Below are positions 1 through 64,000 of a stretch of DNA of 64,000 nucleotides, piece after piece. The notes below the pieces were generated by a model that saw nothing but the letters and a program-made list of their open reading frames with translations, searched no databases and was not told where the DNA came from. Position 1 is the first letter of the stretch. Every line of letters starts with the position of its first letter. The translations under genes and the position numbers were made by a program. The stretch lies in NCBI RefSeq assembly GCF_011038975.1, contig NZ_JAAKEC010000005.1, forward strand, positions 1 to 64,000, given 5' to 3'. The stretch comes from Adlercreutzia sp. ZJ176. Lineage in GTDB: Bacteria > Actinomycetota > Coriobacteriia > Coriobacteriales > Eggerthellaceae.

Positions 1-215
1 CCGGGGGCCGCCGGGGCGCCGGGCGCCGCGGGCGCGCCGGGGGCCGCGGGGGCGCCGGGCACGGCCTTCTCGCCGTTGAGGTAGGGGGTGAAGTCGCACT
101 TGCAGAAGGGGCAGGACTTCAGGACGAGGCCGCCCATGGACTGGATGGGCTTGCCGCACTCGGGGCACTTGTTCGGGCCCGCGCCCGCAGAGGCATCTGC
201 CGGTCTAAAACACAT
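1..215 (-). CDS. Zinc-ribbon protein with Gly-Ala-Pro tail (partial)
   Basis: The gene starts at an ATG at 215 behind a good AGGAG site and runs off the left edge of the window, so only about 71 residues are visible. Residues 17-40 hold two CxxC knuckles (CPECGK and CPFCKC), a classic short zinc ribbon. Downstream the protein becomes a low-complexity run of Gly-Ala-Pro triplets that continues past the edge. The ribbon probably binds zinc structurally; no catalytic motif is visible, and no specific function can be assigned. A tail of this kind usually links a ribbon to a further domain, which here would lie outside the window. Confidence 0.8.
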   Translation of the reverse strand, partial: MCFRPADASAGAGPNKCPECGKPIQSMGGLVLKSCPFCKCDFTPYLNGEKAVPGAPAAPGAPAAPGAPAAP

Positions 216-231
216 GTTGATCTCCTTTCTT

Positions 232-254
232 GTTTTCGCTACGTTCGCGAAAAC
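232..254. promoter_or_regulatory. Inverted repeat upstream of the zinc-ribbon gene
   Basis: GTTTTCGC and GCGAAAAC form perfect 8-bp arms around a 7-nt loop, just upstream of the ribosome binding site of the minus-strand zinc-ribbon gene. It could be an operator or a 5' leader hairpin. The sequence alone does not decide which. Confidence 0.45.
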
Positions 255-454
255 TTTCCGGCGATAGATTACGAGAAGGCGCCTTGCGTGTGGTCAGACT
301 TTCGGTGCTCACTTTCAGGGCTGAGCGGTCGATTTTCGGTTTGATTTTCCTCGAACCCTCATACTCCGCTTTTTCGCGTTTTCCCACGTGAATAGTGCTG
401 TTTGAGTCTGATTGAGCGTGCGGTTCACCTCAGGGGAAATTTCAGCGCGCACGC

Positions 455-482
455 TCGTTTTTCACGATGCGATTGCTAGAAT
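455..482 (+). promoter_or_regulatory. Possible promoter of the LuxR-type regulator
   Basis: TAGAAT at 477-482 resembles a -10 box. The -35 candidate at about 455-460 (TCGTTT) is poor. If real, transcription would begin near 489 and favour the ATG at 529 as the start. The rest of 216-528 shows no gene. Confidence 0.35.
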
Positions 483-528
483 GCAGACCGTACCCGCAAC
501 CAGAGCGATTCCCTTGAAGGTAGGCACC

Positions 529-2316
529 ATGGCATTGCACCTCCCGCGCGTGAACGTCGTCATCAGCGACGCCCGAGGCTTCGACTCCCAAGGCGAGCTT
601 TCCGCGCTCTCCATCGGCTTCGGCCTGCACCAGGCGTGGATCTACGCGACCCTCTTCGGCACCTCCGCCCTCTTCGGCGTGCCGCAGCTGACCCCGCTCG
701 GAGCGCGCTCGTTCTCGTTCGCCTCCATCACGGAGTTCTTCATAGCCGCCATCGTCACGTTCATCGTGTCGCTGCTCGTCATGGGCGTGACCGACCAGCG
801 CTTCCTGCGCTTCTACACCTCCAAGCGCGCCATGCGGGCGTCGGCGGTGCTCATGTGCGCGGCGACCTTCGCGCTGTTCATTCCCGCCACCGGCGGCGCG
901 ATGACCGCGCTCTCCGTGGCGGCGGGCATGGTGTCGGGCGCGGGCTCGGCTCTGCTGCTGCTGTTCTGGGGAACGGCGTTCGCGCGCTGCAGCTCCTCGA
1001 GCATCGTGATGAACACCATGATCGCGATGGTGTTCGCCATGGTCGTGTACGCCGTGCTGCTCTACCTGGTGCCCGCGCCGCTTTCGGGCATCATCGCGGC
1101 GCTTCTGCCCCTCGCCGAGCTCCCCATCCTGTGGAAGAAGACGCCCGAGAGCTACATCCTGCGCCACGAGGTGCCCCTCTTCGAGCCGCTGCCCGTTCGC
1201 AAGGGACGCTTCACGGCGCGCTTCGGCGTGCCGGTCCTGCTCGCGGGCTTCGCGCTCGGGTCGCTGCGCTCCATCTCCACGCAGATCATCCTCCCCTCGC
1301 CCGACCTGTCGGTGAACGCGCTCGTGATGGTGGCCGCGGCCATCGTGGTGGTGGTGATCCTCATGCTCACGCTGTTCGCGGGCATGCACCGCTACTGGGA
1401 CTCGCTGTTCCGCGTGATGCTGCCCGTGGTGATGCTCACGCTGTGCTTTCTGCCCCTCTCGATCACCGACAACTCCATCGCCGCGTCCATCATCCTCGTG
1501 ACGGGCTACCTGTGCCTCGAGGCGCTCATGTGGATCTTCTTCGGGCAGCTGTGCCAGACGTTCCGCCTCTCGGCCGTGTTCGTGTTCGGCGTGGGGCGCG
1601 GCGTCCTGGCCCTCGGCTCGCTCGTGGGCACCATGACGCTCACGAACCCCGCCATGCTCGACGCGCTCACGCCGTTCGGCTCCTACGGCGGCATCCTGTT
1701 CTACATCGCCGCGCTCGTGCTGGCCTACATGTTCCTGCCGCGCGTGCGCGACATCAAGCGGATGATCGACCCCGACTTCGAGCATCGCCACACCCCGCTC
1801 GACGACATCAACGACGAGGCAGCCGAGCTCGACGCGGTGGTGCGCGACCAGCCGCGCGCGGAGAACGACCCGCTCAGCCCGCAGGGCTCCTCGCCCCTTG
1901 AGACGATCGCCGACAGCGGGCGGCTGACCATATCGCACGACGAGGCAGCCGCCGAGCTGAACGCGCGCATGATCAGCACCGACGACCTCATGGACGAGGG
2001 CACGCTGGCCGCCATCGACGCCGCGCGCGTCAACGGCGAGAAGGACCGCACCCCCGTCGTGGAGACGCCGTCGAAGAAGCGCAGCGGACGGTTCCGCACG
2101 CAGTGCGAGACGATCGCAAACCGCTACCTGCTGTCCCGCCGCGAGACCGAGGTGCTCTTCCTGCTGGCGAAGGGGTACAACGCCGCCTACATCCAGAAGA
2201 AGCTCTGCATCACGCAGTCCACCGCCAAGACGCACATCTACCACATCTACCAGAAGCTCGACATCCACACGCAGCAGGAGCTGCTCGCGATGGTGTCCGA
2301 GGAGGACGAGCGGTAG
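529..2316 (+). CDS. LuxR-family regulator with multi-span membrane N-terminus
   Basis: This protein of about 595 residues has roughly a dozen hydrophobic membrane segments in its first 420 residues, an acidic linker, and a LuxR/FixJ-type helix-turn-helix in the last 65 residues (LSRRETEVL ... STAKTHIYHIYQKL). The architecture, a transporter-like membrane sensor fused to a DNA-binding domain, is expanded in Eggerthellaceae, where such genes often sit beside the respiratory or transport genes they control. The ligand is unknown. I chose the ATG at 529 because GAAGGTAGG precedes it at good spacing; a TTG at 412 and an ATG at 481 are in frame but lack a convincing site. The next gene downstream is the giant activase, so it may be the target, but this is inference. 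Confidence 0.88.
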   Translation: MALHLPRVNVVISDARGFDSQGELSALSIGFGLHQAWIYATLFGTSALFGVPQLTPLGARSFSFASITEFFIAAIVTFIVSLLVMGVTDQRFLRFYTSKRAMRASAVLMCAATFALFIPATGGAMTALSVAAGMVSGAGSALLLLFWGTAFARCSSSSIVMNTMIAMVFAMVVYAVLLYLVPAPLSGIIAALLPLAELPILWKKTPESYILRHEVPLFEPLPVRKGRFTARFGVPVLLAGFALGSLRSISTQIILPSPDLSVNALVMVAAAIVVVVILMLTLFAGMHRYWDSLFRVMLPVVMLTLCFLPLSITDNSIAASIILVTGYLCLEALMWIFFGQLCQTFRLSAVFVFGVGRGVLALGSLVGTMTLTNPAMLDALTPFGSYGGILFYIAALVLAYMFLPRVRDIKRMIDPDFEHRHTPLDDINDEAAELDAVVRDQPRAENDPLSPQGSSPLETIADSGRLTISHDEAAAELNARMISTDDLMDEGTLAAIDAARVNGEKDRTPVVETPSKKRSGRFRTQCETIANRYLLSRRETEVLFLLAKGYNAAYIQKKLCITQSTAKTHIYHIYQKLDIHTQQELLAMVSEEDER

Positions 2317-2344
2317 GGGCGGCGCCTGCGGGCGACTTGCCCGC

Positions 2345-2419
2345 GGGCGGGCGGTCTGCCTGCGAGCGCGTGGCCCTGGGCGGGCGGTCTGCCTGCGAGC
2401 GCGTGGCCCTGGGCGGGCG
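2345..2419. repeat. 33-bp tandem repeat, 2.3 copies
   Basis: Two identical 33-bp units (2345-2377 and 2378-2410) are followed by a 9-bp partial third copy in the gap between the regulator and the giant activase. The unit begins GGGCGGGCGGTCTGCC. It looks like a small minisatellite produced by replication slippage; no gene is supported there. Confidence 0.85.
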
Positions 2420-2521
2420 TCTGGCGCGCCAGGCTAGACGGCCCGCACGCCATAATATCGTGGGAAACTACACGCGCGTGTCAGCGCCCCCTCAGGCGGG
2501 CATTCTCATGACTTTTGTCGG

Positions 2522-2550
2522 TTTATGTTGCGCTGAAGTGCTCCTATAAT
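2522..2550 (+). promoter_or_regulatory. Promoter of the giant activase gene
   Basis: A consensus -10 box TATAAT lies at 2545-2550, with TTTATG at 2522-2527 as a weak -35 at 17-bp spacing. Transcription would start near 2557, which rules out the in-frame TTG at 2550 as a start and supports the ATG at 2628. Confidence 0.5.
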
Positions 2551-2627
2551 TGGGCTATGGCACTATTAGGAATCTTTATACCCACGCACGTTTGTCAGGG
2601 GAGCAACGCGCGCAGCAGGAGGCCTGC

Positions 2628-5600
2628 ATGACGGGCGCGTCGTCGCATCTGCTCGTCGGCATTGACGTCGGGTCGACCACCGCGAAGGTGGCCGCGCTCG
2701 ACGCGGACACGCGCGCCCTCGTGTTCTCACGCTACCGCCGCCACCACGCGCAGCAGGCCGCCTGCGCGAGCGCCCTGCTCGCCGAGCTGCGCGCAGCCTT
2801 CCCCCGCGCGCGCGTCGAGGCCGCCGTGACGGGCTCGGGCGGCACCACGGTAGCACGCCTGCTCGACGTGCCCTACGTGCAGGAAGTGGTCGCCAACGCG
2901 CTCGCCATCGGCGCGCGCTACCCGCAGGCGCGCTGCGCCATCGAGCTCGGCGGCCAAGACGCCAAGATGATCTTCTTCGCCGTCGACGCCGAGACCGGCA
3001 AGCTCGGCGTGGCCGACATGCGCATGAACGGAAGCTGCGCGGGCGGCACCGGCGCCTTCGTCGACGAGATCGCCACCGTGCTCAACGTGCCCGTCGAAAA
3101 GCTCGACGCGCTCGCCGCGCGCGGCACGGCGCTGCACAGCATCTCGGGCCGCTGCGGCGTGTACGCCAAGACGGACATCCAGCCGCTGCTCAACCAGGGC
3201 GTTCCCAAGGAGGACGTCGCGCTCTCGAGCATGCACGCCATCGCCAAGCAGACCATCGGCGGTCTGGCCCAGGGCATCGACATCGAGCCGCCCGTGATCT
3301 TCGAGGGCGGGCCGCTCACGTTCAACCCCACGCTCGTGCGCGTGTTCGCCGAGCGGCTGAGCCTCGCGCCCGCAGACGTCATCATCCCCGAGCACCCCGA
3401 GATCATGGTGGCGCTCGGCGCAGCCATCGCGGCACGCGACTTCCCCACGAGCCAGAACCGCGCGCTCTCGCTGAGGGAGGCCGCCGCGACGCTTGCCTCC
3501 TACAACCCCGCCGCCGACGCCGACGCGCCGCGCACGCCGCCTTTGTTCGCCACCGACGAGGAGCTCGCCGCCTTCGAGGCGCGCCACGCCGCCCCGCCCA
3601 TGAGCCCGCCCGCCGCGGCGCGCGGCGACGTGCTGCGCGCCTACCTCGGCGTGGACTCGGGCTCGACCACCACCAAGCTCGTGCTCTTGGGCGAGGACGG
3701 CGAGCCGTTCGACTCCTTCTACGCCTCCAACGAGGGCGAGCCGCTCGACGTGGCGCGCGCCGCGCTCGCCAACCTGCGCGACAAGTACCGCGAACGCGGC
3801 GTTGAGCTGGAGATACTCGGCGCCGGGTCGACCGGCTACGGCGAGCTCATGTTCGCGCAGGCGTTCCACTTCGACTACCACGCGGTGGAGACGGTGGCGC
3901 ATGCGCGCGCCGCGCAGGCCTACCTGCCGGACGTGAGCTTCGTGCTCGACATCGGCGGGCAGGACATGAAGGCCATCTGGATGGACCACGGCGTCATCAC
4001 CGACATCCTCATGAACGAGGCGTGCTCGAGCGGCTGCGGGTCGTTCTTGGAGAACTTCGCCACCACGCTCGGCATTCCCGTGGAGGGCATCGCCGAGATG
4101 GCGTTCTCGTCGGAGTCGCCCGCCGCGCTGGGGAGCCGCTGCACCGTGTTCATGAACTCGTCGGTGGTCACCGAGCAGCGCAACGGCAAGACCCCCGCCG
4201 ACATCATGGCCGGGCTGTGCGCCTCCATCGTCGAGAACGTGTTCACCAAGGTCATCCGCGTGTCGAACCTCGACGCGCTGGGGGACGCCATCATGGTGCA
4301 GGGCGGCACGTTCGCCAACGACGCCGTGCTCGCCGCCTTCGAGCGCTACGTGGGCCGCGAAGTCACGCGCGCCCCCTACCCCGGCCTGATGGGAGCCATC
4401 GGCGTAGCCCTGCTGACGAAGGAGCACCTGGCGAACGCAGCCAGCGAAAACGCAGCTCCGAAGGGGGCGGGGGGTGCCTCGCGCGCAGATTCTGCAGCGA
4501 CTGAAACAGCCCAGTGGGCTGTTTCACCAAGCGAAGCCTTGCCCGAGCACGAGGCACCCCTCGCCTCCTTCGGAGCGGACGACCCGCACCAACAAAGCCC
4601 CGCTTCCACCTTCATCGGCCTCGACGCGCTCGACGATTTCTCCTATGAGCAGCAGACCAACCTCATCTGCCCGTTCTGCGCCAACCACTGCAGCCGCACG
4701 CGCGTGGCCTTCGCCGACGGCACCTCGTGGGTGACCGGCAACCGCTGCCCCAAGGGCGAGGTCATCGGCGACGCGGGCGACGAGGGCGTGCGCGAGCAGG
4801 TGCGCGCCCGCGCCGCCGTGCTCGAGCAGGTGCCCAACTTGTTCGCCCTGCGCGAGGAGCTCCTGTTCGACGACTGGTTCTACCGCGAGGTGGCGCCCGC
4901 GCGCAACCTGCGCATCGGGCTGCCGCGCGTGCTGGCCCTGTGGGACACCGCCCCGTTCTGGCGCGTGCTCTTCGCGTCGCTCGGCTTTGTGCCCGTGTTC
5001 TCGCGCCCCAGCACGCGGCGCATGTACGAGGGCGGCCTGGCCGCCGTCACGTCGGACACCATCTGCTTCCCCGCCAAGCTCGTGCACGGGCACGTGCGTG
5101 ACCTGGCGCGGCAGAAGGTCGACCGCATCTTCATGCCCATCATCACCGCCGTCGAGCCCGAGGGCACGGCCGACACAGCCGAGAGCATGTGCGCCGTGGT
5201 GAAGGGCTACCCCATGGTGATGCGCGCCTCCGACAACCCCGAGGAGCGCTTCGGCATCCCCTTCGACACGCCGCTGTTCCACTGGTACCGGCGCGCCGAC
5301 CGCGACCGCCAGCTCACCGCCTACCTCGCGCGCACGTTCGACGTGGCGCCCGAGCTCGCGCGCGCTGCCATCGAGCAGGCCGACGCCGCGCTGCGCGCCT
5401 TCCGCGCCACCATGCGCAACGCAGGCGAGGCGGCGCTCAAGCACGCCGAGGACGCCGGCACCTTCGCCGTGGTGCTCGCCTCGCGCCCCTACCAGAACGA
5501 CCCGCTCGTGAACCACGACCTCCCGCGCATGTTCGCCGAGCAGGGCATCCCCGTGCTCACCGCCGACGCGGTGCCCGGCGTCAACGAGGTGGACCTCTCG

Positions 5601-7148
5601 AAGAGCCGCCTCGACATCGCGAACAACTTCCATGCGCGCATGCTCGCGAGCGCGCTCGTGGCGGCGCGCAGTGAGAACCTCGAGTACGCGCAGGTGGTGT
5701 CGTTCGGCTGCGGGCACGACGCCTATCTGTCCGACGAGATCATCCACCTCATGCACGAGACGTCGGGCAAGGCGCCGCTCGTCCTCAAGGTGGACGAGAC
5801 GCCCATCGAGGGGCCGCTGCGCATCCGCGTGCGCTCGTTCGTGGAGACGCTCACGCTGCGCCGCCGCCTGGGGCGCAAGCTGGCGCCGCGCGCGCTGGCC
5901 GACCCCTACCCCGTGAAGTACACGCGCGCCGACCGCGCGGCGCAGATGACGGTGCTCGTGCCGAACACCTCGCACGCGTTCTCCCGCATGATGGCCGCCG
6001 TGTTCGCCAAGCAGGGCGTGAACGCCGTGCCCATTGACCTGGGGCGCGAAGAGGCCATCCGCCTGGGGAAGAAGCACGTGCACAACGACATCTGCTTCCC
6101 CGCGCAGATCGTGATCGGCGAGGCGCTCGCCGCGCTCGAGAGCGGAAGGTACGACACGGACCACGTGTGCATCGGGATGGCGAAGTACGTGGGCGACTGC
6201 CGCCTCACGCACTACAGCGCGCTGCTGCGCAAGGCGCTCGACGACGCGGGATACGCGCACGTGCCCATCCTCACGAACGACGACGAAGACGCCCACGACC
6301 TGCACCCCGGGTTCCGGCTGAGCCTGCCGTCGGCCATGCGCATCGCGTTCGCGCTGCCGTGCATCGACGTGCTCGAGGAGCTGCTGCGCAAGATGCGCCC
6401 CTACGAGCTTGAGCCGGGCAGCGCCGATGCGGCGTTCGAGGAGGCCCTCGACGCGCTCATCGAGGGCATCGGCGGCGGAATCCGCGGCATGAACCGGGGC
6501 TTCCGCCGCGGCATCGAGATCATGGCGCGCGTGCGCTACGACCGCTCGCAGCCGCGGCCGCGCGTGCTCATCGTGGGCGAGTACCTGTTGAACTTCCACC
6601 CCGGCGCCAACCGCGACGTCGAGCGCTACCTCGAGCGCAACGGCTTCGAGATCATCGAGGCGCGCATGACCGACGTCATCCGCAAGACGTACTTCTACAA
6701 GCATGCGCAGGTGAAGGAGTACCGTGTGGACAAGCCGCTCGGCTTCAAGCTCACCAACGCCGTCTCCGACGAGTTCTTCGAGCTGGCGCACGACAACTGC
6801 GACCGCATCGCGCGGGCGCACCCGCTCTACGAGCGCCCCGCGCGCCTGCCCGAGCTGGTGCAGGCGTCTGACGACATCGTGCACCACACGTTCGACGCGG
6901 GCGAGGGCGTGCTCATCCCCGGCGAGATCCTGCACCACGCCGCGCGCGGCTGCCGCACGTTCGTGATCCTGCAGCCGTTCGGCTGCCTGCCGAACCACGT
7001 GGTGGGGCGCGGCATCGCGAAGGCGCTCAAGCGCCGCTACCCTGACGCGCAGATCCTGCCTCTGGACTACGACCCTGACGTGAGCTTCGCGAACGTGGAG
7101 AACCGCCTCCAGATGCTCGTGATGAGCGCCCAAGCCGGGAGAGCATGA
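2628..7148 (+). CDS. Giant BcrA/BadF-type double activase fused to DUF2229
   Basis: This 1506-residue protein belongs to the acyl-CoA dehydratase activase/CoA-substrate-specific ATPase group. It has two ASKHA ATPase modules: phosphate loops at about residue 10 (DVGSTTAK) and 341 (DSGSTTTK), each followed by the cysteine motif that in true activators bridges a [4Fe-4S] cluster between subunits (NGSCAGGTGAF near 136, NEACSSGCGSF near 463). A further cysteine set (CPFCANHC near 681, GNRCPKGE near 704) precedes a DUF2229-type region and a 2-hydroxyacyl-CoA-dehydratase-like C-terminus. Relatives activate radical dehydratases by ATP-driven single-electron transfer; this stand-alone fused form has no assigned substrate. 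The start is the ATG after AGGAGG at 2617-2622. No dehydratase subunits flank it. Confidence 0.9.
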   Translation: MTGASSHLLVGIDVGSTTAKVAALDADTRALVFSRYRRHHAQQAACASALLAELRAAFPRARVEAAVTGSGGTTVARLLDVPYVQEVVANALAIGARYPQARCAIELGGQDAKMIFFAVDAETGKLGVADMRMNGSCAGGTGAFVDEIATVLNVPVEKLDALAARGTALHSISGRCGVYAKTDIQPLLNQGVPKEDVALSSMHAIAKQTIGGLAQGIDIEPPVIFEGGPLTFNPTLVRVFAERLSLAPADVIIPEHPEIMVALGAAIAARDFPTSQNRALSLREAAATLASYNPAADADAPRTPPLFATDEELAAFEARHAAPPMSPPAAARGDVLRAYLGVDSGSTTTKLVLLGEDGEPFDSFYASNEGEPLDVARAALANLRDKYRERGVELEILGAGSTGYGELMFAQAFHFDYHAVETVAHARAAQAYLPDVSFVLDIGGQDMKAIWMDHGVITDILMNEACSSGCGSFLENFATTLGIPVEGIAEMAFSSESPAALGSRCTVFMNSSVVTEQRNGKTPADIMAGLCASIVENVFTKVIRVSNLDALGDAIMVQGGTFANDAVLAAFERYVGREVTRAPYPGLMGAIGVALLTKEHLANAASENAAPKGAGGASRADSAATETAQWAVSPSEALPEHEAPLASFGADDPHQQSPASTFIGLDALDDFSYEQQTNLICPFCANHCSRTRVAFADGTSWVTGNRCPKGEVIGDAGDEGVREQVRARAAVLEQVPNLFALREELLFDDWFYREVAPARNLRIGLPRVLALWDTAPFWRVLFASLGFVPVFSRPSTRRMYEGGLAAVTSDTICFPAKLVHGHVRDLARQKVDRIFMPIITAVEPEGTADTAESMCAVVKGYPMVMRASDNPEERFGIPFDTPLFHWYRRADRDRQLTAYLARTFDVAPELARAAIEQADAALRAFRATMRNAGEAALKHAEDAGTFAVVLASRPYQNDPLVNHDLPRMFAEQGIPVLTADAVPGVNEVDLSKSRLDIANNFHARMLASALVAARSENLEYAQVVSFGCGHDAYLSDEIIHLMHETSGKAPLVLKVDETPIEGPLRIRVRSFVETLTLRRRLGRKLAPRALADPYPVKYTRADRAAQMTVLVPNTSHAFSRMMAAVFAKQGVNAVPIDLGREEAIRLGKKHVHNDICFPAQIVIGEALAALESGRYDTDHVCIGMAKYVGDCRLTHYSALLRKALDDAGYAHVPILTNDDEDAHDLHPGFRLSLPSAMRIAFALPCIDVLEELLRKMRPYELEPGSADAAFEEALDALIEGIGGGIRGMNRGFRRGIEIMARVRYDRSQPRPRVLIVGEYLLNFHPGANRDVERYLERNGFEIIEARMTDVIRKTYFYKHAQVKEYRVDKPLGFKLTNAVSDEFFELAHDNCDRIARAHPLYERPARLPELVQASDDIVHHTFDAGEGVLIPGEILHHAARGCRTFVILQPFGCLPNHVVGRGIAKALKRRYPDAQILPLDYDPDVSFANVENRLQMLVMSAQAGRA

Positions 7149-7193
7149 GGAGAACAGGCCTCCTGCCATCCCGATCGAGCAGCCTCCCCTTAT

Positions 7194-7317
7194 GTCATCC
7201 TGAGCGAGCGAAGCGAGTCGAAGGATCTGCCCCCGAGCGCAGTACGCCCGCATGCGCCACTCGCCTGCGACCAGATCCTTCGACTCCGCGCCCTGCGGGC
7301 GCTCCGCTCAGGATGAC
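7194..7317. repeat. REP-like palindromic intergenic element
   Basis: Two inverted arms (7194-7229 and 7272-7317) share GTCATCCTGAGCG and GTCGAAGGATCTG blocks. The same sequence occurs as a single arm at 32970-33015. Elements built on this core are a widespread class of dispersed intergenic palindromes. Here it lies just after the giant activase gene and may also help end transcription. Confidence 0.8.
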
Positions 7318-7398
7318 ACGACGAAAGTGCCCCTGGGCCACCTGGGGGATGGCAGCGAGACAGGTGGCGTTGCCCTTCTTCATGTCCCTCGTCCTTTC

Positions 7399-9840
7399 CT
7401 ACTTGCCCAAGCCGCTCATGGCAGGAGCCGTCGCGTCGGCGAGGTCGTCCTCGTGCTCCTTGAGGCGGCGCGAGAACAGCGCGCGGCGGGTGGCAACGGA
7501 CGCGGCGTAAACCAGCGTTAACACGATGCCGAGGATGATGCAGAGGTGCACCCAGCAGCCCGCAGGGCGCTCAGCCGGCGAGGTAGCCTCGGCATCGACA
7601 TCAGCGAGCGACGGGCGACCGCCGCCGACGCCGTCCTCGGCCCCGTCCTCAAGCGCCTTCGCAGGAGGCGTGACCGCAGGGGCAGCTATCCCATCGGGCG
7701 CCGCGCCGGGAACCTGCTCCGGCGTCACAGGAACCGAAACAGCAGGCGCAACGCCAGAAGCGGCCGGCCCCGGCGTCACATCGGCAGGCGTAGCACCACC
7801 TGGAGTCACCCCGCCAGGGATGGTGCCACCAGGAGCGTCCGGAACATCGCCAGGCGCGTCAGGGACCGGCGCGGGCGTGTCGGGCCCTGGCGTGGGCGTG
7901 TCAGGTCCCGGCGCAGGTGGCGCAGGCGTCGGAATCGGGGTGTCAGGCGCTGGTATAGGAGCTGGAGGCGGCGTGGGCGCAGGCGTGGGCGTGTCAGGCC
8001 CTGGCGTGGGCGCAGGCGTGGGCGTGCCGGGCCCCGGAGTCGGCGTATCGGGTCCCGGCGCAGGTTCCGGCGTATCGGGTCCCGGCGCAGGCGTCGGCGT
8101 GCAGCTTGGCACGAACTTGGCGTAGAACGTCGTCGTGCCTTCCCAGCCACCCTCGGGAGTGCGGGGGACGAAAAACGCAGCGGGGCTGACCTTTGAGCTC
8201 AAGCCCTCGTCGCCATACCAGCCGTCAAACGCATAGCCCGGCCCGGGCGTTGCCGTGGAGCCCTTGGCGACAGCGCTTGCGTTCCTCGGGGTGACCCATT
8301 CCTCTGAGGGGCTCACGTCTCCGCCCGACGTTGCAGCTTCTCCGCCGAGCGTTTTGGCAACGTAGTTTATCCTGCCGTTCGGCCTCCACTGCGCATAGAG
8401 AACGGTGCTCTCATTGAGCTGTATCTGATCTCCGGCTTCGTATCGCACGCCCGTGCCCTGAGCCTCGGTATCCCAGCCGTCGAACTCATGGTTGAGCATC
8501 GTCCACGTACATTCTTTGACGGTAGCCTCGTCTCCCGGGCGGTACGCTCCGCTGTCGACCACAGGCGCACCTGCCACCGCGCCATTGGGATCATAGCTGA
8601 GCGAAACCTCATTGCTCCACAGAGCCTTGAAGGTGAGCTCAGCTCCGCTAGCAGGATCTCTCACGTCGCCTAGGTACGGCCAGAGCGCATTGACGTCCAC
8701 GCTTTCGCCTGCGCTATAAGTCCGCCCGTTAATGCCCAGCTGCCAACCATGGAATTGCGCCCCTCCTTTAGCAGGCTCTTCCTGAGGAAGCGTGATGACG
8801 TTGCTGTTCGGATGCTCCGTAACGTTGCCGTGGAAATAGCTCTTGCTGTCGACATAGCTGGACTCGCCGGCGAGCTGGCCGCCGTCCAGATCGTATTTCA
8901 CCTTGACGGGAATAGGGGTAGCCGCGATCACGAACTGGCGATATCTATACGATTCCTTGTCGTTCTTGCCATAGTGAAACTCTTTCGTGCAACCACGCGC
9001 TTTGGCCGAGTCGACTGCGTTCAGGAAATCCTCGAAGGGGCTCAGCGTGCCTTTATGGCGAATGTTGTCGATGTCGGAATACGTCCCGTTCATCCATCTC
9101 CCCGCACCGTCACTGCTCGCAGTTGAGGAATGCCTGAACGTCGTTCCGACGCCGTATCCTTCCTTCGTCTTCACATAGAACTCAGACCTGGTGCTCTTCT
9201 CGACCGCAAACGACTCGCCTATCCCCATCTCAGCCAGCTCGCTGCCGTTGATGCTGTAGAAGACCTGCACGTTGGAGGAGCTTTGGCCCTGGCCGTCACT
9301 GACGGCGAAGGTGGTGAAGAACAGGTTCGCCCTTTGAGGGTCTTCCACGACGGTCATTTCCCTTGCGGCCGTATAGAAGACGCCGTCCAGCGCAACTCTG
9401 GCTATGACCGTGACCTCGCCGCCAGTCAGACCGGTTATCGTTCCGTCATCAGCAACAGAGGCGACGCTTGTCACGCTCGAGGCCCATTCCACCTCGGTGC
9501 CAAAGGGCAGCGCAACAGGGCTGCCATCCCGCTCTGCCAAGAGGCTCAGGCTGGCTCCATTGCCGGATCCGACGTAGATCTGGTCGGGGCCCTCGATGGA
9601 AACGACGATCGCCGATTCGGAAGCCGACGAAGCCTCGCCGCCGTCTTCCCCAGGAGCGGCGAACGCAGGGCTGCTCGTCGTGCCCAGGACGAGCACACCT
9701 GACAGGAGCACCAAGAGAGCTTCGCCTTCGAGGGTCCCCTTTACATCCGTGAATCTCTCAAGCATCTCGACCACCCAATCCCATTTCCGCGACTTGCCGC
9801 CTGTCACGCGGGTTGTGACCGCGCCTCGTGCGGCCTCCAT
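7399..9840 (-). CDS. Exported surface protein with Big_2-like and InlB B-type repeats
   Basis: This 813-residue secreted protein has an unusually long leader: a charged stretch, a hydrophobic core near residues 40-58, and a likely signal cleavage after SSPAFA. An Ig-like Big_2-type region follows (about 75-160), then three or more Listeria-Bacteroides (InlB B) repeats, each ending in motifs like FDGW and LYAQW (about 310-590). Next is a proline-rich wall-spanning stalk of PTPAPGPDTP-like repeats (about 590-720), and finally one membrane helix and a basic tail. There is no canonical LPxTG, so anchoring by the C-terminal helix is likely. Such proteins act at the cell surface, often as adhesins. 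It is separated by 310 bp from the B12 operon and probably has its own promoter. Confidence 0.85.
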   Translation of the reverse strand: MEAARGAVTTRVTGGKSRKWDWVVEMLERFTDVKGTLEGEALLVLLSGVLVLGTTSSPAFAAPGEDGGEASSASESAIVVSIEGPDQIYVGSGNGASLSLLAERDGSPVALPFGTEVEWASSVTSVASVADDGTITGLTGGEVTVIARVALDGVFYTAAREMTVVEDPQRANLFFTTFAVSDGQGQSSSNVQVFYSINGSELAEMGIGESFAVEKSTRSEFYVKTKEGYGVGTTFRHSSTASSDGAGRWMNGTYSDIDNIRHKGTLSPFEDFLNAVDSAKARGCTKEFHYGKNDKESYRYRQFVIAATPIPVKVKYDLDGGQLAGESSYVDSKSYFHGNVTEHPNSNVITLPQEEPAKGGAQFHGWQLGINGRTYSAGESVDVNALWPYLGDVRDPASGAELTFKALWSNEVSLSYDPNGAVAGAPVVDSGAYRPGDEATVKECTWTMLNHEFDGWDTEAQGTGVRYEAGDQIQLNESTVLYAQWRPNGRINYVAKTLGGEAATSGGDVSPSEEWVTPRNASAVAKGSTATPGPGYAFDGWYGDEGLSSKVSPAAFFVPRTPEGGWEGTTTFYAKFVPSCTPTPAPGPDTPEPAPGPDTPTPGPGTPTPAPTPGPDTPTPAPTPPPAPIPAPDTPIPTPAPPAPGPDTPTPGPDTPAPVPDAPGDVPDAPGGTIPGGVTPGGATPADVTPGPAASGVAPAVSVPVTPEQVPGAAPDGIAAPAVTPPAKALEDGAEDGVGGGRPSLADVDAEATSPAERPAGCWVHLCIILGIVLTLVYAASVATRRALFSRRLKEHEDDLADATAPAMSGLGK

Positions 9841-9945
9841 TGCGCGCCTGCGCTCATGTCAAGGGGGACTCAATTGATCAGCCTTACATGAGCATTACAA
9901 ACACAAAACATGCGCGTACACGGGTGATTTCGCCCATGGAGCAGA

Positions 9946-9973
9946 TTATTACAGGGGGGGTGCCATAAATCAA
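9946..9973 (-). promoter_or_regulatory. Possible promoter of the surface protein gene
   Basis: Read on the minus strand, TTGATT (9968-9973) and TAATAA (9946-9951) are spaced by 16 bp, giving a leader of about 100 nt. The remainder of the 310-bp gap (9841-10150) shows no gene or clear structure. Confidence 0.4.
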
Positions 9974-10150
9974 ATCGTTCGATGCGAGATTGCAAAAGTT
10001 CACACAAAGACGAAACGTAGGCGAGGCATGGTGGGACGGGGCGAGGTGATGCGAGGCGAGGCGTGGTGCGACGCAGGCAGAGGGCGTGACGAAGTGCCGC
10101 AGGCAGAGGGCGAAAGCGGCCGCAAAAGCAGGCAGGTGCGGGCCCCTGAC

Positions 10151-10855
10151 CTACCTCAGGGCGTACTTCGTCCTCACGCGATCGAGCTTCTTCTTCCAAG
10201 GCACGTAGATCACCAGCAAAAACGCCACCGTGGACACCGCATGCACCAGGTCGAACGGCAGCCCGGCGCCGTAGGTGAGCAGCGCCGCCTCCCACGTGAG
10301 GGGATGCACGAACCCCACGAGCGTCCACGTGTTCAGCAGCGCGCCGTACAGAAGCGCCGAGAGAAAGCCGTACGCGCAGACGACGGCGCGGCGCGGCGCG
10401 TCCTCGCGCGTCTCGAACGCCCCGCGCTCGGACAGGACGCCCGCGAGGTACCCCACGAGCCCCCACGCGTACATCTGCCAGGGCGTCCACGCGCCCTGCC
10501 CGAAGAAGAAGTTGGAGGTGAGCGCCGCGAGCGCGCCCGTCATGAAGCCGACCCTCCGCCCGAACACCGCGCCCGCCAGGATGCAGATGGCGCTCACGGG
10601 CTTCACGTCGGGGACGGGCGCGAACAGGATGCGCCCCGCCGCCGCCAGCGCGCCGAGCACCGCCGCGGGCATGACCTGGCGCAACGCGGGGCTTGACGCC
10701 TCCCAGCCCGCGAAGAACACGGCCAGCGCGCCCACCGCCACCGCGAAGGTGAGCAGCGCCGTCTGGTCGAACTGGAAGAAGGCGGCGAGCGCCAGCGCCA
10801 CGGGGACGCAGGCGAGCACGACCGGCTCGAGCGCGGCGAGCACGCGCGCCCTCAT
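10151..10855 (-). CDS. ECF transporter S component (probably cobalamin)
   Basis: This 234-residue, strongly hydrophobic protein has about six membrane helices and the GAWTPWQMYAWG-type stretch typical of one class of ECF substrate-binding (S) subunits. It would bind the vitamin within the membrane and be toppled by the EcfAT module encoded immediately upstream. Its ATG overlaps the stop of the EcfA gene by 4 bp (ATGA), so translation is coupled. Cobalamin as substrate is inferred from the transcobalamin-like proteins and the B12-type leader at the head of the same operon. The S-subunit sequence alone does not prove it. It is the last gene of the operon. Confidence 0.85.
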   Translation of the reverse strand: MRARVLAALEPVVLACVPVALALAAFFQFDQTALLTFAVAVGALAVFFAGWEASSPALRQVMPAAVLGALAAAGRILFAPVPDVKPVSAICILAGAVFGRRVGFMTGALAALTSNFFFGQGAWTPWQMYAWGLVGYLAGVLSERGAFETREDAPRRAVVCAYGFLSALLYGALLNTWTLVGFVHPLTWEAALLTYGAGLPFDLVHAVSTVAFLLVIYVPWKKKLDRVRTKYALR

Positions 10856-12471
10856 GCGCGGGGGCCTTTCGCGGCGGGATCGGGCGCGGAGCCGGGCTGC
10901 GCGATGTATGGCGCGGCGGCTCCCGCCTGGCCCGCCCGGTTCGCCTCTTCCTCATCCCAGAGCTGTGTGAACTGGTCAGGCTGCGGGCGGTAGAAGAGGT
11001 TCTCGCGGCAGAACGCGCGCGCGGGCTGGCTGCACGCCACCTCGCCGTCGAAGAGCATCGTCATGTCATCGGCCACGCGCGAGGCGAACGCCAGGTCGTG
11101 CGTCACCAGCACCACCTGGCACCCCTCGGCGCGCAGCTCGAGCAGCGCGCGCGCCACCTCGCACTTCGAGGGCGCGTCGAGGCCCTTGACGGGCTCGTCG
11201 AGCAGCAGCAGGCGCGGGCGCGTGAGCATGAGCTTCGCCAGCGCGACCTTCTGCTGCTGCCCGCCGCTCACGTCGAAGGGATGCCGGTCCGCAAGCTCCC
11301 CGATCCCCATGCGCGCCATGGCCGCGTCGATCTCCGCGCTGCCGTAGCCTGCGCCGTGCGCCCATTCGCCCAGCTCATCGCGCACCGTATCGCACACCAG
11401 CAGCGCCTGGGGGTCTTGCGGGAGCAGCGCCTGCTCGCGGCGCAGGGCGTTGCGCACGCGCCCGCGCTCAGGCGCGAGCACGCCCGCGAGCACGCGCAGC
11501 ACCGTGGACTTCCCGCAGCCGTTGCCGCCCACGATGGCGTGGACGCCCGGGCGCGAGAGGTCGAGGTCCATGTTGCGCAGGACCCACGCGGCGTTACGCG
11601 CGTAGCGGAAGAACGCGCCCTCGAGCGCGAGCGGGGTCGCGGGGGCGGGCTCGGGGAAGGAGCGGGGTGCGCGGCGGAACGAGTCCACGAAGGCGGAGCG
11701 AGTGGCGCGCGGACCGGCGGGGCCTTGCTCCAGCGCAAGCGCTTCCGCCCCCTCCCCTTCCGCACCCCAAGCATGCGCCTCGCCTTCCCGAATCCGCAGG
11801 TCATCGAGGGCGCAGGGCAGCACGCGCCCGCCCTCCACGCGCGCGGCGCACGTGGCGTAGTCGGCCATCGCCTCGGGGCTGTGCGTAGCCACCACCACCG
11901 TGATGCCCAGTTCGCGGTTCACGCGGAAGAGCGCGTGCAGGAAGCTGCGCTGAGCCACGGGGTCGAGCTGCGCGGTGGGCTCGTCGAGCAGCAGCAGGCG
12001 CGGGCGCAGCGCGAGCACCGCCGCCAGGTTCAGCAGCTGTTTCTGCCCGCCTGACAGCGTGGACACCTCCCGCCGAAACCACGGCTCCATGCCGAAGAAG
12101 TGCGCCACCTCGGCCACGCGGCGGCGCATCGTGTCCTGGTCGAGCCCTTCGTTCTCCAGCCCGAACGCCAGCTCGTGCCACACCGTGTCGCACACGATCT
12201 GGTTGTCGGGGCTCTGGAACACGTACCCCACGTGCGGCGCCCGTCCCCCCGCGGCCACCTCCTCGCCGAACGCGCGCACCGCGCCCGCGCGTGCGCCCGC
12301 CGGCGCTATCTCGGGCTTCGCGCAGCGCAGAAACGTGGTCTTGCCCGACCCCGTGTTGCCCACGAGCAGGGCGAACGCGCCCTGGGGCACCGCCCAGTCC
12401 GCGTCCTCGAGCGCAGGGGCATCAGCGCCCGCGTACGTGAAGCCGAAGCGTGTGTAAGTCAGCGCATCCAT
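10852..12471 (-). CDS. ecfA: Fused double ATPase of an ECF transporter (EcfA-EcfA')
   Basis: This 539-residue protein carries two complete ABC ATPase cassettes in one chain. The first has Walker A NTGSGKTT (about residue 40), signature LSGGQKQ and Walker B LLLLDEPTAQLD. The second has Walker A GNGCGKST, signature VSGGQQQ and LLLLDEPVKGLD. In most Firmicutes EcfA1 and EcfA2 are separate; actinobacterial ECF systems often fuse them. It powers uptake with EcfT and the S subunit on the inner face of the membrane. The start is the ATG at 12471, which overlaps the end of ecfT by 13 bp; in-frame sequence further upstream only reads through ecfT in another frame. Confidence 0.93.
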   Translation of the reverse strand: MDALTYTRFGFTYAGADAPALEDADWAVPQGAFALLVGNTGSGKTTFLRCAKPEIAPAGARAGAVRAFGEEVAAGGRAPHVGYVFQSPDNQIVCDTVWHELAFGLENEGLDQDTMRRRVAEVAHFFGMEPWFRREVSTLSGGQKQLLNLAAVLALRPRLLLLDEPTAQLDPVAQRSFLHALFRVNRELGITVVVATHSPEAMADYATCAARVEGGRVLPCALDDLRIREGEAHAWGAEGEGAEALALEQGPAGPRATRSAFVDSFRRAPRSFPEPAPATPLALEGAFFRYARNAAWVLRNMDLDLSRPGVHAIVGGNGCGKSTVLRVLAGVLAPERGRVRNALRREQALLPQDPQALLVCDTVRDELGEWAHGAGYGSAEIDAAMARMGIGELADRHPFDVSGGQQQKVALAKLMLTRPRLLLLDEPVKGLDAPSKCEVARALLELRAEGCQVVLVTHDLAFASRVADDMTMLFDGEVACSQPARAFCRENLFYRPQPDQFTQLWDEEEANRAGQAGAAAPYIAQPGSAPDPAAKGPRA

Positions 12472-13571
12472 CGCAGGCGGTCTCCTAGGATGACGAGGCA
12501 CGGCAGGAAGAAGTACAGCGCGTAGGGCACGTAGCCCCACCACAGCGTGAGCGTGCTCAGGGAGGGGTAGAAGCGGTACTGCGACGCGGCCGTCCACGCG
12601 CAGGCGGCGCACACCGCGCCGAGGCCGAGGACCACGGCGAGCGCGAGGGCGTCGGCGCGGGAGAAGCGCTGCCGACGGTAGGTGGTGCGGGCACGCCCGC
12701 TCGCCCACCCGCGGCTGCGCATGGCGTCGGCCGTCTCGAGGGAGTCCTCCATCCCCCACCCCACGAGGGCGGAAGCGACGCGCACGCCTTCGCGCAGCCG
12801 CCCGGCGCCGCTGGGCGCGATGGGCGGGCGGGAGGCGCGGAGGGCGCGTGCGCCGGCGGCTTCGCTTGCGCGTTGGGACGCGCAGGCGGCTGCGCTTTCG
12901 CTCGCTTCCGCATGCGCAAGCCCGTTCGCGCTCGTCCGCGCGACGTTCCGACGCGCCGCCGTGCATGCCTTCTGGACGGCGCTTATCTCGCGGCCCTGCC
13001 GCACGAAGCGCGGGATGAGGCGCATGCACATCGACGTCATGAGCGCCACCGTGGGCAGGCGGTTGCCCAGCACGCCCGTCACCTTGTCGGACGTGAGCAC
13101 GCACGCCGCGTTGGCGAACTCGACCATGACGGCCACGAGCAGCGCGCCCATGCAGAGGCCGTACGCGAAGCTCTCGAGGTACACGGCGCGCACGCCGATG
13201 CGGAAGAGCTCCGTCGAGCCCATCGGGGCGAAGAGCGGATTGGCGAGCGCGACGAGCACCAGCATCGGGACCTGCCACAGCGCGGCGCACGCCACCTGGC
13301 GGCCGCCGCGCAGGCACACGCCCAGGCAGATCGCCGCCGCGAGCGCGAGCGCCACGAGCACCGGCTGGAAGGCGGCCATGGTGAGCACGAGCGCGATGGC
13401 GGCGTAGGCCACCGCCACCGCGGGGTGCAGCGCGTCGAAGGCGCCTGCGGCAAAGGAGCGGGGACCTTCGCCGGGAAGGCCCTTCTGCCCTTCGCGGCAG
13501 GCGCCCTGCGCATCTCGGGCGCCGCCGGGATCGCCGGCGCCTGCGCGGCTATGGGTTTCGCCGTGGGCCAT
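12459..13571 (-). CDS. ecfT: ECF transporter T component (EcfT/CbiQ family)
   Basis: This 370-residue membrane protein has N-terminal helices and a cytoplasmic coupling region with the expected Ala-Arg-Gly signature (here ADAMRSRGW). It is the scaffold that links the double ATPase to the S subunit. An alanine- and arginine-rich insertion (about residues 195-250) separates the membrane and coupling parts and looks like low-complexity expansion. The chosen ATG at 13571 sits 5 bp beyond the stop of the DUF4430 gene, consistent with translational coupling; an in-frame extension upstream would run through that gene in another frame and is not credible. Confidence 0.88.
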   Translation of the reverse strand: MAHGETHSRAGAGDPGGARDAQGACREGQKGLPGEGPRSFAAGAFDALHPAVAVAYAAIALVLTMAAFQPVLVALALAAAICLGVCLRGGRQVACAALWQVPMLVLVALANPLFAPMGSTELFRIGVRAVYLESFAYGLCMGALLVAVMVEFANAACVLTSDKVTGVLGNRLPTVALMTSMCMRLIPRFVRQGREISAVQKACTAARRNVARTSANGLAHAEASESAAACASQRASEAAGARALRASRPPIAPSGAGRLREGVRVASALVGWGMEDSLETADAMRSRGWASGRARTTYRRQRFSRADALALAVVLGLGAVCAACAWTAASQYRFYPSLSTLTLWWGYVPYALYFFLPCLVILGDRLRWMR

Positions 13572-13576
13572 CGCGG

Positions 13577-14560
13577 CTAGACGACGTAGTACCAGCGAAC
13601 AGAATCGCCTGATGAGAGCACGTAGCTGCCCGCGGGGACCATCGGCGTGGAGCCGTTGACTGAGTACATCCAGCCGCTTCCGGCGCTGACCTGCTTCTCG
13701 GCGAGCCCGTTGATGGCCGTCACGTAGGAGCTCGAGCCGCTCACGGACACGCCCGACGCGCACAGGGCGTCGTACGCCGTCGCGCCCTCGCGCAGGCTCA
13801 CCGACGTGGAGGCCATGCAGCTGGGATAGCCCGCGCTCGCGGCCTTGGAGCTGTCGACGTAGACCGACACCGTGATGGTGGCAGGGGCAGGAGCTGGCGC
13901 GGGAGTCGGCGCGGAAGGCGCAGCGGGGGCGGAAGGGGTGGAAGGCCCCGCGCCGCCGGAGTTGCCCGAGCCACCGGGTTCGCCGGAGCTGCCCGACGCG
14001 CCCGCCGCGGCGCCGCCAGCGGCAGCGTCGCCGCCAGGGGCAGCACCAGCCGAGCCGGCATCACCGTCGGCAGGACCCTCGGCGGAAGCGCCAGCGGAGG
14101 ACGCGCCGCCAGCCGCGGCCTCGGAATCGCCCGACTCCGCCGCGCCGCCTTCGCCGCCTTCGCCGACGCCCTCAGCTGGATCGACCTGCTGGCTCTGGGA
14201 TGACCCCTGCACTGCTGGCTCGTTTTCGACCACCGAGCTCGGAGAGCCGAACGCGAACACACACGCTGCGATGACCAGCACCAACGCCGCGCAAAGAACC
14301 CCGATGGCAACAGGCCGCCTGCTTCGCGGGGAAGCAGGTGCGGCGCCATTCTCGGGCTCATTGGATTTTGCCCCCGCAGCGCGCGCAGGAATCACCCGCG
14401 CATCAGCCGCCGGCGCAGCGTCATTAGCTGCAGCCACCTCGTCCTCGCACGCGCGGGCGCCAGCATCTCCAGCGCCCGGCGCAGCGTCACCATCGGCGCG
14501 AGGCGCCCCCGACTCGCTTTCGAGGGCGCCGCTCTCTTTCTCTTGATCGAGGTCAGCCAT
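13577..14560 (-). CDS. Membrane-anchored DUF4430 (transcobalamin C-terminal-like) protein
   Basis: The 327-residue product has an acidic, alanine-rich cytoplasmic N-terminus, one membrane helix (about residues 84-106), a long Gly/Ala/Ser/Pro-rich spacer, and a C-terminal DUF4430 domain (about 230-327; GATAYDAL, GWMYSVNG, GDSVRWYYVV). DUF4430 resembles the beta domain of animal transcobalamin and intrinsic factor, which closes over bound B12. The topology places the domain outside, held on a flexible stalk above the ECF transporter encoded by the next genes. A role in handing B12 from the wall-anchored protein to the S component is an inference. It lies 9 bp downstream of the transcobalamin-like gene in the same operon. 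Confidence 0.85.
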   Translation of the reverse strand: MADLDQEKESGALESESGAPRADGDAAPGAGDAGARACEDEVAAANDAAPAADARVIPARAAGAKSNEPENGAAPASPRSRRPVAIGVLCAALVLVIAACVFAFGSPSSVVENEPAVQGSSQSQQVDPAEGVGEGGEGGAAESGDSEAAAGGASSAGASAEGPADGDAGSAGAAPGGDAAAGGAAAGASGSSGEPGGSGNSGGAGPSTPSAPAAPSAPTPAPAPAPATITVSVYVDSSKAASAGYPSCMASTSVSLREGATAYDALCASGVSVSGSSSYVTAINGLAEKQVSAGSGWMYSVNGSTPMVPAGSYVLSSGDSVRWYYVV

Positions 14561-14569
14561 GCTCTTCGC

Positions 14570-16708
14570 CTAGCGGACCACGACGTCTCGCGCCGCGCGC
14601 GACGCCTTGCGGCGAGCAGCCACCGCGCAGGCGAGCGCGCCGAGCAGGGCGGCTGCGGCCACGCCAGCCGAAGCCCCCGCGTCATCTCCCGTCGGAGCCA
14701 AAGCGCTTCCCGAAGGAGTCTGGGAGCCCTGAGTCGTCTGACCAGCAGCGGGATCGGCGGCAGGCTCCTGCGACACCGCCTTCACTTGGTATACGTCAAA
14801 TGCTCCATCGGCTTTCTGGTAACCATCGTTAGCTGCCAAGGCAAGAAGCGCAACAGCAGAAGAAGCGACCTCGTCGTAAATTGTTGGACCACCAAATCCA
14901 GACAGATTGTCATTTGCAAGAGACAAGAGGAATCCCATGGGCGATGATCCATTGTCCGTGATAAGCGATCCGCTCTCCGCAGGGTCATGCCCCAAAGCCA
15001 CCAAGGCAGCGATGACGTTCGCCGTGGCATCGAAATTACTGGAATTACTCGGGGACTTATCTAAGCTAAAACCGCCATCGGCGTTCTGCATAGAGAGAAG
15101 CGCCTTCTCCGCCTTCTCTATCGCAGAGGCAACAGCTGGGTCATCTTGATAGGGCAGCAACGCGAGTATTGCCTGTGCGGTGGTTTGGGAATCGTAATAC
15201 TGACCCGATCCGAACAAACCGCCCTCGTCCTGACTCGCCAATATGAGAGAAACCAGGGCCTCCTCGCCCAGTCCCTTCGTTTGCGCATATCCAGCATTAC
15301 CGTAAACGGGAAGGATGAACACCGCTTCGTAAATATTCGGCTCGGACTTCCCCGTGAGCTCTTCCATTTCCTGCACGAGATTGCGCACCTTGTCGCCATC
15401 GGCAACAGCAGTGCAATCTACTCCAGCCGCATTGAGGCTAATGATGTACTTTCCATACTGCCCCGCGCCAGGAGCACAGCCGTACTTCTCTTCGTAAGAA
15501 GCAAAACCCTCGAATATGGCTTTGGAGTCAATGTTCTTTCCAAGCCCCAAAGAGTTGAGGGCAATGGCAGCATGCACCGCAATGGGGTAGATCACAGCGT
15601 CAGAACCGCCTTTAGAAAAGCGCGCTGCCAAATTCTGCATCAAAGTAGAAGCTTTGGCGGCGTCATATTTGTTAACAGCAGCTACGGGCCCATCCTGAGG
15701 CTGGCCAGGCTCACTGCCAGATCCGGACGAAGCATCGCCGCATATCGCAGTTCCGATCGACGGGTTGGGAGCATTTTTCCAGTCAACGGGAGCTGCGATA
15801 GGGGAAGGATAGCCCGTCCACTCGAACTGGTAGCTCGTGCCGCTTTTCAGGACGCCGCCCTCGGATGCCTCGTCACCAGACGCATACCCTCCGTTCACGT
15901 AAGACGCCCAATACTTGGAGAAGTCGCCCGCATTTCTGACCGTGGTGCCGTCGGCAAAAGTCACCGAGCAGAGGTAGCCACCGGAGAGCTCGTAGCCGAG
16001 GAGGTCCCCCGCGGACTTCGCAGCTGCGAGCAGGTCGCCCAAGGTTGCCCCTGTGCGAAAACCATAGACTTTATTGACAACTATCTCTGATTTTCCGTCA
16101 CCGTCAGAATCGTAGGCAATCGCAAGTCGAGCGCCTGGAACCAACCCGCATATCGTTGAGCTAAGCTCTGGCTCGGGGGTCGCCTTCCAATCAACGGGAG
16201 CCGCGATAGGGGAAGGATAGCCCGTCCACTCGAACTGGTAGCTCGTGCCGCTTTTCAGGACGCCGCCCTCGGATGCCTCGTCACCAGACGCATACCCTCC
16301 GTTCACGTAAGACGCCCAATACTTGGAGAAGTCGCCCGCATTTCTGACCGTGGTGCCGTCGGCAAAAGTCACCGAGCTGAGGTAGCCTCCGGAGAACTCG
16401 TAGCCGAGGAGGTCCCCCGCGGACTTCGCAGCTGCGAGCAGGTCGCCCAAGGTTGCTTTGCCGCTGTAAAAAGAATAGCTCTTATTGAGCATGAGCTCAG
16501 AACTTCTATCCCCATCGACATCATACGCAATAACAAGCGTGACGCTGCCTGTTGATTCCAGCAAGGCGCCTTCGGGCGCTTCCGTCGCCCAAGCCGGGAC
16601 GGCGGGCATGAGGCCCGCGCACAGCATGAGCGCCATGAGCGCTGCCAGCAATCGTGTCGTGAGTTTTGCGCCAGACCCCGCGGGGGGCGCGAGTTTCGTT
16701 CCAACCAT
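14570..16708 (-). CDS. Wall-anchored transcobalamin-like protein (two DUF4430-like domains plus alpha barrel)
   Basis: This 712-residue protein has a signal peptide ending near PAWA, then two DUF4430-like domains nearly identical to each other (starting about residues 38 and 174; shared FSKYWASYVNGG and SGTSYQFEW). A helical-repeat domain of about 280 residues resembles the squalene-cyclase/transcobalamin alpha-alpha barrel (LLSMQNADGGFS, DATANVIAAL). The C-terminus has an LAPTGD sorting-like motif, a hydrophobic helix and an Arg-rich tail, as in sortase substrates. The domain set is that of intrinsic factor and transcobalamin in reverse order. It most likely captures cobalamin at the surface for the ECF system downstream. 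The ATG at 16708 follows AAGGAG. The longer frame upstream reads through the leader RNA and is rejected. Confidence 0.85.
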   Translation of the reverse strand: MVGTKLAPPAGSGAKLTTRLLAALMALMLCAGLMPAVPAWATEAPEGALLESTGSVTLVIAYDVDGDRSSELMLNKSYSFYSGKATLGDLLAAAKSAGDLLGYEFSGGYLSSVTFADGTTVRNAGDFSKYWASYVNGGYASGDEASEGGVLKSGTSYQFEWTGYPSPIAAPVDWKATPEPELSSTICGLVPGARLAIAYDSDGDGKSEIVVNKVYGFRTGATLGDLLAAAKSAGDLLGYELSGGYLCSVTFADGTTVRNAGDFSKYWASYVNGGYASGDEASEGGVLKSGTSYQFEWTGYPSPIAAPVDWKNAPNPSIGTAICGDASSGSGSEPGQPQDGPVAAVNKYDAAKASTLMQNLAARFSKGGSDAVIYPIAVHAAIALNSLGLGKNIDSKAIFEGFASYEEKYGCAPGAGQYGKYIISLNAAGVDCTAVADGDKVRNLVQEMEELTGKSEPNIYEAVFILPVYGNAGYAQTKGLGEEALVSLILASQDEGGLFGSGQYYDSQTTAQAILALLPYQDDPAVASAIEKAEKALLSMQNADGGFSLDKSPSNSSNFDATANVIAALVALGHDPAESGSLITDNGSSPMGFLLSLANDNLSGFGGPTIYDEVASSAVALLALAANDGYQKADGAFDVYQVKAVSQEPAADPAAGQTTQGSQTPSGSALAPTGDDAGASAGVAAAALLGALACAVAARRKASRAARDVVVR
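15783..16456. repeat. 266-bp near-identical direct duplication within the transcobalamin-like gene
   Basis: 15783-16048 and 16191-16456 are the same length and differ at only a handful of positions, with a period of 408 bp. They encode the core of the two DUF4430-like domains. Such low divergence implies a recent duplication or ongoing gene conversion. Confidence 0.9.
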
Positions 16709-16849
16709 GTGTCGGAATCTCCTTCCAGGGCTCGATTCGATGGATGGGCATTCCGACTTCGCCTCACCTGGGCAGATCCACATGCCTGCGATCTCGCGTC
16801 GAGCCGCCGCCCTCGCGCCTGCGCACCCCTGCGACCAGGGGCGACGCGC

Positions 16850-16990
16850 CGCACGCGACAACGTTCTCGCGAGCCTTCTGCCCATCGGCGTTTACGGTTA
16901 CTGGTATAGCGAGGGATTCACACCCTCATTCCCCCAAGCTCGCCCGATTTCAAGCAAGCTCGCGCCCCGCCGGCGCAACCATCAGTGCCA
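16850..16990 (-). promoter_or_regulatory. Cobalamin riboswitch-like leader
   Basis: On the minus strand the leader holds the GGTGTGAATCC loop closed by a perfect GAGGG/CCCTC stem (16911-16927), as in the conserved P4 region of B12 riboswitches. An ACCAGTAACCGT stretch follows, comparable to the CCACTGTAA core segment, then an AAGGCTCGCGAGAAC segment resembling the B12-box side. It lies about 150 nt upstream of the transcobalamin-like gene, first gene of the ECF operon. Ligand-bound RNA would normally turn the operon off. A covariance-model search would settle the exact limits. Confidence 0.7.
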
Positions 16991-17036
16991 ATACGCAGGC
17001 CATTGTAGCACCCTCTGGCCGCCAAGCGCGGGACAA

Positions 17037-17125
17037 CGGAAGCGAACAGGGGAACGTAGCCTGAAAACGCAACCGGGGATGCGACCACCGTCCAAGACAG
17101 GCAGAGAATCACCTGCAAAACCCCT
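17037..17125 (+). promoter_or_regulatory. Possible second cobalamin riboswitch, plus strand
   Basis: Read on the plus strand, GGGGAAC, then CTGAAAAC in a short stem, GCGACCACCGT (compare CCCGCCACTGT) and a CAGGCAGA...CACCTGC pair fall in riboswitch order. The whole is closed by GGAAG and CTTCC arms. It precedes the cysteine-rich B12-linked gene by about 200 nt and would face away from the first riboswitch. The match is weaker than that of the minus-strand leader. Confidence 0.45.
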
Positions 17126-17326
17126 TCCGCGCTGAAAGTTAAAGGCCGCAAGCCGCACCCGCTGGCTCTCGCGTATAGATAGATTGAGGGTACTTGGCAC
17201 GGAGTGGCGCACGACGGCCGCAGGCCACGCCCCGTCACCCCACCCGCCGTCCCATTGCCTCTTCGCGTGTGATAGATTGAGCCCAGCGTCAAATGCGACG
17301 TCAGCCAATCGACCTGAGGAGTGCCC

Positions 17327-17785
17327 GTGCAACCCGACTCCGAGCCCAGCCTGGATCAGCACAATGCGACAACTGCTCCCAACGCCGGCGACGCCGCGTC
17401 CGAACCTCTTTGCGACGCCGCGCTCGCCGACTCCGAGCCCCCTCGCGATCCCACGCTCCCCACGCCCGAGCCCCTTCGCGACCCCGCGCTCGCCGACCCC
17501 GCGCTCCCCACGCCCGAGCCTCTCCGCGATCCTGCGCTCCCCTTCTTCACCAACCGCGACTGCCCGTACTTCCCCTGCCATGAGGGCGTCGACCCTCGCG
17601 ATTTCAACTGCCTGTTCTGCTTCTGTCCGCTTTACGCGCTCGGCCCGTCATGCGGCGGGCGCTTCGCCTACGTCGGCGACGACGTGAAGGACTGCTCCGG
17701 CTGCTCGCTCCCCCACGAGGGCTCCAACGGCAACGCCCTCGTGAGCTCCCACTTCGCCGAGCTCGCGAAGCTCGCGCACCCGTAA
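17327..17785 (+). CDS. Cysteine-rich small-domain protein (PF04071 type, B12-linked)
   Basis: The 152-residue product ends in a compact cysteine-rich domain (about residues 75-135: FTNRDCPYFPCHEG, FNCLFCFCPLY, CSGC), which matches the cysteine-rich small domain family that often accompanies cobalt and cobalamin genes. The domain presumably binds a metal, but its biochemical job is not established. The first 70 residues are a degenerate Pro/Asp/Leu repeat (PEPLRDPALADP) likely grown by DNA slippage. I start it at the GTG at 17327 because GAGGAG (17316-17321) is 5 bp away; a GTG at 17321 is also in frame. It diverges from the B12 uptake operon, supporting a shared role. Confidence 0.8.
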   Translation: MQPDSEPSLDQHNATTAPNAGDAASEPLCDAALADSEPPRDPTLPTPEPLRDPALADPALPTPEPLRDPALPFFTNRDCPYFPCHEGVDPRDFNCLFCFCPLYALGPSCGGRFAYVGDDVKDCSGCSLPHEGSNGNALVSSHFAELAKLAHP

Positions 17786-17922
17786 TCCCGCCCACCCCTC
17801 CTGCGCCCAACCCGACTCAGCGAACTTACCGGCCTGCTCACCCGCAGCTCCTCCTGCCTGCCCATTCTCCGCTTCCCCTCTCCTGCAAAGACTGAAGCTG
17901 CAACAAAAGATCTAGCAGACAG

Positions 17923-17951
17923 AGAGTCCATCACAATATATAGTGGACTCT
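17923..17951 (+). terminator. Hairpin after the cysteine-rich gene
   Basis: AGAGTCCA and TGGACTCT pair across a 13-nt AT-rich loop and are followed by TCTCC. It is a plausible but weak terminator for the gene ending at 17785. Confidence 0.45.
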
Positions 17952-18817
17952 TCTCCTGATGCCGCGATATAAGATAGCTCGAGCTGGCTGTTCTGGACTT
18001 CTGCTGCAGCCCTTTCGGCTTGCAGGCAAGACGAGGACGGAGCTTCCCCTCTCTTGCGCGGCTACGTGCTGGCAATGCGGATAAGCAGGTCGATCCCTGC
18101 TTGCCGGCCCTCGCCGGCCCTCGCCGGCTCACCCGCCACCTCTTCGCCTGCCGGTCGCCGGCAGCGTCGCCGACGGCGTTACCGACAACGGCGCTTTTCC
18201 AGCCACCCCTCAGGTGATTCTGGATGAAATAAGGTCGTTATCGGCGATTTCTCGGGAAAAGTGGATGGAGAATGCGCGTTGTCGGTGGTTTTCGGAGCCC
18301 GGAGCACCGACAACGGGCATTTTCCAGCCAGCTTTTCCAAGCCGTGGATGCAAAGAGGGCGTTGTCGGTGCTTCGGGTTCCGGAACGGAAGAGACGTCCT
18401 CTCATCCCCCCGTCCGCTTTGGGCTAAACGAGAGGGGGCTGCAACTTCTGCTGCAGCCCCCCAGCAATCGAAGCCAACGGCAAGCACGGCGTCGTCATGT
18501 CTGGCGCCGAGCGGCAAACTCAGCTCCTGCGCGCCTGCTGTCGGTGGCAAGCCCGACACCGCCGCACCTGCTGCCAACAACAAACCAAGCACCGCCGCGT
18601 CTGGCGCCGAGCGGCAAGTTCAACGCCAGCGCACCTGCTGTCGGCGGCTAGCACGACACCGTCACACCCGCCGCCAGCGGCCAGCACGGCGTCGTCGCGT
18701 CTGGCGCCAGCGGCAAGCCCAACGCCGCACCCGCTGCCAACGCTAAGCTCAGCGCCGCTGCCAACGCCAAGCCTACTGCCAGCTCCGCCGCACCCGCCGC
18801 CTACCCAATATCAGCGC
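17952..18817. repeat. Non-coding, repeat-rich kilobase
   Basis: No credible gene is seen between the cysteine-rich gene and the MFS carrier. The stretch has two kinds of repeats. In 18180-18400 the motif GTTGTCGGTG and TTTTCCAGCCA recur in both orientations. In 18490-18800 a GC-rich unit around TCTGGCGCCGAGCGGCAA recurs at least three times with CACCTGCTG-type spacers. Open frames here encode only low-complexity repeats such as AHLLSAAS. It could be a decayed surface gene or a slippage-prone minisatellite. Confidence 0.6.
18434..18461. terminator. Strong GC stem-loop
   Basis: GGGGGCTGCA and TGCAGCCCCC form perfect 10-bp arms with an 8-nt loop. There is no T-run, so it may be a bidirectional terminator or another structured element in the repeat region. 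Confidence 0.5.
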
Positions 18818-20092
18818 CTACTCCTCGGCCTCGGCGCTTGGCTTGGGGAGGCGAATCATCAGGGAGACGCCGAAGCCGACGAACCCTATGACGGCAAGCC
18901 CGATGAACGCGGGAACGTACGTCCCCGTCGTGTCGTAAATGGCGCCGGCTATGGTCGGGACGAAGGACGCCAGCACGGCGACGACGGGAAGGATCGCCCC
19001 GTGGATCTTGGAGTAGTGCTTGTTGCCGAAGATGTTCGCGAGCTCCGCGGGCAGGGCGGAGTTGTGCATCGCGAACCCAAGGCCGATGGCGACGTAGTAG
19101 AAGACCATGACGAAGACGTTGCTGCCGAAGAAGGCGGCGAGCAGAGCGCCGATGCCCATGGCGAGAGCGCCCAGCCCATGCCACCGCACCGGCTCGAGGC
19201 GGTCGAGGATCATGATGCCGGCGACGAGGGCCGCTATGCCGCCGAGCGCCTTGATCGAGAGGGCCCAGGAGACGTCCTCGAGGGTCAGGCCGACGGACAC
19301 GAAGTACAGGCCGGCCTGCGAGACGTTCAGGTTGAGCCCGGCAAAGCAGCAGAACGCCATGATCGCGATGAACCAGAACGCCGGGGTCTTCATCGCCTCG
19401 AGGGCGGTCTTGTCCTCCATGGTCTTGTAGACCTTCGAGACGTACGTCTTGGACTCGGCGGACACCTCGACCTTGCCGCCATCAGGAAGCTGGCCCATGT
19501 CGGCGGGCGTGTTGCGCACGAATACGGCGGCGAGGACAAGCCCTATCAGGGCGCATACGGCGACGAACCACCATCCGGCGCGCCATCCGAACTGAAGGCA
19601 GAGGGCGTTGGTGATGATCGGGTAGAGGACGGCGATGCCGGCTCCCATGATGAGCGAGATGGAGATGGCGCGCCCGCGATCCTTGATGTACCAGTGGTTG
19701 AGCGTCGTCATCGTGGGAATGGCGCCCGCGCACATGCAGCCGTAGCTCATGATGACGCCGAAGCCGACCACGTAGAAGGCGACGTTGTCACCGAGGAACA
19801 GCGCGTTGAGGCAGGCGAGCACCGCGACGATGACAGCGCCGAGGATGTACGAGAACCTCGCTCCGAACTTGGCGATGGTCAAGCCGATCAGCGGAGCGGA
19901 TATGCCCTGGACCAAGATGAACGCGCTGAAGCCGAGGCCCAGGTACGTCCGGTTCATGGTGACCTCAGGGTCGAGCGCCATGTACGAGTTGGTCAGCTGG
20001 GCGACCGTGAGGCCCAAAGCCCCCACGAAAGCGTATATGAGGCCCGACGAAACGAGCATCCTTGGTCCGGAAAAGCTTTGCTTCTCAGTCAT
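18818..20092 (-). CDS. MFS transporter, oxalate/formate antiporter-like (OFA)
   Basis: This 424-residue protein has twelve predicted membrane helices and the general layout of the OFA branch of the major facilitator superfamily, whose members exchange small carboxylates (oxalate/formate, lactate, aromatic acids). It starts with MTEKQSFSGP, typical of that group. It is the outermost of two related carriers next to a molybdenum enzyme. That placement suggests it moves the substrate or product of the enzyme, though the ligand cannot be read from sequence. The gene is 106 bp downstream of the second carrier with a strong stem-loop between them, so the two may be expressed at different levels. GAAGGGG precedes the ATG. 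Confidence 0.88.
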   Translation of the reverse strand: MTEKQSFSGPRMLVSSGLIYAFVGALGLTVAQLTNSYMALDPEVTMNRTYLGLGFSAFILVQGISAPLIGLTIAKFGARFSYILGAVIVAVLACLNALFLGDNVAFYVVGFGVIMSYGCMCAGAIPTMTTLNHWYIKDRGRAISISLIMGAGIAVLYPIITNALCLQFGWRAGWWFVAVCALIGLVLAAVFVRNTPADMGQLPDGGKVEVSAESKTYVSKVYKTMEDKTALEAMKTPAFWFIAIMAFCCFAGLNLNVSQAGLYFVSVGLTLEDVSWALSIKALGGIAALVAGIMILDRLEPVRWHGLGALAMGIGALLAAFFGSNVFVMVFYYVAIGLGFAMHNSALPAELANIFGNKHYSKIHGAILPVVAVLASFVPTIAGAIYDTTGTYVPAFIGLAVIGFVGFGVSLMIRLPKPSAEAEE

Positions 20093-20125
20093 GAGAACAC
20101 CCCTTCATGTTAAACGAGCGGCCTT

Positions 20126-20160
20126 GCCCGGCCCGCCTATACCCCCGAGGCGGGCCGGGC
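20126..20160 (-). terminator. Stem-loop between the two MFS genes
   Basis: GCCCGGCCCGCCT and AGGCGGGCCGGGC form perfect 13-bp arms with a 9-nt loop. No U-run follows on the minus strand, so partial attenuation or mRNA stabilisation is more likely than full termination. Confidence 0.55.
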
Positions 20161-20198
20161 GACAGCCTGGCTCTACGTATTGCGGATAAGGCGCGACG

Positions 20199-21440
20199 CT
20201 ACGCACCACCCTCCTCTTGCTCCAGCTTCTTCATGGGGGCAGTCGCCACGGCGGTCAGCATGAACGCCATCGCGACGAGCGACGCAACAGCCAGAAGGAG
20301 GAACGAGTTGAAGTAGCCCAAAGCCCCGATGACGAAGGAGAGGCCGCCCAAGACGAACACCGCTCCGAGATAGTAGCCGGCTATGCCGCCGGAGTTGATG
20401 CCGGTGTAGTCCTTCATCCCATACAGGTCAGGGACGAAGAGGCCGGGGATCATGGTCGAGTAGGAGATGAACGCGCACAGCACCATGCCGATGAACGCAA
20501 GCGGAAGCAGCCCCGTCTGGCTCCACAGGAGCAGGCAGATCATACCGAGCGCAAACCCCAGGTAGATGCAGATGCTCATGACCTTCGCGCCAAGCTTCTT
20601 GACGAGGAAGCCCGAGGCGAGCTTGAGGATGGCTGCGGCGTACGAGTACACGCTCATGAGCAGAGCAGCCGTCGTCGCGGCCATCCCGAAGGACGTGTAG
20701 TACACGCTGGCGTACGAGGTGATGCCCGAGGCGCACCACGCGACGAAGAACATCGCGATCAGGAAGCAGTAGATGGAGGCGCCCTTCTTCAGCGTCTCCG
20801 CAAACGTGAACCCGGGGACGTCGGAGACCGTTCCAGCAGACTTCTCGACACCGGAGGCAACCGCCTTGCGCGGGACCTTCCCGATGAGGACGAAGTTGCA
20901 GAATAAGCCGATCACGACGATGCCCACCGCATAGACGGTGAAGAGCGTCTGGTAGGGCATGGTGGTGAGGAGGATTCCCGTGACGGCGATCCACGTTGCG
21001 CCCAAGAGCGCCGTGACGCCGCCGACCACGCCGAACGCCTTCTGCGTGTCCTTGCCCCAGAACGGAGCGAGGACGCCGCCCGCCGAGGCGTACGTGGCCA
21101 CGGCAAGCACGATGCCGTTGAGGATGTTCGCGACGATCCACAGCGGGAACGAGGTCGCCGTTCCCACCATGTACATGGTCACGCCGCTGCAGCACGATCC
21201 GATGAGCATGCACCATTTCGCGCCGATTATGTCAATGACCTTGATGCCGACGACGCTCATCACGAACGACAGGATCGTGGCGATCATCGGGCCGATCATG
21301 AACGTGGCAAGATCGACTTTCATGCCGGCAAGCAGGAAGGGAACGATGGCGTTCATGACCGCGGTTCCCCCTGATGCAGAAGCGAGAATGATCGTTACTC
21401 CAATCGCCACGGAAGTCTTTCTTCCCATGCTGTATTCCAT
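20199..21440 (-). CDS. MFS transporter, OFA-like, second carrier
   Basis: The 413-residue protein is a second twelve-helix MFS carrier, with an N-terminus (MGRKTSVAIGVTIILASASG) clearly different from the first carrier, so the two are not recent duplicates. Similar carriers are found beside aromatic-converting Mo enzymes of gut Eggerthellaceae, where import of the phenolic substrate and export of product are plausible roles. The ATG follows GAAAGGGGTG. A rho-independent terminator upstream (21579-21647) separates it from the Fe-S/Mo operon, so it probably has its own promoter in 21441-21578. Confidence 0.88.
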   Translation of the reverse strand: MEYSMGRKTSVAIGVTIILASASGGTAVMNAIVPFLLAGMKVDLATFMIGPMIATILSFVMSVVGIKVIDIIGAKWCMLIGSCCSGVTMYMVGTATSFPLWIVANILNGIVLAVATYASAGGVLAPFWGKDTQKAFGVVGGVTALLGATWIAVTGILLTTMPYQTLFTVYAVGIVVIGLFCNFVLIGKVPRKAVASGVEKSAGTVSDVPGFTFAETLKKGASIYCFLIAMFFVAWCASGITSYASVYYTSFGMAATTAALLMSVYSYAAAILKLASGFLVKKLGAKVMSICIYLGFALGMICLLLWSQTGLLPLAFIGMVLCAFISYSTMIPGLFVPDLYGMKDYTGINSGGIAGYYLGAVFVLGGLSFVIGALGYFNSFLLLAVASLVAMAFMLTAVATAPMKKLEQEEGGA

Positions 21441-21578
21441 CGCTTGATCACCCCTTTCAGGAGCAGGTAAGTGGGAGCGGCAGCGGCGCGCGGCAAATCA
21501 CCCGACGCGCGGCGGGTTGCCCGACGCGCGGGCCCCCCGGCGCGCGGCGGATCATCTGCCCGGCGCGCGCTGACCGCG

Positions 21579-21647
21579 AAAAAAGGTCCCCGGCAACCCA
21601 GCCGACCGAAGAGCGCGGCCAGCCGAAGAGCTCGAGAGCCGGGGACC
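21579..21647 (-). terminator. Rho-independent terminator of the Mo-enzyme operon
   Basis: On the minus strand GGTCCCCGGC and GCCGGGGACC pair around a 43-nt GC-rich loop and are followed directly by a run of six T. It ends the operon that codes for the Mo enzyme and its Fe-S partner. Confidence 0.8.
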
Positions 21648-21656
21648 GAAGAGAAG

Positions 21657-22001
21657 CTAGGCTACGTAGATCGCGCAGTGGCGGCCCTCAGCCTCTTTCG
21701 CTATTTCCTGGAACGGACCGATCTTGAGGGCCTTCGTCGTGCAGCCCGACACGCACAGCGGGTTCTGGTCCTCGGCGTAGCAGGCAGCGCACTTGTCGAG
21801 GACGGGGAACACCAGGTGATGCTGGCGAAGCCTCCCGTCGACGTAGTAGGGGTTGCGACGGATGGCGCGCATCCAGTCTTCCTCATAGCCGTAGCGATGC
21901 GTCTCGCGGCAAGCCGCCTCGCAGCCGAAGCATCCCAGGCAGTCGTCGAGGTCGAGGAGCATGGCGATGCCCTCGCTGTTCACACGCTTTCCACCCTTCA
22001 T
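21657..22001 (-). CDS. Small 2x[4Fe-4S] electron-transfer subunit (DmsB-like)
   Basis: This 114-residue protein has two cysteine groups able to hold two [4Fe-4S] clusters: CLGCFGCEAAC at residues 21-31 and CAAC with later CVSGC near residues 72-87. It is much shorter than DmsB-type subunits, which carry four clusters. It most likely passes electrons to the molybdenum enzyme encoded just upstream. The two genes are tightly coupled: the stop of the Mo gene (TAA) overlaps the ATG by one base. No membrane segment or export signal is visible, so the complex is probably cytoplasmic, and its electron donor is not encoded here. Confidence 0.9.
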   Translation of the reverse strand: MKGGKRVNSEGIAMLLDLDDCLGCFGCEAACRETHRYGYEEDWMRAIRRNPYYVDGRLRQHHLVFPVLDKCAACYAEDQNPLCVSGCTTKALKIGPFQEIAKEAEGRHCAIYVA

Positions 22002-24214
22002 TACAGGTCACCCCTTCCAGGCTCGATCTTGCAGAGCGACGAGCGCATAGCGGTCGCGCCATAGCCAGGCTCCGCCGGGTTCGACGGAACGAGAATGTTG
22101 CCGTTCGCCTTGTTCCACCCGTATCCGGGCAGGCCGAGCTCCTTGCACTCGTCGCGCCAGCCGGGACGGGGAACGAAGACGCAGCCTTCCTTGCACTCGT
22201 ACGTGACCATCGCCTTCGAGATGATCTTGCCGCGAGGCGACGTGATCGTTATCCACTCGCCGTCGGTGACACCGTACTTCTTGGCGTCCTCGGGATGGAT
22301 CAGGACGAACGGGTCAGGGTACAGCTTGCGCTGAGAGGGGATGTTGGTCCACGCCGAGTGGAAGAACGAGTAGACGCGGATGCCCGTCACAACGGTGAGC
22401 GGGTACTCCTCGGCGAGCTCGGGCAGGTTCTGGGGAGACTCGTAGGGCCACGTGAAGTCGGGCAGCGGGTCGTAGCCGAACATCTGGAGGGACTCGGAGT
22501 AGAACTCGATCCTGCCAGAGGGGGTGTTCACGCCGAGCTGGCCGTCGGGGCGGATCTTGCCGAGCTTGTACTTCTCGTACAGGATCTCGCCGTCGCCCGA
22601 GGTCTCAACCATGAACCGCCACGGCTTGGACTGGAACTCCTCCCAGGTCATGTCGTAGCCGTAGAACTCCTTGAGGCGCCACAGGACCATTTCCTTCTCG
22701 TCGGCCCACGGCCAGTGCTCCGGGTTCATGCGCCGGCCCCACTCGAGGAAGAACCACCAGTCGTCCTTGCACTCGCCCGGCGCCTCGACCGCCTGGTCGA
22801 AGGTATGGAGCAGGGCGCCGTCGAGCTCCTCGTCATAGGTGCAGCGCTCGGACCAGTCAGCCGAGGGGAGCAGGAGGTCGGCGAGAAGCGCCGATGACGA
22901 GAAGTAGAAGTCCTTCGAGCAGATGAACTCGAGGTTGGGCGACGTCATGGCCTCGTAGGTCTGGTTGGCGTTCTCGTAGCACATGATCGGGTCGTTGGCG
23001 ATGGCGATGTACGCCTTGACCGGGCGGGGCTCGCCGGTGATGATGGCGCGGAAGACCGAGTCCGGGTCGTTGGAGCGGCCGAAGACCTTGTAGAGGGGAT
23101 GCTCCTCGCCGCCGAAGGTGAACAGGTCGGGGCGGCCCGGCGACTTCGCGGGATCCCACAGCGTGATGCGATCGTCGAGCATGACGTCGAAGGCGACGGG
23201 CACGGTGATGCCGCCCTTCTTGTCGAGCCAGCCGAGCAGGCCCTGCAGGCAGGCGATGGCGCGGCCGTTCTGGATGGCGTTGGTGTGCATGCAGCCGGGG
23301 CCGAGGCCGACCATCATGCCGACCGGGCCGTTGGTGCCCATGTACTTCGCCGCCAGGCGAATGTCGTCGGCGTCAATGCGGCAGATCTCGGCAGCGCGCT
23401 CGGGCGTCCACTCCGCGACGCGCTCGGCCAGCGCCTCGAAGCCGTAGGTCCAGCTGTCGATGAACTCCTGGTCGTACCAGCCGTTCTCGATGACTTCGTG
23501 CATGATGGCCAAAGCCAGGGCGGCATCCGTGCCGGGGAAGGGCTGGAGCGCCACGTCGGCGTGCTTGGACATGTCCTGGAAACGCGAGTCGATGACGATG
23601 AGCTTCATCCCCGCAGCCTGGTTCGCGTAGAGCAGGCCGGCCCACGCGCGCTCCATGGCGGGGTTCTGCCCCCAGAGGACGACGGTCTGCGCGTTCTTGA
23701 TGTCCCCGGAAGCGCCGCTGTAGATGCCCAGCGTGAAGGCGTTGGGCAGGATGTGGGGCATCAGGCACACGTGGGTGGGCGTGAGGCTCCAGCCCTCGAG
23801 GCCCAGCGACGAGTTCAGGCGGCAATGCCAGTGGTTGGTCGTGCGGCCGGTGCCCTGCCCGGTGATGATGGCCTCGGGGCCGTACTCCCCGATGATGCGG
23901 TGGCACTCCGACGCCAGGATGTCGAGAGCCTCGTCCCAGCTGATGCGCTCGAACTCGCTCTTGCCGCGGTTCTGGGGATTGCGCTCGCCCTTGGGATCCC
24001 AGTCGACGCGCTTCATGGGATACAGGATGCGATTGTCGAGGTTGTTGTGCACCTCGCGCTGGGACATGCCCGCCCCGCAGATCGTGCCGCGGGACTTCGG
24101 ATTATCGGGGTTGCCGGTAATCTTCACGATCTGGTTGTCCTCGTCAGAATAGACGATGACGCCGCAACGTGAGTGGCAGGTCGTGCACATGGTCTTTGTT
24201 GCCTTCAAGGTCAT
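22001..24214 (-). CDS. Cytoplasmic molybdopterin oxidoreductase, catechol-dehydroxylase/acetylene-hydratase-like
   Basis: This 737-residue member of the DMSO-reductase family starts MTLKATKTMC and carries the N-terminal [4Fe-4S] motif CTTCHSRC with a fourth cysteine in GTICGAG. Mo-bis-MGD binding stretches follow (LWGQNPAMERAWAG, NDPIMCYENANQTYE). The C-terminal cap ends GYGATAMRSSLCKIE, which I recognise from the catechol dehydroxylase group of Gordonibacter and Eggerthella. There is no Tat signal, unlike the dopamine dehydroxylase type, so it should act in the cytosol, which fits the neighbouring carriers. AGGAGG precedes the ATG at 24214. A longer frame upstream would run into the divergent promoter region and is rejected. 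Substrate is unknown; a phenolic or other oxidised aromatic is the best guess. Confidence 0.88.
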   Translation of the reverse strand: MTLKATKTMCTTCHSRCGVIVYSDEDNQIVKITGNPDNPKSRGTICGAGMSQREVHNNLDNRILYPMKRVDWDPKGERNPQNRGKSEFERISWDEALDILASECHRIIGEYGPEAIITGQGTGRTTNHWHCRLNSSLGLEGWSLTPTHVCLMPHILPNAFTLGIYSGASGDIKNAQTVVLWGQNPAMERAWAGLLYANQAAGMKLIVIDSRFQDMSKHADVALQPFPGTDAALALAIMHEVIENGWYDQEFIDSWTYGFEALAERVAEWTPERAAEICRIDADDIRLAAKYMGTNGPVGMMVGLGPGCMHTNAIQNGRAIACLQGLLGWLDKKGGITVPVAFDVMLDDRITLWDPAKSPGRPDLFTFGGEEHPLYKVFGRSNDPDSVFRAIITGEPRPVKAYIAIANDPIMCYENANQTYEAMTSPNLEFICSKDFYFSSSALLADLLLPSADWSERCTYDEELDGALLHTFDQAVEAPGECKDDWWFFLEWGRRMNPEHWPWADEKEMVLWRLKEFYGYDMTWEEFQSKPWRFMVETSGDGEILYEKYKLGKIRPDGQLGVNTPSGRIEFYSESLQMFGYDPLPDFTWPYESPQNLPELAEEYPLTVVTGIRVYSFFHSAWTNIPSQRKLYPDPFVLIHPEDAKKYGVTDGEWITITSPRGKIISKAMVTYECKEGCVFVPRPGWRDECKELGLPGYGWNKANGNILVPSNPAEPGYGATAMRSSLCKIEPGRGDL

Positions 24215-24725
24215 GCTCTTCCTCCTTCTGCCTTTTCCTCGAAACTTCTCTGTCTCCAAGCGAACCGCCGAGCCGACCGGGGAAGGCCCCGCGAGCAAGC
24301 TTTGGGGGGGGATCCGGGCTGCGGCACGGGCCGCCCTCTCGAGGCAAGGCCCCGGAGAGCGCCGCAAGACGGCTGCCGCAGGCGCTTTTGGCCTGCTTTG
24401 GCCCGCTTCGAGCCCCTTTCCCCCACAACAGAGCATACGGAGGGCGCGCCGGAAGCGCCAACAGCGTTTTCTTATCATTCCCACAACTTATTGGTCGCCT
24501 TCGCACGTGGGAAACGCTGCCCTGACCCCAGATCGACCATAGGGGATTGTGATATGATCATCAGGTCACGCTATTGCGCATTCGCCAACGTCAAGCTCCG
24601 CGCAGAAGAACGCCTGCCCTGCGGAGCTCTCAGGTATTTCCCGACGATGTGACAACCGCGGAGGATGCCTTCTTCGCTTGTGCCACGGGCATCCCCGAAG
24701 CATGCTCAGGCCGGGGGGTGGACTC
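24215..24725. promoter_or_regulatory. Divergent control region of the Mo-enzyme operon and LysR gene
   Basis: This 511-bp gap has no gene. GTGA at 24549-24552 and TCAC at 24566-24569 flank a 13-bp centre that includes ATGATCAT, a fair candidate for a LysR-type binding dyad. TATGAT at 24554-24559 could serve as a -10 box for the LysR gene. Placement between a LysR gene and the oppositely oriented operon is the usual arrangement for ligand-induced control. Confidence 0.4.
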
Positions 24726-25688
24726 ATGCGTATCGAAACGCTTCACTACCTAGAGGAGATCGCCCGAAGCGGATCCTTCTCCCAAGCTGCGAGCAAGCTC
24801 TACATCAGCCAGCAGGGGCTGAGCAAGATGGTCGACGGCGTCGAGAAGGAGCTGGGAACCTCCCTGTTCAGCCGTCAGGGGAGGAGCGCCGAGCTGACCG
24901 AAGACGGGAGGCTCGTGCTGGACTTCGCGCGAAGCGTCTCCTCGCAGTACGCCGACCTCAAGGAGACGATCCTCCATCGGCAGCGCAGCCAGTCGGGGTC
25001 GTTCGACGGCATCTGCATCACCGCCATGCCCTTCGTCTGCACCAGGACCTTCGACATCATCAACGAGGACCTCGTGGAATACGAACTGGGGGACTTCACC
25101 CTCATCGAGCAGAGCTTTCCCGAGATCATGGACCACATGGAGCGCGGCGAGCTCGACTTCGCCCTCGTCAACATCCTCAAGGAAGACTACGAGAGCCGAG
25201 TAAAGCCCAGCGGCCACCAGTTCGTGCCCCTCTACTCCACGGAGGTCACCATGCTGGCCTCCTCGGCGCTGCTGAGCAGGGTCTGCCTTCCGCAGAAGAC
25301 CATTTCCGCGAAGGACATCCTGCGCCTTCCCCTCGCCCACTACAACGAGCCGATGCTCAACCGCATCGCGAACATGCTCGCCGAGTCGATCGGCGAGAAG
25401 TCCTACGGCCCTCGCCTCCACAGCTCGAACGCACGGCACATCATCGCCTTGGTGGAGGAGGGACGCGCCGTGACGTTCGGCGACACCTTCAGCGCATCGG
25501 TGCTCAAGCAGAAAGACGGGGTCGTCTCGCTTCGCATCGATCCCACGCCCCTGTTCTACGTGGGGTTCGTCCTCGCCCGGGACAGGGAGGAGCCCTCTGA
25601 TCACGACGACTTCATCAGATGCTTCAAGGCCGTCTTCGACATGAAGCACAAGGCGTACCTCGACGCGAACCCGCCCGTCATCGACTGA
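24726..25688 (+). CDS. LysR-family transcriptional regulator
   Basis: This 320-residue protein starts MRIETLHYLEEIARSGSFSQ with the winged helix-turn-helix of LysR regulators (residues 1-60; AASKLYISQQGLSKMV) and a periplasmic-binding-like effector domain after about residue 90. It is transcribed away from the Mo-enzyme operon, the classical position for an activator that responds to the enzyme's substrate. The ATG at 24726 follows GGGGTGG; an earlier ATG at 24678 would add 16 residues unlike any LysR start. The effector is unknown, and I infer it is the compound moved by the adjacent carriers. Confidence 0.93.
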   Translation: MRIETLHYLEEIARSGSFSQAASKLYISQQGLSKMVDGVEKELGTSLFSRQGRSAELTEDGRLVLDFARSVSSQYADLKETILHRQRSQSGSFDGICITAMPFVCTRTFDIINEDLVEYELGDFTLIEQSFPEIMDHMERGELDFALVNILKEDYESRVKPSGHQFVPLYSTEVTMLASSALLSRVCLPQKTISAKDILRLPLAHYNEPMLNRIANMLAESIGEKSYGPRLHSSNARHIIALVEEGRAVTFGDTFSASVLKQKDGVVSLRIDPTPLFYVGFVLARDREEPSDHDDFIRCFKAVFDMKHKAYLDANPPVID

Positions 25689-25946
25689 CCCCGCGCCGGC
25701 CCGCCAGCGGTCCGCGCTGGCCCGCTGGCAGCCCGCGCCCTGCAGCCCGCGCTGGCCCGCCCGCAGCTCTTCCCGCTCCAGCGGGCTCGCCGGTCTTGCT
25801 TACCCGCCCAACTCGTCTCGCCCCCTCCCCCGGTTAACGCAAAGTTGACGAAATAGGATGTCCTTCGTCGCTGACGGGCGCGGCGATGTGTGGTAGTGTA
25901 GATTTGTTTTACCCCTGAATCCAAAACCCTTGCCTTGGAGAGAGCC

Positions 25947-27221
25947 ATGCCCCAGCCTGACGATCGCAAGACCGCCATCGCCCCTGATGAGAAACAGATC
26001 AACCTCCTCGACCTCGATGAGCCCGCACCTGCGCCCACACCGGTGCCAGGCGGTCGTGCGCCCAAGGCCCCTTCCGAGAAGACGCCGCTCGGCCTGAAGA
26101 TCTTCGGCGTGCTCAACATCGTCGGCGGCCTGCTCCTCATCCCCGAGATCGTGCTCATGCTGCTCGCGGTGGGCAGCGTGTTCCTCGAGGGCGGCTTCGA
26201 CGAGGACTCCATGATCACGCAGGTGCTCTACGTGGTGATGGTGATCTGCGTGGCCGTCACCGTGGTCGCGTTCGTGATCCTAGGCCTCCGCCTGGTGCGC
26301 AACAAGCGCCGCGGCGCGCGGCAGACCGCCGAGTTCATCATCGTGCTGCTGATCACCGACTTTCTGTGCAACCTCATGCTGTTCGGGATCAGCGTCGACC
26401 TGCTGGCGTTCGTGGTGGCGGGCGTGGTGCTCGTCGCCATGCTCACCTACATCGACCCCGCGCTCTCCGAGGAGCGCGAGCTGCAGCGCAAGCTGCGCGA
26501 CATGGAGACGCGCGAGGAAGCCGAAGAGGGCACCCTCGGCCTCGACGAGACGGGCCGCGGGTTCATCGCGCTCGACTTCTTCAACCTGTTCTGGATCTTC
26601 GTGATCGCCTGCGTGCTGGGCGACCTCATCGAGACCGTCTACCACGTCGTCATCGTGGACCCCGGCCACTACCAGGTGCGCGCCGGCATGCTGTGGGGGC
26701 CGTTCTCACCCATCTACGGCTTCGGCGCCGTGCTCATGACGATCGCGCTCAACCGCTTCCACAAGGCGAACATCCTGGTGGTCTTCCTGGTCAGCGCCGT
26801 GATCGGCGGCGCGTTCGAGTACGCCGTCAGCTGGTTTCTGCAGTTCGCCTTCGGCGTCACCGCGTGGGACTACACTGGCACGTTCCTCAGCATCGGCGGG
26901 CGCACCAACTTCATGTTCATGTGCATGTGGGGCGTGCTCGGCGTGATGTGGATCAAGCTGCTTCTGCCCGTCATGCTGCGCGTCGTGAACCTCATCCCCT
27001 GGCAGTGGCGCTACTCGCTGACCGCCGTGTGCGCCGCGCTCATGATCTTCAACGGCGCCATGACGCTCATCTCGCTCGACTGCTGGTACAGCCGCCTGGC
27101 CGGCCTGCCGAACGACAACGCGCTCATGGAGTTCTGCGCCGAGCACTTCGACAACGACTGGATGGCCGAGCGCTTCCAGAGCATGTCCATCGACCCGAGC
27201 GACTCCACCCGCGCAAACTAG
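25947..27221 (+). CDS. Membrane protein of the PF06541 (putative ABC-transporter type IV) family
   Basis: The 424-residue protein has a Pro-rich soluble N-terminus, four membrane helices (about 50-175), a charged linker and then a C-terminal membrane domain (about 210-390) with the WGPFSPIYGFGAV and EYAVSWFLQ motifs of the PF06541/DUF1113 family. The family is annotated as a putative ABC permease but has no proven transport role, and no ATPase gene is adjacent. The ATG at 25947 has GGAGAG close upstream. The preceding 258 bp (25689-25946) are mostly GC-rich low-complexity sequence with no gene. Confidence 0.88.
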   Translation: MPQPDDRKTAIAPDEKQINLLDLDEPAPAPTPVPGGRAPKAPSEKTPLGLKIFGVLNIVGGLLLIPEIVLMLLAVGSVFLEGGFDEDSMITQVLYVVMVICVAVTVVAFVILGLRLVRNKRRGARQTAEFIIVLLITDFLCNLMLFGISVDLLAFVVAGVVLVAMLTYIDPALSEERELQRKLRDMETREEAEEGTLGLDETGRGFIALDFFNLFWIFVIACVLGDLIETVYHVVIVDPGHYQVRAGMLWGPFSPIYGFGAVLMTIALNRFHKANILVVFLVSAVIGGAFEYAVSWFLQFAFGVTAWDYTGTFLSIGGRTNFMFMCMWGVLGVMWIKLLLPVMLRVVNLIPWQWRYSLTAVCAALMIFNGAMTLISLDCWYSRLAGLPNDNALMEFCAEHFDNDWMAERFQSMSIDPSDSTRAN

Positions 27222-27286
27222 CAGACGCGAAAGCAGGCAAGGGCACAGGGCGCTGGGTGTGCCTTGCTTCCTTTGCATCTACGGCG

Positions 27287-27309
27287 TATACTTGCTTTTA
27301 TACTTGCTT
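27287..27309. promoter_or_regulatory. Direct repeats upstream of vapBC
   Basis: TATACTTGCTT occurs twice (27287-27297 and 27299-27309), 12 bp apart, 17 bp before the antitoxin start. Toxin-antitoxin pairs usually repress themselves through such repeats. TATACT may also serve as the -10 box. Confidence 0.5.
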
Positions 27310-27326
27310 CGGGGAAAGGACGCGCC

Positions 27327-27557
27327 ATGGCGCAGCTGTCGCTCTACCTTGACGAGCCGACCCTGTCCGTACTCAAGACAAACGCAAGCAGGGAGAAGCT
27401 CTCCTTGTCGAAGATGGCCCAGAAGTCGATCCGATCCTATGCGCCGCATCAGTGGCCGGCGGGATTCTGGGACCTGTACGGCGCCGTCGACGATGAGATG
27501 TTCTGTGAGCCGGAAGAGCTCTCCTGGGGGCTCGACGCACCACGTGCGCAGCTCTGA
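27327..27557 (+). CDS. vapB: VapB-like antitoxin
   Basis: This 76-residue protein precedes a PIN-domain toxin by 17 bp and has the size and layout of a type II antitoxin. An N-terminal ribbon-helix-helix-like segment (MAQLSLYLDEPTLSVLKTNA) for DNA binding and dimerisation is followed by a tail with WGLDAPRAQL that would wrap the toxin. The ATG at 27327 follows GGGGAAAGGA. It should neutralise the toxin and, with it, repress the operon through the repeats upstream. Confidence 0.82.
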   Translation: MAQLSLYLDEPTLSVLKTNASREKLSLSKMAQKSIRSYAPHQWPAGFWDLYGAVDDEMFCEPEELSWGLDAPRAQL

Positions 27558-27574
27558 CGGCAGGAGGGCTTGCC

Positions 27575-27982
27575 ATGTACATGCTTGACACCAACATCTG
27601 CGTCGACTTTCTGAGAGGCCGACTCCCCTACGCCCTGAAGATGCTTCGCGAAAGCGACCCGCAGCTGTTCAAGATTCCCTCGATGGTGGAGGCAGAGCTG
27701 CGTCTCGGAGCGTACAAGAGCGCAAATCCCGCGAAGAATCGGCGGGCCGTCGAGCAGTTTCTCTCAGCGTTCGACGTCGTTTCGTTCTGCTCGCTCTGCG
27801 CAGGCGCCTATGCCCGCATCCGCGCCGACCTCGAGAAGAAAGGACAGATCATCGGCCCGAATGACCTCGTCATCGCCGCGACGGCGCTCGCCCATGACGC
27901 CGTCCTGGTGACGAACAACTGTCGGGAGTTCATGCGCGTAGAAGGCCTGCAGATAGAAGCCTGGGAGGAAGTCAGCTTCTGA
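27575..27982 (+). CDS. vapC: VapC-like PIN-domain ribonuclease toxin
   Basis: This 135-residue PIN-domain protein carries the expected acidic residues of the metal-dependent active site: Asp in MLDTNICVD (residue 5), Glu in VEAELRLG (about 40) and Asp in PNDLVIAATAL (about 95). PIN toxins of this type cut tRNA or rRNA. It begins at an ATG after CAGGAGG, immediately downstream of its antitoxin, and ends 13 bp before the convergent CarD-like gene. Both genes look intact, so the pair is probably functional. Confidence 0.9.
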   Translation: MYMLDTNICVDFLRGRLPYALKMLRESDPQLFKIPSMVEAELRLGAYKSANPAKNRRAVEQFLSAFDVVSFCSLCAGAYARIRADLEKKGQIIGPNDLVIAATALAHDAVLVTNNCREFMRVEGLQIEAWEEVSF

Positions 27983-27995
27983 GCTGGGGGCGCGC

Positions 27996-28535
27996 TTAGA
28001 CGCGCTTCTTCTCGAGAGCGGCGAGGCGCTTCTTCACGAAGGCGTCCACCTCCTCGCGGTCCATCTTGAGTGCCACAGCCAGCTCGTCGTAGAGCAGGCT
28101 CTCGGCGAGGTCGTGGAACTTCTTGTCGACCGCGGTGGTGCGCTTGCCGGCGTCCTCGCGCTCGCGCGTGCGCTCGTAGGCCGACTTGATGACGGGGATG
28201 AGGTCGCGCGCGTCGTTCGACTTCAAGCGGCGCTCGTACTCCTCCTTCACCTGGCGCTCGACCAAGGAGAGCGTGGTGCCGTGCGCGTGCAGGATGGACT
28301 CGTCGATGGTGTCCGCGTCGAGGATGGAGTCGATGAGCTCGTAGGCCTCATCCTCCTCCATCGGCGCGCGCATGACCGGCGGCACCGCGTCGTCGATCGC
28401 CACGTACAGCTTGAGCGACTTCTCGAACAGCGTGTGCAGCTCGAAGTAATCGCGCCCTTCGAAGTACGCCTCGCGCACGCACGCGATGATGCAGACATGG
28501 TGTCGGTAGACGACGGTATCGCCAACAGCGAACAT
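27996..28535 (-). CDS. CarD-like RNA-polymerase-binding regulator
   Basis: This 179-residue protein starts MFAVGDTVVYRHHVC, the beginning of the CarD/TRCF RNA-polymerase-interaction domain, and continues with a helical C-terminal region rich in charged residues that in CarD contacts promoter DNA at the -10 edge. It would modulate open complex formation, often at rRNA or stress promoters. The ATG at 28535 follows GGGGG. CarD-like proteins are common in actinobacteria and Coriobacteriia often have several, so a specialised promoter set is possible. Confidence 0.88.
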   Translation of the reverse strand: MFAVGDTVVYRHHVCIIACVREAYFEGRDYFELHTLFEKSLKLYVAIDDAVPPVMRAPMEEDEAYELIDSILDADTIDESILHAHGTTLSLVERQVKEEYERRLKSNDARDLIPVIKSAYERTREREDAGKRTTAVDKKFHDLAESLLYDELAVALKMDREEVDAFVKKRLAALEKKRV

Positions 28536-28600
28536 ACAAGCCCCCTCAGATGAGATCCACAAAAACCCGCACGCATGGAGCGAAAGCGGGGCTTGACCTC

Positions 28601-28606
28601 ATTATA
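28601..28606 (-). promoter_or_regulatory. -10 box of the CarD-like gene
   Basis: A perfect TATAAT is preceded by AGG and lies 66 bp upstream of the CarD-like start on the minus strand. No good -35 is seen. Confidence 0.5.
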
Positions 28607-28622
28607 CCTGCTCAAAGGCAAG

Positions 28623-28653
28623 AAAGCCGCCCACCGTTTCGGCGGGCGGCTTT
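28623..28653. terminator. Bidirectional terminator
   Basis: AAAGCCGCC and GGCGGCTTT pair across a 13-nt loop. It sits just past the end of the DUF4013 gene (minus strand) and upstream of the CarD-like promoter. Confidence 0.75.
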
Positions 28654-28694
28654 CGGACGCACTCAGCAACGCGCGCGGTGATGCGCGAAGGGGA

Positions 28695-29855
28695 TCAGTA
28701 GACCAGGCGGCCTGCCTCGGCCGTCCACTCATGCGCGTAGCGGCCGATCCAGTGGGCCACGGCGCGGGACACCACCACATGGGCGATCATGCTGATGCCC
28801 ATGCTCACGAGGACCAGCGCCACGAACACGAGCACGCCCACGATGCCGAGCGCGCCGAACAGCGCCAGAACGCCGCTCGTCACGCCCGCCGACGTTGCGA
28901 GGGAGGCGGGCAGGGCAATGCCGAGCGCCAGGAACACCGAGCCGATGGAGACCAGCGCCGCGACGACGACAGCAGCCACCAACCCGGGCCCGATGACCGC
29001 GATCGCAAGGCCCGTCCAGTTGCGCTTGAACGCCTTCCACGCCTCGCCGATCCTGAAGCCCTCGCCGAGCTGCTGCATCATGGCCATGCGCACGGCGCAC
29101 AGGCTGGTGAACACCGACGCGACGAGCGCTATCGCGATGGCGGCCAGCCACCCGAGCAGCGGCACGATGGCCACGATGCCCGCGACGAAGCTGCTCACCA
29201 GGTTGAACACCAGGATGATGACGAAATTGTAGAAGCCGATCTCGAAGTTCTTGCCGTTCACCACGCTCTTCGGCATGACGGTCCTGCCGCCGAAGGGCAC
29301 CTCGCGCGACCAGTTGAGCGCATAGCCCTGCACCGTGAAGTTGAGGATGGGCACGCAGCCCACGAGACCCAGAAACATCATGCGCTTGAACCAGCCGTCC
29401 GTTGCGCGGATGTCAGCCATCGCCGCCGACACGCAGCCCTCGGCGTACACCGGCTGAGGCTGAGGCTGAGATTGGGGTTGGGGCTGAGGCTGGGGCGCGG
29501 GGGCGGCGTAGGGCTGGACGGGAGCGGCGTAGGGCTGGGCGCCCGGAGCAGCGCCGTAAGGCTGCTGGGCCTGGGGAGCGCCAGAGGGGCCGGCGACAGG
29601 CTGAGCATCCGCTTCGGAAGGCTGGGGCTGCGCTTGCCCTGCGCCCGCGACAGGCTGAGCGTCCGCCTGCGCTCCCGGCGCCTCGGCGCCCGCAGCAGGC
29701 TGGGCGTCCGCGCTCGGCACGTCCTCCGGCGGGACGTTCCCCACCGTCACCACCACCGGATCATGCGGGCTGCCTGCGCCCGACAGCGACTGTCCGCAAA
29801 GCGGGCAGAACGCCGCGTTCTCGGGGACTTCCCCACCACAAGCTGTGCATTTCAT
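28695..29855 (-). CDS. Zinc-ribbon DUF4013 membrane protein
   Basis: The 386-residue protein starts with a zinc ribbon (residues 1-25: CTACGG, CPLCGQ), continues with a long Gln/Pro/Ala repeat (about 30-140) and ends in a DUF4013-like membrane domain of six or so helices. DUF4013 has no experimentally defined function; its N-terminal ribbon is a common fusion in Coriobacteriia. AAGGAG precedes the ATG at 29855. The Pro-Gln stretch is encoded by slippage-prone DNA near 29450-29560. Confidence 0.85.
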   Translation of the reverse strand: MKCTACGGEVPENAAFCPLCGQSLSGAGSPHDPVVVTVGNVPPEDVPSADAQPAAGAEAPGAQADAQPVAGAGQAQPQPSEADAQPVAGPSGAPQAQQPYGAAPGAQPYAAPVQPYAAPAPQPQPQPQSQPQPQPVYAEGCVSAAMADIRATDGWFKRMMFLGLVGCVPILNFTVQGYALNWSREVPFGGRTVMPKSVVNGKNFEIGFYNFVIILVFNLVSSFVAGIVAIVPLLGWLAAIAIALVASVFTSLCAVRMAMMQQLGEGFRIGEAWKAFKRNWTGLAIAVIGPGLVAAVVVAALVSIGSVFLALGIALPASLATSAGVTSGVLALFGALGIVGVLVFVALVLVSMGISMIAHVVVSRAVAHWIGRYAHEWTAEAGRLVY

Positions 29856-29928
29856 GAGACCACTCCTTCTGCCCGAAGGCGTCAAGTCAGACATTTCCTC
29901 TATTCTACACGCCCGCATGCCTAAGCAG

Positions 29929-31620
29929 CTAGCGCGAGCGCCTATTCGTCACGCGGCGATTCATGATTTCCTCGCGGCGCAGGCGCTCCGCCCGCACCTC
30001 GCTCGGCCGCCGCGACCCGCGCGTGCGCCCCGAGCCCGCGTCAGCACCCGACGCAGCCCCCTCTGCGCCCGCGTCCGCAGCCCCTTCTGCGCCCCTGCCC
30101 GCGCGCGTGCGCCCCGTACCCGCGCCCACGCCCCTGCCCGCACGCGTGCGCCCCGCACCCGCGCCTACGCCCGCGCCCTTGCCCGCAGCCGGATGCAGCG
30201 GGCCGGCCGGCTCGTTCACCACGCGACGGCCCTGCGCGAGGTCGCGCCGGATGCGGAAGTACTCCCACACCAAAAGCACGAGCAGGATGGACATCACGAT
30301 CAGGTAGCTCAGAACAGCGCCCGGCAATCCCGTGAACGACACGAGCAGCAGAGGAATGAGCAGCGAGAAGCCGAACGTCACCACGTAGAGCGTGGTGACG
30401 TCGCGTTGGCGGCGCATGACCGTGATGACCTGGTACAGAAAGTCGATGGCCGCCGTCACGCCGCCCGCCACGATCATCACGTAGAGCAGGTTGCGCATCG
30501 GCTCGAAGTCGATGCCGTACAGAAAGCCCAGCAGCGGCACGCCCACCCATGCCATGATGACGAGGAACCCCGTCGTCAGCGCCACGACGAACAGCAGGAT
30601 GCCGATCGAGATCATGTCGAACTGGCGGTGCTTCGAGTTGTCCTGCCACACGCCCGCCATGCGCACGAGCAGCGGCTTGTACACGAGCTGCGCCGTGATG
30701 AGGATGCTCTGCGCGGGGAAGTACAGCGCGTTGTAGAACAGCTGGTTGTCGTAGGAGAGCGCGCCCTCCATGACGAACTTCGGCATGGAGTCGATGAGGT
30801 TGAACAGAAACAGGCCGACGAACAGGGGCGCCGTGTTCTTGAACAGCACGAATATGCTCGACGCGCTCGCGCGGCGCGACCGCGGCGTCTCGAGCAGCGT
30901 GAGCGGGTAGGTGACGATGACGAACGACACCGCGGCTGCGACGGCCATGGCGATGCTGGCCACCGCCGCGTCGCGCGTGACCAGAAGCGCGACGGCGAAC
31001 ACGAGCAGCGCCAGGATCGAGCGGAGCGCCTGCGAGATGCCCGCCAGGTAGAGCTTGTCAACCTGCTGGAGGCGCCCTTCGTATACGTCGGCGAGGCCGT
31101 CGATCATCTTGTAGGTGAAGATGCCCATGCAGATGTTGAACATCTCGACGCCGTAGCCGCGGAGGTTGCAGTACGCGATGCCCACCGCCACCATGATCGC
31201 GCAGGTGATCCAGCGGTTGATCTGGTAGTCGTTGAACGAGTGCGCCTCGTCGATGTCGGAGATCTGGTAGGTCCGCACGCCGAAGTTCGCCAGGAACATG
31301 AGCAGCAGGCCCACGGCGAACGCCATGGACACCATGCCGGCCTGCTCAGCGCCCACCAGCTGGGTGGCGATCATGGTGACCGCCGGGAACACCACGCCCC
31401 ACGCGGTCGCGCCCACGGTGTTCCACACGAAGTCGCGCGTGGTGCGGTGGGCCGCGTACTCCTCGTCCTGGCCCGAGAGGCCGCCTTCCTTCACCGCGCC
31501 CATGACGCGGTCGAACCAGCGGTTCGTCACGCGCGCGATGGGATTCTGGCGGCGCGGCGACCCCTCACCCTGCCCCACCTTCGACAGCTTCTCCAATATA
31601 TGCGGCTTTTGCGGCGACAT
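29929..31620 (-). CDS. Polysaccharide flippase-like membrane protein (Wzx/MATE-like)
   Basis: This 563-residue protein has twelve to fourteen helices (about residues 60-480), with an organisation like the lipopolysaccharide/teichuronic-acid flippases that move lipid-linked sugars across the membrane. A long basic tail (480-563) has repeats of GRTRAGRG that reflect a GC-rich repeat in the DNA at 30060-30180. No glycosyltransferase cluster is nearby, so the glycan it handles cannot be named. It is transcribed in the same direction as the DUF4013 gene, 73 bp upstream of it. Confidence 0.82.
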   Translation of the reverse strand: MSPQKPHILEKLSKVGQGEGSPRRQNPIARVTNRWFDRVMGAVKEGGLSGQDEEYAAHRTTRDFVWNTVGATAWGVVFPAVTMIATQLVGAEQAGMVSMAFAVGLLLMFLANFGVRTYQISDIDEAHSFNDYQINRWITCAIMVAVGIAYCNLRGYGVEMFNICMGIFTYKMIDGLADVYEGRLQQVDKLYLAGISQALRSILALLVFAVALLVTRDAAVASIAMAVAAAVSFVIVTYPLTLLETPRSRRASASSIFVLFKNTAPLFVGLFLFNLIDSMPKFVMEGALSYDNQLFYNALYFPAQSILITAQLVYKPLLVRMAGVWQDNSKHRQFDMISIGILLFVVALTTGFLVIMAWVGVPLLGFLYGIDFEPMRNLLYVMIVAGGVTAAIDFLYQVITVMRRQRDVTTLYVVTFGFSLLIPLLLVSFTGLPGAVLSYLIVMSILLVLLVWEYFRIRRDLAQGRRVVNEPAGPLHPAAGKGAGVGAGAGRTRAGRGVGAGTGRTRAGRGAEGAADAGAEGAASGADAGSGRTRGSRRPSEVRAERLRREEIMNRRVTNRRSR

Positions 31621-31840
31621 GCGGCGGGGTTTGGTCCTCCTCGAAGGGGATGCGTGTTTCAGTTGAGAGTATAGTTGCCCGCACGTCCGCCGCTGCCGTC
31701 AACACAGACGGCCCACAAAACCACCGCGCGAAAAGGCTTTGCAACGAAGCCTCGTTGAGGCTAGTATTCTCAGTGAGTACAAAGCGCCCTCCTGATCCGC
31801 GGCAGGGCCTGCGCGCCCCGCGGACCCGAAAGGACCCAGC

Positions 31841-32896
31841 ATGAGCGGATTCGTTCCCAGCACCGGCAAGCCCCAGCAGCCCTCGAAGGGCGTGCGCATC
31901 GCCAAGCGCATAGCCATCGCGGTGCTCGTCGTCGCGTGCATGGCCGCTCTGGCCTGGGTGGCCGTCAACGTGGCCTTCAAGGCCGTCGACGCGTCGCTGC
32001 AGAAGAAGCAGGTCACCTCGCTGTCCGAGCGCACGGCCCTCACCAACCTCTCGGCCTCGCTCACCACTGCGCCCGACCTGACCGGCTTCGCCTACGTCGA
32101 CACAACGAACCTGATCGGGCCGCGCATCGAGAACATCGTCGTGGGCGAGATCGTGGAGGGCAAGCCCGGAGCTGACGAAGAGGCCACCCGCACCGTGTCC
32201 GCGTCGGCAAGCTACCGCAACAACAGCATCGAGGTGGTGGTTCCCGTCACGCAGCCCTACGCCTACGACAGCGACGAGAGCACCTGGGTCGCCGGGGAGG
32301 TCACGCTCGGACAGCCCGTCGTGTCGCCTCTGCGCGCGCCGAGCACCGCCGCCATCGAAGCCGCGCTCCCCGAGCTTCTGCGCGCGTACGACGCCTCGCT
32401 GGCCGACCGGTTTGACGGATGCAGCGTCTACGTGAGCTCGAACATGGACGAGACGGGCGGCACCGCCACGGCAACGCTGAGCAAGACCGAGAAGAACAAG
32501 CTCGTCACCTGCGACGTCAACCTGAGCGCCACCTGGTCGGCCTCGACGGGCTGGCAGCTGGCCGTCACGTCGGCCGGCAAGATCACGACGAGCGAGGCGA
32601 GCGGGAGCACTGAGCCCGGCACCGCCACCATGGCGCTGGAGTGCACGTCGGGAGAGCTGGTTGAGCTCACGGGGACCATCGAGTCGATCGACGGCGTCAT
32701 CGTGCTGCGCACCGACGAGACCATCTACGTGAGCATCGACGGCAAGGGCGTGACCACGAACCGCTTCTGCCTCACCTCGGCCTCCAACGACCGTGAGGTG
32801 GCCATCGGCGCGCGCGTGACCCTGCAGGGCACCATCTCCGCCGGCGGCTCGATCGCCTCCGCCCCCGTGACGATAGCCGTGACCGACATCAAGTAG
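31841..32896 (+). CDS. Membrane-anchored exported protein of unknown function
   Basis: This 351-residue protein has one N-terminal transmembrane helix (about residues 24-46), followed by an extracellular region of about 300 residues with mixed beta-strand character, Thr/Ser-rich and without recognised motifs. It contains only two cysteines far apart (CSVYVSS and TCDVNL regions, plus one near the end) and no catalytic signature. It faces away from the flippase gene. I do not recognise the family; a role in envelope sensing or assembly is only a guess. Confidence 0.85.
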   Translation: MSGFVPSTGKPQQPSKGVRIAKRIAIAVLVVACMAALAWVAVNVAFKAVDASLQKKQVTSLSERTALTNLSASLTTAPDLTGFAYVDTTNLIGPRIENIVVGEIVEGKPGADEEATRTVSASASYRNNSIEVVVPVTQPYAYDSDESTWVAGEVTLGQPVVSPLRAPSTAAIEAALPELLRAYDASLADRFDGCSVYVSSNMDETGGTATATLSKTEKNKLVTCDVNLSATWSASTGWQLAVTSAGKITTSEASGSTEPGTATMALECTSGELVELTGTIESIDGVIVLRTDETIYVSIDGKGVTTNRFCLTSASNDREVAIGARVTLQGTISAGGSIASAPVTIAVTDIK

Positions 32897-32969
32897 CGAA
32901 CGCCTCCTCCCCTGTCATCCTAGACGACGCACCCCCCTCATGTCCCGAGCGAACGCCCCCTCCCCTCAT

Positions 32970-33015
32970 GTCATCCTGAGCGGAGCGCCCGCAGGGCGCG
33001 GAGTCGAAGGATCTG
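32970..33015. repeat. REP-like element, single arm
   Basis: The same core as at 7194-7317: GTCATCCTGAGCG, then CGCAGGGCGCGGAGTCG and AAGGATCTG. It lies between two convergent genes and can fold on itself. Confidence 0.75.
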
Positions 33016-33054
33016 GCCGCAAGCACGGCGCACCAGCCTGAACGCAGCGGCGCG

Positions 33055-34410
33055 CTACTTCGCGGGCTTGCGGGCCACCTCGACGTAGGCGCCCGGGCGC
33101 ACGTTGCGCTTGATCAGGCGGAAGCAGCAGAGGGCCGTCACGGGAATCGCGATGGCGAGCAAGGCACCGAAGTCGAAGCTCGCGATGGTGCCGAACCGGT
33201 CGATGATCATGCCGCCGATGGAGGGCCCGAACGCCATGCCGCACGTGCTGCCAGCGCTCATCCAGGTGATGGCCTCGGTGAGGCGGTCGCCCGGCACCGC
33301 GCGCTCGCACGTGGCGTTCGCCACGATGAGGAAGGGCGCGTAGAACAGCGCGGCGAGCGTCGACACCACGAAGAGCGTCTCAGCCGAGTCGATGAGGCAC
33401 ATCGTGCCGTACGCGCACCCGATGAGCACCGCGCACCCCACGAGCTGCAGATGCTGCGGCACGCGCAGGTTCACCATGCCGAACACGAACCCCATGGCCA
33501 TGGACACGCACGACGCGACGATGAGGATCACGCTCGCGATGTTGGGGTTGCCCAAATCCTCCGCGAGCGACACGGTGGCGGTGTCGAACACGCCGTAGAA
33601 CGCGCCCACGAACATCATGAGCACGAACAGCACGCGCACCACCGGCGACGTGCGGATCACGCTTCCGCGGCGCGCGTCGGACGCGCGTGCCGCAGACGTT
33701 CCGGCCGCCTTCCCTTCGCCGCCCTCCGCAGCCGTCCCGTCAGACGAAGCCGCCGCATCCTTCCCTTCCGAACCCTTCGCCGTCCAGCCGGGCTCGGGCT
33801 CGGTCGACTTCGACAGCGTGAGCACCGCGGCGCCCGCCACGAAGGCGATGCCGCCTGCGAGCAGGCCCGCTACCGGCGCGATGGCCGTGGCCAGCGCGAT
33901 GGAGATCGACGGGCTGAACATGAAGCCGATGTCGTCGAGCACGCCCTCGTAGGAGAACATGGTGCGCAGGTCGGGCGCGGCGTCGCCGAGGCGCCCCGTG
34001 CGGATGAGGTACGTCCAGCGAGCGCGCGGCAGCGCCTGGGGGCTCGGCACGAACCCCATGAGGACGGCCGCGGCGAACAGCACCCACTCCGGCCCGCGCA
34101 GGCTCACGTCCACCAGCATGATCGCAAGCCCCACCATGGTGACGGCCGCGGCGAAGGGCACCACGCGCGACTGCCCATGTTCGTCAACCAGCTTCGACAC
34201 GCGGGGCGAGATGAAGAACGTGGCCAGCGCGATGGCCGACGACGCGAGCCCCGCCGTGAAGAACGAGTAGCCCGCCAGCGTGAGCATGGTGACGGTGCCG
34301 ATGTTCATCATGTACACGTAGAAGCGCATGAGAAACGCGCCCGCGTCGAACGGGTACGCCGCGCGCACGCGCAGTATGGCCTTGTAGACGCCCGGGTTCA
34401 CCGTCGACAT
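33055..34410 (-). CDS. MFS transporter
   Basis: This 451-residue membrane protein has twelve helices in two halves separated by a charged central loop (about residues 215-250) rich in Ala, Gly and Lys. It belongs to the MFS drug/solute efflux group; no specific substrate can be read. Its start (ATG 34410) lies 9 bp from the stop of the acetyltransferase gene, so the two form an operon. Modification and efflux of a toxic compound would be consistent with the pair but is not shown. Confidence 0.87.
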   Translation of the reverse strand: MSTVNPGVYKAILRVRAAYPFDAGAFLMRFYVYMMNIGTVTMLTLAGYSFFTAGLASSAIALATFFISPRVSKLVDEHGQSRVVPFAAAVTMVGLAIMLVDVSLRGPEWVLFAAAVLMGFVPSPQALPRARWTYLIRTGRLGDAAPDLRTMFSYEGVLDDIGFMFSPSISIALATAIAPVAGLLAGGIAFVAGAAVLTLSKSTEPEPGWTAKGSEGKDAAASSDGTAAEGGEGKAAGTSAARASDARRGSVIRTSPVVRVLFVLMMFVGAFYGVFDTATVSLAEDLGNPNIASVILIVASCVSMAMGFVFGMVNLRVPQHLQLVGCAVLIGCAYGTMCLIDSAETLFVVSTLAALFYAPFLIVANATCERAVPGDRLTEAITWMSAGSTCGMAFGPSIGGMIIDRFGTIASFDFGALLAIAIPVTALCCFRLIKRNVRPGAYVEVARKPAK

Positions 34411-34419
34411 GGAGATCCC

Positions 34420-35091
34420 CTACAGCTCGAGCTCGTAGAGCACGAAGTCGGTGACGCGCGGGTCGGTGTAGGCCAGGCGCGCATGGCCGCGGTTGTCGAA
34501 CCCGTAGCCCTCGTAGAGGCGCTGCGCGCCCTCGTTGGTGCCGAGCGTGTCGAGGCGGATGACGCGCTTTCCCTGCTCGCGTGCGATCTCGCGCACGCGG
34601 TCGATCATGGTGTGCGCGATGCGGCGCCCCTGCAGGCTCGGGTGGACGGCGAACAGGTGCACCACGGCCACCTCGTGCGGCTGCGCCGCAACGCGCCAGG
34701 GCACCTTGTCGTAGCCTTCCGCCACCTCCTCGTTCACGATGATCGCCGAGGCGAGCACGCGGCCGCCCTCGGGAAGGCTGAGCCAGCCCGTGAGCAGGCC
34801 GCCCTCGCGGACGGCGCGGGCGAGCTCGTCCTCGGAGGGGTGGATGCCGCGCTCCCACAGAGGATCGTTGTCGGTTCCCGACACCGCGGCGATCACGTCG
34901 TCGTAGAAGCCCATAACCTGGGGGACGTCGGCGAGCGTGGCGCGCACAACCGCAAGGTCGCGCGGGTCTATGGGAGCGGGCTTCGGCGCGCGCGTGGGGG
35001 CGGAGGTCGGGGCGATCGACGTGGATGCGAGGACAGGGGCGGATGCGGAGGCTGGGGCGGTCGAGGCGGGCTTCGGCGTGGATGCGGACAT
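34420..35091 (-). CDS. GNAT-family N-acetyltransferase
   Basis: The 223-residue product has an Ala/Pro/Thr-rich N-terminus (about 45 residues) and a GNAT fold. The acetyl-CoA-binding stretch is VHPSLQGRRIAHTMIDRV (motif A) and the later YEGYGFDNRG is motif B. GNAT enzymes acetylate amines of antibiotics, polyamines or proteins; the substrate here is unknown. GGAG precedes the ATG at 35091. It is co-transcribed with the MFS gene just downstream. Confidence 0.9.
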   Translation of the reverse strand: MSASTPKPASTAPASASAPVLASTSIAPTSAPTRAPKPAPIDPRDLAVVRATLADVPQVMGFYDDVIAAVSGTDNDPLWERGIHPSEDELARAVREGGLLTGWLSLPEGGRVLASAIIVNEEVAEGYDKVPWRVAAQPHEVAVVHLFAVHPSLQGRRIAHTMIDRVREIAREQGKRVIRLDTLGTNEGAQRLYEGYGFDNRGHARLAYTDPRVTDFVLYELEL

Positions 35092-35161
35092 GCTGGCTCC
35101 TTGGGGTGTGCGCGGCGTTCGCTGCAAGCCTACCACATCGCGTGCCCGCACGTGCGGCGCG

Positions 35162-36490
35162 TCACGTGATGGCGAAGCACAGCGCCACGAACACGATGGT
35201 CAGCAGCGTGAACCCGCCGACGAAGGCCCAGGCGGCGGGACGCGCGAAGTTCATGGTCCAGCCGATGCCGAAGCGCTCGGGCAGCCACAGGCTCGCATCG
35301 TCGGGGTTGAAGTAGAAGATGCCGAGCTTCCAGTGCGCGTCGTCGTCGAAGGGCATGAGGGTCGCGTCGGCAGCCGAGGAGCCCGAACCTGCGCTTACAG
35401 CCGCAGGGGCGTCCGCCGCAGGAGCCGCATCCCCTGAGGCGCTCGCGTCTGCCGCGTCTTCCGAGGCGCCCGCGCCCGCCGCGCCTCCCGAGGCGCCCAC
35501 CGCTGCCGCGCCCCCAGACGCCGCGCCCGCCGCTGCCGCGCCCGCGCCGGCAGCGCCCGCAGCCTCCATGCGTTTGAACAGGCGCGACCCGTTCTGCCCG
35601 TAGACCACGGCCAATATGAGGGAGCCCGCCACCGCGGGAACGCACGCCAGGCAGATGACGGCCGCCGCCTCGTTGAGCGTGATGAAGCCCGCCGACGACG
35701 CCATGAACGCAACGCCGAGCGTCAGCGAGAGGAGCAGGCCGCATGCCAGCAGAAGGACGCTCTGCGCGCGGGCGAACAAGCCGTACGCCAAGGCCGAGGT
35801 CATCGGCGCGCCGGGGTTGGTCGGACGCTTCGAGCGCGTCATCGACCAGTGGCACAGCGCGAACGTCGCGCCGACAAACGCGATCACCACCAGGGGAAAC
35901 GAAACCGACCAAAGGCTTTTCGGGCTGTAGTCGTTCACGTTTCCCGCGAAGTCGACGTGCATGGGGATCATGTCGGGCATGAGGGGGTACCACATCGCGC
36001 CGAGCGCGGCCACGAAGAGCACGACGGGCAGGTAGAGCAGGTTCCACGCCAGCGACACGGGGCCGGGGACGTCGCCCTCCGCCACGAGGGCCGCCGCCTG
36101 CTGGCGCGGCGCATGCCAGCCGCGCTCGCGCTTGATCGCCATCACCCGGCGGCGATTGCGCAGCATGAGGGCGAACGACACCGCTACAGGGATGAGGGCC
36201 AGAAGCGCGATCGCGCCGATGAGCGCGTTGGCGGCAGCCTCCGAGTAGCTCGCCCGGGCAAGCGGCACCGTCGCGAGGGCGGCGAGCAGCGTGAAGGCAG
36301 CCGTCATGACGGCCACGGTGCGCGCATAGCGGCTCTTCAGCGCCTTGATCTGAGGGTCGGCGTGCGCGCTTTCGGGGACGGTCACCGCGAAGCACTCGCG
36401 CTTGGGCATGAGGTAGGGAGTCGCCGCCATGAGGCCGCCCGTGAGCGGCACGGTGAGGACGAGCAGGGCGAGGGGGAAGAGGATCTCCAT
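35162..36490 (-). CDS. DUF1648/DUF5808 membrane protein
   Basis: This 442-residue protein has a helical membrane domain with the DUF1648 signature (DMIPMHVDFAGNVNDY, about residues 160-185) and an Ala/Gly-rich loop. It ends in a DUF5808-like segment (HWKLGIFYFNPDDASL and FGIGWTMNFARP). Such proteins commonly accompany a YtrA-type GntR repressor in Gram-positive bacteria, as here, and are thought to act in envelope stress. It is the last gene of a three-gene operon (CPBP protease, GntR, DUF1648). Confidence 0.88.
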   Translation of the reverse strand: MEILFPLALLVLTVPLTGGLMAATPYLMPKRECFAVTVPESAHADPQIKALKSRYARTVAVMTAAFTLLAALATVPLARASYSEAAANALIGAIALLALIPVAVSFALMLRNRRRVMAIKRERGWHAPRQQAAALVAEGDVPGPVSLAWNLLYLPVVLFVAALGAMWYPLMPDMIPMHVDFAGNVNDYSPKSLWSVSFPLVVIAFVGATFALCHWSMTRSKRPTNPGAPMTSALAYGLFARAQSVLLLACGLLLSLTLGVAFMASSAGFITLNEAAAVICLACVPAVAGSLILAVVYGQNGSRLFKRMEAAGAAGAGAAAAGAASGGAAAVGASGGAAGAGASEDAADASASGDAAPAADAPAAVSAGSGSSAADATLMPFDDDAHWKLGIFYFNPDDASLWLPERFGIGWTMNFARPAAWAFVGGFTLLTIVFVALCFAIT

Positions 36491-36504
36491 GGAAGGCTCC
36501 TTCG

Positions 36505-37071
36505 TCAGGCGGTGGGAACGGCGGGGGCAGAAGACGCAGCGGGCTCACCCGCGGGGCCGCGGCCGCCTGCGCTTGCGCCCGCGATGCCTGCGCCTGCGCC
36601 CGCGCCCGAGGCGCGCAGGCGGTTGCCTTCCGCGTCCACCCCGAGCACGCCCACGTCGCGCCGCGCGCCCGCGATGCCGGGGTCGGCGAACGCCTCAGCC
36701 GCCGCATGCGCCGCGAGCGCGGCAAACCCCTGCGCCGAGCCGCCGCGCGCCTTGTACTCGAGCGCGAGCGACTGCAGCGTCTCGACCAGCGCCGCCTCGG
36801 CGCGCCCGCGCCGCTCAGCCGACGCCGTCAGCGCCGCGTCGGCCACGTACGCGCCGCTGCGCCCGCGCATCACGAGGTAGCCCTCGTCGCGCAGCACGGC
36901 GTAGGCCTTGTTGACCGTGTGCAGGTTGATGCCCAGATCGCTCGCCAAGCGGCGCACGCTCGGCAGGCCGTCGCCCGTCAGCAGCTCGCCGCGCGCGATG
37001 GCCGCCACAACCTGGTTGCGAATCTGCAGGTAGAGAGGATCGTTCGAGGTTTGGTCGATGCGCAGGATCAT
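36505..37071 (-). CDS. GntR-family regulator, YtrA subfamily
   Basis: This 188-residue protein starts with the short winged helix-turn-helix of YtrA regulators (MILRIDQTSNDPLYLQIRNQ; LPSVRRLASDLGINLHTVNKAY). Its small effector part is followed by a Gly/Ala-rich tail, longer than in typical members. Its ATG overlaps the stop of the CPBP gene by 4 bp. The palindrome at 38176-38200 in front of the operon is the natural site for autorepression. Confidence 0.9.
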   Translation of the reverse strand: MILRIDQTSNDPLYLQIRNQVVAAIARGELLTGDGLPSVRRLASDLGINLHTVNKAYAVLRDEGYLVMRGRSGAYVADAALTASAERRGRAEAALVETLQSLALEYKARGGSAQGFAALAAHAAAEAFADPGIAGARRDVGVLGVDAEGNRLRASGAGAGAGIAGASAGGRGPAGEPAASSAPAVPTA

Positions 37072-38138
37072 ACGCGCTCCTTCCCGTTCTCGACGAAGGC
37101 TCCCCCATCGCCGCCCTCGGCGGGCCCAAGCGGAAGCCCGCCGTCGCGCGCAGGCGCGCTATCGCCAGCTTGCGCAAGCGCCCCTTCGCCGCCCGCCGGG
37201 CGCCGGCGCAGCAGCAAATCCTCGCCGCGCTTCTCCTGGCGGCGCAGCAGCACCGCCACCACCACGCCGCACGCGATGAGCGCCGCGCCTCCGAGGATGC
37301 CCGTCGGCGCCGGCCCCACGAAGGGATCGCCGCCGGAGACCGAGAACATGAGTCCCGCGTTCACCATGCCGTTCAGGGCGCCGTGCGCGAACACCGCCGG
37401 AAGGCAGCTTCCCGAGCGCAGCGTCACATAGCTCATGAAGGCGCCCGTCGCCAGGCAGAACACGCACATGGCGATAATTCCGGCGAAGGGGAAGCCCGCA
37501 TAGCCCACGCCGTAGTTGTGCCCGATCATCGTGAGCGGCGCGTGCCACAAGCCCCAGATCACGCCTGACAGCAGAAGCGTCGGCAGGATGCCCCGACGCT
37601 CGAGCAGCTTCGGCAGCAGATAGCCGCGCCAGCCCCACTCCTCGCCGAACGTCGTCGCGACGTTGAGGACGGGGGCGAGGAAGATCCCCGTCGCAAGCTG
37701 GGCGATTCCCACCATGACCACCTGGTCGGACGCGAACGCCGCGCCCGTCTGAGCCGCCTGCGCCTCGAGCAGCGCGGCCAGGTGCGACATCGAGGGGTCG
37801 AAGTCGGCGGGGTTCAACGCGAAGTACAGCGCCGCGCCGGCGAGGACGAGCGCCGAGGGGCCGAACCACCCGAGCAGCCAGTACTTCCACGTGCGGCGGA
37901 AGTCAACGGGCGCGAGCAGCGACGAGCCGTAGAACCCCTCGCGCGTAACGAGCCGCGTGACGACCACGCCGATCGCCGGGAAGAACATGACCGCGGCCAC
38001 GATCAGCTGGACGGCCGCCGCAGGCACGTCGCCCAACCCGCCCGCAGCCGCTGGCCACACCACCATGAACTCGTAGGCCCACGTCAAGGCAAAGGTAACG
38101 CCCAAGAATATCAGAATCCGCCTCAATGTGACGTCCAT
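37068..38138 (-). CDS. CPBP-family intramembrane metalloprotease
   Basis: The 356-residue protein has about eight membrane helices and the CPBP/Abi signatures EEWGWRGYLLPKL (about residue 165) and HAPL (about 200), with later HGALNG supplying the expected third motif. These glutamic acid and histidine residues form the metalloprotease site. The C-terminal 50 residues are charged and probably cytoplasmic. Family members cleave membrane-bound peptides or process prenylated proteins, and some provide bacteriocin immunity. First gene of the operon with GntR and DUF1648. Confidence 0.88.
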   Translation of the reverse strand: MDVTLRRILIFLGVTFALTWAYEFMVVWPAAAGGLGDVPAAAVQLIVAAVMFFPAIGVVVTRLVTREGFYGSSLLAPVDFRRTWKYWLLGWFGPSALVLAGAALYFALNPADFDPSMSHLAALLEAQAAQTGAAFASDQVVMVGIAQLATGIFLAPVLNVATTFGEEWGWRGYLLPKLLERRGILPTLLLSGVIWGLWHAPLTMIGHNYGVGYAGFPFAGIIAMCVFCLATGAFMSYVTLRSGSCLPAVFAHGALNGMVNAGLMFSVSGGDPFVGPAPTGILGGAALIACGVVVAVLLRRQEKRGEDLLLRRRPAGGEGALAQAGDSAPARDGGLPLGPAEGGDGGAFVENGKERV

Positions 38139-38175
38139 AGCCCCCTCCTCCGTCTCGCCTCACTGTCACATCATT

Positions 38176-38200
38176 TTTGTTATATCTATACTATAACAAA
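38176..38200. promoter_or_regulatory. Palindromic operator of the GntR operon
   Basis: TTGTTATA at 38177-38184 and TATAACAA at 38192-38199 are perfect inverted half sites 7 bp apart, extended by one base each side. The site lies 38 bp upstream of the CPBP start, where a promoter would be, and matches the expected dyad of a YtrA-type repressor. Confidence 0.75.
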
Positions 38201-38261
38201 TAGAACACAATGACACAAGAAGAACCTTTGAAAGCGTGAGGAGAGCCGATTCTTCACCCCC

Positions 38262-38492
38262 CGTGCAGTTTTTCGCCGTCGTTTTGGCAGAAATCTTCAG
38301 ATCTTGGTCTTCACCTCAGCCGTCAAAGGCAAATTCGCCTTGCACCTCCAAAACACCTGTCAGCAAATTCGCAGGTCACAGCATTTTGCAAAAAGCAACG
38401 AGAGCTGATGGGCCCCGTCGGCACAGCAAAAGCCTCCCTGAAAGTACAAATATCTGAAGATTTCTGCCAAAACGCCCCGGGAAATCTGCACG
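38262..38492. repeat. Inverted-repeat intergenic element, copy A
   Basis: Two arms of 23 bp (38280-38302 and 38452-38474) share the core TTTTGGCAGAAATCTTCAG in inverted orientation. Outer flanks carry CGTGCAG (38262-38268) and its complement CTGCACG (38486-38492). The interior of about 150 bp is not coding. The same core in the same arrangement recurs at 59831-60029. The gap from 38139 to 38712 otherwise holds only the operator. Confidence 0.8.
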
Positions 38493-38712
38493 CCTTCCAA
38501 CAAAGCGGAAACACCGCAGACTCACGCCCCGCGATCCCCCATTTTTCACCCGCCGCGCGCGTGCAGACGCCCGCACGCTTCGAACCGCGCGCTTCGGCAA
38601 AAGTTGGAGTAGTATAACGGCTGACGCAAACCAACCCGAAATCGCACGCGCGCGACGGCCTGCCAGCCAGGGCGAGTCCCGCTCGCGCAGCGTGCGCGAA
38701 CATGAGAAACGG

Positions 38713-39612
<900 letters not shown>

Positions 39613-39668
39613 GATGCAAGCCGGCAGGACGCCCGCAGGCGGAGGGGCCTCGATAGCGAAGCCTTGAC

Positions 39669-39698
39669 GGAGAGGCCCCTGGCAGCAGGGGCCTCTCC
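39669..39698 (+). terminator. Terminator after map
   Basis: GGAGAGGCCCC and GGGGCCTCTCC form perfect 11-bp arms around an 8-nt loop, 57 bp past the stop. Confidence 0.75.
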
Positions 39699-39800
39699 GC
39701 TGTTCTACGCCGCCGCATTACCGCGCCGCAACGCCTGCAGCGGGCAATTGCGCTTTCGTGTATCATGGGGAAAAGCTTCACCCACTGGAGAGGAGTCCTC

Positions 39801-40748
39801 ATGCCGACCGTCGCAGCCGTCCTATCAGCGTTGATCGTGCCCTTGATCCTGCTGGTCATCCTCGTGGTGCTGGCGCTGCAGTCCATCTACATCGTGCCGC
39901 AGCAGAAAGTCGCCATCATCGAGCGCCTCGGCAAGTTCAACCGCACCGCGCCCGCGGGCCTGCACTTCCGCATCCCCATCATCGAGCGCATCGCCGCGCG
40001 CGTCGACCTGCGCACGCGCCAAGAGGAGTTCGCCATCGACGCGAAGACCAAGGACAACGTGACCGTCACCATGTCCATCGCCGCTCAGTACCGCGTGTCC
40101 GTCACGCCGGGGGTGAGCCCCGAGCAGTCGGGCGTGTGGCGCAGCTACTACATGCTGGCGAACCCCGTGGCGCAGATGCGCTCCTACCTCATCGACGCGC
40201 TGCGCTCGAGCGTGCCGCAGTACACCCTCGACGAGGTGTTCGACAAGAAGGACGCCATCGCCTCCGACGTGAACGTCACGGTGTCGGGCCTCATGGTGGC
40301 GTACGGCTTCGACGTGGTGTCCACGCTGATCACGTCCATCGACCTGCCCCCTGACGTGGAGCAGTCCATGAACCGCATCAACTCCGCGCAGCGCGAGAAG
40401 GAAGCCGCCCAGTCGCTCGCCGAGGCCGAGCGCATCAAGGTGGTCACCGAGGCGCGCGCCCGCGCCGAGGCCATGGAGCAGGCCGGCATCGGCATCGCCG
40501 CGCAGCGCAAGGCCATCGCCGACGGCATCTCCGAGTCGCTGTCGGTGATCCGCGACTCCGGCGTGTCGGCCACGGAGGCCAACCAGCTGTTCATCTTCAC
40601 ACAGTGGACCGACATGATGACCGAGTTCGCGCGCAGCGGCCGGATGTCCACCGTGGTGCTGCCGAGCGACTTCTCGCAGACCGCCTCCATGTTCGAGCAG
40701 ATGCTCGTGGCGAACAAGGAGGACGAGGAAGGGAAGGGCGCGATCTAG
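39801..40748 (+). CDS. SPFH/Band-7 (stomatin-like) membrane protein
   Basis: This 315-residue protein has one N-terminal membrane helix (about residues 8-30), the Band-7 domain (IVPQQKVAIIERLGKFNRT onward, about 33-230) and a coiled-coil with AEAERIKVVTEARARAEAME, as in slipins/QmcA. SPFH proteins assemble into membrane microdomain cages and often regulate FtsH-like proteases. There is no NfeD partner next to it. GGAGAGGAG precedes the ATG at 39801. Confidence 0.92.
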   Translation: MPTVAAVLSALIVPLILLVILVVLALQSIYIVPQQKVAIIERLGKFNRTAPAGLHFRIPIIERIAARVDLRTRQEEFAIDAKTKDNVTVTMSIAAQYRVSVTPGVSPEQSGVWRSYYMLANPVAQMRSYLIDALRSSVPQYTLDEVFDKKDAIASDVNVTVSGLMVAYGFDVVSTLITSIDLPPDVEQSMNRINSAQREKEAAQSLAEAERIKVVTEARARAEAMEQAGIGIAAQRKAIADGISESLSVIRDSGVSATEANQLFIFTQWTDMMTEFARSGRMSTVVLPSDFSQTASMFEQMLVANKEDEEGKGAI

Positions 40749-40891
40749 CTTGGGAAGCGCGCGTTGGCCGAGGGCCGCAGCGCGGTCGACGGCGCGCAGG
40801 CGCCAGCCAAGGGCGCAGCTGCCAGTGCTGGCTGGAGCCGCCGGGGCTCAGCGCGGCCGACGGCGCGCAGCCGGCGCGCGGGCCGCAACCG

Positions 40892-41356
40892 CTAGCGCGC
40901 GCTGATGTCGATGGCGCGCTCGGTGTAGGGAACGTACTCCACGCCGGCGGCGTCGAACATGCGCTTCGAGGCGCGCGTGCCGTCGGTGTCGGCGTACTTG
41001 TCCTCGAGGTACACCACGCGCGCGATGCGCGACTGGATGATGGCCTTCGCGCACTCGTTGCACGGGAACAGCGTGGTGTACACCGTGCAGCCGTCGAGCG
41101 GCGCCGACGAGTTCAGGATGGCGTTCAGCTCGGCGTGGACCACGTAGGCGTACTTCTGGTCGAAGTACTCGCCCTTCGACGTCCAGGGGAACTCGCGGTC
41201 GTCGCAGCCGATAGGCATGCCGTTGTAGCCGATCCCCAGGATGATGCGCTTGTCGTTGACGATACACGCGCCCACCTGCGTGTGGGGGTCCTTGCTGCGC
41301 AGGGACGACAGCTTGGCGATTCCCATGAAGTACTCGTTCCAGGACAGCGGGTTCAC
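40892..41356 (-). CDS. Deoxycytidylate (dCMP) deaminase
   Basis: This 154-residue zinc enzyme converts dCMP to dUMP for thymidylate synthesis. The zinc-binding residues are in HAELNAI (His and catalytic Glu) and PCNEC (two Cys), with an upstream AxIVN segment and the GYNGMPIGCDDREF region typical of dCMP deaminases of ComEB type. I place the start at GTG 41356, with AGGAGGAAGG 6 bp upstream; longer in-frame sequence is rich in Arg and Pro and is not credible. It converges with the SPFH gene; the gap between them holds a short GC-rich direct repeat (AGCGCGG(T/C)CGACGGCGCGCAG). Confidence 0.93.
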   Translation of the reverse strand: MNPLSWNEYFMGIAKLSSLRSKDPHTQVGACIVNDKRIILGIGYNGMPIGCDDREFPWTSKGEYFDQKYAYVVHAELNAILNSSAPLDGCTVYTTLFPCNECAKAIIQSRIARVVYLEDKYADTDGTRASKRMFDAAGVEYVPYTERAIDISAR

Positions 41357-41559
41357 GGTGACCTTCCTCCTACGGCAGACAGCCGTTGACCTATGCGATG
41401 ATGACCCGCCTATGATACCGCTTTTGACGCGCGAGGACAGCCCGGGAGCGGCGCGGGCAGGTGGCGGGCAAGCCGGCATGCGCAAGCGCGCGTGAACGAC
41501 GCGGGCTGGCATGTCCGGCGCGACGCGCGTGAGCAGCGCGGACCGGCGCCCGCCGCGCG

Positions 41560-41922
41560 CTACTTCCCCAGCAGGTGGCGAACGGCGGCGATGGGATGCT
41601 TGGTGATCATGCGCGGGCCCGCGAAGCGCATCACGGCGCAGATCTGCTCGCGCTCGGCCGCGCGGTAGCAGCGGTTCTCGCACTCGTCACAGGAGGTCTT
41701 CACGTCCATCTTCCGGCAGCCGCGCGTGCGCGCCACGGCGTACGCGTCGAGCGCGGCGCACGCGGGGCACACCGCCTCGCCGCAGTGGGCCGTCTCGGTG
41801 CGCTCGGCAGCTGCGTGGTTGCTCGCGCAGTACAGCGCGATCATCTGCGAGATGGTGCGCATCTCGCGCTCGCGCCGCCTTGCCACCGCAGGCGTGTCGT
41901 GGTTGTCGGAAACGTTGCCCAT
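41560..41922 (-). CDS. YgbA_NO (nitrous oxide-stimulated promoter) family protein
   Basis: This 120-residue protein carries eight or so cysteines in knuckles (CGEAVCPACAAL, CRKMDVKTSCDECENRCY) that match the YgbA_NO family, a small group linked to nitrosative-stress recovery in E. coli. Cysteines probably bind a metal or Fe-S cluster. A TATAGT -10-like box at 41930-41935 lies only 7 bp upstream of the ATG at 41922 and no Shine-Dalgarno is visible, which suggests a leaderless mRNA. Confidence 0.82.
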   Translation of the reverse strand: MGNVSDNHDTPAVARRREREMRTISQMIALYCASNHAAAERTETAHCGEAVCPACAALDAYAVARTRGCRKMDVKTSCDECENRCYRAAEREQICAVMRFAGPRMITKHPIAAVRHLLGK

Positions 41923-41950
41923 GGCGCGCACTATACCAGAAGCGCGCGCC

Positions 41951-42796
41951 CTACACGCGGCGCATCCCCTTCAAAGCGGTGATCTCCTCGCCCCACCCGC
42001 TCAGCGCATCATGCGGCGTCTCCAAGAAGAACGGCAGGTCACGCAGTGCGGGATGGTTGACGATGCGCCCGAGCGCCTCCGCGCCGATGAAGCCGCCGCC
42101 GATCACCGCGTGGCGGTCCTTGTGCGCGCCGAGCGGATTCTTCGAGTCGTTCAGGTGGATGGCCCGCAGGCGACCGAGCCCCACCACGCGGTCGAACTCC
42201 TCGAGCACGCCGTCGAGGTCGCCCGCCACGTCGTAGCCGCCGTCCCACACGTGGCACGTGTCCAGGCACACGCCCACGTGGTCGGCCAGCTCGACGCGCT
42301 CGATGATGGCCGCCAGCTCCTCGAACGTCCGCCCCACTTCCGTTCCCTTCCCCGCCATGGTCTCGAGCAGCAGCGTGGTGGTCTGCTCGGGGGCGAGCAC
42401 GGCGTTCAGCGCGTCGGCGATGAGCTCGACGCCCGCCTGCGCGCCCTGGCCCACGTGGCAGCCGGGGTGCATGTTGTACATCTGGTGCGGCGTGTGCTCC
42501 ATGCGCGCCAGGTCGTCCGCGAGCGTCTCGAGCGCGAACGCGCGCGTCTCGGGCTTGGCCGCCGCGGGGTTCATGGTGTAGGGCGCGTGCGCGAGGAAGC
42601 GCGTGATGCCGTGCTCGGCCGCAAACGCGTGGAAGGCCGCCACGTCAGCTGGGTCGATGGCCTTCGCGCGCCCGCCGCGCGGGTTGCGCGTGAAGAACTG
42701 GAACGTGTTCGCCCCGATGGAGGCCGCGTCCTGCGCCATGCGCGCATACCCCTTGGCGCTCGAGAGGTGACACCCGATGGTAAACTCGCTCGTCAA
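41951..42796 (-). CDS. nfo: Deoxyribonuclease IV (endonuclease IV)
   Basis: This 281-residue TIM-barrel enzyme cuts DNA at abasic sites. Family signatures for the three-zinc site are visible: [10 protein letters not shown] (His), [10 protein letters not shown] (Glu), [15 protein letters not shown] (Asp, His) and [20 protein letters not shown]. The start is a TTG at 42796 with GGAG upstream. An open extension further upstream would encode Leu-Pro-Gly repeats derived from a minisatellite and is not part of the enzyme. Confidence 0.93.
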
Positions 42797-42882
42797 GCCA
42801 AGCTCCTTCGCTTCCGTGATCCGCTTTCGTGATCCGCTTCGGCGCCCACGGCGCCACCCCCATGATACCGAATCTGCCGCGC

Positions 42883-43021
42883 CAGGCAACGCGTAAGGCA
42901 ACGTGCGAGACAGCACACCAGGTAACGTACCAGGTAACGTACCTGACGGCGCGCCAGGTAACGCGCCAGGCAACATGCCCGGCGGCGCGTACGGCAACGT
43001 GCAAGGCAACGCGCAAGGCAA
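42883..43021. repeat. 12-bp minisatellite, about 11 imperfect copies
   Basis: Units like CAGGTAACGTAC and AAGGCAACGCGC repeat with a strict 12-bp period between endonuclease IV and the sulfhydrylase. The 12-bp period keeps a frame open in both directions (Gly-Asn-Val-Pro or Leu-Pro-Gly), but no gene is indicated. Confidence 0.85.
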
Positions 43022-43096
43022 AAGCCCGCCCCCGGGCCGTGAACCCGTTATCGTCATTTCGTATGACCTGGTGCGCTCTTTTTCCTAGTAATCCTA

Positions 43097-43126
43097 TTGA
43101 CTTACTCGGTTTTCACACGCTATCTT
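43097..43126 (+). promoter_or_regulatory. Promoter of the sulfhydrylase gene
   Basis: TTGACT (43097-43102) and TATCTT (43121-43126) are spaced by 18 bp, 51 bp before the ATG. It is one of the best sigma-70-like promoters in the window. A CTTACTCGG stretch lies in the spacer and could be a regulator site. Confidence 0.65.
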
Positions 43127-43176
43127 ACACCCACTACGAAACGACGAGACCACTCCACAGGAAAGAGACCTCCCCC

Positions 43177-44496
43177 ATGGCAACGTACACGAACCAGCGC
43201 TATCGCTTCGAGACGCTCCAGCTCCACGTCGGCCAGGAGGAGGCCGACCCCGCGACCGACGCGCGCGCCGTGCCCATCTACCAGACCACCTCGTACGTGT
43301 TCCACAACTCGGAGCATGCGGCCGCCCGCTTCGGGCTGGCCGATGCCGGCAACATCTACGGGCGTCTGACCAACTCCACGCAGGATGTGCTCGAGAAGCG
43401 CATCGCGGCGCTGGAAGGCGGCACGGCGGCGCTCGCCGTCGCGTCGGGCGCGGCGGCCATCACCTACGCCATCCAGGCGCTCGCGCAAGCCGGCGACCAC
43501 GTGGTCGCGCAGAAGACCATCTACGGGGGAACCTACAACCTGCTCGCGCACACGCTTGCCGCCTTCGGCGTCGAGACCACCTTCGTCAACGTCCACGACC
43601 TTGGCGAAATCGAGGCTGCTATCAGGCCGAACACCAAGGTCATCTGGCTCGAGACGCTCGGCAACCCCAACTCCGACATCCCCGACATCGACGCCGTCGC
43701 CCGCCTCGCGCACGTCCGCGGCATCCCCGTCGCCGTCGACAACACCTTCGGCACGCCGTACTTCATCCGCCCGATCGAGCACGGCGCCGACATCGTGGTG
43801 CACTCGGCCACCAAGTTTATCGGCGGCCACGGCACCACGCTCGGCGGCCTCATCGTCGACGGCGGAACGTTCGACTGGGCCGCGTCGGGCGCCTACCCCA
43901 ACATCACCGCGCCCAACCCGAGCTACCACGGCATCGCGTTCGCGGAAGCCGCGCCGAACGCCCCCTTCGCCACCTACGTCCGCGCGATCCTCCTGCGCGA
44001 CCAAGGCGCCTGCATCTCCCCGTTCAACGCGTTTCTCCTGATCCAGGGCGTCGAGACGCTCTCGCTGCGCCTCGAGCGCCACGCCGAGAACGCCCGCCGC
44101 GTCGTCGAGCACCTCGCGCGCCACCCGCAGGTGGAGCGCGTGAACCACCCGAGCCTGCCCGACCACCCCGAGCACGAGCTCTACCGGCGCTACTTCCCCC
44201 GTGGCGGCGCATCCATCTTCACGTTCAACATCAAGGGAGGCCAGGACGAGGCCTGGCGGTTCATCGACGCGCTGGAGATCTTCTCGCTGCTGGCGAACGT
44301 GGCTGACGTGAAGAGCCTCGTCATCCACCCGGCGACCACCACGCACTCCCAGCTCACGCCCGAAAAGCTTGTCGACCAGGGCATATGCCCGAACACCATC
44401 CGCCTGTCCATCGGCTGCGAGCACGTCGACGACCTCATCGCCGACCTCGATCAGGCGCTCGAGGCCGCGCGGCAGGGATCGCTAGGGGCACGGTAG
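43177..44496 (+). CDS. O-acetylhomoserine/O-acetylserine sulfhydrylase (PLP enzyme)
   Basis: This 439-residue Cys/Met-metabolism PLP enzyme makes homocysteine (or cysteine) from O-acetylhomoserine (or O-acetylserine) and sulfide. The internal-aldimine lysine is in [12 protein letters not shown] (about residue 213), and YGRLTNSTQ and VDNTFGTP are further PLP-site motifs. Its length and [11 protein letters not shown] motif are those of the OAH sulfhydrylase branch. GGAAAGAGA precedes the ATG. A serine acetyltransferase at 60177-61118 could supply O-acetylserine. Confidence 0.93.
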
Positions 44497-44548
44497 GGGT
44501 TCGATAGGGGCTCGGTAGGGGCTCGGTAGGGGCTCGGGAGGGATTCGG
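44483..44548. repeat. 11-bp minisatellite, six copies
   Basis: TAGGGGCTCGG-type units repeat six times with an 11-bp period. The stop codon of the sulfhydrylase gene lies inside the second unit. More degenerate copies occur to about 44635. Confidence 0.85.
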
Positions 44549-44672
44549 TAGGAACTTGCTGAGATCGCACTAGAAGCCCCATTGAGATCCGATAGAGGCT
44601 AGAAGCCGCATTGGATTCCGATAGGGGCCGGAAGCTGCGGCAAAAGCTGCCAACGCATCGCACCGCAAACAG

Positions 44673-44690
44673 ATGTTTCACGTGAAACAT
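44673..44690. promoter_or_regulatory. parS site (ParB-binding), copy 1
   Basis: The perfect 18-bp palindrome ATGTTTCACGTGAAACAT contains the canonical 16-bp parS core TGTTTCACGTGAAACA. parS sites nucleate ParB-DNA complexes for chromosome segregation and cluster near the origin. A second copy is 3.1 kb away. Confidence 0.92.
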
Positions 44691-44703
44691 TCCGCCTGCG
44701 AAG

Positions 44704-44739
44704 GGGCGCCCGCCGCTTGCTCGCGCGCGGCGGGCGCCC
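44704..44739. terminator. Terminator of the flavoprotein gene
   Basis: GGGCGCCCGCCG and CGGCGGGCGCCC form perfect 12-bp arms between the parS site and the stop codon at 44746. T-rich sequence follows on the plus strand (TTCTCTTT). Confidence 0.7.
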
Positions 44740-44745
44740 TTCTCT

Positions 44746-46533
44746 TTACCCCAGAAGGAGATCGAGGACCTGGGGCAGGCCCTTCTTGCCGAAAGCGATC
44801 TTCTCGCCTTCGTTCACCACGAGGCACGGGACGCTCATCACCTGGTAGCGGTCCTTGAACTGCGGGAAGTGCGCGATGTCGTAAACGTGCGTTGACACGC
44901 CCGGGTTGTCGGCGGCGATGCGCTGCGCGGCCACCACCACGTCGGGGCAGTTCGTGCACGACAGCGACACCAGCACGTCCAGGTGCGCCGGCGCAACCGC
45001 CGCGATGCGCTCGCGCGTCTCGTCGTCGAGAGGCTGGCCGGGGCCCGCCGCGTTGTACAGCCCCAGGATGAAGCTCGTGAACTCGTGGCCGCCCGGCACG
45101 CCGTGGAAGGCGAGGCCCGTGTCCGATCCGTCGGCGCGCAGCACGCGCACGCACGGCGCCGCGAGATCAGCCGCGGGCGCGCCGGAGGGCGCCTCCTGCG
45201 ATGCCACTGTCACGGAGAGCTTGTCGGTGCAGGTCGCGAGCTCCTCCATCCAGCCGCGCAGCTCAGCCGAGATCGGCCGATCGTCGAGGTGAAGCTCCAA
45301 CGCGAGGGAGGAGGCCATGCGACCGAACACGGTGTCAAGCTGGGGCCTCATGGCCGGGTCGAGGTAGCGGAAAGCCGCAGGACCGGCCGCCGCAGGGCCG
45401 CTTGCGCCTGCCACGCCTGCGGAGCCCGACCCGCCAGCGCCAGCCTCCGGGCCCGCGCCAGCCGGCGCATCCGTCCCCGCACCTGCGTTCGCGCTCGACC
45501 CGCCGGCCGCTACCGCACTCGCCGCTACCGCACCCGTCGCCGCACCCGCGCCAACGACGCCCGCCGGGCGCTCGGGCACGATGCCCGTCTTCCCCTGCAG
45601 GGCCGCCACGTAGCGCTCGAGCTCGGTCGCCGCGAGCGCGCCCTCGCCCGTGGCCGTCACCACCTGGCGCAGGCTCTTCGCGCACACGTCGCCCGCCGCG
45701 TACAGCCCTGCGGCCGTCGTCTGCTGGTGTGCGTCAACCACGGCGTAGCCCGCGCGATCGACCTCGGCCACGCCCTCGAGCAGCGCAGTCGCCGGCTCGT
45801 ACCCCGCGAGCACAAACACGCCGAACGTGTCGCCCGCGCTCGCGCGGTGCTCGCCCACCTCGCCGGTCTTGTTGTTGCGGTAGCGCAGATACGAAAGCGC
45901 CGACTCGCCGCCCACCTCCACGACCTCGGTGTTGCGCAGGATCGTGATCTTCGGATGGGCGCGTGCCGGCTCCGCCGCCGCGAAGGCGCAGGTGAAGTCA
46001 TCACCGCGCATGAGGATGGTCACGCGGCGCGCGTACTTCGTCAGAAACACGCTCTCCTCGGCCGCCGCGAAGCCGCCGCCCACCACGAACACGTCCTTGC
46101 CCGTGAAGAACTCGCCGTCGCACGTGGCGCAGTACGCCACACCGCGCCCCTGGAACTTCTCCTCGCCCGGGAACCCCACCCGACGCGGATGGGCGCCGGT
46201 GGCCAAAAGCACGCCGAACGCGCGCAGATCGCCGCGCGACGTGCGCACTGTCTTCACGTCGCCCGCCATGTCGAGTTTCGTGACCTCGGCCAGCAAAAAC
46301 TCCGCGCCGAACGACTCCGCCTGGACGCGCATCGTCTCAGCGAGCGCGCGGCCGCTCGTCTTCGCCACACCGGGGTAGTTCACCACCTCCTCGGTGATGG
46401 TGATCTGCCCGCCGAACTTCTCCTTCTCAACGACCACCACGCGGTAGCGGGCGCGCGCCAGATACAGCGCCGCCGTCAGGCCCGCCGACCCGCCGCCGAT
46501 GACCACCACGTCGTACATGCTCTTCGCATCCAT
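44746..46533 (-). CDS. Thioredoxin-reductase-like flavoprotein with C-terminal AhpF-type thioredoxin domain
   Basis: This 595-residue protein has an N-terminal pyridine-nucleotide disulfide oxidoreductase (about 1-310; FAD loop VIGGGSAGLTAALYLA, redox pair CATCDGEF). A long Gly/Ala-rich linker (about 325-385) follows, then a tandem thioredoxin-fold region (about 390-595) with redox pair CTNC, like the N-terminal domain of AhpF. The order is the reverse of AhpF. Encoded 90 bp downstream of AhpC, it very likely reduces the peroxiredoxin using NAD(P)H. GGGGAGA precedes the ATG at 46533. Confidence 0.9.
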   Translation of the reverse strand: MDAKSMYDVVVIGGGSAGLTAALYLARARYRVVVVEKEKFGGQITITEEVVNYPGVAKTSGRALAETMRVQAESFGAEFLLAEVTKLDMAGDVKTVRTSRGDLRAFGVLLATGAHPRRVGFPGEEKFQGRGVAYCATCDGEFFTGKDVFVVGGGFAAAEESVFLTKYARRVTILMRGDDFTCAFAAAEPARAHPKITILRNTEVVEVGGESALSYLRYRNNKTGEVGEHRASAGDTFGVFVLAGYEPATALLEGVAEVDRAGYAVVDAHQQTTAAGLYAAGDVCAKSLRQVVTATGEGALAATELERYVAALQGKTGIVPERPAGVVGAGAATGAVAASAVAAGGSSANAGAGTDAPAGAGPEAGAGGSGSAGVAGASGPAAAGPAAFRYLDPAMRPQLDTVFGRMASSLALELHLDDRPISAELRGWMEELATCTDKLSVTVASQEAPSGAPAADLAAPCVRVLRADGSDTGLAFHGVPGGHEFTSFILGLYNAAGPGQPLDDETRERIAAVAPAHLDVLVSLSCTNCPDVVVAAQRIAADNPGVSTHVYDIAHFPQFKDRYQVMSVPCLVVNEGEKIAFGKKGLPQVLDLLLG

Positions 46534-46549
46534 GTCTCTCCCCTTCACG

Positions 46550-46586
46550 AGAAGAAGCCGCCCACGCAAGCGGAGCGGCTTCTCGC
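46550..46586 (-). terminator. Intercistronic hairpin between ahpC and the flavoprotein gene
   Basis: AGAAGCCG (46553-46560) and CGGCTTCT (46576-46583) pair across a 15-nt loop. It may be a partial terminator that lowers reductase relative to AhpC. Confidence 0.5.
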
Positions 46587-46623
46587 AAGTCCTCTGATTC
46601 GTCAGCTCAACCGGTCGCGCAGC

Positions 46624-47187
46624 TTACAGCGCGCCCACCAGGTCGAGGCTCGGCTTCAGCGTCTCGGCGCCGGGCTGCCACTTCGCGGGGCACACCTCGT
46701 CGCCGTGCTCGGCCACGAACTGCGCCGCCTGCACCTTGCGCAGCAGCTCGTCGGCGTTGCGGCCGATGTTGCCGGCGTTCACCTCGTAGAGCACGACCTT
46801 GCCCTCGGGGTTCAGCACGAAGGTGCCGCGCTCAGCCAGGCCGTCAGCCTCGATGAGCACCTCGAGGTCACGCGAGATGGCGTGCGTGGGGTCGGCGAGC
46901 ATGGGGTAGGTGATCTTCGAGATGCGCTCGGAGGAGTCATGCCACGCCTTGTGGGTGAAATGCGTGTCGGTGGACACCGAGTAGATCTCGCAGCCGATCT
47001 CTTGGAACTTCGCGTAGTTGTTCTGCAGGTCCTCGAGCTCAGTGGGGCAGATGAACGTGAAGTCGGCCGGATAGAAGAACAGCACGTTCCACTTTCCGAG
47101 CAGCGTGTCCTTGGTGATAGTCTTGAAGTCGCCGTCGACGTAGGCCTGGGTGGAAAACTCAGCGATCTCCTTGTTGATGAGGGACAT
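46624..47187 (-). CDS. ahpC: Peroxiredoxin AhpC
   Basis: This 187-residue typical two-Cys peroxiredoxin reduces H2O2 and organic peroxides. The peroxidatic cysteine is in FYPADFTFICPTE (about residue 47) and the resolving cysteine in GDEVCPAKW (about 166). Its electron donor is probably the reductase downstream. The ATG follows AGGAAAGGAA. The gene has a long 5' region of about 400 bp with repeats that may include regulatory sites; in-frame upstream sequence encodes only those repeats. Confidence 0.95.
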   Translation of the reverse strand: MSLINKEIAEFSTQAYVDGDFKTITKDTLLGKWNVLFFYPADFTFICPTELEDLQNNYAKFQEIGCEIYSVSTDTHFTHKAWHDSSERISKITYPMLADPTHAISRDLEVLIEADGLAERGTFVLNPEGKVVLYEVNAGNIGRNADELLRKVQAAQFVAEHGDEVCPAKWQPGAETLKPSLDLVGAL

Positions 47188-47204
47188 GGGCGTTCCTTTC
47201 CTCT

Positions 47205-47365
47205 TCTGGTTGGTCTTGGTTGGTCTTGGTTGATTCCGGTAAGGTGAATGGTTGTTGGTTGTGCAGGTTGTGCGGGTTGGCGTCGGGTGATGCCGGTAGT
47301 GCGGGTCGTACGGGTTGGTGCTGGTTGGTGCTGGTTGGTGCCGGTTTGCGCCGGTTTGCGCCAGC
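47205..47365. repeat. GT-rich minisatellite upstream of ahpC
   Basis: Degenerate 10-bp units around GGTTGGTCTT and GGTTGGTGCT occupy the leader of ahpC. Together with the sequence to 48212 this gap of about 1 kb contains no gene. Confidence 0.7.
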
Positions 47366-47588
47366 AACGCTGACAGTGCGGTTATGCTGATTGGTGCTGG
47401 GTAGTGCCGGTAGTGCAAATGATATTCGGATTGTTTTAGCTGGTGCGAGCAATCTAAGTTGCTGCGAGTCATGCGGGTCGTACTGATCGTTCTTGGTTGG
47501 CTTGGGACGGCTTGGCCGACCCGGGTTGGTGCGAGTGAGATGGCTTAGCCGTCCCACGCCAGTGCTCACAGCGTTGGTTGATAAAGTT

Positions 47589-47614
47589 ACTTCTCGGTTG
47601 ATACTTCTCGGTTG
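47589..47614. promoter_or_regulatory. 14-bp direct repeat upstream of ahpC
   Basis: ACTTCTCGGTTG occurs at 47589-47600 and again at 47603-47614. The pair lies in an AT-rich segment (TTATAAAT on the minus strand nearby) that could hold the ahpC promoter. It may be a binding site for a peroxide- or iron-responsive regulator. Confidence 0.4.
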
Positions 47615-47795
47615 CCTTTTAATTGCTACTAAATTTATAACATATAACCAAGGCCATCCGCGCCGAGAACTGCGTTTTGCGAAACGCGCTCCGCAGATTC
47701 CCCACAACTGCGCAAGCGCACACCCCGTTGAGATGAGGCCGAGAACGGGAGCGCCCCCCTACGGCAGCTACCGTAACTACCTGGCACAATACGGA

Positions 47796-47813
47796 ATGTT
47801 TCACGTGAAACAT
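47796..47813. promoter_or_regulatory. parS site (ParB-binding), copy 2
   Basis: ATGTTTCACGTGAAACAT, identical to the site at 44673, with one more symmetric base at each end. The two sites bracket the peroxiredoxin/reductase operon. Confidence 0.92.
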
Positions 47814-48104
47814 TTGTTTGCAAAACGTGAGCCAGCAAAGCGCAGGACGCACAAGGATAGGACGCGCAAGGCGCAACCCCTAAAACGCACCTCAATAACC
47901 GAGCGAGCGTGTTTCCCAAAACACAACCTCAAAATTACGAATGACACCCCGGAAGGCAACGAGGCGCAACACGAAGCGCGACCACGAAAAGGAAAGCGGC
48001 CGCCAACAGGGAAATGCGGCCGCTTCAGCGGAAAGAGATGAAGGGAACGTCTATCTCTAGCAGGACACACCTTATGACATTTATGATTCTCAATCAAGGA
48101 TAAA

Positions 48105-48132
48105 TTGAAATTATTCTTAAATAAGGTATCAT
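48105..48132 (+). promoter_or_regulatory. Promoter of moeA
   Basis: TTGAAA (48105-48110) and TATCAT (48127-48132) are spaced by 16 bp in an AT-rich segment (48060-48135) unusual for this genome. AT-rich flanks with several TTTA/TAAA runs hint at additional regulator binding. Confidence 0.6.
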
Positions 48133-48212
48133 CGGCGAAGACCGACTGCACGCACATCGTCGATTCCTGAGACCGGGCGCCGTGCCGCCCGAGGAGAAAG
48201 GGTGACGTCCCC

Positions 48213-49547
48213 ATGCGAGATCATTCCCATCACATCGAGCTTTCCCGCGAGGAAGCGGTTTCCCGGATGCTCGAGCGCTGCCGCGCCGTCGGCTTCAGCG
48301 CCTCGGGCACGCAGGAGGGCGGCGCGGCGCGCATCGAGCAAGTCGCCCTTGACCGGGCGTTCGGCCGCGTGCTCGCGCAGGACGTGCGCGCCGCCACGGA
48401 CATCCCCAACGCGCTGGCCTGCTGCATGGACTCCATCGCCGTGCGCTGGGCCGCCTTCGAGAACCTGCCCGAAGGCGCCCTGCCCGACACCGCCGCCTGG
48501 GTGCGCGGCGTCGACTGGGAGTTCGCCAACACCGGCGTCGCCATGCCCGCCGGGTTCGACACCGCCATCGTGGTCGAGCACGTGACCGTCTCCGCTGACG
48601 AGCAGCACGTGACCATCGACGCCGCGCCCTCGCGCCAGTTCGCGGGCACGCGCGCCGCGGGCAGCCAGATGAAGCGCGGTCAGACCGTCGTCCCCGCCGG
48701 CGCCCTCATCACGCCCGACGTCGCAGCGCGCATCGCAGGCGCAGGCCACAGCGCCGTCGCCGTCCTCGCGCGCCCGCGCGTGGCGTTCATCCCCACTGGC
48801 AACGAGCTCGTGCCCGCGAACCTCCCCTTCGCGCCCTCCGCGCCCGACAAGTACGCGGGGTACGGCCACACCTTCGAGTCGAACAGCCTGGTCGTGCGCG
48901 GCAAGGTGGAGCAGTGGGGCGGCGAGCTGGTCCCCTTCGATATCGTGCCCGACGAGTACGCCGCCATCAAGGAAGCCGTCGCGCAGGCCGCCCGCGTGGC
49001 CGACATCATCGTGCTGAACGCCGGGTCGTCGAAGGGCTCCGACGACTGGTCGGTCGAGGTGCTTGAGGAGATGGGCGAGGTCGTCTGCCACCAGACCAAC
49101 CACGGCCCCGGCCACCACAGCTCGTATGCCCTGGTGGGCGGCACGCCCGTGGTGGGCATCTCGGGCCCCTCGGGCGGCGCGTCGTTCACGCTGAACTTCT
49201 ACCTGCGCCCCGTGATGCGCGCGTTCCTGGACCTCGACCCCGCGCCCGAGCGCATCCCCGCGCGCCTGATCGCGCCCTTCGCCCCCAACAAGTTCGGCAA
49301 GCCGCAGCCGAGACAGCTCCCCGGCGAAGCGCGGCCGCCCGAGGCCACCGAGCCCGGCAGCTCGTTCTTCTCCGTCCGCTTCCTCGCGCTCGAGGCGCAG
49401 CCCGACGGCACGCTGGCCGCCACGCCCGTGCACGGCCATCCCGGCAGCCCCGAGACGCAGCACGCCAACGCCTACTGCATGCTGCCCGCCGGCCCCGGCG
49501 AGGCTCCGCCCGAGCCCGGCAGCATCATCTGGTGCGAGCTGAGATAG
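48213..49547 (+). CDS. moeA: MoeA-like molybdopterin molybdenumtransferase
   Basis: This 444-residue protein has the MoeA fold that inserts molybdate into adenylated molybdopterin. Recognisable parts are CCMDSIAVRW (compare MDGYAV), PRVAFIPTGNELV, NAGSSKGSDDWS and a GISGPSGGASF segment, where most MoeA proteins have GLPGNPVS. The changes place it in a divergent MoeA subgroup. It may serve cofactor loading of a subset of the many Mo enzymes of these bacteria, such as the oxidoreductase at 22001-24214. GAGGAGAAAGGGTG is upstream of the ATG. Confidence 0.85.
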   Translation: MRDHSHHIELSREEAVSRMLERCRAVGFSASGTQEGGAARIEQVALDRAFGRVLAQDVRAATDIPNALACCMDSIAVRWAAFENLPEGALPDTAAWVRGVDWEFANTGVAMPAGFDTAIVVEHVTVSADEQHVTIDAAPSRQFAGTRAAGSQMKRGQTVVPAGALITPDVAARIAGAGHSAVAVLARPRVAFIPTGNELVPANLPFAPSAPDKYAGYGHTFESNSLVVRGKVEQWGGELVPFDIVPDEYAAIKEAVAQAARVADIIVLNAGSSKGSDDWSVEVLEEMGEVVCHQTNHGPGHHSSYALVGGTPVVGISGPSGGASFTLNFYLRPVMRAFLDLDPAPERIPARLIAPFAPNKFGKPQPRQLPGEARPPEATEPGSSFFSVRFLALEAQPDGTLAATPVHGHPGSPETQHANAYCMLPAGPGEAPPEPGSIIWCELR

Positions 49548-49564
49548 CTGCCGAAAGGCCCGAA

Positions 49565-49598
49565 GCGGGCACCCGCACGCAACCCCGCGGGTGCCCGC
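49565..49598. terminator. Bidirectional terminator between moeA and pckA
   Basis: GCGGGCACCCGC and GCGGGTGCCCGC form perfect 12-bp arms with a 10-nt loop between the convergent genes. Confidence 0.75.
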
Positions 49599-49703
49599 AC
49601 GCGCCTAAGCGCGAACCCAGGCGCCCAGACGCCCGGCGCCGCACGACCCCGCAGGCGTATGCCGCCCGCGCACCGCAGCCGCGCACCGCACCCGCGCCGC
49701 CCC

Positions 49704-51374
49704 CTACCCGCGCGGGCCGGCGGCGCGGATCTCCTCGGGGGCGTGGGCGTACTTCTGCCGGAAGTTCTCCTCGAACATGCGCGCGAGCTTTGCGGCAGAG
49801 GCCTCGTACGCCTCCTGGTCAGCCCACGTGTTCGCAGGCGTGAGCAGCTCGTCGGGCACACCCGGGCACGCCGTGGGCACGAGCACGCCGAAATGCGGGT
49901 CGGGCGCGAACGCGCCGTCCTCGAGCAGGCCGTCGAGCGCCGCCGACACCATGGCGCGCGTGTACTTGAGCGGCATGCGCTCGCCCGTGCCGTTCCACCC
50001 GGTGTTGATGAGGTACACGCGGGCGCCCGCCTTCTGCACCCGCTCCTTCAGCATGAGCGCGTAGCGCAAGGGGTCGAGCGGCAGAAACGGCTCGCCGAAG
50101 CAGGTGGAGAACGTGGGCACCGGTTCCGACACGCCCACCTCGGTTCCGGCGAGCTTCGAGGTGAACCCGCTCAGGAAGTAGTACATGGCCTGGTCAAGCG
50201 TGAGCTTCGCGATGGGCGGCAGCACGCCGAAGGCGTCGGCCGTCAAGAATATCACCGTGCGGGGCGCCGGCGCCATGCCCCGAGGCTCGCTGTTCGCGAT
50301 GTGCCCCACGGGGTAGCCCGCGCGCGTGTTGACCGCAAGCGCGTCGTCGTCGAAGTCGAGCTCGCGCGTGTCGGGGTCCATCACCACGTTCTCGGCCAGC
50401 GCGCCGAAGCGGATGGCGTTGAAGATGTCAGGCTCGTGCTCGGCGCTCAGGTTGATGCACTTGGCGTAGCACCCGCCCTCGAAGTTGAACACCGCGTCAT
50501 CGGACCAGCCGTGCTCGTCGTCGCCCACGAGCCGACGCGCCGGGTCGGCCGACAGCGTGGTCTTGCCCGTCCCCGACAGGCCGAAGAACACCGCCGAGGT
50601 GCCGTCGGCGCCCACGTTCGCCGAGCAGTGCATGGGCAGCACGCCCTCGCGCGGCAGGACGTAGTTCATGACGGAGAACACCGCCTTCTTGATCTCGCCT
50701 GCGTAGCGCGTGCCCGCGATGAGCACGCGACGGCGCGCGTAGTCGATCATGACGGCCGCGTCGCTGCGCGTGCCGTCGCGCTCGGGCACGCAGATAAAGC
50801 CCGGCGCCGCCAAGATGACGTAGTCGGGCGCGAACTGCTCGAGCTCCTCGTCAGAGGGGCGCAGGAGCAGCTGGCGGATGAACAGGTTCTGCGAGGCCAG
50901 CTCGTTCACGATGCGGAAGCGCTTGGCGAAGGCGCGCTCGGCGCCCGCGAAGCCGTCGAACACGAACAGCTCGCGCTGCGCGAGGTAGGCCGCCACGCGC
51001 GCGTACAGCGCGTCGAACACCTCGGGCGACACGGGGCGGTTCACCGCGCCCCAGGCGATCTCGTCGTGCACCTCGGGCGAGTCGACGATGAACTTGTCCT
51101 TCGCAGAACGCCCCGTGCGCGCGCCCGTCTCGACCACGAAGGCGCCCGTCCGGCTGAGGCGCCCCTCGCGCTTGCGCAGCGCGTGCTCCACCAGGGCTGA
51201 CGGGCACAGGTTGCGGTAGACCGCGCACGCGGGCGCAATCCCCAGCCCTTCAAGCTCGCGCTCAAACCCCTGCTCAAGCCCCTGTTTGCGCTCGAGTCCC
51301 CGGCTGCGCTCAGACTCCTGCTTGCACTCGAATCCCCGGCTGCGCTCGAATCCCCACTCTTCCACAAGAACCAC
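49704..51374 (-). CDS. pckA: Phosphoenolpyruvate carboxykinase (ATP)
   Basis: This enzyme of about 556 residues interconverts oxaloacetate + ATP and PEP + CO2 + ADP. P-loop GLSGTGKTTLS, metal-site GDDEHGWSD and FNFEGGCYAKCINLS, and substrate-site RTGRSAKDKF are all present. The N-terminal 35 residues before ELEGLGI are repetitive (ERSRGFECKQ, ERSRGLERKQ) and unlike other PckA proteins, encoded by repeats near 51270-51350. The start is uncertain: GTG 51374, GTG 51365 or TTG 51476. In anaerobes PckA often runs in the carboxylating direction to conserve ATP. Confidence 0.92.
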   Translation of the reverse strand: MVLVEEWGFERSRGFECKQESERSRGLERKQGLEQGFERELEGLGIAPACAVYRNLCPSALVEHALRKREGRLSRTGAFVVETGARTGRSAKDKFIVDSPEVHDEIAWGAVNRPVSPEVFDALYARVAAYLAQRELFVFDGFAGAERAFAKRFRIVNELASQNLFIRQLLLRPSDEELEQFAPDYVILAAPGFICVPERDGTRSDAAVMIDYARRRVLIAGTRYAGEIKKAVFSVMNYVLPREGVLPMHCSANVGADGTSAVFFGLSGTGKTTLSADPARRLVGDDEHGWSDDAVFNFEGGCYAKCINLSAEHEPDIFNAIRFGALAENVVMDPDTRELDFDDDALAVNTRAGYPVGHIANSEPRGMAPAPRTVIFLTADAFGVLPPIAKLTLDQAMYYFLSGFTSKLAGTEVGVSEPVPTFSTCFGEPFLPLDPLRYALMLKERVQKAGARVYLINTGWNGTGERMPLKYTRAMVSAALDGLLEDGAFAPDPHFGVLVPTACPGVPDELLTPANTWADQEAYEASAAKLARMFEENFRQKYAHAPEEIRAAGPRG

Positions 51375-51631
51375 CTCGGTCGTCTGCTTCCCGGCACCGG
51401 CTGTCAGCTCGGCGTGGCGTTGCGCGCAGAATCGCGCGGGGACGGCTGCGGCAAGGCATCCAGAACCCGCGCGCAAAGAGCAGGCGCGCGCAAGCGTTTT
51501 ACCTATACCCCATGATACGGTCTTTTCCGCACAAAGAGGCGGGGAATGCGCGAAACGATGCCCAAAAGCATCTCACCACAACAGCTCAAAAGGTTCCTTT
51601 AAGCCTGAGCGCGAGCACTTCCGCGCGCGAT

Positions 51632-52732
51632 CTATTCGCGGCTTCTCAGGTATTCGCCCAGATAGGGAACGGTGAGCTCGAGTTCTCCCCTTCGCTCGCT
51701 CGCGATGACCCCCGCCTCGATCAGGCGCGCGCGATATGACTGGACGTATCCCGCCGAGACGCCGAGACGCGCTTGTATGTCAGATACTTTGCTGGGACCC
51801 TCGTCAATGGCCATGGCTTCGAGGAACTTCACATCTGTGTCGGAGAGCGGCTTGAGCGTCGTAGCGAATATATCCGCCTCTAGATCTCGCTTCGCGCTTG
51901 CAACAGCGTCGGACACCATGCCGTCGCTGATAGACGTTGACCCTGCGGAGTATTCCTCGAGATAGTACCCGACGAGCTGCAACAAATAAGGGAAACCCCT
52001 CGTCGCATCTACGGCTTTGTCGAGAAGCTCCGAAGGAAACTCCTTCCCCAATGCCTTGAAGGTGAGCCTGTAGTACACGCGGATGGACTCAAGCGAGAGG
52101 GGCTCGAGGCGCACCTTGTGCGCACGGTTGAGAAACGTGAGAATATTGTCGTTGAGCACGCTCGACACCGCCGTGGGAAGCCCTGCCATGACGATGGCGA
52201 TGTTCTTCCCCTCTCCCACGAGATGCTGATAGGTCGTCGCCAAGGTGCGCATGTCATCGGTGTTCGCCTGCACCTCGTCAATCAAAAGGAGGACTCCCTT
52301 GTCGTTCTCAGCGAGCTTGTCGCACAGCAGCGACAGCTTGGTGCGGAAACCATAGTTGCTTGACACCTCGTCGCTGAACGTCAAGCCGAAGGAGAAGCCG
52401 AGCGCGCCCGCGTTGAAGCCCTTGACCTTCGACTTTCGCTCATTGACGAACGGCGATCCCTTGATCTGCACGGTTTCAACGATCTCGTCAAGCATGTTCG
52501 CGCTCGCTGCAACGCGCGCGGCAATGAAGCCCTCACCAAGTGCTCGATCGGCTATCTCGAGAAGAAGAGCGGTCTTTCCCATGCCGCGCTGCCCGATGAC
52601 AAGCGTGGCCCTGTCGCGATGGCCGGAACGCATGCCGAGGCCGGAGAGAATGCCTTCGATCACCGCTTCCCGACCGACGATCTTGTCAGGCTTGTTCCCA
52701 AAGGAGGGCTGGAAAACGGTATCTGAGGCCAT
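51632..52732 (-). CDS. AAA ATPase with C-terminal winged helix
   Basis: This 366-residue protein has a STAND/AAA-type nucleotide site (Walker A GQRGMGKTALL near residue 47; Walker B LLLIDEVQ near 150) and a C-terminal winged helix-turn-helix (SKVSDIQARLGVSAGYVQSY). It resembles the Orc1-like/archaeal-type ATPase-domain proteins frequent in Coriobacteriia. Its role is not known; DNA binding is likely. Of two in-frame ATGs (52741, 52732) the second has AAGGGG at usable distance. The gene lies just downstream of the striking 10-bp repeat array at 52769-52848, which may be its own operator. Confidence 0.85.
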   Translation of the reverse strand: MASDTVFQPSFGNKPDKIVGREAVIEGILSGLGMRSGHRDRATLVIGQRGMGKTALLLEIADRALGEGFIAARVAASANMLDEIVETVQIKGSPFVNERKSKVKGFNAGALGFSFGLTFSDEVSSNYGFRTKLSLLCDKLAENDKGVLLLIDEVQANTDDMRTLATTYQHLVGEGKNIAIVMAGLPTAVSSVLNDNILTFLNRAHKVRLEPLSLESIRVYYRLTFKALGKEFPSELLDKAVDATRGFPYLLQLVGYYLEEYSAGSTSISDGMVSDAVASAKRDLEADIFATTLKPLSDTDVKFLEAMAIDEGPSKVSDIQARLGVSAGYVQSYRARLIEAGVIASERRGELELTVPYLGEYLRSRE

Positions 52733-52768
52733 GCCGCTCATCCCCTTCGAAGTCTGTCAGCTCGATGC

Positions 52769-52848
52769 TTCTATCAACTTCTATTATCTTCTATCATTCT
52801 CTATCATTTTTTATCAAGTTCTATCAATCTCTATCATTTTCTATCAAT
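52769..52848. repeat. Eight tandem 10-bp repeats upstream of the AAA ATPase
   Basis: Eight contiguous units of consensus TTCTATCAWT (each 10 bp, most with 0-2 changes) end 28-37 bp before the ATPase start. The AT-rich array stands out against GC-rich surroundings, and each copy falls on the same face of the helix. This is the layout of an iteron or multi-site operator rather than random slippage. The following 52849-53030 shows no gene. Confidence 0.92.
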
Positions 52849-53030
52849 GAGGTTTCGGCGCCGACGAAGGGGCATGCTCATTGGCGCCGAGAGAAATGCT
52901 TCGCTGCCTTCCGCTCATGACCTAAAGAATGCCTCTCTGCAGCGCGCATCTGCGCATCGCAGGCAGCAGGCGCTGCGCAGGGCCCAGCCCACAGGCAGCG
53001 AGCACCCCGATTCCTGCTTAACCTGTGCTT

Positions 53031-54221
53031 CTATTTGAACCGGCACAGCGCGATAGCCACCACGGCGGCTATGCCGAGCACGCCCATGCACATGCCGCAG
53101 AACATCCAGTTCGACAGATCAGGACCCAGCAACATCGGCGTTACGAGCGACCCCAAGAATTCTCCGAGGCACTGCACCAGCATGAGCACACCCATAGCCG
53201 CAGGCATGAGCTCCTTTCGCCCCGCGATCTGCGGGAGACTCGTCAGGCACGCCACGGGAATGCCGTAGCCGATGAGCCCCATCAAGAACGCACCTGCCCA
53301 CAGAAGCGGCCCCGCCTGCGTGAGCATGAGGAACGTCGCCGGCGCTGCTGCGATAAGCGCCACCACGTAGAACACCTTCGTGCGCCCCGAGCGGTCGATC
53401 AGCTTGCCAAACACCAGTGCTGACACAACCGCCAAAAGCCCTGGCAGCGAGCTCGCAAAACCCGACAGCGACGCATTCATGCCTTGGCTCTGCAAGAAAG
53501 TAGGCGTATAGCTCAGCACCGCCAAGATCTCGATGTTGAACACCAGGTATGCGAAGAAGTACAGCAACGCGTTTGGCTTCGCCAGCGCAAGGTAGTCGGC
53601 AAGCGACACCTTCTCCTCAGGCGTCTCAACACGCAGAGCATCAACGCTGGCAGGCACGCGCACCGCTACCATCAGCACAAGCGCCATCACCGCCACGATG
53701 ATCGCATAGGCCAGCCACGTACCCGTGAGGCCCAGTATCTCAAACATCATGGGCGTGATCGTCGAGCCGATGACCGAGCCGAAGCAGATCCACAGCGACC
53801 AGATGCCGTTCGCCGTGCCCTGATGCTCAGGAGCCACGTACTTCTCGACCGCCAACGGGCCAGCTACCGTGATGAACACGAATGCCACGCCCTCGACTGC
53901 GCGCGAGAAGATCATCAACCACGCCGAGGTGGCGAACGCACCGATGACGCTGCCCGCCACGATGACGCCGCAGCCTAAAAGCAGCACGCGCTTCGGGCCC
54001 AGCTTCTTCGTGAGCGAGCCGGTGGGCAGCGACAGGAAGATGCCCACCGCCGTGAACACGGACATGAGCCATGAGCCTGTCGCCGACGTCATGTCGTACA
54101 TGGCCATGACGTTCTCGAGAATGCTCGGAATCTTGTACTGCACGATGGTAATGCTCGTGCCCACCAGCAGCAAGATGACGCTCAGCGCTATGTAATCGGG
54201 ACGCACTCGTTCTCTATCCAT
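53031..54221 (-). CDS. MFS transporter of the nitrilase gene cluster
   Basis: This 396-residue twelve-helix carrier (SLPTGSLTKKLGPKRV loop typical of MFS) is the last gene of the cluster with the membrane protein and the nitrilase-family hydrolase. Its ATG at 54221 has only a weak ribosome site, and a terminator at 54325-54353 separates it from the two upstream genes, so it may have its own promoter. It probably moves the substrate or product of the hydrolase; which is not known. Confidence 0.87.
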   Translation of the reverse strand: MDRERVRPDYIALSVILLLVGTSITIVQYKIPSILENVMAMYDMTSATGSWLMSVFTAVGIFLSLPTGSLTKKLGPKRVLLLGCGVIVAGSVIGAFATSAWLMIFSRAVEGVAFVFITVAGPLAVEKYVAPEHQGTANGIWSLWICFGSVIGSTITPMMFEILGLTGTWLAYAIIVAVMALVLMVAVRVPASVDALRVETPEEKVSLADYLALAKPNALLYFFAYLVFNIEILAVLSYTPTFLQSQGMNASLSGFASSLPGLLAVVSALVFGKLIDRSGRTKVFYVVALIAAAPATFLMLTQAGPLLWAGAFLMGLIGYGIPVACLTSLPQIAGRKELMPAAMGVLMLVQCLGEFLGSLVTPMLLGPDLSNWMFCGMCMGVLGIAAVVAIALCRFK

Positions 54222-54324
54222 TTCACACTCATTCACTCGAGCTCGACGGCCATGCATAGGCTCTCTCAGCCAGGCCAAGCTCATTCGAGCCTGCTTGATC
54301 GACATTGCGCGGCCTTCACGAAAA

Positions 54325-54353
54325 GGCGCCCGCCTCAAGGTGAAGCGGGCGCC
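54325..54353 (-). terminator. Rho-independent terminator of the nitrilase operon
   Basis: On the minus strand GGCGCCCGC and GCGGGCGCC pair across an 11-nt loop and are followed by TTTTCG. Confidence 0.75.
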
Positions 54354-54381
54354 ACGCACAAGGGGTTGCCAGTTACGGCCT

Positions 54382-54894
54382 CTAAGCCTTCGGCGCCGGA
54401 GCAGCCGCGGGGTCAAACCCGCTCACAGCAGCCGCCAGCTTCATGACCGGGGGCAACGTGATGAGCTCGACTACGTATCCGCTAATCAGCAGGAACGGGT
54501 AAACCATGATCCAGGCGGCAAAGGTTCCATCCCAGCCCACCTGCTGCACGTTGTTGATCCACGTGCAGATGTAGCTGATAGAGGTGATCATCACGAAGGC
54601 GAGGATGAACACGCTGATGAGGTGCGCGCCGATCTTGTTCTTCACGCCAAGCGCCGCAGCAAGCTTCTGGCCCCAGGCCAGCGCGGGCACGTGGTCGCCC
54701 ACAAACTCTCCTACGCAGAAGCTGGTGACGAATGAGACGAAGAATCCGAGCGGCGTGAGGATGGGAATTGCCTCGTTGCCGGGAATGTTCTGCACCGTCC
54801 ACAGGACGTACAGGCTCAAGATGGCGCACATGATGATGTTCATGACGCCGTTGACGATACGGCCGAAGCCGCCGGGGCCCTTGAAAGGATTCAT
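54382..54894 (-). CDS. Four-helix membrane protein of unknown family
   Basis: The 170-residue product has four predicted membrane helices (about residues 14-33, 47-68, 88-112, 125-148) and a short Ala/Pro tail. No motif is recognised. It lies 9 bp downstream of the nitrilase gene, so it is translated with it, and could be a permease or channel partner. AGGAG precedes the ATG. Confidence 0.85.
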   Translation of the reverse strand: MNPFKGPGGFGRIVNGVMNIIMCAILSLYVLWTVQNIPGNEAIPILTPLGFFVSFVTSFCVGEFVGDHVPALAWGQKLAAALGVKNKIGAHLISVFILAFVMITSISYICTWINNVQQVGWDGTFAAWIMVYPFLLISGYVVELITLPPVMKLAAAVSGFDPAAAPAPKA

Positions 54895-54903
54895 GGTCGC
54901 TCC

Positions 54904-55806
54904 TTACTCTTCGCTCTGGCCCATGTCGCCGGAGATGGGATTACGGCGATTGCGCTTGACTAACTCGCCATAGGTGGCGGGCTTGCGGTCCTTCAGCAGG
55001 TCAGAGCCGGCCATGGCGGCCAGGCGCGCCTTCATGATCTCGCCCTTGACGTCAACGTCGGCGATGGCCATGCCCTCCTCAAATCCCGTGGTAGCGCACA
55101 CTTGCATGGGATTCGGGCCGATAATGCGGCTATGACCCATCTCGAAGGGGCCGCTCACGCAGGAGTCGATGAAGAAACACATGTTCTCGAGCGCACGAGC
55201 GAAGCTGAACACGTTGCCTGCCTTGAAGTCGTTGTCGTCCTCATTCGGCTCGATGGAAGGCCAGGCGGTGGGACACAGCAAGATGTCGGCGCCTTTGAGG
55301 GCCAACGCGCGCGCTACCTCGGGATACGCCTTGTCGAAGCAGATCATGAGGCCGACCTTGCCGAAGCGCGTCTCGAACACCGGGTAGTCACCGTCACCCG
55401 GGTACATCATGATGCGCTCGGTGAGCGGCAAGTGCACCTTGCGGTACTTGCCCACAAAGCCCTCGGGGCCAACCAGCACAAGCGCGTTGTAAAGCATGTC
55501 CCAGCCCTCTTCGCTTTGCTCAGTCATGCCCCATGCAATGTACATATCATGCTTCTTGGCCAGCTCGATGAAGTACTGCGTGCTATCGCCCTCGGGCACC
55601 AGCTCGGCAACCTCATGCTGATAGAACGCGTCCTCTGGTTTGAAAATGAACATGGGGTTCTCCGGCAAGCCGCCCAGGCACAGCTCCGGGAACAGAATGA
55701 AGTCGGCGTTTTGAGCCGCCGCCTCCTCAATGAACTTGGTCATCTTGGCCTTGTTCGCTTCCTTGTCGCGAACGAGGTCCATAGCAACGCTTGCGAGAAT
55801 AGCCAT
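54904..55806 (-). CDS. Nitrilase-superfamily carbon-nitrogen hydrolase
   Basis: This 300-residue enzyme has the catalytic triad of the superfamily: Glu in ILFPELCLGG (about 41), Lys in GKYRKVHLPLTE (about 118) and Cys in GLMICFDKAYPE (about 154). Members hydrolyse amides, nitriles or carbamoyl compounds. It is first in an operon with a membrane protein and an MFS gene, under a divergent TetR regulator, so a specific imported amide is a good guess. AGGAGGGGTCG precedes the ATG. The gene is intact. Confidence 0.93.
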   Translation of the reverse strand: MAILASVAMDLVRDKEANKAKMTKFIEEAAAQNADFILFPELCLGGLPENPMFIFKPEDAFYQHEVAELVPEGDSTQYFIELAKKHDMYIAWGMTEQSEEGWDMLYNALVLVGPEGFVGKYRKVHLPLTERIMMYPGDGDYPVFETRFGKVGLMICFDKAYPEVARALALKGADILLCPTAWPSIEPNEDDNDFKAGNVFSFARALENMCFFIDSCVSGPFEMGHSRIIGPNPMQVCATTGFEEGMAIADVDVKGEIMKARLAAMAGSDLLKDRKPATYGELVKRNRRNPISGDMGQSEE

Positions 55807-55843
55807 GGTCGACCCCTCCTTGTATTAATTCCCCAAATCTATC

Positions 55844-55867
55844 AGAAATTGAGTATACTCAATTTCT
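55844..55867. promoter_or_regulatory. TetR operator palindrome O1
   Basis: A perfect 24-bp palindrome centred on TTGAGTATACTCAA (55849-55862) overlaps the promoter area of the nitrilase operon. The core recurs at 55931. Confidence 0.85.
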
Positions 55868-55930
55868 ATATTACACATAATATTCACTCTTCTCCCTGCT
55901 GTCAATATGAATTGATGATATTACTAAAAC

Positions 55931-55944
55931 TTGAGTATACTCAA
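55931..55944. promoter_or_regulatory. TetR operator palindrome O2
   Basis: TTGAGTATACTCAA, identical in core to O1, lies nearer the TetR gene, 138 bp before its start. Two equal operators between divergent genes point to joint repression. Confidence 0.8.
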
Positions 55945-56082
55945 ATTTGAAACGACGCCGACAGGATGAGCGTGGCCGACTGGGCATCGGGCGCGTAGAG
56001 CGAGTAGATTTACCGTCCGACCTCCCCCTCCCCCGAGCAAATGCTGCTAGACTACGATAAGACACGAGAGGGGCATCACCTT

Positions 56083-56769
56083 ATGGTCAAACTCAGCGCT
56101 GGCGAGAAGAAGAAGAAGCTCATCATCGATACCTGCAAGGTGCTCTTCTACCAGAAGGGCTACGCAAACACCACCTACGAGGACATCTGCGAGAAGGCAG
56201 ACATCCCGCCGGGAACCATCACCTATCACTTCGGTGGCAAGCGCGACATTGCGACGGTGATCGACGCTGAATACGAGCGCGAGAACAAGACGTACATCGA
56301 GAAGATGTGCGGTGATCGCTACAATCTCACGCAGATGATGGTGATTGAGAACTTCCATATGTGGAAGCGCATCTTCGAGGTGACCGAGATACGTCGCTTC
56401 CTGATCGACCTCTCATCCGAGCACGTGCCCGACATCTCGACCTTTGAAACGATCACGTACTTCTACCGCTGCGTCATGAAGGACCGCAACATCACCGACA
56501 TCAGCGACAAGGAGCTTGCGCTGATCGTAGGTGCTCAAGTCGGCATGAGCGACGGGATCCTTCATGCTATCGATGGGGCAAGATTCGAGTATACCTATGA
56601 AGAAGCCGCTCGCTTCGGGATCCGCTTCTTCATGCGCCAGCTCGGCATGCACGATGATGTGATCGAGGAGCTCATCGCCGATGGGAAGCAGCTCTTCGAC
56701 CAGCTTCCTATCGATAATCGCTACTATGAGAATTTTGCTTACGACGACAGATATGTGACTAAGATCTAG
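56083..56769 (+). CDS. TetR-family transcriptional regulator
   Basis: This 228-residue protein starts MVKLSAGEKKKKLIIDTCKV, and the TetR helix-turn-helix follows (TTYEDICEKADIPPGTITYHF), then an all-helical ligand-binding part. GAGAGGGG precedes the ATG at 56083; an earlier ATG at 56041 lacks a site. It faces the nitrilase operon and probably represses it and itself through the twin palindromes. The inducing ligand is likely the amide or nitrile the operon handles. Confidence 0.92.
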   Translation: MVKLSAGEKKKKLIIDTCKVLFYQKGYANTTYEDICEKADIPPGTITYHFGGKRDIATVIDAEYERENKTYIEKMCGDRYNLTQMMVIENFHMWKRIFEVTEIRRFLIDLSSEHVPDISTFETITYFYRCVMKDRNITDISDKELALIVGAQVGMSDGILHAIDGARFEYTYEEAARFGIRFFMRQLGMHDDVIEELIADGKQLFDQLPIDNRYYENFAYDDRYVTKI

Positions 56770-57007
56770 AAGATACGGGCGTGGCTGGAGGTCGCCTTGA
56801 CGTGTCATCACCAGGGGCAATGCACTTGGTCGCATCGAACACGACCGCCTCGCCCTCGGCAAGCCCCGTCTCGTCGAGCGCCGATGACCCTGAGATGACC
56901 ACCTCGAACCGCCCACGCCGAGAAGGCGACGCAGCTGTCCTTGCGAAGCTTCGCAAGCTCTTGCAATATGTCCGCGTGCCCTTCTATACGAAATCTCGTA
57001 CAGAGTT

Positions 57008-57053
57008 CTATTGAGTGATTTTGCTCAATACACTGAGCAAAATCACTCAATAG
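57008..57053. terminator. Perfect 20-bp inverted repeat with stop codon inside
   Basis: Arms at 57008-57027 and 57034-57053 pair perfectly around a 6-nt loop; the right arm contains the stop codon of the YolD-like gene (57047-57049). The left core TTGAGTGATTTTGCTCAA resembles a spaced version of the TetR operator half sites. It probably ends transcription of the YolD/polymerase operon. The gap from 56770 holds no credible gene. Confidence 0.65.
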
Positions 57054-57616
57054 GGCGAGTTCCCCTGCGCCGGGCTCTCAAGGGGCTCCTCCGCGATACG
57101 GGCTATGGCGTCGAAGGGGATGCGCATCTGGATGATCTGGAGGGTTCGCAGGATGGTGTCCACCTGGGCGACGGCGCCGGTGAGCGTTACGGAGGCGTCG
57201 CCTTCGTAGTAGGTTACGGTGACCACCTGGCCGCGTACGAGGCGGGACAGCTGTTCGCCGAGCTCGCGCTGCTCCTCCTCCGTGAGCTCGCGGCGCGGCT
57301 CGGGGACGCGCTCGCACGCAGCCAGCAAGTCGTAGTAGCCCTTGAGCGCGGCGAACGGCTTGAACTGGCGCGCACGGTCGGGATGCGGCTTGCCGATGAC
57401 GCGCCGCGCCGCCCGCTCGTCCAAGCTCGCCCACGCCACGTCCTCTGCCAGCACCGGCCGCATGTCCGCTTCGCGGGCGGCGCTCCCACGGCCGGCAGAC
57501 GTGCGCGCTCCGCGGCCGGCAGGCACGCGCGCTCCACAGCTGGCGGGCTCGTCCGCTTCGCAGCTGGCAGCAGCCCCTTCGTAGCCGGCAGCAGCCCCTT
57601 CGCGACGATCAGCCAT
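57047..57616 (-). CDS. YolD-like protein
   Basis: This 189-residue protein has an Ala/Arg-rich, Cys-containing N-terminal half of low complexity and a YolD-like C-terminal region (about 75-180; RQFKPFAALKGYYDLL, ITVTYY-like strand VVTVTYYEGD). YolD-like proteins are encoded next to Y-family polymerases (UvrX-type) in Gram-positives and are thought to modulate them. It overlaps the end of the polymerase gene by 8 bp. GGGAGG precedes the ATG at 57616. The repetitive N-terminal half is unusual. Confidence 0.85.
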   Translation of the reverse strand: MADRREGAAAGYEGAAASCEADEPASCGARVPAGRGARTSAGRGSAAREADMRPVLAEDVAWASLDERAARRVIGKPHPDRARQFKPFAALKGYYDLLAACERVPEPRRELTEEEQRELGEQLSRLVRGQVVTVTYYEGDASVTLTGAVAQVDTILRTLQIIQMRIPFDAIARIAEEPLESPAQGNSPY

Positions 57617-58889
57617 GATGGCCTCCCACCATCTCGTTGCGCTCGCGCCCCGTGGCCTTCTCACGCAAGCTCACGCCCTTGAACAGGGCGTTCTTGCCGA
57701 ACTTCCGCTTCACGGCCAGAATCGCCTCCTGCCGGCGACGCTCCTCGGCCTCCGCCTCCACGTCGGAGAACAGGTTGTAGGTGGCAAGCTCCTCGGGAAC
57801 GAGCCCTCCGAACGCCAGGTTCACGCGCTTGACCATCTTGGCGGGGTCGACGATCTCGTCATACAGCGCGTCAAGGTACGCCATGAGCTTCACCTGCGAG
57901 TTCGTGCGCTCGGGCAGCTTGCGGCTCGCGTTCGCATGCCCGCCGCTTCCCTTCGCATATCCCACCGCCAGCGAGACGTGGTTAGTCACCACGCCCTTCT
58001 CCACCAGCTCGAGCACCGTGGCGTCCACCATCTCGTGCAGCACCATGCGACCCTCCTCGAACGTGTAGTCGCACGGCAGCACCTGGCCGTTGCCGAGCGA
58101 GGTCGACTCCGGCTCGTAGGCTTTGATCTCGGCGATGGTGCACGGCTCCACGCCCCACGCGTGGTCGATGAGGTACTCCGCGTTCGCGCCGAACTCCTGG
58201 TACAGCACGTCGACGTCCATCCGCGTGACGCCGAACAGGTCGAACACGCGGTACTTCGCCAGCCGCCGCGCGATGCCGGGGCCGATGTTCCAAATGTCGG
58301 TGATGGGCCGGTGACGCCAGATGGCCTCGCGGAAGCTCGCCTCATCCAGAAAGCCGATGCGGTCAGGCGCGTGCTTGGCCGTGATGTCGAGCGCGAGCTT
58401 CGCCAGGAACAGGTTGGGGCCCACCCCCGCCGTGGCGGGGATGCCCGTCTCGGCCATCGCGGCGCCCATGAGCAGGTTGGCAAACCCGCGCGCGTCCACG
58501 CCGTACAGGCTCAGGTACGCCGTGGCGTCGATGAAGCACTCGTCAATGGAGTAGGCGTGGATGTCCTGCGGGCTCACGTAGCGCAGGTACACCCGGTAGA
58601 TCTCGGCCGACACCTCCATGTAGCGCCGCATGTGCGGCTTCGCGACCTCGAACTGCACGCCCTCGGGAATTTCGAACAGGCGGCAGCGGTTGCGGATGCC
58701 AAGTGCCTTCATGGCGGGCGTGATGGCCAGGCAGATGGTGGTCTGACTGCGCTCGGGATCAGCCACCACGAGGCGCGTGGTCATGGGGTCCAGCCCGCGC
58801 GCCACGCACTCCACGCTCGCATAGAACGACTTGAGGTCGATGCAGACGTAGGTGCGCTCGGCTTCGCGCGCTCCGTCATCCGCAGGCAC
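57609..58889 (-). CDS. Y-family DNA polymerase (UmuC/UvrX-like)
   Basis: This 426-residue translesion polymerase carries the metal-binding acidic residues in VCIDLKSFYASVE (about residue 17) and YSIDECFIDAT (about 113), the thumb motif WNIGPGIARRL and a little-finger domain. It starts at a GTG just 4 bp after murB ends and overlaps the YolD-like gene, so the three form an operon. It likely copies past damaged bases under stress. No beta-clamp motif is confidently assigned. Confidence 0.93.
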   Translation of the reverse strand: MPADDGAREAERTYVCIDLKSFYASVECVARGLDPMTTRLVVADPERSQTTICLAITPAMKALGIRNRCRLFEIPEGVQFEVAKPHMRRYMEVSAEIYRVYLRYVSPQDIHAYSIDECFIDATAYLSLYGVDARGFANLLMGAAMAETGIPATAGVGPNLFLAKLALDITAKHAPDRIGFLDEASFREAIWRHRPITDIWNIGPGIARRLAKYRVFDLFGVTRMDVDVLYQEFGANAEYLIDHAWGVEPCTIAEIKAYEPESTSLGNGQVLPCDYTFEEGRMVLHEMVDATVLELVEKGVVTNHVSLAVGYAKGSGGHANASRKLPERTNSQVKLMAYLDALYDEIVDPAKMVKRVNLAFGGLVPEELATYNLFSDVEAEAEERRRQEAILAVKRKFGKNALFKGVSLREKATGRERNEMVGGHHG

Positions 58890-58893
58890 GGCG

Positions 58894-59793
58894 CTACCTC
58901 CAGAGGCGCACTTCGGGCTCGAGGCGCACGCCCTCGCTCTCGTAGACGCGCTGCTGCACGTCGGCGATGAGCTGCAGGACGTCAGCCGCCGTGGCGCCGC
59001 CGGCGTTCACCACGAATCCCGTGTGCTTCGTCGACACCTGCGCCCCTCCGACCCGGTAGCCGCGCAGCCCCGCGTCCTGGATGAGCTTGCCCGCGAAGTG
59101 GCCCTCCGGCCGCTTGAACGTGGAGCCCGCGCTCGGCATCTCGAGCGGCTGCTTCTCGGCGCGGCGCTGCGCCAGGTCGTCCATGCGCGCGCGGATAGCC
59201 GCCGGGTCATCTGCGACCAGCTGCAGCTCAGCACCGAGCACCACATAGCCCGCGTCCATCATCATGGAGTGGCGATACGACCACGCGGCCTCATCAGCAG
59301 GCACGTCCACCACGTCCCCCTCAGGCGTCAGGCAGCGCACGTGCACGGCCACGTTCCTGAACTCGCCGTCGTAGGCGCCCGCGTTCATGACGGCCGCGCC
59401 TCCCACGGTGCCGGGGATCCCGCTGGCGAACTCGTAGCCCGCCAGGCCCGCCGCGCACGCCGCCTCGGCCACGTCGGCATTCGACGCGCCCGCCTGCGCG
59501 ATCACCCGCCCGCCGTCGCGCACCTCGATGCGCGCGAAGTTCGCCGCCAGCTTCAGCACCACGCCGCGCACGCCCGCATCGGCCGCGAGCACGTTCGAGC
59601 CCAGCCCCAGCACGCGCCATGGCACCTGGCGCGCGCGGCAGAGCGCCACCACGTCGCGCACCTGCTCCTCAGTCCCAGGCAGCACGAGCCACTCGGCCGG
59701 CCCGCCGATCGCAAACGTCGTATGCGCGCGCAATGGCTCCGCTACCCGCACGCCCTCTGCGCCCACGATGGCGCGCAGCTCATCAGGAAACAT
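58894..59793 (-). CDS. murB: UDP-N-acetylenolpyruvoylglucosamine reductase
   Basis: This 299-residue flavoenzyme reduces UDP-GlcNAc-enolpyruvate to UDP-MurNAc in peptidoglycan synthesis. It has FAD-binding GLGSNVLA and GIPGTVGGAAVMNAGAYDGE, SYRHS (catalytic Arg), PSAGSTFKRP (catalytic Ser) and the terminal LEPEVRLW (catalytic Glu). The ATG at 59793 follows AAGGAGA. It heads the operon with the Y-family polymerase and YolD-like protein, an odd combination of cell-wall and repair functions. Confidence 0.95.
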   Translation of the reverse strand: MFPDELRAIVGAEGVRVAEPLRAHTTFAIGGPAEWLVLPGTEEQVRDVVALCRARQVPWRVLGLGSNVLAADAGVRGVVLKLAANFARIEVRDGGRVIAQAGASNADVAEAACAAGLAGYEFASGIPGTVGGAAVMNAGAYDGEFRNVAVHVRCLTPEGDVVDVPADEAAWSYRHSMMMDAGYVVLGAELQLVADDPAAIRARMDDLAQRRAEKQPLEMPSAGSTFKRPEGHFAGKLIQDAGLRGYRVGGAQVSTKHTGFVVNAGGATAADVLQLIADVQQRVYESEGVRLEPEVRLWR

Positions 59794-59830
59794 CCCGCTC
59801 TCCTTATGCCCTTGCAAAAAATCTCAGCCT

Positions 59831-60029
59831 TTTTGGCAGAAATCTTCAGTTCTTTGTCAATCCCATGCCCCCAAGCGCGCTTTCAGGAGCCCGCCGCGCC
59901 TAAAAACACGACACGCTCCAGCAAAACCCCAGCTCAGGATAATCAGCGCGCCGTCTTCGCCCAGAAGAAGCCCGAGAGCCTGACAAAGAACTGAAGATTT
60001 CTGCCATTTTCTCGCGATAATTCTGCACG
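59831..60029. repeat. Inverted-repeat intergenic element, copy B
   Basis: Perfect 26-bp inverted arms (59834-59859 and 59981-60006) share GGCAGAAATCTTCAG with copy A, and CTGCACG follows the right arm at 60023-60029. The 121-bp interior has no recognisable similarity to that of copy A. It lies between murB and cysE, a gap of 383 bp that holds no gene; 60030-60176 is GC-rich low-complexity sequence. Confidence 0.82.
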
Positions 60030-60176
60030 GGGGGCTCGCCGCAGCCCAGCCGCGGCCCGCGCCGCGCTGCACCCGCGCCCGGGATCGACCCGCGCCGCGC
60101 TGCATCGCAGCCTGCGCCCCCGCGGCTCGACCGCGCGCCCCCGCACCGCGACCCGCACCGCACCCCCGCGTCGCGC

Positions 60177-61118
60177 CTAGTCCTTCTCGCCCGGCTGGCG
60201 CACGGTGATCTCCTGCGCCTTCACGCTCACGCGCGAGTGCGGCGGTACCGACGACGTCACGAACGTCGAGCCCGCGATCACCGACCCCTCGCCGACGACC
60301 GTCTCGCCGCCGAGCACCGAGGCGTTCGAGTAGATGGTCACGTTGTCCTCGATGGTGGGGTGGCGCTTCACGCCGGCGAGGCGCTGCCCGCCGCGCGTCG
60401 AGAGCGCGCCGAGGGTCACGCCCTGGTAGATCTTCACGTGGTCGCCGATCTCGGTGGTCTCGCCGATCACCACGCCCGTGCCGTGGTCGATGAAGAAGTA
60501 CTCGCCGATCTTCGCGCCGGCGCCGATGTCGATGCCCGTGCCGGAATGCGCGAGCTCGGTCATGATGCGCGGGATGATGGGCACGTTCTGCTCATAGAGC
60601 ACGTGCGCCACGCGGTACACGAAGATGGCGTAGAGGCCCGGGTACGAGAAGATGACCTCCTCCTTCGAGCCCGCCGCCGGGTCGCCGTCGTAGAGCGCCT
60701 GAACGTCGGTCAGGAGCACGCGCTGGATGTTCGGCAGCTCGTCGAAGAACACCGTGCAGATCTCGGACGTGCGCTCGCAGATGCTCTCGGGCGTGCAGCC
60801 GCCGCACAGGTAGTTGCTCGTGCCCGCGCTGTCGTCGCGCTCGTCGGAGGTGTAGGTGAGCGCCAGGATGATCTGCTCGCGCAGCACGCGCTCGATCTGG
60901 ATGAGCGTCTCGCCGATGAAGTACTCGGGGCTCGTGGAGGGCGAGAGCATCTCCGCGCCGAAGTAGCCGGGGAACATCACGCGGCGGATGTCCTTCAGCA
61001 CGCCCTTGATGGCGTTCCGGTTGGGGAAGCGCCGGCCAGGCTTGGTGAAGAAGATCTCGTCGGCTTCATAGTTCTTCTCGATGCCCTTGACGATGCGGTC
61101 GAGGTTGTCTCCGAACAT
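60177..61118 (-). CDS. cysE: Serine O-acetyltransferase
   Basis: This 313-residue enzyme acetylates serine with acetyl-CoA, the first step of cysteine synthesis. The N-terminal helical domain is followed by a left-handed beta-helix with hexapeptide repeats ([31 protein letters not shown]). His and Asp of the active site lie in FIDHGTG. It is of the longer EpsC/SatA-like type. GGAGG precedes the ATG at 61118. It diverges from the PurF-like gene. Confidence 0.92.
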
Positions 61119-61173
61119 GGGACCTCCTAGGTTGAGGGGGCGGCCGCGGGCCGCCGGGAATAGACTGCCCTCC

Positions 61174-61179
61174 ATTATA
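61174..61179 (-). promoter_or_regulatory. -10 box of cysE
   Basis: A perfect TATAAT on the minus strand, 55 bp upstream of the cysE ATG. The -35 is poor. A TATACT at 61257-61262 on the plus strand could serve the PurF-like gene. Confidence 0.5.
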
Positions 61180-61370
61180 AGGAAGCCCCTTCGCCGACCA
61201 TGTGGACAAACGGCAAAAAAGGCAACTTTGCCGCATGGATGCGACCAGCGAAAACGTATACTCTTCGAGTAATGCAAGCAGCGGCCAGCACGCCGGGCTC
61301 GTTGACGCGCGCCCGTCGGGCCACCGAGCCTCAAGGCCCACTGGCTGCGATGCACACGAAGGGGACTAAA

Positions 61371-62795
61371 GTGGGCGGCTTTTTCGGTGCGGTTTCTCAC
61401 CGCGACGTAGTGTTGGATGTGTTCTTCGGCGTGGATTACCACTCCCACCTGGGAACGAAGCGGGCGGGCATGGTGGTTCGCAAAGAGGAGGGCGGGTTCC
61501 AGCGCGAGATCCACTCGATCGAGAACACCCCCTTCCGCACGAAGTTCGAGAAGGAGCTCTCCAGCTTCCACGGCAACAGCGCCATCGGCTGCATCTCCGA
61601 CACCGACCCGCAGCCGCTGCTCATCCGCTCGCACCTCGGGACGTTCGCGCTGACCACCGTGAGCGCCATCAACAACTTCAACGAGCTGATCGACGCCTGC
61701 TTTGACAGCGGGAGCAACCAGTTCATGGCCATGAGCTCCGGCAAAGTGAACGACACCGAGCTCATCGGCGCGCTCATCAACCAGAAGGACAGCTTCGTCG
61801 AGGGCATCCGCTACGCCATGGAGGCGGTGGACGGGTCGCTCACGCTGCTCATCATGACCGAGGACGGCGAGATCATCGCCGCGCGCGACCGCATGGGCCG
61901 CCTCCCCGTGCTCATCGGCAAGAACGACGACGGCCACTGCATCTCGTTCGAGTCGTTCACCTACCAGAAGCTCGGCTATGCCGACGAGTACGAGCTGGGG
62001 CCGGGCGAGATCGTGCGCGTCAACGCCGACGAGTACGAGACCATCGCGCCCGCGGGCGAGGACATGAAGATCTGCGCGTTTCTGTGGGTGTACTACGGGT
62101 ACCCGAACTCGAACTACGAGGGGCGCAACGTGGAAGTCATGCGCTATCACAACGGCGAGATCATGGCGCGCAACGAGGCCACGGCCGGCACCCTGCCCGA
62201 CGTGGACTACGTGGCCGGCGTGCCCGACTCGGGCCTGCCGCACGCCATCGGCTACTCCACCGCGAGCAAGAAGACCTTCGCGCGCCCGTTCATCAAGTAC
62301 ACGCCGACGTGGTCGCGCTCGTTCATGCCGTCTGACCAGCGCATCCGCGACCGCATCGCGCACATGAAGCAGGTGCCCGTGCCCGAGCTCATCGACGGCA
62401 AGAAGCTTCTGTTCGTGGACGACTCCATCGTGCGCGGCACGCAGCTGCGCGAGACAGTGGACTTCCTGTACAGCGCCGGCGCCGCCGAGGTGCACATGCG
62501 CAGCGCCTGCCCGCCCATCATGTTCAGCTGCAAGTACCTGAGCTTCTCGCGCGGCAAGTCCGACATGGACCTCATCGCGCGCCGCGTGGTGCAGGAGCTC
62601 GAGGGCGACGAGGGGCAGAAGCACCTCGACGAGTACGCCGACAGCTCCACCGAGCGCGGGAAGTGCCTGCTCAAGAGCATCTGCGAGCAGATGGGCTTCG
62701 ACTCTCTGGGCTACCAGTCGCTCGAGGGCATGATCGAGGCCATCGGCATCCCCCCGGAGAAGATCTGCACCTACTGCTGGAACGGCAAGGAGTAA
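61371..62795 (+). CDS. Amidophosphoribosyltransferase-like protein without N-terminal Cys
   Basis: This 474-residue protein has the class-II glutamine amidotransferase fold ([22 protein letters not shown]) and a phosphoribosyltransferase domain with a PRPP loop ([16 protein letters not shown]). In PurF the first residue after Met removal is the Cys nucleophile that takes ammonia from glutamine. Here the protein begins MGGFFG, so glycine replaces it. The start at GTG 61371 is supported by AAGGGGAC upstream and by the matching N-terminus of relatives in Bacteroidetes. It may use free ammonia or have another role. Confidence 0.9.
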
Positions 62796-62810
62796 GAGGC
62801 GAAGGCGGAG

Positions 62811-62836
62811 CGACAAGCCGCCCCGCCAGCTTGTCG
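62811..62836 (+). terminator. Hairpin after the PurF-like gene
   Basis: CGACAAGC and GCTTGTCG pair across a 10-nt loop, 16 bp past the stop. No T-run follows. Confidence 0.5.
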
Positions 62837-62901
62837 GGTGACGGAGCGAGGAGCCGCGCCGCTGCCCCCGCCTCCTCGCACGCCGCCAGCTTGCCGAAGG
62901 C

Positions 62902-63519
62902 TTAGCGGCTCGCGGCGCCCAAGGCGCGCATCACGGCGAGCCGCCCCTCGTCATCAGGCGCGATGCGCGCCACCCCGTCCCAGGCTCGGGCGAAGCGCTC
63001 CTCCGCGAGGTCAACGAGCTCGGGCCTCACCACCACCAGCGCATGCTCGCCGCCCGAAAGCGGCCCGTCTGCCACGGCAGCCACCGCCTCGGCCAAGCCG
63101 CCGCCGCGCAGGAGCTCGAGCGGACCGAGCTCGTCCACCACCAGAAGCCCTCCCCGACCGCGCCGCACGTCAGCGCCTGCGCCCGCGCCCCTCAGATTCG
63201 CGAAGCACGCGTTCACCTGCCGCAGGGCGTCGTCGGAGATCTCCCAGCCGAGGTTCGCCGCAGCGCTCTCGCTCGACGGGCAGAACGCCCCCGCAGCCTG
63301 CGCCAAGTCCCTCCTCAGCGCGAAGGAAAGGCGCCTTCCACTGGGAAGGAGCAGGTTGTCGATGCCCCGCTTCTCAAGCGACCCGTCCGGCCTCTCCTCC
63401 CACACGCCCGGCGCCACCACGCCCCAGCACGTGACGCCCGCCGCACCAAGGTCGCCCAGCAGCCTCTCGAGCCATCGGGTCTTCCCCGCTTGGCGCGGCG
63501 CAGTCAGAAGGAACAGCAT
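62902..63519 (-). CDS. Nucleoside-triphosphatase (NTPase_1/THEP1-like)
   Basis: This 205-residue protein has a P-loop of modified form ([11 protein letters not shown], residues 5-15) and the Walker-B-like stretch [13 protein letters not shown] (about 130). Both fit the NTPase_1/THEP1 family, which hydrolyses nucleoside triphosphates slowly and has no settled role. The ATG at 63519 has only a weak ribosome site. It converges with the PurF-like gene. Confidence 0.8.
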
Positions 63520-63666
63520 GGACCCGACACCTCTCTCTCTGCAGACAAGCAACGGGGGGGCGCCCAGCTCCGCCACCAGCTTCGCTCACATTATTCTCAA
63601 TTGCATATTATAGCGCTTATCCCTCTGAAAGAGCCCTAGACGCGCCGCGGGCAACCTCACGCCAAA

Positions 63667-63741
63667 CTAACGCCACTTTCCCGTCATTAGAGCACCAGCA
63701 TCAGCTCTAACGACATTTTAGAGCCGAAAAGTGTCGTTAGA
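63667..63741. repeat. Threefold CTAACGACA motif, two copies forming a hairpin
   Basis: CTAACGCCACTTTC (63667-63680), CTAACGACATTTTA (63707-63720) and, inverted, the complement of CTAACGACACTTTT (63727-63740) lie within 75 bp. The last two pair as a 10-bp-plus stem. It lies in the gap between the NTPase and the HicB-type gene, which otherwise holds nothing recognisable. Confidence 0.65.
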
Positions 63742-63789
63742 CGTTTCGCAAAGCAAAAGCCCCGACCCAATGCGAAAAGCAAGCGACCC

Positions 63790-64000
63790 TCAGATACGCG
63801 AGACAAGCAGTTGGTTGATGGAGACATGCTGCTCAGCAGCTTCGATGGCTACGCGCCTGTGTTGCTCGGGGGACATGCGCAGCGCGTATTTCCCTGAGTA
63901 TTTCCTTGAGCCAAGCGGAAGAGGCGGATCTTCCCCGCTTTCCTGCATGTCGGCTAAAACGGCACACACGAGATCAACCATGCCGAAGAAAGCCGCCTCC
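63790..64000 (-). CDS. HicB-type antitoxin (partial)
   Basis: The visible 70 residues end in a ribbon-helix-helix of HicB C-terminal type (GKYALRMSPEQHRRVAIEAA, then VSINQLLVSRI). An ATG at 63981 is in frame, but the frame stays open to the window edge with AAFFG before it, so the N-terminal partner-binding domain probably lies outside the window. HicB proteins neutralise HicA mRNA interferases and bind their own promoter. Whether a hicA gene follows cannot be seen. Confidence 0.8.
   Translation of the reverse strand, partial: EAAFFGMVDLVCAVLADMQESGEDPPLPLGSRKYSGKYALRMSPEQHRRVAIEAAEQHVSINQLLVSRI

Follow-up and report, generated by a model that had tools for sequence, protein, structure and literature searches.

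The window, which is the whole 64,000-nucleotide stretch of Adlercreutzia sp. ZJ176 DNA analysed here, carries a five-gene operon in which two putative surface proteins precede the genes of an ECF transporter. ECF transporters are thought to capture their substrate through the S component and nothing else.

Operon organisation and leader

The first-pass annotation had listed a leader, a wall protein, a tethered DUF4430 protein, EcfT, a fused EcfA pair and an S component, all in the same direction, and each of these parts was located as described. The open reading frames follow each other closely, with intergenic gaps or overlaps all below 15 bp (in gene order gaps of 9 and 5 bp, then overlaps of 13 and 4 bp). 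A scan for promoters and terminators returned no informative sites.

16708-10151, minus strand: five-gene operon
16717..16947, minus strand: cobalamin riboswitch, AdoCbl-II-type, with a long variable insert (RF01689 match, invariant core)
16901-16904, minus strand: CCAG of an L5-like loop of the riboswitch
16725-16730, minus strand: CCCTGG of the riboswitch, touching the Shine-Dalgarno sequence
16719-16726, minus strand: Shine-Dalgarno sequence GGAAGGAG, upstream of the first gene

A search of the leader with the AdoCbl-II model RF01689 gave a match at 16942-16870 (33.1 bits, E 7e-6), under the Rfam gathering score of 36.5 bits, and in the whole-genome search this was the only match to the model in 2.72 Mb (E 6e-6). 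No match was obtained when the window was scanned at the Rfam gathering threshold or when RF00174 was searched over the whole genome, so that the evidence for a riboswitch is drawn from RF01689 and from orthologous operons. Among the eighteen orthologous operons scanned first, 9 had an above-threshold cobalamin riboswitch directly upstream (L033, L034, L035, L038, L040, L043, L048, L050 and L051), and the orthologue riboswitches reach E 7e-27 across Coriobacteriia and Clostridia. An alignment of 10 leaders contained invariant core columns, and a purpose-built model, R1, gave the window leader, itself within the training set, a score of 124 bits. The strong orthologue riboswitches and the invariant core make the assignment of the sub-threshold leader solid. 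The earlier proposal of a B12-riboswitch-like leader is thus borne out by a match that is present, unique in the genome and strong in orthologues, the window copy itself staying below the gathering score. By model and conservation the leader belongs to the cobalamin riboswitch class and is predicted to respond to this ligand. It resembles AdoCbl-II/class-II riboswitches (RF01689, RF00174 clan) in its core consensus and in its place upstream of a B12 transport gene, and differs from RF01689 members by its score below the cut-off and by an insert of about 100 nt.

The CCAG may pair with the CTGG side as a kissing loop, a pairing that has no covariation support because neither side ever varies. 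When B12 is plentiful, the riboswitch would fold and this loop would mask the ribosome-binding site, so that the operon would be off; when B12 is scarce, the operon would be expressed.

ECF transporter and B12 requirement

12459..13571, minus strand: EcfT, transmembrane coupling subunit (ADAMRSRG motif; orthologues match PF02361 CbiQ)
10852..12471, minus strand: fused EcfA-EcfA' ATPases (PF00005 in two stretches, 2.9e-49; TIGR04520)
10151..10855, minus strand: CbrT-like S component (homology to CbrT, 6fnp_A; PF07155/PF12822)

A Pfam search of the window EcfT gave no match; CbiQ (PF02361) was matched by 5 of the 7 aligned members of the EcfT family, at best with 1.9e-8. The ATPase fusion matched the ECF ATPase model TIGR04520 at 2.2e-79, under the equivalog cut-off. 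The S component was compared with CbrT, the B12 S component of known structure (6FNP, ECF-CbrT of Lactobacillus delbrueckii, the CbrUVT of comparative genomics). It matched CbrT (6fnp_A) at E 4.4e-10 as a single sequence and at E 8.2e-19 in a profile search, in which the next S component was 4hzu_S (E 2.3e-5) and no further match fell under E 1. The match to 6fnp begins around residue 60, and the window protein bears an N-terminal hydrophobic extension missing in CbrT. In this grouping check the protein sided with CbrT and not with the S component of another vitamin, and it is predicted by homology to be a B12 transporter subunit. The import of another cofactor, riboflavin-like or folate-like, combined with a chance match in the leader, might be suggested by PF07155 (ECF-ribofla_trS), the best Pfam match of the S component (2.1e-11, ahead of PF12822 at 1.4e-7), and by the sub-gathering score of the leader. 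However, the distance between CbrT and the single other S component matched, together with riboswitches that are conserved and strong in orthologues, already largely refutes this explanation, which we consider highly improbable.

The window system is thus like ECF-CbrT in its homologous S component, its ECF module and its B12-linked context. It differs in that the ECF module genes are included in the operon, in the extension of the S component, and in the two DUF4430/toroid-type extracellular proteins that precede the latter. CbrT transports B12 and cobinamide, and there is no reference to a DUF protein or to a riboswitch in the text of the paper that reports this (PMC5997447).

Genes for a MetH-like B12 enzyme and for a B12-radical-SAM protein are present, whereas CbiC and CobS are absent from the genome; B12 must therefore be imported. 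Two additional ABC systems of the BtuFCD/FecBCD type are also encoded, and the operon may thus not be the only B12 route. The transport of cobinamide by CbrT, as well as the placement of general corrinoid genes under B12 riboswitches, would also fit a system meant less for B12 as such than for an incomplete corrinoid or a different cobamide, such as cobinamide or pseudocobalamin, or for corrinoid salvage in general. Against this, a genome lacking CobS and CbiC needs a complete cobamide and probably could not finish an incomplete corrinoid, which makes such a role quite unlikely.

Surface proteins

14570..16708, minus strand: first gene, 712-aa secreted wall-anchored protein (open reading frame)
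16586..16708, minus strand: its signal peptide, ending PAVPAWA/TE (sequence reading)
16190..16552, minus strand: divergent DUF4430-like repeat 1 (beta-rich with a single long helix in the AlphaFold2 model; weak hhalign match to DUF4430)
15758..16135, minus strand: divergent DUF4430-like repeat 2, near-identical to repeat 1 (AlphaFold2, hhalign)
14804..15670, minus strand: alpha/alpha toroid with a transcobalamin alpha-domain-like fold (AlphaFold2, Foldseek, weak PF00432)
14573..14701, minus strand: LAPTGD wall-sorting signal, hydrophobic segment and basic tail (sequence)
13577..14560, minus strand: second gene, 327-aa membrane-tethered stalked DUF4430 protein (PF14478, 6.1e-17)
13586-13786, minus strand: its DUF4430 domain (PF14478)

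The animal B12 carriers transcobalamin and intrinsic factor consist of an alpha/alpha toroid and a DUF4430-type beta domain. The first gene, whose start (ATG 16708) was chosen from Shine-Dalgarno spacing and orthologue alignment, appears to encode a similar combination, and four sortase-family genes are present in the genome. The toroid was modelled by AlphaFold2 with a pLDDT mostly of 90-98, and the first ten matches of this model in a Foldseek search over the PDB were all transcobalamin chains (best E 2.2e-6), in agreement with the resemblance that had been proposed. VIA-align ranked terpene cyclases (Z 21.9) over intrinsic factor (Z 17.6) for the same model, so that transcobalamin and terpene cyclases cannot be told apart by the fold match of the predicted structure alone. 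In Pfam the toroid gave a weak match to PF00432, and Cobalamin_bind (PF01122) was not matched by the 712-aa protein at E 0.1. A phmmer search of the protein against PDB sequences returned nothing useful. Profile searches with the toroid returned squalene-hopene-cyclase-like chains and not transcobalamin, and sequence alone was therefore not counted as proof that the protein is related to transcobalamin. We rejected a function as terpene cyclase, the protein being secreted, wall-anchored and encoded within a B12-riboswitch operon. As to the two DUF4430-like domains announced for this protein, the repeats are present, their assignment being less firm: neither was recognised by Pfam, and hhalign gave a weak match to DUF4430 (E 0.019, probability 2%), co-linear over 82 columns.

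In the 327-aa protein, a single transmembrane segment is combined with a stalk rich in Gly, Ala, Ser and Pro and with DUF4430. A DUF4430 alignment compared with PDB sequences gave low-complexity matches only. Lipoprotein-like versions of this protein are carried by relatives.

In the mechanism that we propose, the 712-aa protein, held at the wall by its LAPTG tail, would capture extracellular B12, probably between the toroid and the DUF4430-like domains as in transcobalamin or intrinsic factor. The stalked DUF4430 protein would then hand B12 to the CbrT-like S component, and import would be powered by the EcfT/EcfAA' motor, for which the homology is strong. The window protein resembles transcobalamin, intrinsic factor and haptocorrin in its extracellular location and in its alpha/alpha toroid, to which beta domains of a putative DUF4430 type are joined; it is unlike them in its reversed domain order, its two divergent DUF4430-like copies, its wall anchor and its lack of a PF01122 match, and its B12 binding is a prediction. 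The putative feeding of an ATP-driven importer by an extracytoplasmic binding protein recalls BtuFCD, although the window system is of the ECF type and not a type II ABC transporter, and has DUF4430 proteins in place of BtuF.

Distribution of the operon

Downstream of strong cobalamin riboswitches, the operon is present again elsewhere in Coriobacteriia and in Clostridia, in Adlercreutzia-, Gordonibacter-, Slackia-, Olsenella-, Blautia-, Ruminococcus- and Desulfosporosinus-type bacteria. Of the named loci, 53 extended far enough upstream, and in 45 of these the DUF4430 gene adjoins EcfT. Across the genomes of the family, 101 contain both the S component and DUF4430, 26 neither, 9 the S component only and 2 DUF4430 only. 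In some Collinsella loci the ECF genes are present and no DUF4430 gene is recognisable. Clear fusions of DUF4430 with the toroid were found in L137 and L145; in Ruminococcus and Lachnoclostridium the two are separate neighbouring genes behind a cobalamin riboswitch. A toroid is encoded by some of the surface genes and a BamB-like beta-propeller by the others, the two occurring together in none of 36 cases. Attachment modules among the operons are LAxTG, CWB2, SLH or dockerin; with a sorting signal here and the other modules elsewhere, surface display appears to have been repeatedly kept.

The propeller of the relatives is BamB/PQQ-like by sequence and fold. Its identification as a BtuG homologue was unsupported, the best matches being BamB, YxaL and designed propellers. 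The window operon itself contains no beta-propeller by Pfam or AlphaFold2. The comparison with BtuG2/BtuB of Bacteroides would concern a surface protein thought to pass B12 to a transporter, and the propeller that replaces the toroid in some relatives; the host here is Gram-positive, without an outer membrane or BtuB.

The ECF part could also import B12 while the surface proteins act as adhesins or as structural components of the wall, sharing the B12 control of the operon without binding the vitamin. Toroid folds serve many functions, including thioester and complement-like domains, and L145 also matches TED_complement (PF07678, 2.5e-8). In addition, the toroid sequence is nearer to cyclases than to transcobalamin, and giant versions of the surface protein bear Ig-like, CBM_X2 and Listeria-repeat modules. 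Nevertheless, the pairing of DUF4430 with a toroid is specific to the B12 carriers of animals, and over two phyla this pair accompanies CbrT-like S components and B12 riboswitches while the anchoring modules vary, so that a purely adhesive or structural role seems unlikely to us.

Taken together, the riboswitch, the CbrT-like S component, the transcobalamin-like fold match and the need for imported B12 support the earlier reading of a dedicated B12-capture operon with ECF import. The operon is quite probably a dedicated vitamin B12 (cobamide) acquisition system, belonging to an Adlercreutzia-like bacterium of the Eggerthellaceae that is auxotrophic for B12, and its surface proteins would capture and relay B12; surface binding, relay and the likeness to BtuG/BtuB are what we infer from these data.

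Discussion

The known part of this system is CbrT-type ECF import and the new part is the transcobalamin-like surface layer. A literature search on DUF4430, on bacterial proteins resembling transcobalamin and on ECF, covering mainly journals without subscription, found no description of the operon, and a gene set recurring across many gut bacteria seems to be previously undescribed. It is somewhat probable that Coriobacteriia and Clostridia share a B12 system whose ECF transporter receives the vitamin from dedicated extracellular binding proteins, namely a wall- or cellulosome-attached capture protein (a transcobalamin-like toroid or, interchangeably, a BamB-like propeller) and a membrane-tethered DUF4430 relay. 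If so, modules of animal B12 carriers would be at work in bacteria, and the system could compete with host intrinsic factor or strip B12 from it. Binding of B12 by the surface proteins would give ECF transporters an extracellular capture layer, would suggest a bacterial counterpart, and possibly a relative, of the human intrinsic factor/transcobalamin modules, and would open the competition of bacteria for host B12 to testing in Gram-positives. The operon is a concrete and widespread candidate for surface B12 capture.

Organization of the operon and its riboswitch

The five genes of the operon are closely packed: in gene order, gaps of 9 and 5 bp are followed by overlaps of 13 and 4 bp.

16947 to 10151, minus strand: leader and five genes
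16708, minus strand: ATG start of the first gene (product of 712 amino acids), preceded by the Shine-Dalgarno sequence GGAAGGAG

A longer ORF for the first gene, from 16885, begins within the riboswitch and is an unlikely start. Pfam searches identified a DUF4430 domain in the second, membrane-tethered protein (6e-17), two ABC ATPase stretches in the fourth and ECF S-component families in the fifth. The third gave no Pfam match; CbiQ/EcfT was matched by five of seven aligned members of its family. The next same-strand gene (7399-9840, minus), which is preceded by a gap of its own, was set outside the operon; its product is a large surface protein bearing Listeria-Bacteroides repeats and a proline-rich stalk. 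A lactate/oxalate-formate antiporter-type MFS transporter is encoded at 18818-20092 (minus).

The B12 riboswitch proposed in the first-pass annotation was recognized by the Rfam AdoCbl-II model at 16942-16870, but at 33.1 bits, below the cut-off of 36.5 (E 7e-6, leader search). This was the only AdoCbl-II match in the whole 2.72-Mb genome (E 6e-6). Among the first 18 relatives scanned, 9 carried a cobalamin riboswitch above threshold directly upstream of the orthologous operon. Matches were far stronger in Clostridia, at E 7e-27 to 3e-5 for Desulfosporosinus, Blautia, Ruminococcus and Lachnoclostridium and at E 7e-26 to 2e-17 for loci L129, L116 and L105. Alignment of the leaders revealed an invariant core (...GGGAATG.GGGTG..AATCC..CGCTATACCAGTAACCGT...AAGTCGGAA..) and an invariant CCTGGA element adjoining the Shine-Dalgarno sequence. 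A loop CCAG could pair with the CTGG of this element, a candidate for which covariation offers no proof since both are invariant; the leader would then act by a kissing-loop mechanism. A covariance model built from the aligned leaders matched loci outside its training set (e.g. L083, L089, L104, L108, L110, L117, L134) and, over the window's own genome, nothing besides the operon leader.

In Desulfosporosinus the operon follows cobalamin riboswitches arranged in tandem, two each in L137 (1112-1824) and L152 (982-1547), and a Gordonibacter-like locus has two AdoCbl-II matches (L035, 12602-12955). Downstream of the main operon of a Blautia locus (L154, 11671-13200), a second cobalamin riboswitch is followed by an extra DUF4430 ORF.

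The S component is related to CbrT

The best solved relative of the S component was 6FNP chain A (E 4e-10 as a single sequence, 8e-19 as a profile, against 2e-5 for the next-best solved S component), which supports its proposed assignment to B12 and not to another vitamin. The chain is labelled only 'Membrane protein' in the database; we regard it as the structure of ECF-CbrT described in PMC5997447. ECF-CbrT performs ATP-driven import of cobalamin and cobinamide (PMC5997447). Orthologues were found in 110 of 138 Eggerthellaceae genomes and DUF4430 in 103 (both in 101, neither in 26, S component only in 9, DUF4430 only in 2), these genomes being related and hence not independent. The nearest among named genomes is Adlercreutzia sp. 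ZJ473, with an S component 94% identical.

The S components of a second, more distant group (L060-L071) are 31-50% identical and come with an EcfT/EcfA of their own, in most cases without a DUF4430 gene; this may be a paralogous corrinoid importer. In L068 a leader immediately ahead of EcfT matches the core of the cobalamin riboswitch, and in L064 an AdoCbl-II match lies near the S component.

The window's genome encodes a methionine-synthase-like B12 protein, a B12-radical-SAM protein and two further FecBCD/BtuFCD-type ABC systems. Neither of two markers of B12 synthesis, CbiC and CobS, was found in it, and complete cobamides must therefore be imported.

The first protein carries a predicted toroid

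The first protein comprises a signal peptide, two near-identical repeats, a helical domain and a LAPTGD-hydrophobic-basic tail. LAxTG is the class E sortase motif, and the genome has four sortase-family genes. The near-identity of the repeats (15758-16135 and 16190-16552, minus) extends over about 100 residues and points to a recent duplication or to gene conversion. DUF4430-like domains, also part of the first-pass annotation, are clear in protein 2 and, by Pfam, in other members of the first-gene family; the repeats themselves resemble DUF4430 only weakly.

In the AlphaFold2 model (mean pLDDT 84), two beta-rich domains accompany an alpha/alpha toroid; pLDDT is mostly 90-98 in the helical part. 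The proposed likeness to transcobalamin holds for this predicted fold: in Foldseek over PDB, ranks 1 to 10 were transcobalamin chains (best E 2e-6), followed by terpene cyclases. VIA-align gave the opposite order: drimenyl diphosphate synthase (Z 21.9, rmsd 3.1, 255 aligned) scored above intrinsic factor (Z 17.6, rmsd 3.5, 226 aligned). The fold is therefore established, but the ligand cannot be identified from it alone.

The surface gene varies across relatives

The operon is conserved across two phyla. Of 80 named loci, 53 extended 5 kb or more upstream of EcfT, and a DUF4430 gene adjoined EcfT in 45 of these. The surface gene carried a toroid in 16 of the 53 and a beta-propeller in 20, never both together; the propeller model (pLDDT 84.5, pTM 0.83) is BamB/YxaL-like. 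Attachment is by CWB2 repeats in Desulfosporosinus and SLH domains in L145. Ruminococcus and Lachnoclostridium encode the DUF4430 protein and the toroid protein in two adjacent genes, with matches to dockerin.

Such Pfam dockerin matches occur in DUF4430 and toroid proteins of the clostridial L143 (3909-6320) and L144 (4265-6471), and the propeller proteins of L107 (455-1993) and L132 (5323-6801) have a C-terminus that is dockerin-like by eye; these B12-regulated proteins are possibly attached to a cellulosome-like scaffold. Collinsella loci L093 (5358-7583) and L118 (5691-7535) keep the EcfT-EcfA-S genes but have, where the DUF4430 gene would be, an ORF of 600-740 aa that matches no Pfam family.

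The ECF-CbrT part of this system is already known; in the open-access literature we found no paper that connects surface proteins of the DUF4430, toroid or propeller type with B12 uptake in bacteria. We infer that the surface proteins bind B12, as we do the direction of its hand-over and any interaction with host carriers; for this reason, and because PF01122 found no match in the operon's surface protein, the latter was not filed as a transcobalamin. The operon would nevertheless work like a transcobalamin-fed importer. In our judgement, the strongest evidence that B12 capture at the surface is the function under selection comes from the persistent linkage of DUF4430, toroid or propeller, B12 riboswitch and CbrT-like transporter across loci whose attachment device varies.
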